DNA of 35,556 nt from Nitrospirota bacterium (GTDB taxonomy: Bacteria; Nitrospirota; Thermodesulfovibrionia; Thermodesulfovibrionales; JdFR-88): the NCBI GenBank assembly GCA_021813405.1, contig JAKAKS010000007.1, positions 1-35,556 on the forward strand. Direction: 5' to 3'. The stretch's first letter is position 1; every line of letters starts with the position of its first letter. Made by a program: the position numbers and the translations under genes. The notes under the pieces were generated by a model. That model was not told where the DNA came from, searched no databases, and saw only the letters and a list, made by a program, of their open reading frames with translations. Shown in pieces: positions 1-35,556 of this stretch.

Positions 1-580
1 TTATCGCACCCGTTGTATAGGTATTGCCGGACAATGCGCCTGACGAACTCCCCCCTGTGCCGCAATTATCGGTTACGGAAGATATGCTGTACCCGGTATT
101 GGGCGTTACCGTGAACGTAGCGGTGGAGTTGTAGTTCACCGTCTGCGATGGGCTGATCGTTCCGTTAGCGCCAGCCGATCCCGTTACGCTGAAAGTATTT
201 ATCGCAAACGATGCCGTTACCGTGCAGTTGCCGGTTATAGGCCCTGTTGTGAATGTGCTGCCGGACAACGTGCCGCCGCAGCCGGTTACGGAGGATATGC
301 TGTAGCCGGTGCTGGGCGTTACCGTAAACGAAGTGGCCGAATTGTAATTCACCGTCTGGGCCGTTGCCGGGTTGATTGCGCCGCCGCTCCCAGCTGACGG
401 GGTGACGGTATAAGTATTGATCACGAAAGAAGCCGTCACCGTGCAGTTGCCGGTTATCGCACCCGTTGTATAGGTATTGCCGGACAATGCGCCTGACGAA
501 CTCCCCCCTGTGCCGCAATTATCGGTTACGGAAGATATGCTGTACCCGGTATTGGGCGTTACCGTGAACGTAGCGGTGGA
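1..580. repeat. Direct repeat: 127 identical bases at 1-127 and 454-580
   Basis: Bases 1-127 and 454-580 are identical, including synonymous sites. The 453-base offset is exactly 151 codons, that is, two InlB-type repeat units. The match may continue left of the window. This indicates recent duplication or gene conversion in the repeat tail of the RCC1/InlB gene, and it is a likely spot for assembly collapse. Confidence 0.9.
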
Positions 581-2023
581 ATCAAAAGTCACGGCGGCGG
601 TGTTTGGATTAATAGACCCGTTGCCTGATGTTGCCGCAGAAACGGTATAAGTATCAGGCGCGAAGACAGCTGATATTACACAATTGGCAATAACAGGGCC
701 TGCTGTGTAAGTATCACCGGATAACGTACCTGACGAACTCCTTCCCGCACCGCAATTATCGTTTACAGATGAAATGTTGTAACCGGTATTTGGCGTTGCC
801 GCAACAGATACCATCCCATTGTAGTCCACGTGCTGGGGCGTAGCTGGGGCGATAGCTCCGCCCGTCCCGGCCAAAGGTGTAACGGTAAAAATCCCAAGCC
901 CGAAAATATATTCATGAATGAGTTGGTCAACTGTTGTGCCATCGCCCAACTGGCCGTAATCATTGTCTCCGCTGCCATAGAGCTTATCATCGGTTTTAAC
1001 TGCCATCGAATGATAACCTCCGGAGGAAATTGCCGCCCAATCGGTGTCCGTGCCTATCTGCTCCATAACAGTTCTGTTTGTTGTTGTGCCGTCCCCCAGT
1101 TCACCGTCAGCATTGTATCCACACGCCCACAGCGTGCCGTTTGATTTCAGCACCTGGGTATAATCAGCTCCCGCTGAAATTGCTATCCAGCCAGTGGCGG
1201 TGCTTATCTCTTCAGGCGTGTTTATAGTGGTAGTTGTACCGTCGCCCAGCTGGCCATACGCATTATTTCCCCAGGCCCAGAGCGTACCGTCTGATTTAAT
1301 CGCTACCGTGTGTTCATCCCCCACAGCTATTTTCGACCAAGTGTACGTGCCAATCTGAACCGGCGAGGCTTCGCTGGTATATGATCCATTGCCCAGTTCG
1401 CCGTTGTCGTCATCACCCCAGGCCCATAATGTGCCGTCAGATTTCAGCGCAATCGTATGTCCGTCCCCGGCGGCAATCGCCGCCCAGTTGATGCCCGTGC
1501 CTATCTGTTCCGGAATGTGCTCGTCAACTGCTGTGCCATCGCCCAGCTGGCCAAAATAATTCCAGCCCCAGGCCCAGAGCGTACCATCTGATTTCAGAGC
1601 TACTGAATGTCCGTCACCAGCGGCAATTGCAACCCATTTGTTGTCCGTGCCTATCTGTTCCGGCGCATCCTTATCGGTTGTTGTTCCGTCACCAAGCTGG
1701 CCATATGCATTGTATCCCCAGGCCCAGAGCGTGCCGTCTGATTTAATCGCAAGCGTATGCCCGCCTCCGGCAGCTATTGCCGCCCAATCCGTGTCCGCAC
1801 CTACTTCTTCCGGACTGGCGCTATTGGTAAAAGAACCGGCCCCAAGCTCACCATGATCATTATCTCCCCAGGCCCATAATGTACCATCCGATTTCAGCGC
1901 CACCGTATGTCCGTCTCCGGCGGCAATCTGCGGCACAACCGCTTCAGATGGTGTCACTAACAGTGAAATTGATAAAAAAACGAACAGAAAAACGGGCAGG
2001 TAAAAACACAACCTAAACTTCAT
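1..2023 (-). CDS. Secreted RCC1-repeat protein with C-terminal InlB-type repeats (C-terminus beyond window)
   Basis: Reading the minus strand from ATG at 2023 gives about 674 codons with no stop, so the 3' end lies outside the window. The start is preceded by a strong GGAGGGGG ribosome site. Residues 1-28 form a signal peptide (hydrophobic core, likely cleavage after SEA). Residues ~30-372 hold seven RCC1-like repeats of about 50 residues, each with the pattern IAAG-GHT-ALKSDGTLWAWG and GQLGDGT, enough for one seven-bladed propeller. From ~375 onward come three complete ~75-residue repeats and a fourth cut by the edge (YTVTPSAG, GYSISSV, CG, NCTVTASF), the divergent InlB B-repeat type. Most of the InlB repeats carry a pair of cysteines. 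Such proteins are known as secreted or surface proteins with adhesive or ligand-binding roles; the specific function is unknown. It is transcribed divergently from hslVU. Confidence 0.85.
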   Translation of the reverse strand, partial: MKFRLCFYLPVFLFVFLSISLLVTPSEAVVPQIAAGDGHTVALKSDGTLWAWGDNDHGELGAGSFTNSASPEEVGADTDWAAIAAGGGHTLAIKSDGTLWAWGYNAYGQLGDGTTTDKDAPEQIGTDNKWVAIAAGDGHSVALKSDGTLWAWGWNYFGQLGDGTAVDEHIPEQIGTGINWAAIAAGDGHTIALKSDGTLWAWGDDDNGELGNGSYTSEASPVQIGTYTWSKIAVGDEHTVAIKSDGTLWAWGNNAYGQLGDGTTTTINTPEEISTATGWIAISAGADYTQVLKSNGTLWACGYNADGELGDGTTTNRTVMEQIGTDTDWAAISSGGYHSMAVKTDDKLYGSGDNDYGQLGDGTTVDQLIHEYIFGLGIFTVTPLAGTGGAIAPATPQHVDYNGMVSVAATPNTGYNISSVNDNCGAGRSSSGTLSGDTYTAGPVIANCVISAVFAPDTYTVSAATSGNGSINPNTAAVTFDSTATFTVTPNTGYSISSVTDNCGTGGSSSGALSGNTYTTGAITGNCTVTASFVINTYTVTPSAGSGGAINPATAQTVNYNSATSFTVTPSTGYSISSVTGCGGTLSGSTFTTGPITGNCTVTASFAINTFSVTGSAGANGTISPSQTVNYNSTATFTVTPNTGYSISSVTDNCGTGGSSSGALSGNTYTTGAI

Positions 2024-2374
2024 AAAAAGATCCCCCTCCAGGAAATTTTTACCGATATTCGCCGGTTTTATTTAAAATCCCGCAACCGGCAAGCAGGACA
2101 AATGTTCAAATTGCTACTGATACTAGCATTAAGCAGCGAAATTTGCAATTTATTTTTCTTATAAGTCCATAAATGGACTAAGTGGGACAAATTGACCCGC
2201 TACAGGCTGATTTAAAAAACCAGACTGATGAGTCAAAATGGGCAATAATAGCGCTTCAAGCAGCAATAATTACGTTAAATGTTATTTGAAGCCTGAACTG
2301 CTTTATATAAAAAGCTCTATGTCCCTATTGACACCCTGAGGCCTAACCTTTTTCTTGAGGCACTGAAGGGCGAT
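2024..2374. other. Divergent intergenic region between the RCC1/InlB gene and hslV
   Basis: About 350 AT-rich bases with no convincing gene. It holds a 16-bp palindrome (AGTCCAT-AA-ATGGACT, 2164-2179), which could be an operator. A perfect -35 hexamer TTGACA lies at 2328-2333, upstream of hslV, with only a weak -10 (TTTCTT at 2351-2356). Promoters for both divergent genes should lie here. Confidence 0.5.
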
Positions 2375-2947
2375 GTGATATATTTAAGTTCTATCTTTTT
2401 CAGCGAGGTTTTTCAGACGGAAATAAGAGGCACAACTGTACTTTGCGTAAGGCGCGGCGGCAAGACGGCCATCGGTTGCGATGGACAGGTCACGATGGGC
2501 GACACCGTGCTCAAGCATAATGCCAAAAAGATACGGCGTCTGTACGACGGCAAGATACTTGCCGGGTTTGCCGGCGCCACCGCGGACGCCTTCACTCTGT
2601 TCGAGAAGTTCGAGGAGAAGGCGCAGGCAACAAGGGGCAACCTCACCAAGGCCTGCGTGGAACTGGCAAAGGACTGGCGCACCGACAGGATATTAAGGAG
2701 GCTTGAAGCCCTGCTGATAGTATCCGATGAGTCCACCACCCTTATAGTCTCCGGCACAGGCGACGTTATAGAGCCCGAAGCCGGCATAGCCGCAATTGGT
2801 TCCGGCGGACAGTACGCAAAAGCCGCCGCCCAGGCCCTTTATGAAAACACTGACCTATCCGCGCGCGAGATAGTCGAGAAGGCTATGAATATCGCGGCCT
2901 CCATCTGCGTTTACACGAACGACCAGATAATGATGGAAGAGCTATGA
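2375..2947 (+). CDS. hslV: HslV, peptidase subunit of the HslUV (ClpQY) protease
   Basis: HslV is the threonine-peptidase core of the cytoplasmic HslUV ATP-dependent protease. The motif [10 protein letters not shown] followed by GDGQVT-like sequence ([18 protein letters not shown]) matches the family. The catalytic threonine after propeptide removal should be T20, the first Thr after IRG. Conserved [24 protein letters not shown] and AIGSGG segments follow. The visible start is GTG at 2375 with a weak site (GAAGGG), giving an unusually long 19-residue propeptide; no in-frame ATG, GTG or TTG lies closer to the core, so this start is tentative. The family is usually ~175 residues and this reads 190. 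Its stop overlaps the hslU start (ATGA), indicating translational coupling. Confidence 0.95.
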
Positions 2948-4284
2948 TTAACTCGCTTACCCCCCGTGAGATAGTTGAAGCGCTTGGCAAGTATATAATC
3001 GGCCAGCAGAAGGCCAAGCGCGCCGTGGCCGTGGCACTCAGAAACAGGTGGCGGCGCCAGCAGCTTTCACCTGATTTAAGGGATGAGGTATTGCCTAAAA
3101 ATATCATCATGATAGGCCCGACCGGGGTCGGAAAGACGGAGATCGCCCGCAGGCTGGCCAGGCTTGTGCGCGCCCCGTTTATAAAGGTAGAGGCGTCCAA
3201 ATACACCGAGGTAGGCTACGTGGGGCGCGATGTAGAGTCCATGGTGCGTGATCTGGCGGAAACGTCGCTGAACATGGTGAAAAGCGAACACAGGGAAAAA
3301 GTGCTGGAGCGGGCGCGCGCCAGCGCTGAGGAAAGGGTGCTGGATCTGCTTCTGCCAAGAGTGCCAAAATCCGCCGCCCCTGCCACCGAAGAGGACAGGC
3401 AGAGGGCCGCCGATACCAAAGAGAAACTGCGCGCGCAGCTGAAGGCCGGCAAACTGGATGAACGCTTCGTGGATATTGAAGTGAAGGAAAAATCCATGCC
3501 GTTTGGCGTAATCTCGTCAGGCGGGCTTGAAGAACTGGAGATAAATTTAAAGGACATGCTGGGCAATATACTGCCCGAAAAAACCAGCCGCAAGAAGGTA
3601 AAGGTATCGGAAGCCATGGCGCTCCTTACCGAGGAGGAGGCAAACCGCCTCATGGACATGGACAAGATAACCAAGGAGGCCATAGAGCGGGCCGAGCAGT
3701 CCGGCATGATATTCATAGACGAGATAGACAAGATAGCAACCAGGGGCAGCGGCGCAGGCCCTGATGTATCGAGAGAAGGCGTGCAGCGGGACCTTCTGCC
3801 CATTGTGGAAGGCTCCACCGTAAGCACAAAATACGGCCCGGTGCGCACGGAGCACATTTTATTTTTGTCTGCGGGCGCGTTCCATACCGCAAAACCTTCG
3901 GACCTTATACCGGAGCTTCAGGGCAGGTTCCCCATTCGCGTTGAATTGGAACACCTGGAAAAAGAGGATTTTGTGCGCATACTTAAGGAACCCAGCAATG
4001 CGCTTTTAAAGCAGTACACCGCCCTTATGTCCACCGAGGGCATCGCCCTGGAATTTGCAGAAGACGCAATAGACGAGATTGCCGAAATCGCCGCCGAGGT
4101 AAACAGACGGGCTGAAAACATCGGTGCAAGGCGGCTCCATACTGTTCTTGAACGGCTGCTGGAGGACATCTCCTTTGAGGCCCCCGAAAGGAAAGGCGAA
4201 AAGCTTGCCATAAACAGGGCCTACGTTCGCGAAAAACTCTCGGATGTAATGAAGGATGAGGACTTAAGCCGGTACATACTTTAA
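2944..4284 (+). CDS. hslU: HslU, AAA+ ATPase subunit of HslUV
   Basis: HslU is the unfoldase that feeds substrates to HslV. The 446-residue protein is full length. Walker A GPTGVGKT is at 58-65, the pore-loop GYVGRD at 91-96, a charged intermediate (I) domain at roughly 110-235, Walker B MIFIDEID at 255-262, sensor-2 GARR at 394-397, and the C-terminal tail LSRYIL, which docks into HslV, at the very end. The start ATG overlaps the hslV stop by four bases. No gene follows closely, so hslVU is probably a two-gene operon. Confidence 0.97.
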
Positions 4285-4639
4285 CACTTCCAAACCGCAG
4301 TTCATTACACCTCCAAAAAAAATACTCACAATCAGAACTTAAATTTTGGATACAGGCATATCGGCGCACGCCGCCTCTGGACGTGATTCAATGAGCCTGG
4401 CTTCATCGAAGAACTTATTTTAAGGCGCCGTTATGAATACGCATCTTTTTTCAATGTGTGTGTTTCCTTAAGAAACAGGCATTAATCGGAGTAAGTATAT
4501 ATGTAACTTCCAGATACACCCTTTTCCTTTTTTCTTTCCCTTTTATTGTTTAATTACTCCTTTCAATTAGCTGGATTTTCAGGTCTTTTACCACAGGCTG
4601 CCGCTTCTGGCATCGGGTTTGCTTCAAGTGCGTATCAGG
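4285..4639 (+). other. Intergenic region downstream of hslU
   Basis: About 355 AT-rich bases with poly-pyrimidine tracts near 4520-4550. I see no supported gene, RNA or clear terminator. A short inverted repeat (GTTTC-CTTAA-GAAAC) lies near 4470. The promoter for the downstream polysaccharide export genes is probably here or just after, but I cannot identify it. Confidence 0.4.
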
Positions 4640-4780
4640 ATGGATAAGCTCTGGATAATCATTTTGATGTGTTGCGCTCTCCTTGCGGGGATGCTGCTTT
4701 CGTACCATGTTTCCAGGCGGATTGGCGCGCATGTGATCAAACCGGCGCGTGCCGCCAGCCGTCCGGCAGCGTCCGCATAA
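4640..4780 (+). CDS. Possible small single-pass membrane protein (46 aa)
   Basis: An ATG at 4640 opens a 46-residue frame: a short N-terminus (MDKLW), a hydrophobic helix at about residues 5-20 (IIILMCCALLAGMLL), then a basic, Ala/Arg-rich tail (SRRIGAHVIKPARAASRPAA). This is the layout of a small N-out or N-in membrane peptide. It lies 80 bases upstream of the wza-like gene on the same strand. The ribosome site is weak (CAGG), and the frame stays open upstream to 4571, so the start is uncertain. I do not recognise a family. It may be a real small protein of the export operon or a chance frame. Confidence 0.35.
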   Translation: MDKLWIIILMCCALLAGMLLSYHVSRRIGAHVIKPARAASRPAASA

Positions 4781-4860
4781 GTTTGAATGCCGGAATAAGC
4801 GGGCGTTTTCCCCGAAATGCAAATTCAACTCCGCCGTAACGGCGGTCATACGAGGACAAT

Positions 4861-5898
4861 ATGCGAAGCAACAAAGAAACTTTAAAAAAAAGCGCCGGCG
4901 TTTTGGTTTTGCTACTGGCTTTCCTTGCCGCCTGCTCGGCACAGGTTAAGCCGGATGCCATTATTCAGAAGGACCAGGCACAGTCGGCCCAGGCCAGCAA
5001 AGCCACTTTGTACACGGGGCAATCACTGTCTCTGAAGGCCTCTCAACTCAGAAAGCCGGGCGGTTCAGAGGACTACCAGGTGGGCCCTGGGGACCTGCTT
5101 GAGATCAGCGTTTTCCAGGCCTCCGAACTTAAAAACGAAGTGCGCGTAAGCGGGAATGGATTTATAGAGCTGCCCCTTGTGGGCATTATAAACGTAAAAG
5201 GGCTTACAACCAGGCAGATGGAAAACGCGCTTGACAAGAAATACGCCAAATACCTTCAAGAGCCAATTGTAAGCGTGTTTGTAAAAGAGTACAGGAGCCA
5301 GCAGATAGCCGTGCTGGGCTCCGTAAAGGACCCCAAGGAGTATTATGTTTCCGGGCAGGTCTATCTTCTGGACGTGCTTTCGCTGGCGGGCGGCCTAACT
5401 TCGGAGGCAGGCACAATCTGCATCATCCAGCGAAACCCGCATGGCAGAAACGCGAAAGGCCGCCAGATAGTGATAGACCTCAATGCGCTTCTGATTCAGG
5501 GCCGCTCCGAACTGAACATACCGTTATACAGCGGCGACGTAGTGTCCGTTCCGGAAAGCGGCATATTCTTTGTTGACGGCGCGGTGCACGGCCCCGGATC
5601 TTTCCGGCTGAAGGGCAAAATCACGCTTTCCCAGGCGCTCAGCATGGCCAAAGGGCTGGATTTTACGGCCGAAAAGGGCAGTATCAGGATTTACAGGGAC
5701 AAGGGCAGTGCAAAGCGGAAGATAATTGCCTGCAATTACGGCAAGATCATGGACGGCAAGGAAATAGACCCGGTCATCAGAGACAAGGACGTGATAATAG
5801 TGCCCAAAAACGGTTTCAAGGTTTTCCTGAAAGGGATATCAACCAGCCTGCATCTAGGGTTCTTCGATGTTGGCAACCTTGGAAACGGGTTCCAATAG
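4861..5898 (+). CDS. Wza-like polysaccharide export lipoprotein (SLBB domains)
   Basis: A 345-residue outer-membrane polysaccharide export protein. The start has a good ribosome site (GAGG, five bases before ATG). Residues 1-25 are a lipoprotein signal with lipobox LAAC and lipidated Cys25. A polysaccharide export (Poly_export) domain begins at YQVGPGDLLEISVF (~residue 75). SLBB-type domains follow, one around GSVKDPKEYYVSGQVYLLD and another around DGAVHGPGSFRLKGKITLSQ. In this family the protein forms the periplasmic and outer-membrane channel for capsule or exopolysaccharide. It is followed after 17 bases by its inner-membrane partner, the Wzc-like kinase. No polymerase, flippase or phosphatase lies beside it, so the rest of the pathway must be elsewhere. 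Confidence 0.9.
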   Translation: MRSNKETLKKSAGVLVLLLAFLAACSAQVKPDAIIQKDQAQSAQASKATLYTGQSLSLKASQLRKPGGSEDYQVGPGDLLEISVFQASELKNEVRVSGNGFIELPLVGIINVKGLTTRQMENALDKKYAKYLQEPIVSVFVKEYRSQQIAVLGSVKDPKEYYVSGQVYLLDVLSLAGGLTSEAGTICIIQRNPHGRNAKGRQIVIDLNALLIQGRSELNIPLYSGDVVSVPESGIFFVDGAVHGPGSFRLKGKITLSQALSMAKGLDFTAEKGSIRIYRDKGSAKRKIIACNYGKIMDGKEIDPVIRDKDVIIVPKNGFKVFLKGISTSLHLGFFDVGNLGNGFQ

Positions 5899-5915
5899 AA
5901 AGGCGGCCATTTTTT

Positions 5916-8171
5916 ATGCCAGGCGAAGGGGATTTTTCCACAAAACAATACGAACTGAGGGCATTCGAGCCAGGCCAGCTTGCCTCTCCAAGGCAGATAA
6001 GGCTGGAGGACTTCGAGCAGACCGATGAAAAGCACCTGCGGGACTACCTGCATGTGCTGATGAGGCGCAAATGGATAATAGCCGCGTTCTTCATCGCGGT
6101 AGTTTCGCTGGTCACCATTTCAAGCTTACTGATGACGCCGCTTTACAAATCCACGGCGGTCATAAAGATAGATAAGGAAAATCCCAACGTGCTTGCCTTC
6201 AAGGACGTACAGGTGGTAAGCCCGGACGCGGACTACTATAACACCCAGTACAAGATACTCAAAAGCAGAAGCCTGGCCAAACGGACCATAACGGATTTGA
6301 ATCTGGACAGAAATCCGGTTTTCAACCCGATGGCCGCCGCGCCAGGCGGCCTGATAACATCCATCAAGGATGCGTTCTACGGCCTCATCCCGCTGTTTCA
6401 CCGCAGCACTGGCAAAGACAGCAGCGAGGACATCAGCAATGAGCCCCCGGAGATGACCCCGCTCATCAACAGGTTCCTGTCATCAGAGGAGGTCCTGCCG
6501 GAACAGAAGTCGCAGCTTGTGAAGGTAAGCTTCGTCTCTGTGAACCCTGGCATGTCCCAGCAGATAGCAAACGGAATCGCCCAGGCGTACATAGATTACA
6601 ACATAGACAGCCGGATAGACGCATCCAACCAGGCCCGGCAGTTTCTTGACAGGCAGATAACCGTGCTTAAGCAGAAGGTGCAGGCGTCCGAGGAGGCGCT
6701 TACGGACTATTCAGCCAAAAATGAGATGCTTTACGCTGACGAAAGCCCCGGCAGGCAGAGCCTTATAGACCAGAAACTGGCCCAGATACAGACGGACCTT
6801 ACCGCCGCAACCACAAGCAGAATACAGACCGAGGCCCTTTACAACCAGCTCAAACAGTCAGGCACGGACAACACCACCATAAACTCCAATCCCATTGTGC
6901 AGGACCTCACGTCCCAGTATGACAAGCTGGAAGCCCGGTACTACAACGAACTCAGGATATACAAGCCGGACTTCCCCAAGATGAGGCAGATGCAAAGCCA
7001 GATGCACGCAATCAGGAAGCGGCTGGCATCCGAAAAGAAAAACATCGTCAAGTCCATTAATTCGGACTACCAGGCCGCAAAGAAAAAAGAGAGGTTTTTA
7101 TCGGACGAGTTTGCAACTGAAAAGGGGCTGGCGCTGGCATATGAGCGCAAGAACATCCAGTACCAGATATTAAAGAGGGACGCCGACGCCAACAAGGACC
7201 TTTACAACAGCCTACTTCAAAGAGTTAAAGAGGTGGAGGTTGCGGCCACCAAAACGGACACCAACATACAGGTGCTGGACACGCCGGAGCTTCCCACATC
7301 ACCGTTCAAGCCCAACAAGTCGCAAAATATCCTCCTCTCAATAATTTTCGGACTCACCGGCGGCATCGGGCTTGCCTTCTTTGTCGAATACTTCGACAAC
7401 ACCCTCAAGGACACTTTCGAGATAGAAAAGACCCTGCGGCTGCCCACCCTGGGCATTATACCGCACCACAGGCTGGCGGAATCCATCAGGCGGCCCATGC
7501 TCATACACTCAAGAACAAGGGGTGTAGTGGCGGAGGCGTTCCGGTCCATCGGCACATTCATCCTCCTTTCGTCCTCCGCCAAACCGCCAAAATCCATACT
7601 TGTCACCAGCCCCGGCGAACGCGAAGGCAAAACAACCGTTTCGCTTAACACGGCGATGGCACTGGCTGAATCCGTTGGCAACGGGCTGATTATAGACGCG
7701 GACCTCCGCAAGCCAAAACTACACCACTCCTTTGGCGTGGACAACTCCGCCGGGCTTTCCACCTACCTTTCCGGCAATATGGAGCTTGAAGACGGGCTCA
7801 TAAAAAAGACCAACACCAACGGCCTGAGCATACTTACTTCCGGCCCGCTGCCTCCAAACCCGTCGGAGCTGATAGTGTCCAGAAGGATGAAGGATCTGCT
7901 GGATGCCGTTTACGATAACTTCGACTTCATAATAATAGACTCCGTGCCGGTAATGGGCATGCCAGACAGCATCTACCTAAGCAGCATTGTGGACGGCTCC
8001 GTTGTGGTAATCCGCGCCGGCGAAACATCCAAAACCGCCCTCTCCGAGACCAAGCGGATATTCAGGAACGTAAATTCCAAAATACTGGGCGTTATCCTGA
8101 ACGGAATGAGGGAAAACGACATGAAATACAACTACTACTCCACATACTACTCATCTTACTTCAAGGAGTAA
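5916..8171 (+). CDS. Wzc/GumC-like chain-length determinant with BY-kinase domain
   Basis: A 751-residue inner-membrane protein. A Wzz-type domain has TM1 at about 53-73 (KWIIAAFFIAVVSLVTI), a long periplasmic coiled-coil region (~200-430) and TM2 at about 470-490. The cytoplasmic part is a bacterial tyrosine kinase: Walker A SPGEREGKTT near 565, Walker A' LIIDADLRKP near 590 and Walker B FIIIDSVPV near 670. The last 16 residues hold a cluster of six tyrosines (Y738, Y740, Y741, Y744, Y745, Y748), the autophosphorylation tail. In characterised systems, cycles of Tyr phosphorylation control oligomerisation and polymer length. A cognate phosphatase is not in the window. It is probably co-transcribed with the wza-like gene. 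Confidence 0.93.
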   Translation: MPGEGDFSTKQYELRAFEPGQLASPRQIRLEDFEQTDEKHLRDYLHVLMRRKWIIAAFFIAVVSLVTISSLLMTPLYKSTAVIKIDKENPNVLAFKDVQVVSPDADYYNTQYKILKSRSLAKRTITDLNLDRNPVFNPMAAAPGGLITSIKDAFYGLIPLFHRSTGKDSSEDISNEPPEMTPLINRFLSSEEVLPEQKSQLVKVSFVSVNPGMSQQIANGIAQAYIDYNIDSRIDASNQARQFLDRQITVLKQKVQASEEALTDYSAKNEMLYADESPGRQSLIDQKLAQIQTDLTAATTSRIQTEALYNQLKQSGTDNTTINSNPIVQDLTSQYDKLEARYYNELRIYKPDFPKMRQMQSQMHAIRKRLASEKKNIVKSINSDYQAAKKKERFLSDEFATEKGLALAYERKNIQYQILKRDADANKDLYNSLLQRVKEVEVAATKTDTNIQVLDTPELPTSPFKPNKSQNILLSIIFGLTGGIGLAFFVEYFDNTLKDTFEIEKTLRLPTLGIIPHHRLAESIRRPMLIHSRTRGVVAEAFRSIGTFILLSSSAKPPKSILVTSPGEREGKTTVSLNTAMALAESVGNGLIIDADLRKPKLHHSFGVDNSAGLSTYLSGNMELEDGLIKKTNTNGLSILTSGPLPPNPSELIVSRRMKDLLDAVYDNFDFIIIDSVPVMGMPDSIYLSSIVDGSVVVIRAGETSKTALSETKRIFRNVNSKILGVILNGMRENDMKYNYYSTYYSSYFKE

Positions 8172-8203
8172 GCGCCTCCTCCCTTTCTCCCCTCCAGGAG
8201 AAT

Positions 8204-8238
8204 CACCCTCCCCCCGGTTTCACCTGGTGGGGAGGGTG
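8204..8238 (+). terminator. Hairpin after the Wzc-like gene, possible terminator
   Basis: A perfect 10-bp stem (CACCCTCCCC / GGGGAGGGTG) with a 15-base loop, beginning 33 bases after the stop codon. It is followed by GCTTATTTG rather than a clean T-run, so it may be a weak intrinsic terminator or only a 3' stability hairpin. Confidence 0.5.
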
Positions 8239-8540
8239 GCTTATTTGATCACTACTGGAAACTGCAATGGCGGAGATAAATGCGGCCCCCCCCGGATTCC
8301 GCCCCGGATTTCTTTTATAAAAAACCCTGCCAAGGCCTCTTTTTTTAGCATTCAAACCAAAACCTGTAACTGGCTAATTTTAAGACGTTTTCCCATTTTT
8401 TCTGTTCAAACCCGTTCAAACCCGCGGCATTTAAAAACCACTGTTCTCATGCAGCGTTTTCCAGCTTCCAGGGGCGTTTTTTTCAAAGAGCAAATAAGGG
8501 GCAAATCCCCCGTATAGGCGGCATTTTAACCCGGCCGGAC

Positions 8541-8582
8541 ATGACATAGTCAATTTGACATATGTCATTAAGTTGATGTCAT
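8541..8582. repeat. 42-bp imperfect palindrome built from ATGACAT motifs
   Basis: ATGACAT at 8541-8547, TGACAT joined to ATGTCA as a 12-bp perfect palindrome at 8556-8567, and ATGTCAT at 8576-8582. All share the same dyad centre (8561/8562). Four copies of one heptamer arranged symmetrically look like a multi-site operator. No known regulator is assigned. Confidence 0.6.
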
Positions 8583-8651
8583 GGGGATGAGGGAAATGAT
8601 TTTTCACGGAAACCAGCGCTTGCAGGGGCCAGCTATGGAAGCAGGCAGGTT

Positions 8652-9344
8652 TTATTTTTTATGTTCTTCCTTGGCCGCACAGATGACGTACTGGCCGCCC
8701 AGCGGGAGCCAGCCGAGGACGTCCTCAAGGGGGCGCAGCTTTTTAAGAAAGCCAGGGAAGAATACGATGTACCTGGTTTCGACAATGCTAAAACCTGCCT
8801 CTTGCAGCTCTTTTACGCAGGCCCTTCTGCCTATCAGCACGGCGCCTTCGTCAAACACGCAGGTGTTTACGGCGCGCCTGGTAAGCGGGTTAAGCGGGTT
8901 GTGCTCGAAGATAAACAGCCTTTTGCCAGGGGCAAGCACGCGGTGGATGTCCGCATAGACTGCCTGTCTGCCCTCCGGAACGTGATGGAGCACGCACGAA
9001 AGCAGCACCGCGTCGAATGAGTTTTCGCCATATGGCGCTGCTTTGCCGTCAAAATGGCGGAAAGATATCCCCCGGGTTTCACCGGCGGCTATCTCCACGG
9101 ATTTAATGGAGGGGTCCGCACCGTGAACATCGGCATCGGGGAGCAGTTTTTTAAGCTGCCTTGTAACCAGCCCAAGGCCGCACCCATAATCCAGCACCCT
9201 GAGGCCAGGCCGCATCTCCGGCTTCAAAGCCCCAGCCACTATGCGGGCTTTCATTGCGTGGAAGTACTCGGGGTCCTCGCCGGTGCAGGTAATGTTTTTT
9301 TTATGGGCCTCCCTGTAAAGGGAGCTTGCCTCATCAAAATCCAT
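8652..9344 (-). CDS. Class I SAM-dependent methyltransferase
   Basis: A 230-residue protein with a Rossmann-type methyltransferase fold. Motif I is VLDYGCGLG (about 50-58), the acidic residue after the second strand appears in HGADPS, and the motif around FDAVLLSCVLHHVPE is typical of UbiE/Methyltransf_11 relatives. The substrate cannot be read from the sequence. Its ATG begins directly after the stop codon of the upstream GT2 glycosyltransferase gene, so the two are almost certainly co-translated. This suggests a role in modifying a lipid-linked sugar or polyprenol intermediate (inference). Confidence 0.85.
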   Translation of the reverse strand: MDFDEASSLYREAHKKNITCTGEDPEYFHAMKARIVAGALKPEMRPGLRVLDYGCGLGLVTRQLKKLLPDADVHGADPSIKSVEIAAGETRGISFRHFDGKAAPYGENSFDAVLLSCVLHHVPEGRQAVYADIHRVLAPGKRLFIFEHNPLNPLTRRAVNTCVFDEGAVLIGRRACVKELQEAGFSIVETRYIVFFPGFLKKLRPLEDVLGWLPLGGQYVICAAKEEHKK

Positions 9345-10379
9345 CTATTCGAGAAACCGCCTTAAAATATAGAGCGGCCGTTTCTTGATCTCATCGTTAA
9401 TCCGGCCCACGTACTCGCCGATTATCCCAAGCGAGATAAGCTGTATGCCACCCAGGAACAACACCGCCGCTATCAGGGAGCCCCAGCCCTGCACCAGCCG
9501 CCCGGAAAATATCTTGAGGATCAGTATGTAAACCAGATAGGTAAAACTGAGCGCCGCGGAGGCGAACCCGAAATACATGGCAAGACGCAGGGGCGTGTTG
9601 GAGAAAGACACGAATGCGTCCAGTGCAAACTTTATCATCTTGGCAAGCGGGTACTTGGTGGAGCCCGCATAGCGCTTGTCCCTCAGGTACGGCACGCCGG
9701 TCTGCCGGAACCCCACCCAGGAAGTGAGGCCGCGCACATAGCGGTTTCTCTCCCTTACCTCGCCAAGGGCAAGGACCACCTTGCGGTCCATAAGCCTGAA
9801 ATCCCCGGCGTCCACCGGGATATTAATATCGGACATGCCGGAGAGCATCCGGTAGAAGACCGTGGCTGTCAGCTTCTTGAACGTGGTCTCCCCTTCCCTT
9901 TTGCGCCTTATGCCGTAAATAACTTCATACCCCTCGTCCCACTTGGCCACAAACTCCGCGATCACCTCGGGCGGGTCCTGCAGGTCCGAATCCAGTATCA
10001 CTATGGCCTGCCCGCGGGCAAAGTCCATACCGGCCGTAATGGCTATCTGGTGGCCGAAATTCCTCGAAAAGTCCACAACCCTCACCCGCTTGTCCGCCTG
10101 CCGGAAGGCCTCAAGGGCGGCAAGCGTGCCATCCGCGCTGCCGTCGTTTACGAAGAGGATTTCATAGTCCCGGCCTATTTTTTCCATCACCGCGGTAAGC
10201 CGGGTGTAGAACTCTCTTATGGATTCTTCTTCATTAAATACCGGCACCACTATTGAAAGCACAGGCTGGCCAACTGGTTCCGGCGCAAGGCCGCCAGCGC
10301 CGGCCTCCTGCTTGATTACCCTGTAATTGCGGACTGACGGGTTTTTATCTCCGGTTTCAGGCTGGAAGTGTTCCGGCAC
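9345..10379 (-). CDS. GT2 family polyprenyl-phosphate glycosyltransferase with two C-terminal TM helices
   Basis: A 344-residue membrane glycosyltransferase of the DPM1/ArnC/GtrB type. The core begins at LSIVVPVFNEEESI (~residue 41), with the nucleotide-binding FVNDGSADGT, the DXD-like ILDSDLQDPP and the conserved RNRYVRGL segment. Two hydrophobic helices near 265-290 and 305-330 anchor it. Relatives move a sugar from a nucleotide donor to undecaprenyl phosphate at the inner membrane. The start is GTG with a GGAGG site nine bases upstream. About 35 residues precede the core and look disordered. The product could be the donor for the nearby ArnT-like transferase (inference). Confidence 0.9.
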   Translation of the reverse strand: MPEHFQPETGDKNPSVRNYRVIKQEAGAGGLAPEPVGQPVLSIVVPVFNEEESIREFYTRLTAVMEKIGRDYEILFVNDGSADGTLAALEAFRQADKRVRVVDFSRNFGHQIAITAGMDFARGQAIVILDSDLQDPPEVIAEFVAKWDEGYEVIYGIRRKREGETTFKKLTATVFYRMLSGMSDINIPVDAGDFRLMDRKVVLALGEVRERNRYVRGLTSWVGFRQTGVPYLRDKRYAGSTKYPLAKMIKFALDAFVSFSNTPLRLAMYFGFASAALSFTYLVYILILKIFSGRLVQGWGSLIAAVLFLGGIQLISLGIIGEYVGRINDEIKKRPLYILRRFLE

Positions 10380-10407
10380 AGGCTTTTACCTCCGAATATG
10401 ATGAAAG

Positions 10408-10479
<72 letters not shown>

Positions 10480-10612
10480 TTATTTGAATCCTGAATAGAT
10501 TCAAGACATTATATTTTACAACAGCCGGGGCCGGGTTTGCACCATTTTTCAGGGCGTGTCTTATTTTGAGGCAGGCCCTGAGCAGGTTTAAATTGCCATG
10601 GGTAGAATAAAT

Positions 10613-12169
10613 TCAGCTTTTTTCGAAGAGCACGTAATCCGGAGCTTTCTGAAGCTCTTTAAGACCCATCTTTGCAAGTACGCCACTGTACTTGCTTCGC
10701 GTTATTATCATTGCCTGGCCTGGCTGGCTTAAATCCGCAACCAGGTCCTCCGTATTAGCCGCGCCGGTTATCTTCCGGCCGGAGTAGAACACCACGCTTG
10801 GGTTATTGATGTCGTAGCAGATCAGTTCCCCATCAGCAGGCAGGTTCTGCTTTGCATATATGCTGTATTTATAAAGCGTGCCCTGCAGGAAGTTGTTTGC
10901 CGACGGCAGCGCCACGGCCAGCACCACAACAAGAAATACAAGCATAGATGCCCCAAGCAACCCGGTATGTATCTTGTTACGCCCGGCAAACGAGATCAGC
11001 GCTATGGCCAGCAGCGGTATGGCAAGCCACACCGTCCAGCCAAGCGGCAGCCCGGCAGGGGCAAATCTGGGCAGCAGCAAAAGTGCAACCCCGCCCGCCA
11101 GGGCCAGCACGCCCGCAAGCCCGTTGGCAAAGCCCGTCCAGCCCTCTTTCTGGTACATGATGCCGTTTGCAGCCAGTATGGAAACCGCAGGCATCGCCGG
11201 CAGGATGTAATCCGGCAGCTTGGTGCGCGCAAACGAGAAGAACACCAGTATGAATGAGGCCCATATAAGCGCAAACAGGCCAGCCGGGTCCGCATCCTTC
11301 ACCGAATTTCTGGCCCCAGTCAACGCCATGGCCGCCCAGGGAAAAGCGCCTAGCAGCAGCACGGGGATGTAATAATAAACCGGCCCCGAATGCCCCGATA
11401 TCACGGACGTGTACCTGAGGAAATGGTGCTTGATAAAGAACATGTACAGAAACTCTTTTCCATTGGCCATGGTTTCAGCCGTGTACCACGGCGCGGAGAC
11501 AACAAGAAAGATTATCAGGCCCGGCAGGCTCCAAAGCTTTTTAAGCCCCGCAAGCCTTTTTGTGGCAAGCATAAAAATACCGGCAACCCCAAACGGTATC
11601 AATATGCCTATTAATCCTTTAGTGAGAAAGGCCAGGGCGGAAAACAGGTAAAAACCATAGGCATAAAACGACCTGCGCCCGCAGCCCGCGTACATATAAA
11701 AGCTGAACAGGGAAAGCGAGATGAACAGCGAAAGCGTCATGTCTGTTACGGCAGCATGGGAGTAGGCGGCATAATAAAGAGAAAGCATGAATGATAGCGC
11801 GGCGTAAAACGCCCGCTTCTCACGTTTCATGAATGGCCGCTGGAAACTGAACTCGCCGCAGGATGCACCCGCAAACAGATAAATCGAGCAGGCCAGCAGC
11901 ACTGCGGCAACAGCCGATGGAAACCTTGCGGCAAATTCGTTTACGCCAAAAACCTTGTACGAAAGCGCCATTAACCAGTATATGAAAATGGGCTTGTCGT
12001 ACCGGTTTACTCCATTATATGTGGGCGTGATCCAATTGCCGCTTGTGACCATCTCACTGGATGCCTGGGCGAAGACGGCCTCGTCCACATCAAAGAGCTT
12101 GAAAGCGCCCAGCTTGAAGAAAGCCAAAAATACGGCTATCCCAAGGACAGGGAAAAAATATCGCGCCAA
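10613..12169 (-). CDS. ArnT/PMT-like lipid-sugar glycosyltransferase (multi-pass membrane protein)
   Basis: A 518-residue polytopic membrane protein of the GT39/GT83 (dolichyl-phosphate-mannose mannosyltransferase and ArnT) type. The first periplasmic loop carries the conserved acidic motif LFDVDEAVFAQASSEM (about 28-43), which holds the catalytic Asp in the family. Then come RYDKPIFIYWL and about ten further hydrophobic segments. The C-terminal ~80 residues form a soluble domain. Family members transfer a sugar from a polyprenyl-phosphate carrier to an acceptor such as lipid A or a protein on the periplasmic side. The start is TTG with a GGAGGG site at good spacing. The nearby GT2 gene could supply its donor. 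Confidence 0.88.
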   Translation of the reverse strand: MARYFFPVLGIAVFLAFFKLGAFKLFDVDEAVFAQASSEMVTSGNWITPTYNGVNRYDKPIFIYWLMALSYKVFGVNEFAARFPSAVAAVLLACSIYLFAGASCGEFSFQRPFMKREKRAFYAALSFMLSLYYAAYSHAAVTDMTLSLFISLSLFSFYMYAGCGRRSFYAYGFYLFSALAFLTKGLIGILIPFGVAGIFMLATKRLAGLKKLWSLPGLIIFLVVSAPWYTAETMANGKEFLYMFFIKHHFLRYTSVISGHSGPVYYYIPVLLLGAFPWAAMALTGARNSVKDADPAGLFALIWASFILVFFSFARTKLPDYILPAMPAVSILAANGIMYQKEGWTGFANGLAGVLALAGGVALLLLPRFAPAGLPLGWTVWLAIPLLAIALISFAGRNKIHTGLLGASMLVFLVVVLAVALPSANNFLQGTLYKYSIYAKQNLPADGELICYDINNPSVVFYSGRKITGAANTEDLVADLSQPGQAMIITRSKYSGVLAKMGLKELQKAPDYVLFEKS

Positions 12170-12271
12170 CCCTTACCCTCCACGGGCCCTACCCGCGAAA
12201 AAACAATTCAGGCCCTTTTTTAATCGAACTAATCATATTACTTTTGGCCTTCGCGTGTCTACAGGAAACTG

Positions 12272-12907
12272 CTATAAAATTTCCAGCATCCCGGCAGGTA
12301 TGGCCCCTTCCCGAAGCACCGTTATTTTACCGTCGCTGGCTTCCACTATGGTGGAGGGCTTCCCGCCTGCGGCCCTGCCCTTTACTATCAGGTCCACCCG
12401 GCTGCCAAAATACGCTGCAATCTGACAGTCGTCCGTGGCGGGCGGAAGGCCTGAAGGGTTGGCGCTGGTGGCTGTAAGCACAGTCCCGGAAGCCTTTGCC
12501 AGTTCAAGGGCGAACGACGGGCCGGGCACCCTTATCGCCAGCTTGCCGTTCTTGGCTATGTACTGCGGCAGTTCTTTTCTGGTCTTTAAAATAATGGTAA
12601 GCGGGCCTGGCCAGAACCTCTCCATCAAACTTCTGGAAACCGGGTCTATTACCAGTTCCAGTGCGTCCAATGCCTCTATTGAACCGGCAACCAGCGGTGA
12701 CGGTTTTACCTTTTCCCTGCCCTTCAGGGCGAATATTCTTTCAAGCGCGCTTATGTTGCTGTATAAGGCACATAATCCGTAATAGGTTTCCGTGGGGCAG
12801 GCAACCACGCCGCCTGCGTCAAGCACGCCAAGCGCCAGAGCTATCTCCTGTGCAGTACAGGCCCGCCCAGGCATTTGCGGTTTTCCGCCTTTTTGTTCAG
12901 CCATCAT
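12272..12907 (-). CDS. tsaC: Threonylcarbamoyl-AMP synthase (TsaC/Sua5/YrdC family)
   Basis: A 211-residue YrdC-domain protein. It makes threonylcarbamoyl-AMP from Thr, bicarbonate and ATP for t6A37 modification of ANN-decoding tRNAs. Visible signatures are GGVVACPTETYYGL, the KGREKVKP loop, RFWPGPLTIILK and TATSANPSGLPP. It lacks the extra C-terminal Sua5 domain, so it is the short TsaC form. Two tandem ATGs stand at the start (12907 and 12904). A promoter (TTGACA, 16 bases, TTTAAT) ends four bases before the first and seven before the second. There is no Shine-Dalgarno, so a leaderless mRNA starting at the second ATG is likely. Confidence 0.92.
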   Translation of the reverse strand: MMAEQKGGKPQMPGRACTAQEIALALGVLDAGGVVACPTETYYGLCALYSNISALERIFALKGREKVKPSPLVAGSIEALDALELVIDPVSRSLMERFWPGPLTIILKTRKELPQYIAKNGKLAIRVPGPSFALELAKASGTVLTATSANPSGLPPATDDCQIAAYFGSRVDLIVKGRAAGGKPSTIVEASDGKITVLREGAIPAGMLEIL

Positions 12908-12911
12908 GGAG

Positions 12912-12939
12912 ATTAAAATGCCCGCCGGGGCGATGTCAA
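12912..12939 (-). promoter_or_regulatory. Promoter of tsaC, predicted leaderless
   Basis: On the minus strand, -35 TTGACA (12939-12934), a 16-base spacer and -10 TTTAAT (12917-12912). The second ATG begins seven bases downstream, where transcription should start. Confidence 0.6.
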
Positions 12940-12978
12940 TTTAATGATGAGGTTCGAAGTACGCCGGAGGGCGAAAGA

Positions 12979-13002
12979 AGTGGCCGGGTTAACCCGGCCA
13001 CT
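12979..13002 (-). terminator. 24-bp perfect palindrome, possible terminator of the rpsU operon
   Basis: AGTGGCCGGGTT is followed by its exact reverse complement, forming a strong hairpin with a TTAA loop. It lies about 80 bases after the 3' end of the Lys-rich small gene. On the minus strand it is followed by TCTTTCG, a poor U-tract, so the terminator role is only probable. A second, weaker hairpin (CCGCAA/TTGCGG, 13049-13069) with a T-run on the plus strand lies nearby. Confidence 0.45.
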
Positions 13003-13080
13003 CGGGTTGGTGCAAAATCAGAATACTACCCGGCAATTACAGCCAGTTCCGCAACTTCAGGAATTGCGGGCCTGTTTTTT

Positions 13081-13299
13081 TCAGCAGCCTTCATCTGCCC
13101 GGCCGTCCTGGTCCCCGGAATCGGCCCCGGCCTGCCCTGTTTCAGCCTCTGCGGGCTGGCCCATCTGAGCTTCAGCCGTCTCCTCACCTGGCCGCAAGAC
13201 TTTATCCAGGCGCTTTTGCCTCTTGACCTCCTGCTTTTTCTGCCGGTTCAGTTCTTTTTTCCTCTTCTCGCTTTTGTACATCCCTGCGCGTTTGGCCAA
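13081..13299 (-). CDS. Small Lys/Arg-rich protein downstream of rpsU
   Basis: A 72-residue protein with a highly basic, probably helical N-terminal half (MAKRAGMYKSEKRKKELNRQ, continuing to LDKVLRPG) and an acidic, Gly/Ala/Glu-rich, likely disordered C-terminal half ending in Cys. I believe similar small KRxKELxRQKKQE proteins occur beside rpsU or RNA-binding genes in other bacteria, but this is from memory. The start is TTG at 13299, supported by an AGGAG site ten bases upstream that overlaps the rpsU end. The charge pattern suggests RNA or ribosome binding (inference). Confidence 0.7.
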   Translation of the reverse strand: MAKRAGMYKSEKRKKELNRQKKQEVKRQKRLDKVLRPGEETAEAQMGQPAEAETGQAGADSGDQDGRADEGC

Positions 13300-13305
13300 A
13301 ATTTA

Positions 13306-13521
13306 TCAACTCCTGTCCGCAGACGCCATGGGTCTTGGCTTGCCGGATTTGCCACCCTTGGCGCGTTTTTTCTGAGCCTCTCTCTGCTTGGTCTTAAGCT
13401 TCACTGACGGTTTTTCGTAATACCGCCTTTTCTTCAGCTCTTTCAGGACGCCCTCTTTCTGGAGCTTCCTTTTAAGCAGTTTGAGTGCCTTTTCTATGTC
13501 CCCTTCTACCCTTATCTCCAT
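13306..13521 (-). CDS. rpsU: Small ribosomal subunit protein S21 (bS21)
   Basis: A 71-residue S21. It has the typical features EGDIEKALKLLKRKLQKEG, then LKKRRYYEKPSVKLK, then a Lys/Arg-rich tail. bS21 binds near the 3' end of 16S rRNA and influences initiation. Its ATG lies inside the last codons of the upstream RRM gene (shared bases 13512-13521), and its ribosome site (GCAGAGG) is within that gene, so the two are translationally coupled. Confidence 0.95.
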   Translation of the reverse strand: MEIRVEGDIEKALKLLKRKLQKEGVLKELKKRRYYEKPSVKLKTKQREAQKKRAKGGKSGKPRPMASADRS

Positions 13522-13832
13522 CCTCTGCCCGATTCCCTGTCCCTTCCTCCGAAGCCCCTTCCAGGCCTTCCGCCTGTCCTGGGCTGCTGGGGCCTGGCCT
13601 CGCTTACATTCAAGGCCCTATCCTTCAGCGTCCTTCCGTTTATCGAGTTCACAGCTTTTTCAGCCTCTTCAAGAGTGGCCATTTCAACGAACCCGAACCC
13701 TTTTGAACGCCCTGTCTCATCGCTTATAACCTTGGCGGACTGCACTTCGCCCGCCTCTGAGAACAACTGGCGCAGATCGTCCTCGGTTACCGAGTAAGGA
13801 AGGTTCCCCACGTATAGTTTTTTTGATGTCAT
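13512..13832 (-). CDS. Single-RRM RNA-binding protein
   Basis: A 106-residue protein with one RNA-recognition motif: RNP2 LYVGNL at about 6-11 and RNP1 KGFGFVEM at about 44-51. A short Gly/Arg-rich tail follows (GGRPGRGFGGRDRESGRGWR). Bacterial members of this family are RNA chaperones, often cold-induced. It overlaps rpsU by ten bases, and a cold-shock gene is just upstream on the same strand, consistent with a translation and RNA-folding unit. Ribosome site AAAGGA lies upstream of the ATG. Confidence 0.93.
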   Translation of the reverse strand: MTSKKLYVGNLPYSVTEDDLRQLFSEAGEVQSAKVISDETGRSKGFGFVEMATLEEAEKAVNSINGRTLKDRALNVSEARPQQPRTGGRPGRGFGGRDRESGRGWR

Positions 13833-14212
13833 CTGATGTTTTTTCCTTTCTGAACGTCTGTTAATCGGCCAGACATGTTCTGGCCTGAGTTTCTTTGCCG
13901 GAATTGCAAGTTTTTAAAAGTTGCTGAAAAGATTGAAACGGATAGTTCTGGAAACAGCAACGGAGCACAATCTGACGAGCCCAGGGCATCGCTATTGCCT
14001 GTTGACAGCTCTAACGGCTGGTTTTGACTGATCTGAATCCGCCTTCCCTTCAAATCTCCCCTTTCAGTTCACGGGGCGTTTACCACTACGCCTTTTCCTG
14101 TTACGGTGCGCCAACACATCTTAATGCTTTTCCGGGGAGAGCGAGAGAATTGCTTTCGAGTGCCGGTTTTTTTTGAAAGGGAGCGGCCCCACAGGGACCG
14201 CCCCGCCTTTTT
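13833..14212 (-). other. Intergenic/leader region between the cold-shock gene and the RRM gene
   Basis: 380 bases with no supported gene. The csp terminator-like hairpin occupies the upstream end (14179-14204). The remaining ~340 bases probably contain the promoter and a long 5' leader of the RRM-rpsU unit. I cannot identify a good promoter or fold in it. A 74-residue frame on this strand ends at the RRM start but has no recognisable protein character. Confidence 0.4.
14179..14204 (-). terminator. Terminator-like hairpin downstream of csp
   Basis: GGGAGCGGCCCC and GGGACCGCCCC are near-complementary arms around an ACA loop (plus-strand reading), starting nine bases after the csp stop. On the minus strand the stem can extend as AAAGG/CCTTT with a short U-tract. 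The plus strand has the better T-run, so it may act in both directions. Confidence 0.5.
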
Positions 14213-14413
14213 TTACAGCTTTTCGATGTTTACTGCTTTAGGGCCTTTGCCGCCCTCGGTGATCTCGAAACTCACGGACTCACCTTCAGCAAGCGTTTTA
14301 AAACCATTGCCCCTTATCTCGGAGTAATGGGCGAAAACATCGGTACCGTCTTCAGCCGTAATAAAGCCGAACCCTTTGGATTCGTTAAACCACTTCACGG
14401 TTCCTTTTGCCAT
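14213..14413 (-). CDS. CspA-family cold-shock protein
   Basis: A 66-residue single cold-shock domain. RNP1 appears as [20 protein letters not shown] and the start as [10 protein letters not shown]. These small cytoplasmic proteins bind single-stranded RNA and DNA and melt mRNA structure. The ATG at 14413 is chosen because AAAGGAGG stands nine bases upstream and because it gives the canonical N-terminus. A promoter about 120 bases upstream implies a long 5' untranslated region, as is typical of cold-shock mRNAs. Confidence 0.96.
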
Positions 14414-14536
14414 TAGAGTGTGCCTCCTTTCATCTGTGTTGCGAAGTTTTCCAGGAGGCCATGTCATTACAGAAACCGCGAGAAATCATGTTCGCTGCTC
14501 TTACGATGAAACCAGCTCCATTAAACTCCAGATACC

Positions 14537-14565
14537 ACTATGACATACCCGAAGGCAATAGTCAA
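14537..14565 (-). promoter_or_regulatory. Promoter of the cold-shock gene
   Basis: Minus strand -35 TTGACT (14565-14560), 17-base spacer, -10 CATAGT (14542-14537). The expected start site near 14530 gives a leader of about 117 bases. Confidence 0.55.
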
Positions 14566-14853
14566 GTGTTATCACTATTATTTTTGGCCTGGGATATTCA
14601 CGGGCAATCCATACATTTAACAGCATCCCTGAAACTGAATCTCACCCGGTCAGGCTTTCCGGCTGAGTGCATTGCAGTAAATGATTCCGGGTTGCTCTTT
14701 AATTTGCAATCAGATACGCCGGAATTGTTCCGGTTTGTTTTTAAAGCCAAAAATATATTTATTCATTTTTTAGCTGTTTTGCTTATTTTTTGACAAAAAA
14801 ATCTCACTTTTATTTCGAAAAATTAAAAAAAAGTTACCTAAAATGTAAAAAAA

Positions 14854-14882
14854 TTGACTTTTCTTGCAATTTCGTTAAAAAT
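14854..14882 (+). promoter_or_regulatory. Possible promoter of the PEP carboxykinase gene
   Basis: TTGACT at 14854-14859, 17 bases, then AAAAAT (14877-14882), matching four of six -10 positions. It lies 45 bases before the ATG, which has AGGAGG 13 bases upstream. Confidence 0.4.
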
Positions 14883-14927
14883 AAAGCACTTTACAAGGGC
14901 TTACTACCAGGAGGTTAAAAAAGCAGA

Positions 14928-16592
14928 ATGGCTACTTTCCTTAAAAAACCGCTTTCACCATGGCGCGCGGCCATAGAGACCGCCTTTTACGCCAACTCGG
15001 TTAAAAAAACAAGCATGGCCGAGCTTTACGAGCTGTCTTTGAAGCAGCCGGAGGTGGTAAGGACCGATGAGCCGCTTTACAAGCCGGAGCAGTACGGGCT
15101 TCCTGCTGACGCCAAGGTGCTTGTTTCAATAGATGGCGGCGTGGTAGGCCGGACTGCCAAGGCAAGGAGACTTGTGCGGGAACTGGCTAAACCGGAAAGC
15201 GACAAATTAAAAGCCATTTTGCTTGAGGCGCTGTACCAGTTCAACAGGCGGCCGGGGCTGTGGCTGGAAGGTATTGTAGGGCTGCATCCGGATTTCATGA
15301 TAAAGGCGCATCTGCTGAGCCCCGCTTCGGATGCCAAGAACATGCTGGACTGGGGGTTCAACTTCACACCCATGATGGAGCCGTGGGCCGGCACATTCAG
15401 GAAGTCAAAGGTACTCAATGAGCCGGATATACTTGTATTTGCGGATCCGGAATGGAGCAATCCGGCTTACCCAAGCGGGCTTGTAATAATAGACGAGGCG
15501 GAAAACTGCATAACCATACTTGGGATGAGGTATTTTGGCGAGAGGAAGAAAGGCACGCTCACTCTGGCATGGACTGCCGGGGTGCGCCATAATATGGTAG
15601 CCTGCCATGGCGGGATAAAGACGATAGGCAACAACGCGCCCGTGGCGGTGTTCGGCTTGTCCGGTTCAGGCAAATCATCCATAACCAACAGCCTGGACCA
15701 CGAGGGCACTCTTAAGCCGTCAGAACACGTGACCGTTGTGCACGACGATGCCTTCCTGATAGATTTCGAGAGCAATCTTACAATGGCGCTTGAGCCCTCG
15801 CTTTTTGACAAGACGGACTCCGTGCGGTTCAACGACCCTATAATCAAATACTTCTACTCCGCCCAGAACGTTGCCGTGCTTGAAACGCCCGAAGGCGAAA
15901 GAAAGATAGTTGCCGAAGACATACGCAACGACAACGGCAGGTGCATAAAATCCAGGGACATGTTCGACCATGCCGACTACTGCGCCGCGCCGGATAAAGT
16001 CATCTGGCTTCAGAAGGACCCCAGCATACCGCCAATCTGCAAAGTGAACTCCGCCGGGCTGGCCGTGGCCATGGGGGCCTCGCTTTCCACCCTGAGGGCC
16101 AAGGGCGTTGAGAATGTGGACGCCAAGGAGCTTGAAAAACTTGTTATCGAACCCTTCGCCAACCCGTTCAGGGTGCATCCGCTTCTGGTGGACTGCCAGC
16201 AGTTCATGAAGCTCTTCAAGGCGGGATGCGAGTGCTATATAATGAACACGCACGCATTCGGCACCCCGGACGACCTGACGGACATCCCGAAGGAATTGTC
16301 TCTTAAGATAATGACCGAGCTTGTGCGCGGCAATATAGAATGGAGGGACTGGAAACGGTTCCCGGGCCTTGCCATACCCAAAAACGGCGCGGAGATATTC
16401 GGGGCGGACTTCGACAAGAAATATAAACCGTCCAGAAACGCCGTTTACATGCAGTACCTGCGCGACAGGATGCAGGACAGGATAACCTACCTCTCCAACA
16501 AGAGGGACATAGAGCATGACATGGACAGTTCTTTCATAGACCCGCTGGTTGTGGCCAGGACCGTTATAGACAAGGTCCTGAACCCGGTCTGA
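14928..16592 (+). CDS. Phosphoenolpyruvate carboxykinase, divergent ATP-type family member
   Basis: A 554-residue enzyme that should interconvert oxaloacetate and PEP with a nucleoside triphosphate, linking the TCA cycle to gluconeogenesis. Active-site motifs match the ATP-type fold: YFGERKKGT with K207/K208, CHGG with H227 (a metal-ligand position), P-loop GLSGSGKSS at 243-251 and HDDAF at 272-276 with two Asp. The usual substrate-binding GRSPKDK loop is replaced by GRTAKARR at 74-81, keeping the Arg. The rest differs strongly from the E. coli enzyme, so cofactor (ATP, GTP or other) is not certain. A leading AGGAGG site supports the start. The M50 protease and trpS follow closely. Confidence 0.82.
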   Translation: MATFLKKPLSPWRAAIETAFYANSVKKTSMAELYELSLKQPEVVRTDEPLYKPEQYGLPADAKVLVSIDGGVVGRTAKARRLVRELAKPESDKLKAILLEALYQFNRRPGLWLEGIVGLHPDFMIKAHLLSPASDAKNMLDWGFNFTPMMEPWAGTFRKSKVLNEPDILVFADPEWSNPAYPSGLVIIDEAENCITILGMRYFGERKKGTLTLAWTAGVRHNMVACHGGIKTIGNNAPVAVFGLSGSGKSSITNSLDHEGTLKPSEHVTVVHDDAFLIDFESNLTMALEPSLFDKTDSVRFNDPIIKYFYSAQNVAVLETPEGERKIVAEDIRNDNGRCIKSRDMFDHADYCAAPDKVIWLQKDPSIPPICKVNSAGLAVAMGASLSTLRAKGVENVDAKELEKLVIEPFANPFRVHPLLVDCQQFMKLFKAGCECYIMNTHAFGTPDDLTDIPKELSLKIMTELVRGNIEWRDWKRFPGLAIPKNGAEIFGADFDKKYKPSRNAVYMQYLRDRMQDRITYLSNKRDIEHDMDSSFIDPLVVARTVIDKVLNPV

Positions 16593-16599
16593 TACGGCA

Positions 16600-17283
16600 T
16601 TGCAGGAAACTTTAAGACTTGTAGCCGTTTCGGTAATCCCCATCCTGCTGGCCATAACCCTGCATGAGGTGGCCCATGGGTATGTTGCATACAAGCTTGG
16701 GGACAATACCGCCAAGTTCAGGGGAAGGCTAACCCTTAATCCGCTTGCCCATATAGACCCTTTTGGCACCGTAATATTCCCGCTTATCCTGTACGTGGCG
16801 ACAAGCGGACGGTTTGTATGGGGCTGGGCAAAGCCGGTTCCTATAAACCCATACAATTTCAAAAACCCCCGCAAGGGGATGGCCATAAGCGCCATCGCCG
16901 GGCCTTGCACCAATTTCATTCTGGCTGTGGTTTCTGCGGTATTGCTTGTGTACGTGCTGATACCGGCTGGAGGGCTGGCTTCGCCGGCAGTTGCAGGTTC
17001 CGTTTTGCAGCCCGTGGCGGAAATGCTTAAAAAATCCGTACTGGTTAATGTAATCCTGGCGGCCTTCAACCTGATTCCGATACCTCCGCTGGATGGCGGA
17101 AGGGTGCTTACGGGGATACTGCCCACCCGGCAGGCATACGCTGTGGAGAAGCTGGAGAGGTTCGGTTTTATTATCGTTGCGCTGCTTATATTCACGAACC
17201 TGGCCAACTATATAGTAATGCCCATAATATTCTTTATACTAAAGATCATCAGCCTGATTACCGGGGGATATTTTTTATTATGA
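16600..17283 (+). CDS. Site-2-protease-like M50 family membrane metalloprotease
   Basis: A 227-residue polytopic membrane protein. The zinc-binding HEVAH is at 22-26 in the first helix and the distal DGG motif (PPLDGGRVL) is in a later helix, with the GPxxN motif (AGPCTNFIL) between. About five hydrophobic helices are visible. Lack of PDZ or CBS domains places it with the minimal S2P homologues found next to trpS and scpA in many bacteria. The start is TTG at 16600, seven bases after the upstream stop, without a clear ribosome site, so its start is uncertain. Its stop overlaps trpS as ATGA. Substrate unknown. Confidence 0.9.
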   Translation: MQETLRLVAVSVIPILLAITLHEVAHGYVAYKLGDNTAKFRGRLTLNPLAHIDPFGTVIFPLILYVATSGRFVWGWAKPVPINPYNFKNPRKGMAISAIAGPCTNFILAVVSAVLLVYVLIPAGGLASPAVAGSVLQPVAEMLKKSVLVNVILAAFNLIPIPPLDGGRVLTGILPTRQAYAVEKLERFGFIIVALLIFTNLANYIVMPIIFFILKIISLITGGYFLL

Positions 17284-18269
17284 AAAAACGCGTGTTAAGC
17301 GGCATGCAGGCAAGCGGCAGGCTTCATCTGGGCAATCTGGTGGGGGCGCTTGCAAACTGGGTGAGGATTCAGGACCAGTACGAATGCTTTTATTTTGTTG
17401 CGGACTGGCATGCGCTTACCTCCGGATACGCCGAACCGGGCCTTATAAAGGAAAGCGCCATGGACCTGCTGGTAAACTTCATGGCCGCCGGGCTGGACCC
17501 GGAAAAGGCCACCATCTTCATACAATCCATGACGCCAGAGCACACGGAACTGCATCTGATTTTATCCATGATAACCCCGCTTGGATGGCTGGAGCGCGTG
17601 CCCACTTACAAGGAAAAGCGCGAGGAGATAAAGGACAAGGACCTCTCCACATACGGGTTCCTGGGGTATCCGGTGCTGCAATCAGCGGACATCCTTATTT
17701 ACCGGGCAGATTACGTACCAGTTGGGGTGGACCAGCTTCCCCATCTGGAGATCACCCGCGAAATTGCAAGGAGGTTCAACAGCCTTTATAACACGGAATT
17801 TATGGTAGAACCCGATGGGCTTCTGACGGAGTTTCCCAAAGTACCCGGCGTGGACGGCAGGAAGATGAGCAAAAGCTACGGCAACGCCATTTACTTAAGC
17901 GATCCGCCGGATGTGGCTGAAACAAAAATAAGGACGATGATGACGGACCCGGCGCGCAAGCGCCGCACCGACGTTGGCAACCCGGAGATATGCCCCGTTT
18001 ATCATCTGCACAAGATATTTTCATCACAGGAGGAAAAGGACTGGGTGGTAAAGGGCTGCACTACCGCGGGCATCGGCTGCATCGAGTGCAAGAAAGTGCT
18101 TTTCAAAAACATGAGGGCCGTGCTGGAACCCATATGGGAAAAACGGCAGGAACTCCTCAAAAACCCCTCCTCCCTTCTGGAGATGGCGCGCGAGGGCTCA
18201 AGAAAAGCAAGCGCCGCCGCGCGCGAAACGCTGGACGGGATTAAAGACGCCCTGGGCTGGATACGCTAA
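17280..18269 (+). CDS. trpS: Tryptophanyl-tRNA synthetase with a probable [4Fe-4S] motif
   Basis: A 329-residue class I synthetase that charges tRNA-Trp. The HIGH signature appears as HLGN (16-19) and KMSKS as KMSKS (195-199). Four cysteines, C238, C260, C267 and C270, are spaced C-X21-C-X6-C-X2-C. This is very close to the motif that binds a [4Fe-4S] cluster near the anticodon-binding region of Thermotoga maritima TrpRS (C-X22-C-X6-C-X2-C from memory). E. coli TrpRS lacks it. The ATG overlaps the M50 protease stop, so the genes are coupled. Confidence 0.96.
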   Translation: MKKRVLSGMQASGRLHLGNLVGALANWVRIQDQYECFYFVADWHALTSGYAEPGLIKESAMDLLVNFMAAGLDPEKATIFIQSMTPEHTELHLILSMITPLGWLERVPTYKEKREEIKDKDLSTYGFLGYPVLQSADILIYRADYVPVGVDQLPHLEITREIARRFNSLYNTEFMVEPDGLLTEFPKVPGVDGRKMSKSYGNAIYLSDPPDVAETKIRTMMTDPARKRRTDVGNPEICPVYHLHKIFSSQEEKDWVVKGCTTAGIGCIECKKVLFKNMRAVLEPIWEKRQELLKNPSSLLEMAREGSRKASAAARETLDGIKDALGWIR

Positions 18270-18375
18270 GGCGATAGAACTACAAGCCGGCAATTCTTTT
18301 TTACTTCCCGCCGTACCGCACCGGGGTATTTTGTCGATTTCGTTATTCAACAAGCTCTGTAACGGATTGGCATTG

Positions 18376-18401
18376 GCGGGCAGGCCTTCCGGCCTGCCCG
18401 C
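18376..18401. terminator. Hairpin between convergent trpS and cytochrome genes
   Basis: An 11-bp perfect stem (GCGGGCAGGCC / GGCCTGCCCGC) with a TTCC loop, between two converging 3' ends. T-runs are poor on both sides, so it is a likely bidirectional, perhaps Rho-assisted, transcription end. Confidence 0.55.
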
Positions 18402-18417
18402 AGGTCATTTCTAAAAA

Positions 18418-18900
18418 CTAGGGAGTATACTTGAGAGACTCTACAGGCCTGTCAGGGAGCGCATAGTGAATAAACGGGTAGCCATGCGCTGCATGACAGT
18501 TATTGCAGGCTACCACCATATCGTCGAAAGCGCCCTTGAATTTATCGAAGCTTTTCGATTTGATTGCCTCTTCCACCTTTGAAAGATGAGCGGACTTGAA
18601 GGCCTTCAGGTCCGCGGCAAACTGCGGGCGGGTCATCTCGCCGACTTCCGCAATCTCCTGCGCCTCATCAAGCTGGTAGGCAGCCAAACCCCAGTTGCCG
18701 CCCTTTGCGGCAAAATACATGGTAGTCATGCGCTGATTGAACTCCATCATTACAGACCCCATCGCCTCCTGGATGTCTTCCAGCTTTTTGAACTTCTGCT
18801 CCGTTGTGCCTTTCAACCAGTGCGGCCCAGCCAACGCCAATGATGCCATCCCCAGCGTGAAGCCCGCTGCAACAACTGCGGCCAACAGCTTCCTACCCAT
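18418..18900 (-). CDS. Periplasmic monohaem c-type cytochrome (cytochrome c'-like layout)
   Basis: A 160-residue exported protein. The signal peptide (1-24) ends at LALA. The mature protein is mostly helical (KFKKLEDIQEAMGSVMMEFNQR and following helices), with a single haem motif CNNCH at 132-136 near the C-terminus. A late CXXCH after a helical bundle resembles class II cytochromes (c' or c556). The axial sixth ligand cannot be assigned. A strong AAGGAGG precedes the ATG. It is the last gene of a PadR, beta-barrel, cytochrome cassette. Confidence 0.85.
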   Translation of the reverse strand: MGRKLLAAVVAAGFTLGMASLALAGPHWLKGTTEQKFKKLEDIQEAMGSVMMEFNQRMTTMYFAAKGGNWGLAAYQLDEAQEIAEVGEMTRPQFAADLKAFKSAHLSKVEEAIKSKSFDKFKGAFDDMVVACNNCHAAHGYPFIHYALPDRPVESLKYTP

Positions 18901-18952
18901 CGCGTCCTCCTTGGTTCGGTTTATTACATTTGGGCAAGGCCCAAAACAAAAC

Positions 18953-19741
18953 CTATTTGAGATTGGGAAAGAGGGTCCACATCTCCCCAGGCCCGAACGT
19001 CCACTGGTATGCGAAATAGCTGATTAACTCATTGGGCCCGCGGACATCCTTGCCCACTGAAAACAGGATATGGTGCTGATCGCTGAGATTATAATACCCG
19101 CCCGCATTCACCAGGGTTTCATCCCCCGCCCCGGCCGCCTGGGGGCCGTGGCTGAATATTTCGGCCCCAAGCGTCAGTTTTTTGGAAAGGTCGCGCTGTA
19201 TCAGCCAGCCGCCAAAGAGAAAGCTCTTGTTGCCTGTACCCGGGTGGTATTCCACCCCACCGCCGCCATAAGTAGTCCACGGCCCCCAGCTCTTCTGTAT
19301 CCAGACAGGCAGGTAAAGGTTTGCATTGGGCTCGTCAAGACCAGGCGTGGTGTGCGTTGGCAGATGCACAAGAGGGAATATTCCCACCTGCGGCCGACAG
19401 CCCTTTTCGTCCTCGTGAATGAAACGGTACTTCACGCCAAGTTCGAGATTGCCAAGGCCGTACTGCGCCGGACCGTCCTCCGGCGCGCTGTAAACCATTG
19501 GAGCAAGCAAGTGAATCTGGAGGTCCGGGATGGCGCCATAATTTACCTCGAAATGCGGCAATGTGCCCACTGCGTTATTGTCCCTGTCACGGACCCATTG
19601 AGACGCAATATATACCTCCCAGTGATGGTATTCCACCGGCTCAGGGTCATCAGTGAAAAATGGAGGCCCGGCCCAGGCGCTCAGCTGCCCGAACAGAAGC
19701 AGGCCAACGCTCAACAGCATTATCAATATGGATTTTCTCAT
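18953..19741 (-). CDS. Outer-membrane beta-barrel protein (MetA/phenol-degradation-like family)
   Basis: A 262-residue exported protein with a signal peptide (1-24, cleavage after AWA). The mature N-terminus GPPFFTDDPEPVEYHHWEVY is a recognisable start for a family of outer-membrane barrels related to the phenol MetA degradation and putative transporter group. Alternating amphipathic beta strands fill the rest (for example LGNLELGVKYRF, LYLPVWIQKSWGPWTTYGGG). The C-terminus is FPNLK rather than a terminal Phe. Role in transport is an inference. It lies 23 bases after the PadR gene and upstream of the cytochrome gene, so these are probably co-transcribed. Confidence 0.78.
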   Translation of the reverse strand: MRKSILIMLLSVGLLLFGQLSAWAGPPFFTDDPEPVEYHHWEVYIASQWVRDRDNNAVGTLPHFEVNYGAIPDLQIHLLAPMVYSAPEDGPAQYGLGNLELGVKYRFIHEDEKGCRPQVGIFPLVHLPTHTTPGLDEPNANLYLPVWIQKSWGPWTTYGGGGVEYHPGTGNKSFLFGGWLIQRDLSKKLTLGAEIFSHGPQAAGAGDETLVNAGGYYNLSDQHHILFSVGKDVRGPNELISYFAYQWTFGPGEMWTLFPNLK

Positions 19742-19764
19742 GGTCCCTAATCCGGAAGCTTTTT

Positions 19765-20079
19765 TTATTCCATTACCTCTTTAACCAGCGCCATTACCCT
19801 CTCTTTGGACTCAGCAAGCATCCTCTCGCCCCTGGCGGTAATCCTGTAATATTTTCTTATCTTCCCGGCGTAAATCTCTCTTTTGGACTTCAGATGCCCT
19901 TCGGCCTCAAGCGCATGCAGAACCGGATAAAGAGTTCCGGGGCTGAGCTTGTATCCGTGGTGGGCCAGCTCTTCCATCAGCCAAAGGCCGTAAACCGGCT
20001 CCTTTGACGCATGGTAAAGGACGTGTATCCTGATAAAGCCCAGAAAGAACTTTCTTGTATCGTAACTCGATAACGTCAT
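19765..20079 (-). CDS. PadR family transcriptional regulator
   Basis: A 104-residue winged-helix protein of the short PadR type: VLYHASKEPVYGLWLMEELA, LSPGTLYPVLHALEAEGHLK and GKIRKYYRITARGERML match the DNA-binding domain. These are usually dimeric ligand-responsive repressors. It is the first gene of a cassette with a beta-barrel and a cytochrome, which it probably regulates together with itself. No Shine-Dalgarno precedes the ATG, and the -10 lies only eight bases upstream, so the mRNA is probably leaderless. Confidence 0.93.
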   Translation of the reverse strand: MTLSSYDTRKFFLGFIRIHVLYHASKEPVYGLWLMEELAHHGYKLSPGTLYPVLHALEAEGHLKSKREIYAGKIRKYYRITARGERMLAESKERVMALVKEVME

Positions 20080-20087
20080 TCGATATA

Positions 20088-20117
20088 AAGATATATTAAA
20101 TAAAAATCAAATGTCAA
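20088..20117 (-). promoter_or_regulatory. Promoter of the padR cassette, predicted leaderless
   Basis: Minus strand TTGACA (20117-20112), 18-base spacer, TATCTT (20093-20088). An alternative -10 TATATC overlaps at 16-base spacing. The padR ATG begins eight bases after the -10. Repeated TCGATA sequences (near 20068 and 20081) overlap the start and could be part of a PadR operator. Confidence 0.5.
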
Positions 20118-20153
20118 ACTTTAATTTTAGGCTTTTGAAGCCTGGGGAGTGCC

Positions 20154-21341
20154 TTAAAAAGAAAAATTCCTTCTTTTGAATATCTCGAAAAAGGCCCTGA
20201 AAAGGCGGGGGTCGTAATTTGAATCAAGATGCATAACGGCCAGCGCCCGCTCCGGCGTAAGCGCTTTCCTGGAGTAAACCATGCCCGAGTTAAGGCTGTC
20301 GAAATCGTCGGCTATCTTTACAATCCTGCTGAATATGAGAGGAGACCGGTCTGCAAACCCGCCGGGATACCCTGAGCCGTCCCGGGCCAGATGATGCTCC
20401 AGCGCCACCAGCATAGAGAGTATGGATACATCATTTATGCCCCTGGTCCGCAGGATGTTTTTAACGCCTTCCACCGGGTGCATTTTAATGAGCTCCATCT
20501 CGGCCGGGGAGAACTCGCCTTTTTTATTCAGTATGCGCGTGGGTATTTCCAGCATGCCTATATCGTGGAAGAGTGCCGCCATCCCCAGGAGGCCAAGGGA
20601 ATATCTCTTGAACCCGAGCTTTTCCCCAATTCCGATAGAAAACACCGCCACATTTACCGGGTGCTGTACGTTATAGCTCTCTTCGTTTCTAAGCGTTGTA
20701 AGGCCAAGGACAAATGTTTCGTCCTTGAAATAGCCGTCAACCAGCGATTGTATGGCGCGCTTCACTTTCCTGATGTCCGGCTTCCGGCCGGACCGGATTG
20801 CGCCCAGCACATCGGAATAGGCGGCGATGGTCCTAAGATATGCCCTTTTGGCGGTTGCCCTCTTGTCCTTGAAATCTATGGAGTTCTCCCGTTGGGAAAA
20901 AACAGGGCCTCCAACCGAAACTCCTTTTTTCATCCTGGATTCCAGGCCGGACTGTATCTCCGCAGCGTCGCCGCCCTCTTTAATGGCGTAAGCCAGGGCT
21001 ATCAAGTCATCATGCTGCAAGGGCGCCTTGAAAGTGAGCGCACCTATGCCTCTTGAATTCATCTCCCGCGTAAGCACGGAAAAATTGTCCAGGTCGTTAA
21101 GGGAAGCCCTGATTCTCACGTCCTCAATAAAGAACGATTCGTCCGTCATCTTAAGCGTGATCTCGCCGTCTTCGCCAAGAAGCTCTTCAAGCTCCTTCAT
21201 AACCCTTGCTGCGGAATTCACAACGGCCTCGTTCTTGGCCTTGTAAATGCCTGCCATTTTTAAAAGTATGGATAGGTTTGTTACAAGCGGCCTGCCGTGC
21301 TTTGCTATTTTGTCCAGGAAAAGGTCGTCAATGTATTTCAT
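20154..21341 (-). CDS. HD-GYP domain protein with N-terminal module shared with its neighbour
   Basis: A 395-residue cytoplasmic protein. The C-terminal half is an HD-GYP phosphodiesterase domain: H227 in the QHPVNVAV helix, HD at 259-260 (ALFHDIGML), KMHPVEG, EHHLARDGSGYPGG with GYP at 324-326, and IVKIADDFDSL. This family hydrolyses cyclic di-GMP or related cyclic dinucleotides. The N-terminal ~125 residues resemble the N-terminus of the HEAT-repeat protein encoded upstream. No receiver or PAS domain is seen. Its ATG overlaps the HEAT gene stop (ATGA), so the two are made together and may interact. Confidence 0.9.
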   Translation of the reverse strand: MKYIDDLFLDKIAKHGRPLVTNLSILLKMAGIYKAKNEAVVNSAARVMKELEELLGEDGEITLKMTDESFFIEDVRIRASLNDLDNFSVLTREMNSRGIGALTFKAPLQHDDLIALAYAIKEGGDAAEIQSGLESRMKKGVSVGGPVFSQRENSIDFKDKRATAKRAYLRTIAAYSDVLGAIRSGRKPDIRKVKRAIQSLVDGYFKDETFVLGLTTLRNEESYNVQHPVNVAVFSIGIGEKLGFKRYSLGLLGMAALFHDIGMLEIPTRILNKKGEFSPAEMELIKMHPVEGVKNILRTRGINDVSILSMLVALEHHLARDGSGYPGGFADRSPLIFSRIVKIADDFDSLNSGMVYSRKALTPERALAVMHLDSNYDPRLFRAFFEIFKRRNFSF

Positions 21342-23002
21342 TGGGCCGCTACCCCGGAACTTTTTAAAGAATTCAAGCAGGCCTCGCGTACCAGGCTTTT
21401 CCTGGATTTAGCGCCTTTTTTAAGCATCTTGAATGCTTCCTCGTCCTGCACAAAGGCAAGCCCGTATGCCGCGGCGGCCCTCAACTCAACTATCTGGTCT
21501 TTTTTGAAAAAGCCCCTCTTCCTGAAAAAACCGCGCAGAAGCGGAAACGCCTGCTCTCTCCCAAGCGATCCCAGCATCTCCAGAAACTCCCTTTTTTCGG
21601 AGAATGGCCTTTTGGTAAATCCATCCGCCTGGACTGCCGAAGTTACATAACTTAAAAGGTCCTCACCGCCGTATTTTTTAAGGGCCTTCATCGCCCCGGT
21701 CCTGATCGCGGAATCCCTGTCTTCAAGCAGTTTCATAAGCGGCCCTTTTGCTTCCGGGGCCCCGATCATGTCCAGGGCCTTCATGCACTCTTTTCTTACC
21801 CTTGCCTCGGAATGGGCCAGCATGCCCTCTATAGGCTTAACGGCAGCGGGGTTTTTGCTTTGCCCCAGCAGCATGATTATGTTCCTTACAAGAAACCACC
21901 TTTCGTCTGTAAGGAACCGGACAAACGGGGCTATGTCCCTGGCGGCCTCTGCTGCAAGGAGGCTGCAGATCATATGCCTGGCCTTCCTGTCTTCCACGTC
22001 GCCCAGAAAAAGCACCAGATTTCCGGTGGACTGCCTGGCCACCCACGCAAGATATTCCTGGCGCTCCGCGGCATCCCTGGAAGCAGACATGAACCAGCGG
22101 ATATCCTCAATCCCGGTAAGCTTGTCTATAAGCCTGGCAAGGAGTTCCCTTTTTTCGTTATCGGCCCTCTCGAAGAAATCCGCTGTCTTCTTGCCGAAAT
22201 AAAGAAAATCGGCCGCATTCCCATGGTCCTCCCACAGCTCCATGATTGAAAAAAGGCCCTTTACATAATTCCCGTAAGAAGAAAGCTCCGTCTCCGTCTG
22301 CATCAGTTCAAAAAACATTCCGGCAATTGTCTTTAACAGGGCCGCTGGATTTATGGCGGAGAGTTCAGCCCTTAAATCCCTCATCTCGTCCTCACTTATG
22401 GGCTGAACGTCCATTTCCATGCCGGCCGGAATTATGGTCAGTTCCGAATATTCGCCCTGAATTCCCTGGCCTGCCACCTGCGGTGTCTGCTGCCCGGAGG
22501 AAATGAACCTTTCCTGCAAATCAGTTTCCTCTTCGCCCAACCGCTCAGGCACAAAATACCTGACGTGCTCCAGTTCCTTTTCCCACAGCAAAGTCACAAC
22601 ATCATCTTCGGAGTTTTCCCCTCTGGATGCCGTCTTTAGAATGTCTATGAAGATTTCAATCTCGTCTCTTGAGATACCACGGAGGAAAGCAAACCCCCTT
22701 ATGCCGTCGATAAACAGCGAGAGCGCCAGATTGTCCTGCCTGTCCTCGCTGAAAAAGACCTCCTGCCCCATATAGCTTATAGAGAACTGGCTTACCTCAA
22801 CGTCCAGCAGTTCGTGGTCCGCGAAAAAGCCGTCCATTTTTTCACACAGATCGGCTATGAATTTCTGGGCGATGGGGTTTTGCCTTGGGTATACGTTAAG
22901 CGTCTTTAAGGTCTTGGTAAAAGTCTTGAAAATATCCCCGGCCAGGGCCAGGCTACGCTCGTCCGGCTCCGTCACTCCGGCGCGTTCTTCCGAAGACTCC
23001 AT
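21338..23002 (-). CDS. HEAT-repeat protein coupled to an HD-GYP protein
   Basis: A 554-residue protein. Residues ~33-125 form an alpha/beta module (VYPRQNPIAQKF, then LLDVEVSQFSISYMGQEVFF, then GIRGFAFLRGISRDEIEIF) that matches the N-terminus of the downstream HD-GYP protein in order and spacing. The C-terminal ~230 residues are helical HEAT-like repeats (for example AVKPIEGMLAHSEARVRKEC and AKGPLMKLLEDRDSAIRTGA). HEAT solenoids bind proteins. No signal peptide or membrane helix is visible. The start ATG lacks a Shine-Dalgarno; a promoter ends seven bases upstream. A cyclic-dinucleotide signalling or scaffold role is an inference. Confidence 0.83.
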   Translation of the reverse strand: MESSEERAGVTEPDERSLALAGDIFKTFTKTLKTLNVYPRQNPIAQKFIADLCEKMDGFFADHELLDVEVSQFSISYMGQEVFFSEDRQDNLALSLFIDGIRGFAFLRGISRDEIEIFIDILKTASRGENSEDDVVTLLWEKELEHVRYFVPERLGEEETDLQERFISSGQQTPQVAGQGIQGEYSELTIIPAGMEMDVQPISEDEMRDLRAELSAINPAALLKTIAGMFFELMQTETELSSYGNYVKGLFSIMELWEDHGNAADFLYFGKKTADFFERADNEKRELLARLIDKLTGIEDIRWFMSASRDAAERQEYLAWVARQSTGNLVLFLGDVEDRKARHMICSLLAAEAARDIAPFVRFLTDERWFLVRNIIMLLGQSKNPAAVKPIEGMLAHSEARVRKECMKALDMIGAPEAKGPLMKLLEDRDSAIRTGAMKALKKYGGEDLLSYVTSAVQADGFTKRPFSEKREFLEMLGSLGREQAFPLLRGFFRKRGFFKKDQIVELRAAAAYGLAFVQDEEAFKMLKKGAKSRKSLVREACLNSLKSSGVAAQ

Positions 23003-23009
23003 TGATTTG

Positions 23010-23038
23010 TTTTAACATTAATCTCAAGACGAGGTCAA
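23010..23038 (-). promoter_or_regulatory. Promoter of the HEAT/HD-GYP operon, possible leaderless start
   Basis: Minus strand TTGACC (23038-23033), 17-base spacer, TTAAAA (23015-23010), seven bases before the ATG. The -35 is good but the -10 matches only three of six positions. Confidence 0.4.
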
Positions 23039-23075
23039 CTGCTTAAAAATAAAGGAAAAGATATCCGGAAGTCTT

Positions 23076-24197
23076 CTATTTCACCAGAACCAGATTGTCC
23101 CTGTGAATAACTTCTCCGGAGTATCTGTAACCAAGGACATCCTCTATCTCGGAGGTCTTTTTGCCTTTTATTCTCCGTATTTCGGCGGACGAATAATTCA
23201 CCAGGCCCTTGGCTATCCTCTGCCCGGCAACAGACAGGCAATACACCGGGTCGCCTTTTTCAAAATCACCCTCCACATCCACAATGCCTGAAGGCAGCAG
23301 GCTTTTGCCCCTTGCCAGAAGCGCCTCCGCCGCCCCGTTGTCCAGAACCAGCCTGCCTTTGGATTTAAGGCCGTATGCTATCCAGCCCTTCCGGGCGGAA
23401 ATCCTGCCGTTTCCCGGCTTGAAGACAGTCCCGCAGTTACAGGCCCCCTCTACGGCTTCGGATATTATCCCGGCCTTCCTTCCATTTACGATGTGCACAG
23501 ATATCCCGGCAGCCATTGCCTTTTTGGCGGCAAGGATTTTGGAGTACATCCCCCCCGTTCCAACACCGCTGGTGCTGCCGCCAGCCATGCGTTCTATTTC
23601 AGGCGTTATCTCTTCCACCAGGTGCACCAGTTCCGGCTTATGCGTCTTGTCTTTTGCCGCCGCCGGATTGGATGTGTACAGCCCGTCCACGTCCGAAAGT
23701 ATCACAAGCCTGTCGGCCTCGGCCAGAGAGGCCACAAGCGCGGCAAGCTGGTCGTTGTCTCCAAACCTTATCTCGTCAACGGCTACGGTGTCGTTTTCAT
23801 TTATAACCGGCACCACTCCAAGAGACAGCAGAGCGAAGATCGTATTCTTCGCGTTTATGTACCTGGCCCTTTCAGTAAACACGTCTCTGGTAAGGAGAAT
23901 CTGGGCCACCTTCCTGTCTTTTTCGCCAAATGCCCTTTCATAAGCCCACATCAGCGCGGATTGCCCTACCGCGGCGGCCGCCTGCTTCATCATTATCTCG
24001 GCCGGCCTCTTCTCCTTTTTTATACCCAGCCTGCCAAAACCGGCAGCAACAGCCCCGGATGACACGATGATAACCTCATGGCCGCAGGCCAGAAGACGGC
24101 AGATGTCTTCCGCGATCAGGGATATCCTGTGCTCGTCCAGGGGGGCGGAACCGGCGCCGGCAAGTATATTGGAGCCTATTTTTACAACCAGTCTCAT
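23076..24197 (-). CDS. proB: Glutamate 5-kinase
   Basis: A 373-residue proline-pathway enzyme that phosphorylates L-glutamate to glutamyl 5-phosphate. The amino-acid kinase domain shows RLVVKIGSNIL at the N-terminus, IIVSSGAVAAGFGRLG, INENDTVAVDEIRFGDND and GTGGMYSKILAAKKA. A C-terminal PUA domain follows (~275-365). It overlaps the obgE stop (ATGA) and ends the rplU-rpmA-obgE-proB block, an order common in bacteria. proA is not in the window. Confidence 0.95.
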   Translation of the reverse strand: MRLVVKIGSNILAGAGSAPLDEHRISLIAEDICRLLACGHEVIIVSSGAVAAGFGRLGIKKEKRPAEIMMKQAAAAVGQSALMWAYERAFGEKDRKVAQILLTRDVFTERARYINAKNTIFALLSLGVVPVINENDTVAVDEIRFGDNDQLAALVASLAEADRLVILSDVDGLYTSNPAAAKDKTHKPELVHLVEEITPEIERMAGGSTSGVGTGGMYSKILAAKKAMAAGISVHIVNGRKAGIISEAVEGACNCGTVFKPGNGRISARKGWIAYGLKSKGRLVLDNGAAEALLARGKSLLPSGIVDVEGDFEKGDPVYCLSVAGQRIAKGLVNYSSAEIRRIKGKKTSEIEDVLGYRYSGEVIHRDNLVLVK

Positions 24198-25219
24198 AAG
24201 ACGTGTTCTTCTTTTTCTTTTTTCCCCCCCTGCGCCTTGCGGGCAAGGTATTTCAGCAGCGGGGCAAGCCCTTTTTTCCTTACCGCGGATATGGAGAAAA
24301 AGTCGATATTGTTCTCATCGCAATAAGATTTCAACTTTTCCAGCTTCTCCGGGTCCGCCGCGTCCGCCTTGGAAGCCACCACGGCCTGCGGCTTTTCCAT
24401 GAGCGCCGGGCTGTGGAGCCCAAGCTCCCTGTTTATCTTTTCCAGGTCCTGCACCGGATCTCCTGGCTGCCCCACCGAAACATCAACAAGGTGCGCCAGT
24501 ATCCTGGTCCTCTCAACGTGCCTTAAAAACTGGAAGCCAAGCCCCACCCCCCTGTGCGCACCCTCTATAAGCCCCGGAACGTCCGCCACAACGAAGCTTT
24601 TGAAGCCTTCAAGTTTCACCACGCCCAGCATCGGCTCCAGGGTGGTAAAGGGGTAATCGGCAATTTTTGGTTTTGCCGTTGTAATAACGGAAAGCAGCGT
24701 GGATTTGCCCGCGTTGGGAAGGCCTATTAGCCCCACGTCGGCCAGCAGTTTCAGCTCTATATTTACAAGCTTGTCTTCCCCGGGCATGCCGGGCTGGGCA
24801 AACTTCGGCGCCTGCCGGACGGCCGTTGCAAAATGCTGGTTCCCCTGCCCGCCACGGCCCCCTTTTGCCGCAACGAACTCCTTGCCGGGGGCATCCATGT
24901 CCGCCATCAACTCTCCGGTTTCCGCATCAGAGATAACAGAGCCAACCGGCACGCGGACTACAAGGTCGCCGCCGTCCTTGCCGTGCATCTTTTTCTTCAT
25001 GCCGTTCTGGCCTTTTTGGGCTATGTACTCCCGCTGGTATTTGAAATCAAGGAGTGTGGATAGTTCAGGGTCCGCCCTAAAGATGACATGCCCTCCCCTT
25101 CCGCCGTCGCCGCCGTCCGGGCCGCCGCGCGGCACGTACTTTTCGCGCCGGAAGCTGACCGAGCCGGCCCCTCCGTGTCCGCTTTGTATATGTATTTTTA
25201 CGAAATCGACAAATTTCAT
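24194..25219 (-). CDS. obgE: Obg family GTPase (ObgE/CgtA)
   Basis: A 341-residue GTPase linked to large-subunit assembly and stress control. The glycine-rich Obg domain occupies ~1-158 (GHGGAGSVSFRREKYVPRGG, GGDGGRGGHV). The G domain starts at VGLIGLPNAGKST (G1), with DVPG (G3) and ASKADAAD (G4). The C-terminal domain of some relatives is absent; the protein ends in a charged KKEKEEHVL tail. A terminator-like hairpin separates it from rpmA and may reduce its expression relative to the ribosomal proteins. Confidence 0.95.
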   Translation of the reverse strand: MKFVDFVKIHIQSGHGGAGSVSFRREKYVPRGGPDGGDGGRGGHVIFRADPELSTLLDFKYQREYIAQKGQNGMKKKMHGKDGGDLVVRVPVGSVISDAETGELMADMDAPGKEFVAAKGGRGGQGNQHFATAVRQAPKFAQPGMPGEDKLVNIELKLLADVGLIGLPNAGKSTLLSVITTAKPKIADYPFTTLEPMLGVVKLEGFKSFVVADVPGLIEGAHRGVGLGFQFLRHVERTRILAHLVDVSVGQPGDPVQDLEKINRELGLHSPALMEKPQAVVASKADAADPEKLEKLKSYCDENNIDFFSISAVRKKGLAPLLKYLARKAQGGKKEKEEHVL

Positions 25220-25235
25220 ATCGTCAAAATGAAAA

Positions 25236-25255
25236 AGGGCGGCTCAAGCCGCCCT
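25236..25255 (-). terminator. Intrinsic terminator/attenuator between rpmA and obgE
   Basis: A perfect GC-rich inverted repeat (arms AGGGCGGCT and AGCCGCCCT) that, on the minus strand, is followed at once by a run of five T and then CATTTT. It lies between the rpmA stop and the obgE start. It probably lets only part of transcription pass into obgE-proB. Confidence 0.75.
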
Positions 25256-25282
25256 GTGGTGTCCTTGATTTTAATCCTTCGC

Positions 25283-25549
25283 CTAGGCGCCCTGGGCAAC
25301 TGGCATCACGCTAACCTTGAGCTTTTCCCGGTCCTTCCTCTGGAAGGTGACGATGCCGTCTATCTTGGCAAATATCGTATGGTCCCTGCCCATCCCCACG
25401 TTCTGCCCTGGATGGAACTGGGTGCCGCGCTGGCGGATAAGTATATTGCCAGCCTTTACAAGCTGCCCGCCGCATCTCTTGAGCCCCAGCCGCTTGGACT
25501 CGCTCTCTCTTCCGTTTCTGGTGCTGCCTACGCCTTTTTTATGTGCCAT
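25283..25549 (-). CDS. rpmA: Large ribosomal subunit protein L27
   Basis: An 88-residue bL27, with the diagnostic N-terminus [20 protein letters not shown] and [21 protein letters not shown]27 reaches the peptidyl-transferase centre. The Met1-Ala2-His3 N-terminus is the ordinary form, without the cleavable extension seen in Firmicutes. Six bases separate it from rplU. Confidence 0.97.
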
Positions 25550-25555
25550 TGGAAA

Positions 25556-25867
25556 CTAGCCTCCAATTTTAATTTCTTTGATCCGGACTTCCGTGTAAGG
25601 CTGCCTGTGCCCCCTCAGTTTGCGGTGGCCCTTCCTCTGCTTCTGCTTGAAGACCAGCACCTTGCCGGTTTTGCCGGCGGAGATCACTTCAGCCGTTACG
25701 CTGGCCTTTTCAACATAGGGATTGCCGGTAACCATGTTACCGTCCCCGCCAACAGCCAACACTTTATCGAACACAACTTCGCCTTCGGACTCAAGCTTCT
25801 CCACAGCCATCGTCTGTCCGGAAACTACTCTGTACTGCTTCCCGCCTGTTTCTATAATCGCATACAT
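25556..25867 (-). CDS. rplU: Large ribosomal subunit protein L21
   Basis: A 103-residue bL21: [14 protein letters not shown] at the start, [20 protein letters not shown] and a short KIKEIKIGG-like end (RIKEIKIGG). It is the first gene of the operon, with a GGAGG site eight to nine bases before the ATG and a clear promoter 24-52 bases upstream. Confidence 0.97.
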
Positions 25868-25890
25868 TTGGAATAACCTCCAGAACGATT

Positions 25891-25919
25891 ATTAAACTAT
25901 AAAAACAGGAAAAAGTCAA
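25891..25919 (-). promoter_or_regulatory. Promoter of the rplU-rpmA-obgE-proB operon
   Basis: Minus strand -35 TTGACT (25919-25914), a 17-base spacer and -10 TTTAAT (25896-25891), 23 bases before the rplU ATG. The strong match and optimal spacing fit a housekeeping promoter. Confidence 0.7.
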
Positions 25920-25998
25920 ATTTTTCCGGCATTACCGGCCCCGGCACACAGTGAGCCAAATCACATTATCCTCATCCGGAGGCACATAGAATATTACC

Positions 25999-26757
25999 GT
26001 GGACGAAGAAAAGAGGGAACTGGCCGCGGGAAATGACAGCCGGCACATCAAAATAACCTCCGGGCGGTCCCCGCTTCTGGAAACCAGGCTGGAGATCGGG
26101 ACGGACACGTTCCTGGTTTTAACGGAGCCTGACCGGTCCGGCTGCCTGGTTACCAGGGTATTCAACCAGGGCAGGATCGTCTGCACCAGGAAAAGCGGCC
26201 CGGTTGCAGGCGAAGCCGGAGACCATATACTCAGCAGACACAATTTCGTGATAAAGCTGTTCCGTCAGGATTTTATGGCCCGGCCAGAGTCCAAAAAGGC
26301 ATCCGGGCATATAGATGACGTCCGGGAGCTTATAAAGGTTGGCAAACTTAAGCCCGCGCTGGAGGCGGCCGAGAGCGCTGCGCTGATGTTCCCCGGAAAC
26401 GTGATGCTCACTTCCTACCGGGGCTTTCTTCTGGCCAGGGTGAAAAGGCAGTTTAAAGAGGGCATTAACGAGTGCCTTTCCGCCATATCCGGGCTGCATG
26501 ACAAAGTGCCGTTCGGGGCGGAGTTCTTCTATCCCATCCTTTATCTTAACCTTGGCAGGGTATATCTTGACGCCGGGGACAAGGCAAGGGCCTTTGCCGC
26601 GTTTACAAATGGCCTTACAACCGACCCCGGCAACAGGGAGATTGCCTGGGAGATAAAGAAACTGGGGGCCAGGAGAAAACCGGTCTTCACTTTCCTGCAA
26701 CGGTCCAACCCTCTGAACAGGTTAGCGGGCAAGATCAGGGCCATGACAGTACGCTGA
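25999..26757 (+). CDS. TPR-containing protein of unknown function
   Basis: A 252-residue soluble protein. The N-terminal ~95 residues are beta-rich (ETRLEIGTDTFLVLTEPDRS, LVTRVFNQGRIVCT), and the rest is helical with tetratricopeptide-like repeats (LIKVGKLKPALEAAESAALM, LNLGRVYLDAGDKARAFAAF). A similar N-terminal motif, I believe, occurs in other bacterial TPR proteins of unknown role. The start read here is GTG at 25999. GGAGG lies 16 bases upstream, which is too far; an in-frame ATT at 25993 would be better spaced, and a TAGAAT -10-like element ends six bases before the GTG, allowing a leaderless start. It stands alone on the plus strand. Confidence 0.75.
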   Translation: MDEEKRELAAGNDSRHIKITSGRSPLLETRLEIGTDTFLVLTEPDRSGCLVTRVFNQGRIVCTRKSGPVAGEAGDHILSRHNFVIKLFRQDFMARPESKKASGHIDDVRELIKVGKLKPALEAAESAALMFPGNVMLTSYRGFLLARVKRQFKEGINECLSAISGLHDKVPFGAEFFYPILYLNLGRVYLDAGDKARAFAAFTNGLTTDPGNREIAWEIKKLGARRKPVFTFLQRSNPLNRLAGKIRAMTVR

Positions 26758-27036
26758 TTTCAACTGCTAAATCACCGTAATGTTCTGAAAATTGTGGAGT
26801 GGCCGGGCGAGCCGTACCGGACCCGCGGCGCGGCGTTGGCCGGGCGCCGTATTAGTGTGAGCCGCGCGGCACAGACCTGAGGTTAATTGAAGCGAGATGA
26901 GGCCTATCTGGGGCGAACAACGCTCCGCGAAAAAAAGAAAAACTTAAATGGGAGATTTGGGCATACCGGCGAATGCCGCCGGAAATCATCGTGCGCTATT
27001 TACCAGCCTGGTCTTTGAGTTAAAACAGAAAAAAGT
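26758..27036. other. Convergent intergenic region with GC-rich repeats
   Basis: About 280 bases between converging genes. The segment 26800-26870 is much more GC-rich than its surroundings and holds TGGCCGGGCG twice (26800-26809 and 26837-26846) and complementary arms GCGCGGC/GCCGCGC (about 26828-26867). A separate hairpin CCGGCG/CGCCGG lies at 26966-26982. No gene is evident. A structured RNA or a remnant element is possible. Confidence 0.45.
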
Positions 27037-28284
27037 TTACGCGGGCCTTCTGCCCTGTTTGGGGATAACTGCAATACCGGAAGAATCTATATGGCAACGG
27101 AAGCGGTCTTTTTCGGGGTCGAAGCCGATGGCCTCGTTCATTTCTATCACGTTCTGCTTGTCCACGATAATGCCTTTTAGCCTGGCCCCTTTTTTAATGA
27201 CGCAGTCCTCCATTACAATCGAATCCTCTATCACCACATCATCGCCTATCTGCACCCCTGCCCGTATTACGCTGTTGGATATCCTTGCGTCTTCCACAGA
27301 TACGCCTTCGGCGAAATAGCTGTTTGTAATCTCCCCGCGTATTATCTTGGCGGCTGCCAGGTCATGCATAACCGCATGCACCGGCCATGCCCGGTTGGCT
27401 ATTTCGAATTTCGGGGTAACGCCAAGCATGTCCATGTGGGCGTCATAGAATGAACGGATGGTGCCTACATCCCGCCAGTAGCCCTCTTCCTCATACGGCT
27501 TAAGTTCCGGCACGGTGTTAGTGGCAAAGTCATACGCGTAAACCTTGCCTTTTGAAAGCGCGCCCGGAATGATATGGGCGCCAAAATCGTGCTGCCTTTT
27601 GCCTTGCGCCTCAACCAGGCAATGCACAAGGAAATCCTTGTTGAAGATGTAATTGCCCATGGAAACATAGGCCCTCTCCGGGTCCGCAGGCATGGGCTTG
27701 GGCTGTTTCGGCTTTTCATGGAATTTAAGTATGCGGTTTTCGGGGTCCGTCTCTATAACGCCGAAGCTGGACGCCTCCCGCAGCGGCGCCGGCCTGGCCG
27801 CCACGGTGATGTCCGCACCCCTTGAAAGGTGAAAATCCATCATCTGGCGTATGTCCATGCGGTACACGTGGTCCGCGCCAAAGATTATTATCAGCTCCGG
27901 GTTAAGCTGGTTTATAAGGGCAAGGTTCTGGAACACTGCATCCGACGTGCCCTGGAACCACTCCGGCCCCATCCTCATCTGCGGCGGCACAACCGTTATG
28001 AAATGCTCCCTTACCACGGGCGAAAGCACCCAGTTCTGCCTTATGTGCTCGATAAGCGACTGGGACTTGTACTGAACAAGAAGATAGATGGAATAGATGC
28101 GCGAGTTTACCAGATTGGACAACACGAAATCCACAATCCTGAACCGGCCGCCAAACGGAACGGCTGGCTTGGAACGCATTGCTGTAAGCGGAAAAAGCCT
28201 CTCTCCCTTGCCCCCCGCCAGCACAAAGGCCAGCGCTCTTGGATGCGCCAATTTCCCTCCGGATCTATTTTTAGACAGTTCCAT
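27037..28284 (-). CDS. glgC: Glucose-1-phosphate adenylyltransferase
   Basis: A protein of about 415 residues that makes ADP-glucose, the first committed step of glycogen synthesis. The N-terminal domain has LAGGKGERLFPLT and SKPAVPFGG, then GTSDAVFQNL, FGADHVYRMD and FHEKPKQP. The C-terminal half is a left-handed beta-helix (SNSVIRAGVQIGDDVVIEDS). The ATG at 28284 is used here; an in-frame TTG at 28299 would add five residues, and neither has a clear ribosome site. It follows the substrate-binding lipoprotein gene closely and is the last gene of the tpiA-secG cluster. Confidence 0.95.
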   Translation of the reverse strand: MELSKNRSGGKLAHPRALAFVLAGGKGERLFPLTAMRSKPAVPFGGRFRIVDFVLSNLVNSRIYSIYLLVQYKSQSLIEHIRQNWVLSPVVREHFITVVPPQMRMGPEWFQGTSDAVFQNLALINQLNPELIIIFGADHVYRMDIRQMMDFHLSRGADITVAARPAPLREASSFGVIETDPENRILKFHEKPKQPKPMPADPERAYVSMGNYIFNKDFLVHCLVEAQGKRQHDFGAHIIPGALSKGKVYAYDFATNTVPELKPYEEEGYWRDVGTIRSFYDAHMDMLGVTPKFEIANRAWPVHAVMHDLAAAKIIRGEITNSYFAEGVSVEDARISNSVIRAGVQIGDDVVIEDSIVMEDCVIKKGARLKGIIVDKQNVIEMNEAIGFDPEKDRFRCHIDSSGIAVIPKQGRRPA

Positions 28285-28302
28285 GAAAGCAGCAGACAAA
28301 GG

Positions 28303-29901
28303 TTAATTATACCAAAGGTTTTTGTCCGCCGGGACCCGCCACTTTATGAAATTGTACCATATGCCGATGGGGGCCTCTTTAACGCCTTTAAAGCGCTTGT
28401 TCAGCACAGGAAGGGCGTCCGCAACATAAAGGAAACAGCATGGCTGGTCATTCGCCAGCAGAGCATGGATGCGGTGGTAATCCGCCTGCCTTTTTTTCAT
28501 GTTGAAGGTGCTCCTGCCTTCTATAAGCAGCTTGTCCACCTCCGGGTTGCCGTATGACAGAAAATTAAACTCCCCAGGCTTCGTTTTTTTGGAGTAGAAG
28601 ATATCATAGAGGTCCGGGTCCGGGCTCAGTTCCCATCCAAGGAGCACGGCGTCGAATCTTTTTTTGTCCACATACTGGTGCAGGAAGGCCTGCCATTCCA
28701 GCGTTTGTATCTGCACGCGCACCCCTATCTTCCTCAGCTCTTCCTGGATTATCTGGGCGGCCATGCTCCTTCTGGGATCGCCTTCGGCCAGCAGTATCGT
28801 AAAGCGGAACGGGTTTCCTTTTTTTTCCATGACGCCATTTTTAAGCGTCCAGCCCGCCTCTTTAAACAGCTCCAGCGCCCTCTGCGGGTTGTAATCCGGG
28901 TCTTTCACATTCTCATTATAGGCCCAGGAGCCGGGCAGGAAAGGCCCGGTGCATGGGGTGCCGTATCCCATCAGGGCGCCCTTGATTATGGATTGTTTGT
29001 CTATGGCGTGCGCCAGCGCGCGCCGTACCCTCACATCCCTGAACCTGTTTTTCAGGAGGTTCCACCCAAGGTAATCATAGCCCATAGCAGGATAACGGAA
29101 TTTCTGGAAATATTTGCGGAAGATGGGCGTGCCGGCCTGGTTTTTGTACTGGGCCGGGGTAAGGCCTTTGTAATCAATGCCGCCGAACTTCAGTTCCAGG
29201 AAAGCTGTGGCGTCGTCGGGGATTATCCGCATTATGTACTGGTCTATATTGGGCCTGCCCTCGAAATAGTCCGGATTGGCCTCAAGCACTATGCGCTGCC
29301 CGGTCACCCACTCCTTTAACTTATACGGGCCGGTGCCAACCGGGTGCCTGGAATAATAACTGGAAGAAAGGTCCTTGCCCTCCAGGATATGTTTGGGTAT
29401 TATCCCCATGCCCCATGCCCCAAGCGCAGGTGCATACGGCGCCTTGTACGTAACTTTTACCGTGTACGGGCCCAGCGCAACAACGCTTTTTACCGGGCCG
29501 TAATCGCTTGAGTACGGCGTGGGCACTTTCGGATTCGTGACCTCCTGGTACGTAAACACCACGTCGTCTGCGGTGAAGGGTACACCATCCTGCCAGCGGA
29601 CATTCTTGCGGAGGTGGAAGATAATCACCAGCCCGCCGTCTTTTATCTCCCAGCTTTTTGCCAGGTCCCCGACAATATTTAAATTTCTGTCGTATTTTGT
29701 GAGCCCGTTGAATATCCACCCGCTGATAGTGGCAGAAGTGCTGTCCGTGGCCAGCATCGGGAGAAGCCGTTTAGCGTCCGCGCTGGAGCCCACAACGATG
29801 GTGTTTGGCATGTCCACACGGGGCGGACGGTTGCAGGACAACAGCGAGGCAAAGACAAGAAAAGCAAAAATAAATTTCAAATTTGAGATTTCAAATTTCA
29901 A
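28303..29901 (-). CDS. Solute-binding lipoprotein, peptide/nickel ABC transporter type (SBP family 5)
   Basis: A 532-residue periplasmic binding protein. A lipoprotein signal ends at SLLSC, followed by a family 5 fold: NTIVVGSSADAKRLLPMLAT, FHLRKNVRWQDGVPFTADDV, RHPVGTGPYKLKEWVTG and VRRALAHAIDK. These proteins bind peptides, opines or metal chelates for ABC import. No permease or ATPase gene is nearby, so its transporter is elsewhere or it is an orphan. The start is uncertain: TTG at 29901 or TTG at 29880. The second gives a more typical signal (MKFIFAFLVFASLLSC). Both lie in an AAATTTGAAATTT-type repeat. Confidence 0.9.
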   Translation of the reverse strand: MKFEISNLKFIFAFLVFASLLSCNRPPRVDMPNTIVVGSSADAKRLLPMLATDSTSATISGWIFNGLTKYDRNLNIVGDLAKSWEIKDGGLVIIFHLRKNVRWQDGVPFTADDVVFTYQEVTNPKVPTPYSSDYGPVKSVVALGPYTVKVTYKAPYAPALGAWGMGIIPKHILEGKDLSSSYYSRHPVGTGPYKLKEWVTGQRIVLEANPDYFEGRPNIDQYIMRIIPDDATAFLELKFGGIDYKGLTPAQYKNQAGTPIFRKYFQKFRYPAMGYDYLGWNLLKNRFRDVRVRRALAHAIDKQSIIKGALMGYGTPCTGPFLPGSWAYNENVKDPDYNPQRALELFKEAGWTLKNGVMEKKGNPFRFTILLAEGDPRRSMAAQIIQEELRKIGVRVQIQTLEWQAFLHQYVDKKRFDAVLLGWELSPDPDLYDIFYSKKTKPGEFNFLSYGNPEVDKLLIEGRSTFNMKKRQADYHRIHALLANDQPCCFLYVADALPVLNKRFKGVKEAPIGIWYNFIKWRVPADKNLWYN

Positions 29902-29905
29902 ATTT
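29873..29905. repeat. AAATTTGAAATTT-type simple repeat at the start of the binding-protein gene
   Basis: Several copies of CAAATTTGAAATTT-like units, partly inverted (plus strand 29873-29905), span the candidate TTG start codons and the end of the secG-SBP spacer. I have the impression that similar short elements recur between genes in some uncultivated bacteria; that is from memory. Confidence 0.6.
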
Positions 29906-29932
29906 ACGGCTGCCGTTATCTACGCCATCCGG

Positions 29933-30319
29933 TTATTTTCCGGCTGGGGGTGTTTTGGCCGCTCCGGGCTGGGCAGCGTTGGGCTGCTGGCCGGGAATAT
30001 TTCCGGGCCTTGCCGGGCCAGGAATATTACCTGCGGCCCCTGGCATAGCAGGCGCCTGCATAGGGACAGGCCTAACCACGCTTGCCGCACCCCTGAAAGA
30101 AAGCATTGTTAGAAGAAGTGACGTGATCATGAACACTATCGCCGCAGTTGTGGTTACCTTGCTTAAGAAAGTTGCGGCGCCCCTGCCGCCAAACAGGGTC
30201 TGGCTGGAGCCGCCCCCGAAGGCCGCGCCCAGTTCGGCGCCCCTGCCGCCTTGCACCAGCACCACAAAAATAAGAAATATGCATACAAGAATATGAATTA
30301 TTGTTATCAGGACAGTCAT
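29933..30319 (-). CDS. secG: SecG, protein translocase subunit
   Basis: A 128-residue SecG. TM1 (TVLITIIHILVCIFLIFVVLVQ), the conserved VQGGRGAELGAAFGGGSSQTLFG loop and TM2 (TTTAAIVFMITSLLLTML) match the family, which partners SecYE in the inner membrane. The ATG at 30319 is chosen because GAGGGG lies six bases upstream and it gives the canonical N-terminus; it overlaps the tpiA stop (ATGA). A ~45-residue Pro/Ala/Gly-rich tail (PMQAPAMPGAAGN, GPARPGNIPG) extends beyond the usual end. Confidence 0.95.
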   Translation of the reverse strand: MTVLITIIHILVCIFLIFVVLVQGGRGAELGAAFGGGSSQTLFGGRGAATFLSKVTTTAAIVFMITSLLLTMLSFRGAASVVRPVPMQAPAMPGAAGNIPGPARPGNIPGQQPNAAQPGAAKTPPAGK

Positions 30320-31083
30320 TTGGAACCCCTCTTGAAATTTATTAGCCTTGCAAAGCTTTCCGGCTCCAGGCTGGCGCCGCCCACAAGCGCGCCGTCCACG
30401 TCCGGGCATGACATAAGCGTGTCCACGTTATCGGGCTTCACGCTTCCGCCATACAGTATCCTCACCTCTCCGGAAACATTTCCGGATGGGAAAAGCTCTT
30501 TAACCACGGAGCGGATAAACGCATGGGCCTCCTGCGCCTGCTCCGGCGTGGCGTTTACGCCGGTGCCTATGGCCCATACCGGCTCGTAAGCGATCACCAC
30601 GTCCTTCATCTGCCCGGCCGTTATGCCTGCAAGCCCTCCGGATGTCTGCCTTTTAAGCACATCGAAGGTCTTGCCCGCATTGCGCTCCTCAAGCGTCTCG
30701 CCGATGCACATGACAACGCCAAGGCCCCCGGCAATGGTTGCCTTCACCTTGCGGTTCACAATGTCGTCGGTCTCATGAAAATACTGCCTGCGCTCCGAGT
30801 GGCCCACTATGCAAACGGATGCGCCGGCGTCCTTGACCATACTTACCGATATTTCGCCGGTGTACGCGCCTTTGGGCTCGTAAAACACATCCTGGGAGGC
30901 CACCAGCACGCCGGAGCCGTTAAGGGCGTCCGATAATGCCATAAGCGAGGTAAACGGAGGGGCTATCAGCTTGTCCACGTCCTTGCTGTCCGGTATCAGC
31001 GGCAGCAGGCGGGCGGCGAAGTCCAGCGCCTCCGGTATCGTCTTGTGCATCTTCCAGTTTGCGGCTATAAATGGCCTGCGCAT
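30316..31083 (-). CDS. tpiA: Triose-phosphate isomerase
   Basis: A 255-residue glycolytic and gluconeogenic enzyme. Catalytic signatures are all present: AANWKMHKT (Asn and Lys near the N-terminus), GHSERR (catalytic His), AYEPVWAIGTG (catalytic Glu) and LYGGSVKP (phosphate binding). It is followed by secG, a common order. The ATG has no ribosome site, and a -10 ends seven bases upstream, so the mRNA is probably leaderless. Confidence 0.97.
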   Translation of the reverse strand: MRRPFIAANWKMHKTIPEALDFAARLLPLIPDSKDVDKLIAPPFTSLMALSDALNGSGVLVASQDVFYEPKGAYTGEISVSMVKDAGASVCIVGHSERRQYFHETDDIVNRKVKATIAGGLGVVMCIGETLEERNAGKTFDVLKRQTSGGLAGITAGQMKDVVIAYEPVWAIGTGVNATPEQAQEAHAFIRSVVKELFPSGNVSGEVRILYGGSVKPDNVDTLMSCPDVDGALVGGASLEPESFARLINFKRGSK

Positions 31084-31090
31084 CCATGTA

Positions 31091-31119
31091 ATTTAAAGGG
31101 AAAACGGGGACAAAGTCAA
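31091..31119 (-). promoter_or_regulatory. Promoter of tpiA-secG, predicted leaderless
   Basis: Minus strand TTGACT (31119-31114), 17-base spacer, TTAAAT (31096-31091), ending seven bases before the tpiA ATG. It lies just downstream of the tRNA-Ala terminator. Confidence 0.6.
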
Positions 31120-31190
31120 GGAAAACAGGCGATACCGGAAATGGGGAACGTATGGGAAACATAATGGAAGCGCGCGGGAGAAAAAAACAA

Positions 31191-31214
31191 GGGTTACGCC
31201 AGCTGGCGTAACCC
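31191..31214 (-). terminator. Intrinsic terminator of tRNA-Ala
   Basis: A 24-bp perfect palindrome (arms GGGTTACGCCAG / CTGGCGTAACCC) followed on the minus strand by TTGTTTTTTT. The plus strand also has a T-run, so it may act in both directions. Confidence 0.85.
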
Positions 31215-31223
31215 CTTTTTAAG

Positions 31224-31296
<73 letters not shown>

Positions 31297-31368
31297 TTAT
31301 CGCAAGGAAGTAATAGCTTATCATCAAAGCGGTCAGCATTTCAATGGGTTGCCGGAACTTTCCGGTGT

Positions 31369-31397
31369 TTGACTGCGCCCGCCCTCATATATAGAAT
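31369..31397 (+). promoter_or_regulatory. Promoter of the NifU-like gene
   Basis: TTGACT (31369-31374), exactly 17 bases, TAGAAT (31392-31397). The start is expected near 31404, giving a leader of about 65 bases ending in AAAGGAGG and the ATG. Confidence 0.7.
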
Positions 31398-31468
31398 GCA
31401 GGTAGGGGCAGACATAACGCGCGGGATTAATGCTAAATTAAATATATAACCGCAAAGGAGGTAACAGA

Positions 31469-31693
31469 ATGCTCCAGGACAAGGTGAAAACGGTAATTGA
31501 CGAGATAAGGCCGTACCTGAAGGCCGACGGCGGGGACGCCGAACTGGTTGAGGTGTCGGAAGACGGCATAGTGAAACTGAAGCTTCTTGGCGCGTGCGGC
31601 CATTGCCCGATGTCCATAATGACCCTTAAGATGGGCATTGAAAAGAGGATAAAGGAGAAGGTCCCCGAAATAAAAGAGGTAGTTGCAGTATAG
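31469..31693 (+). CDS. NifU C-terminal-domain (Nfu-type) iron-sulfur carrier
   Basis: A 74-residue protein equal to the NifU C-terminal domain alone: IRPYLKADGGDAELVEV, LLGACGHCPMSIMTLKMGIE with the CXXC (C43-X2-C46) that holds a [4Fe-4S] cluster, and a final VPEIKEVVAV. Nfu proteins deliver clusters to target enzymes. The ATG has a strong AAAGGAGG. It is the first gene of a pair with an unknown 88-residue protein; iscU, iscS and sufB are not in the window. Confidence 0.94.
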   Translation: MLQDKVKTVIDEIRPYLKADGGDAELVEVSEDGIVKLKLLGACGHCPMSIMTLKMGIEKRIKEKVPEIKEVVAV

Positions 31694-31696
31694 GCG

Positions 31697-31963
31697 ATGG
31701 GCCATAACATACCCGGCATAAAGGACCTGGCCTCCAGGTATACCCCGGAGGAGATAGAGCTCTGCATTACGGAGCAGCTTGAAAAGGGCCATAACGTCTG
31801 CATACGCGGCCAGTCCGCCAAGGCCGTATTAAACGAGCTTGCCGGGGCCTCGCTGGTAAAACAGCTTATGCAGGAAAAGGGAATGCCACTTTCAGATGCG
31901 CTCCGCGAACTGGCCCGCAGGGTAAGGCAGGTATATCATTACAGCCTGGAAACCAGGGATTAG
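31697..31963 (+). CDS. Small conserved-looking protein of unknown function, downstream of NifU-like gene
   Basis: An 88-residue soluble protein, mostly helical (KDLASRYTPEEIELCITEQL, AGASLVKQLMQEKGMPLSDA, LRELARRVRQVYHYS). The N-terminus MGHNIPGIKDLASRYTPEEI recalls small IP-x-IK-x-L-x-Y proteins, but I cannot name a family. Two Cys (C23 and C35, in ELCI and NVCI) are present. It starts three bases after the NifU-like stop codon, so the two are co-translated. A link to iron-sulfur delivery is an inference from context. Confidence 0.75.
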   Translation: MGHNIPGIKDLASRYTPEEIELCITEQLEKGHNVCIRGQSAKAVLNELAGASLVKQLMQEKGMPLSDALRELARRVRQVYHYSLETRD

Positions 31964-32017
31964 GGGCCGGGGGAAAACCCGGCCTCCTTTCTTCTGGAAT
32001 ACAGCCTGCGGTTTTAG

Positions 32018-32023
32018 TATAAT
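32018..32023 (+). promoter_or_regulatory. Consensus -10 of the rml operon, predicted leaderless
   Basis: A perfect TATAAT ends six bases before the rmlA ATG. The -35 region is weak (TGGAAT at 31995-32000). No Shine-Dalgarno lies between. Transcription should begin at or within a base of the ATG. Confidence 0.55.
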
Positions 32024-32029
32024 ACCCGG

Positions 32030-32905
32030 ATGAAAGGAATAGTCCTTGCCGGAGGAAACGGCACAAGGCTTTACCCGGCCACCCTGGCCATAAACAAGCA
32101 TTTCCTTCCCGTCTATAACAAACCCATGATCTATTACCCGCTGTCCGTACTGATGCTTTCGGGCATCAGGGAGATACTGCTTATCTCCACGCCCAGGGAC
32201 ACCGGCAGTTTCAAATCGGTGCTGGGTGACGGCTCCAGGCTTGGGATAAAAATAGATTATGCGGTGCAGGAAAGGCCCGGCGGCCTTGCCGAGGCCCTCA
32301 TAATAGGCGAAAAGTTCATAAACGGCGGGCCGGTATGCATGGCGCTTGGCGACAACATCTTTTTCGGCCACGGGCTGCCAAATGTGCTTGGCAAGGCGGT
32401 TTCGTCGATAGATGCCGAAGGGGGGGCGCACGTGCTGGCCGCAAGCGTGCCGGACCCGGAGCGGTTCGGCATAATAGAGTTCGACTCCCAGGGCAAGGCG
32501 CTAAGTGTGGAGGAAAAACCCAAAAAGCCTAAATCCAACTGGGCCGTTACCGGGCTTTACTTCTTTGACGGCCAGTGTTCACAGATAGCAAAAAGCATAA
32601 AACCCTCTGCCAGGGGGGAGTTGGAGATCACAACCGTAAACGCCCATTACCTGGAACAGGGAAAGCTGAAAGCCAGCGCGCTTGGGCGCGGGTTCGCCTG
32701 GTTTGACGCGGGCACGCACGACAGCCTTATCGAGGCCGGAGAGTTCATATCCGTAATAGAGAACCGCACCGGGCTTATGGTGGGCTGCGTGGAAGAGATA
32801 GCCTTCCGCAATGGATGGATAGGCCCGGACGCGCTTGCCGCCATAGCCAATTCCATCGGATTAAACGGCTACGGAAAATACCTTTTGAGCCTTCTTAAGG
32901 CCTGA
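32030..32905 (+). CDS. rmlA: Glucose-1-phosphate thymidylyltransferase
   Basis: A 291-residue enzyme making dTDP-glucose, the first step of dTDP-L-rhamnose synthesis. Signature segments are LAGGNGTRLYP, NKPMIYYPLSVLMLSGI, ALGDNIFFGHGL, DPERFGIIEFD, EEKPKKPKSNWAVTGLYFFD and GRGFAWFDAGTHDSLIEAG. It is full length and the first gene of rmlACBD. The ATG follows a perfect -10 by six bases with no ribosome site, so a leaderless start is predicted. Confidence 0.97.
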   Translation: MKGIVLAGGNGTRLYPATLAINKHFLPVYNKPMIYYPLSVLMLSGIREILLISTPRDTGSFKSVLGDGSRLGIKIDYAVQERPGGLAEALIIGEKFINGGPVCMALGDNIFFGHGLPNVLGKAVSSIDAEGGAHVLAASVPDPERFGIIEFDSQGKALSVEEKPKKPKSNWAVTGLYFFDGQCSQIAKSIKPSARGELEITTVNAHYLEQGKLKASALGRGFAWFDAGTHDSLIEAGEFISVIENRTGLMVGCVEEIAFRNGWIGPDALAAIANSIGLNGYGKYLLSLLKA

Positions 32906-32911
32906 CCTGAA

Positions 32912-33484
32912 ATGGCCCCCTTCAGATCCACGCCGCTCAATATACCGGACGTTGTGCTTATTACCCCCGGAGTTTTTGAAGACCCCAGGGGGTTTTTCAT
33001 GGAGACGTACAGGGAATCCGGGTTCCGCGAAATAGGCATAACGGCAAGTTTCCGGCAGGACAATCATTCCATGAGCGCCAAAGGGGTTTTAAGAGGGCTC
33101 CATTACCAGCTGGCGCCCGCCGCCCAGGGAAAACTTGTGCGGGTGGCAAGCGGGGCCATATTCGATGTTGCCGTGGACATAAGAAAAGGCTCCCCTTGGT
33201 TTGGGAAATGGGTTGGCGTGGAACTCTCCGCCGCAAACAAGAACATACTATGGATCCCCGAGGGGTTCGCCCACGGCTTTTGCGCCCTGGAGGACGGCAC
33301 CAATGTCCTTTACAAGTCCACAGGGGAATACAGCCCTGCCCATGACAGGGGCATCCGCTGGGACGACCCTGCAATCGGAATAGAATGGCCGGTAAAATCG
33401 CCGCTTGTTTCAGGCAAGGATGCTGCCCTGCCCCGCTTGGCGGAGGCGGAAATCGACTTTTCATACACTGGAGACAAAAAATGA
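32912..33484 (+). CDS. rmlC: dTDP-4-dehydrorhamnose 3,5-epimerase
   Basis: A 190-residue cupin-fold epimerase, third step of dTDP-L-rhamnose synthesis. Active-site segments are visible: RQDNHSMSAKGVLRGLHYQ (catalytic His), FDVAVDIRKGSPWFGKWVGV, WIPEGFAHGFCAL and the Tyr-containing YKSTGEY. It begins six bases after rmlA, and its stop overlaps rmlB (ATGA). Confidence 0.96.
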   Translation: MAPFRSTPLNIPDVVLITPGVFEDPRGFFMETYRESGFREIGITASFRQDNHSMSAKGVLRGLHYQLAPAAQGKLVRVASGAIFDVAVDIRKGSPWFGKWVGVELSAANKNILWIPEGFAHGFCALEDGTNVLYKSTGEYSPAHDRGIRWDDPAIGIEWPVKSPLVSGKDAALPRLAEAEIDFSYTGDKK

Positions 33485-34515
33485 AGTTGCTTGTTACCGG
33501 CGCTGCTGGTTTCATAGGGTCTGCATTTGCAAGGCTGGCCGTATCAAAAGGCGGGTTTCAGTTAATAGTGGTGGACAGCCTCTCCTACGCGGGCGACCGC
33601 CAGCGGCTTTCCCCGGTGGAAGACGCCATAACTTTTTACAATGCCGGCATCGAGGATAAGCGCCAGACTGAAGAGATATTCCGCAAGGAAAAGCCGGATG
33701 CCGTTGTGAACTTTGCGGCCGAAACACACGTGGACCGCAGCATACTGGACCCGGCCAGCTTCATAGGCCCCAATGTGGCCGGTACGTTAAACCTTATGGA
33801 GCTGTCCATGCACCATGGTGTAAAAAAATTCGTCCACATATCCACAGACGAAGTTTATGGCGAACTTCCTCTCGGCGCGGATGGCGCGCTTGATTCAAAC
33901 GACGGATTTACAGAGTCGGACCCGCTTCGCCCTAATTCGCCGTATTCGGCAAGCAAGGCGTCCGCGGACATGTTCGTGCGGGCCATGGAGCGCACTTACG
34001 GCTTCAAGGTTGCGATGGTAAGACCATCCAATAATTACGGCCCCTGGCAATACCCGGAAAAGCTGATACCGCTTACCATAGCCAAGGCCCTTACGGACCA
34101 GAAGATACCCGTTTACGGCCAGGGGCTGAACGTGCGCACCTGGCTTTTTGTGGAGGACTGCGCCGGGGCGGTAATGGCAGTGCTTGAAAAGGGCGTGCCG
34201 GGCGAGATATACAACGCGGGTGGCCCGGAGCTGAAACAGAACATAGACGTGGTGCGCGGGATACTGGCCAGGATGGGCAAGAGCGAAAGTCTTATAGAAT
34301 TCGTCAAGGACCGCCCTGGGCACGACCTCAAATACGCCCTGAACGATTCCAAGATACGAAAGGACCTGGGCTGGAAACCGGCAACGTCGTTCGACCAGGG
34401 GCTTACGCGCACCGTGGACTGGTATCTGGAGCACAAGGACTGGCTTCTAAAGAAAAAAGAAGAGACCGGCGATTTCCTGAAATCACTGCGGGAGCGCTTT
34501 GAAAAGAAGGCGTAA
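33481..34515 (+). CDS. rmlB: dTDP-glucose 4,6-dehydratase
   Basis: A 344-residue extended SDR enzyme, second step of the pathway. The NAD-binding LVTGAAGFIGS stands at the N-terminus, followed by HVDRSI, STDEVYG (with the catalytic Thr-Asp-Glu) and YSASKASAD with the Tyr-X3-Lys pair. The ATG at 33481 is chosen over an in-frame upstream start because it gives the canonical N-terminus, has GGAG at proper spacing and overlaps the rmlC stop. Confidence 0.97.
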   Translation: MKLLVTGAAGFIGSAFARLAVSKGGFQLIVVDSLSYAGDRQRLSPVEDAITFYNAGIEDKRQTEEIFRKEKPDAVVNFAAETHVDRSILDPASFIGPNVAGTLNLMELSMHHGVKKFVHISTDEVYGELPLGADGALDSNDGFTESDPLRPNSPYSASKASADMFVRAMERTYGFKVAMVRPSNNYGPWQYPEKLIPLTIAKALTDQKIPVYGQGLNVRTWLFVEDCAGAVMAVLEKGVPGEIYNAGGPELKQNIDVVRGILARMGKSESLIEFVKDRPGHDLKYALNDSKIRKDLGWKPATSFDQGLTRTVDWYLEHKDWLLKKKEETGDFLKSLRERFEKKA

Positions 34516-34554
34516 CACAGCCCCGCCCTTTAGCGCCTGCCGGTATCAGCCCCA

Positions 34555-35400
34555 ATGAAGGCTGTCCTCACGGGCGCTGGCGGGCAGCTTGGCAGCGAAC
34601 TGGTCATTACAGCGCCTTCCGGGACAGAACTGATACCGCTTACAAGAAAAGGGCTGGACCTCACCCGCCGCCAAGACGTAATAAAAAAAATTACTGACAT
34701 CTCCCCGGATGTTGTAATAAACGCGGCAGCCTACGTGCGGGTGGACGACGCCGAAGACGAGCCCGATGCGGCTTTCCAGGCAAACGCCCTTGCGTCTTTC
34801 TATCTTGCCCACGCATGCCTGGCCTGCGGCGCCGCGCTGTTGCATGTAAGCACGGACTATGTATTTGACGGTTATCAGAACAATGCGTATACAGAGACTG
34901 ATATTCCAAACCCCATTAACGTTTACGGCATCTCAAAATACACCGGTGAGCTCTTGATAAAAAGCGTGCTGGAAAAATGTCATATTGTACGGGTGTCCAG
35001 CCTGTACGGGCCAAAGGGTGCAAGCGGCAAGGGCGGAAACTTCGTCTATACCATATTGAAAAAGGCACGAGATGCCGGGACACCGCCTTTGAGGGTGGTG
35101 GACGATATAATTATGTCCCCCACTTACGCGCCCGATGCCGCCGCTATGATATGGAAGATTATTGCCGGGCGGATGCCTTACGGCGTTTATCATGCCGCCA
35201 ATTCAGGGCGGGTAAGCTGGCATGGCTTCGCCAGTGCGATTGTTGAAATGGCGGGGCTTGATAAAGAGGTTTTGCCCGTGCCCCACACGGAATATAAAAC
35301 CAAGGCAACCAGGCCTCTCATGTCCGCCCTGGAGAGCGGAAAAGGCACAATGCTGCGCCCCTGGCAGGAGGGGCTAAGGGATTTTCTGAAAAGGATTTGA
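34555..35400 (+). CDS. rmlD: dTDP-4-dehydrorhamnose reductase
   Basis: A 281-residue SDR enzyme, final step giving dTDP-L-rhamnose. Glycine motif GAGGQLGSEL, VVINAAAYVRVDDAEDEPD, STDYVFDG and YGISKYTGE (Tyr-X3-Lys) are present. The usual AAYTAVDKAE motif here reads AAYVRVDDAE, a modest variant. It starts 39 bases after rmlB, completing rmlACBD. No glycosyltransferase that would use the rhamnose is seen before the window ends. Confidence 0.95.
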   Translation: MKAVLTGAGGQLGSELVITAPSGTELIPLTRKGLDLTRRQDVIKKITDISPDVVINAAAYVRVDDAEDEPDAAFQANALASFYLAHACLACGAALLHVSTDYVFDGYQNNAYTETDIPNPINVYGISKYTGELLIKSVLEKCHIVRVSSLYGPKGASGKGGNFVYTILKKARDAGTPPLRVVDDIIMSPTYAPDAAAMIWKIIAGRMPYGVYHAANSGRVSWHGFASAIVEMAGLDKEVLPVPHTEYKTKATRPLMSALESGKGTMLRPWQEGLRDFLKRI

Positions 35401-35556
35401 CCGCGCAATCCAGCAGTTCCGGAGTTGGTTTCCCCTTCTAACAAACGTGGTACATAGGTTCACTTTGAGGCTAAGATTCACCCCGAAGCTTATATTGAAA
35501 CCAAAGGACAAAATGTGCATAGTACAAGTGGGATTTTAAATTAAACGTAGGCTGGG

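Follow-up and report, generated by a model that had tools for sequence, protein, structure and literature searches.

The 35,556-nucleotide window analysed here (contig JAKAKS010000007.1 of the Nitrospirota bacterium assembly GCA_021813405.1) carries on its minus strand an rplU-like gene (25556-25867), obgE (24194-25219) and proB (23076-24197), each assigned from its open reading frame and by similarity, followed by a gene for a 554-residue HEAT-repeat protein (21338..23002) and one for a 395-residue HD-GYP protein (20154..21341). The last two genes overlap by the four nucleotides ATGA (21338..21341), which join the HEAT stop codon to the HD-GYP start codon; the overlap had been described in the initial annotation and is borne out by the sequence, as are the coordinates of both reading frames. 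An overlap of four bases also links obgE and proB. In the HEAT protein the Pfam models HEAT_2 (E 2e-21, in three stretches covering the C-terminal half) and HEAT_PBS (E 4e-8) delineate a repeat solenoid at residues ~331-550 (21353..22012, minus strand), which is all-helical in a low-confidence AlphaFold model. In the HD-GYP protein HD_5 matches residues 238-380 above the Pfam cut-off (E 2.5e-19), and alignment to 35 relatives and to PmGH, the GAF-HD-GYP protein of Persephonella marina (PDB 4mcw, E 1e-16), places the domain at residues ~219-388 (20178..20687, minus strand). PmGH heads the PDB ranking for this part, followed by 5z7c, a 3'3'-cGAMP phosphodiesterase, and 4r8z, a phosphodiesterase for cyclic di-GMP. 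The HD-GYP protein of the nearest named relative, a Nitrospirae (Nitrospirota) metagenome-assembled genome, is 94% identical. Elsewhere in the window, a plus-strand reading frame (15000-16589) weakly matches ATP-type PEP carboxykinase in its mid-region only (E 1e-14), and may be a divergent member or a relative of that family.

Both proteins of the pair begin with a common module of ~125 residues, at residues ~21-150 of the HEAT protein (22553..22942, minus strand) and ~16-145 of the HD-GYP protein (20907..21296, minus strand). Such a shared N-terminus had been proposed from matching landmarks, and profiles of relatives now confirm it; the module is indeed found at the proposed positions (~33-125 and ~25-120) but is somewhat longer, reaching to about residue 150 and residue 145, respectively. 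In a one-profile alignment V37-Y38-P-R-Q-N42 of the HEAT protein, with the landmark tyrosine, is column-aligned with I32-Y33-K-A-K-N37 of the HD-GYP protein, the predicted strand pair occupies the same columns in both modules, D90-N-L aligns with D85-N-F, and G100-I101 and F106 align with G98-I99 and F104. The columns conserved in common (L, Y, N/H, L, L, V/I, L, N, F, G, I, F, G, L, E, L, F) agree with the earlier hand alignment, and are chiefly hydrophobic with the addition of Y, N/H, G and E.

Between the window's own copies the likeness is faint, with 15 of 124 positions identical (12%), no BLASTP match of one protein to the other, and a weak hhalign score (10% probability) for the profiles of their class, HEAT_A and HD_A, all of which would suit a chance similarity of short motifs. 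Because this direct comparison is weak, the two other classes of the pair are needed as a bridge: class A, the window type, comprises proteins of ~550 and ~395 residues, class B of ~548 and ~467, and class C of ~720 and ~370. Comparison of the N-terminal profiles upholds homology in class C, where hhalign of the HEAT_C and HD_C modules gives 99% probability (E 3e-18); between the other HEAT and HD profiles the probabilities range from 10 to 97%. A single-sequence phmmer search matches the window HD-GYP protein to a HEAT-protein N-terminus at E 5e-9 (residues 17-122), and a model built from HEAT_C modules only detects both window proteins, HD-GYP at E 7e-9 and HEAT at E 3e-6. Detection is reciprocal, in that HEAT-only module models recover HD-GYP proteins, and HEAT proteins are in turn found with the HD_C and HD_A models, but not with HD_B. 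Among 718 open reading frames the module models matched nothing beyond pair-family proteins or their fragments, and shuffled frames gave no match. The HEAT_C/HD_C alignment and the reciprocal models thus refute chance similarity, which can be given practically no weight. A module profile run over the whole 2.9-Mb genome returned exactly four matches, two per pair, at E 3e-35 or better (6e-36 and 2e-35 for the window HEAT and HD-GYP proteins), despite the twelve HD-GYP domains encoded there; since this profile includes sequences of the same four genes, these E-values are not independent, whereas the HEAT_C-only test is.

No Pfam family, including GAF, PAS and REC, matches more than three of 66 module sequences, and none does so convincingly, while a search of the PDB gave as its best hit a repeat-like match to a designed protein (E 0.005), likewise unconvincing. 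The module is therefore a domain absent from Pfam and apparently undescribed. AlphaFold models of both proteins, computed with two near-identical sequences as input, have mean pLDDT values of 37 and 46, too low to use; at that confidence they hint at an element order of alpha-alpha-beta-beta-alpha-beta-alpha(-beta) or alpha-alpha-beta-beta-alpha-(beta)-alpha. A mean-field coupling analysis of the modules drew on 135 sequences (Neff 113).

A survey of gene neighbourhoods established that the pair is conserved across the phylum and inherited together in Nitrospirota. The module is present in 97 of 148 Nitrospirota genomes, and in 83 of these 97 the copy number is even (binomial p 4e-13 if even and odd are taken as equally likely, phylogeny ignored). 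In a control set of 119 genomes of Bacillota, the phylum of Hespellia, the only match was partial and at chance level, a 42-residue stretch (E 7e-4) in a frame that has a stop, and was taken as chance. All 61 complete adjacent pairs have the HEAT gene before the HD-GYP gene on the same strand, and the two mostly overlap or lie within ~20 nt; start codons were set most upstream in the pair list, so that listed overlaps are upper limits, and two listed 'pairs' were left out as involving short module-less HEAT frames 2.5-3 kb away. HEAT-protein relatives were found in 55 of 61 genomes, the weaker matches including HEAT repeats alone. At the loci read, 138 of 142 module-bearing frames carry HEAT or HD-GYP, the other four being fragments, contig-edge frames or unassigned. 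Scans of viral contigs with the HEAT protein and a class B HD-GYP protein found no relative, and neither of two HEAT proteins used as queries had a match among plasmids; an HD-GYP query retrieved from plasmids mainly the HD-GYP portion of other proteins. Similar N-termini may also occur in Desulfobacterota and Myxococcota, which we take as a lead only. No description of a pair of this kind emerged from a search of the open-access literature for HD-GYP together with HEAT repeats.

In a tree of 135 modules the 70 HEAT and 65 HD copies are fully separated by a single label change (FastTree support about 0.7-0.8), and IQ-TREE, run without bootstraps, gave the same clean split. The module was therefore duplicated before the sampled families separated; subsequent duplications copied the two-gene unit as a whole and gave rise to at least three classes of it. 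Together with the profiles and the related genomes, this supports the earlier proposal of a duplicated domain, fused to a solenoid in one protein and to an HD-GYP domain in the other. The distances within the HEAT module set correlate with those within the HD set (Mantel r 0.87, 0 of 2000 permutations), as shared phylogeny alone could explain.

The surroundings of the pair differ between classes. Class A pairs tend to be preceded by obgE and/or proB, an arrangement that recurs at loci L073, L074, L104 and L105, whereas class B pairs come after tatA, tatC and a ~92-residue gene that is conserved but without a Pfam match (L080; also L098 and L100-L103), a position that suggests a link to Tat export. 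At the same class B loci a ~262-residue gene without a Pfam match precedes tatA. A few class C pairs come after obgE, and at L099 a class B pair lies between tat genes and rplU-obgE-proB, linking both contexts. The host genome's second pair is of class B (contig C49 of genome G000, locus L080, 4461-7471), beside tatA-tatC. Exceptions occur on both sides of the pair. In three genomes from the window's family (L104, L105 and L108) a class A HEAT gene lies after obgE/proB without an HD-GYP partner, and in two genomes an extra stand-alone HD_B gene with no adjoining HEAT gene occurs besides complete pairs (L106, 5007-6407; L107, 5125-6525), so that pairing is strong but not obligatory. At L109 a short frame (6494-6940) following a class B HEAT gene resembles the remnant of an HD-GYP N-terminus.

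The second protein had been called a cyclic-dinucleotide hydrolase, which agrees with its family and is less certain for the activity of this copy. Its residues H227, H259, D260, H288, H316, H317 and D345 correspond to PmGH metal ligands H189, H221, D222, H250, H276, H277 and D305, as listed in PMC4159591; these seven, out of eight PmGH ligands, show no variation across the 35 HD partners from classes A-C, and the GYP motif is intact (G324-Y325-P326). This conservation suggests selection for metal binding, and by sequence the family looks like functional phosphodiesterases. Two positions depart from the PmGH pattern. Y223 stands in place of the third-metal ligand E185, which is mostly tyrosine among the 35 relatives, and M263 (20553-20555) in place of K225, giving HDIGM for HDIGK. 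Glutamate E185 is missing in part of the HD-GYP family, and neither it nor K225 defines membership. Judged by its sequence, the window protein belongs to the HD-GYP subgroup of the HD superfamily, and the two replacements lower confidence in its activity, not in its family. As HDIGM replaces HDIGK, activity is uncertain, and the class A HD-GYP of the window's genus may be impaired. It is somewhat unlikely, though worth weighing, that in this genus the domain is degenerate, or acts on something other than cyclic di-GMP, and has kept a structural or regulatory role, an arrangement that would fit either model of association discussed below. The K225A mutation abolishes PmGH activity (PMC4159591), the 94% identical relative is also HDIGM, and lysine is retained in seven of the eight class A proteins and in every class B and class C protein of the 35-partner alignment, with a few other Nitrospirota pairs likewise lacking it; against degeneration stand the intact GYP motif and seven metal ligands. 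To judge from 14 GGDEF and 12 HD-GYP domains, cyclic-di-GMP signalling is present in the host, and given the GGDEF complement the predicted substrate of the HD-GYP partner is plausibly cyclic di-GMP.

The observation of a shared module in two coupled genes is confirmed, while its interpretation, a heteromeric signalling complex, is partly supported. The best reading, about evenly balanced between right and wrong, is of an ancient, vertically inherited two-protein unit whose paralogous modules would associate to form a HEAT/HD-GYP heteromer. The duplication of a ~125-residue N-terminal domain preceded the divergence of the Nitrospirota families sampled; a HEAT solenoid has kept one copy and an HD-GYP domain the other, in genes that stayed adjacent and in the same order. 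An original homodimer interface may then have become a heterodimer interface between paralogs made in the same cell, with co-translation from overlapping genes assisting association. The HEAT arm would serve as a target-binding scaffold. The HD-GYP arm, placed or gated by its HEAT partner, would act as a phosphodiesterase of cyclic dinucleotides, although in this genus it may be no more than a sensor. Reciprocal profile detection, the four modules forming two pairs, even copy numbers and fixed gene order are consistent with a heteromer, and a shared module inherited jointly suggests that the two proteins may work as one complex. PmGH, whose dimer is made by its N-terminal domain and linker helix (PMC4159591), offers a precedent for N-terminal association. 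Against a heteromer count the orphan HEAT_A and HD_B genes, M263, and the variability of class A where the PmGH substrate-recognition residues R314 and K317 align.

Two other readings accept the homology and dispense with a complex. The module could be a ligand-sensing input through which each protein binds a common signal on its own, the one relaying it to a phosphodiesterase and the other to an effector based on HEAT repeats, which we consider unlikely. Its N-terminal place is that of sensors in other HD-GYP proteins (GAF in PmGH, PMC4159591), the mixed alpha/beta secondary structure predicted for it would fit a small sensor fold, and HEAT survives without HD in three genomes; however, no conserved polar pocket stands out among its mainly hydrophobic columns, and strict pairing with translational coupling exceeds what common sensing would need. 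Less probable still is that the module homodimerises in each protein, the genes being adjacent only through co-regulation of a common pathway in one operon. The long separation of HEAT and HD module clades and the orphans of both kinds would agree with this, but from family to family the gene order and coupling persist in differing surroundings (tat operon, obgE-proB, or neither), which favours stoichiometric co-assembly. Returning to the HEAT/HD-GYP heteromer, a wider form of it, in which the undescribed domain, duplicated a single time and retained since then as a paired heterotypic interaction module, joins a HEAT scaffold to an HD-GYP phosphodiesterase in a phylum-wide local cyclic-dinucleotide signalling complex, with one copy serving the Tat export operon, is possible, though on the doubtful side.

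To our knowledge, few of the numerous HD-GYP proteins have known partners. A co-encoded partner bearing a sister copy of the N-terminal domain provides a direct partner prediction for many uncharacterised Nitrospirota HD-GYP proteins, and while the output domains, HEAT and HD-GYP, are already known, the analysis defines a domain not yet in Pfam.

Several known systems share parts of this architecture. The class B pair of the same genome has HEAT and HD-GYP proteins carrying the same N-terminal modules in the same order and with the same overlap. It differs from the window pair in sequence (27% identity for HEAT, 35% for HD), in a ~80-residue C-terminal extension of an HD protein that has kept HDIGK, and in its position after tatA, tatC and the 92-residue gene. 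PmGH, like the window protein, has a C-terminal HD-GYP domain with the HD, HH, later D and GYP residues, but its N-terminal domain is a GAF domain where the window protein has the new module, its E185 and K225 are replaced by Tyr and Met in the window protein, and no HEAT partner has been described for it. PBS-lyase-type HEAT proteins such as NblB and CpcE (HEAT_2, HEAT_PBS) contain short bacterial HEAT repeats of the class that makes up the C-terminal half of the window HEAT protein, which nevertheless scores far below the curated cut-offs of both the NblB and CpcE models and begins with an N-terminal module that these models lack.
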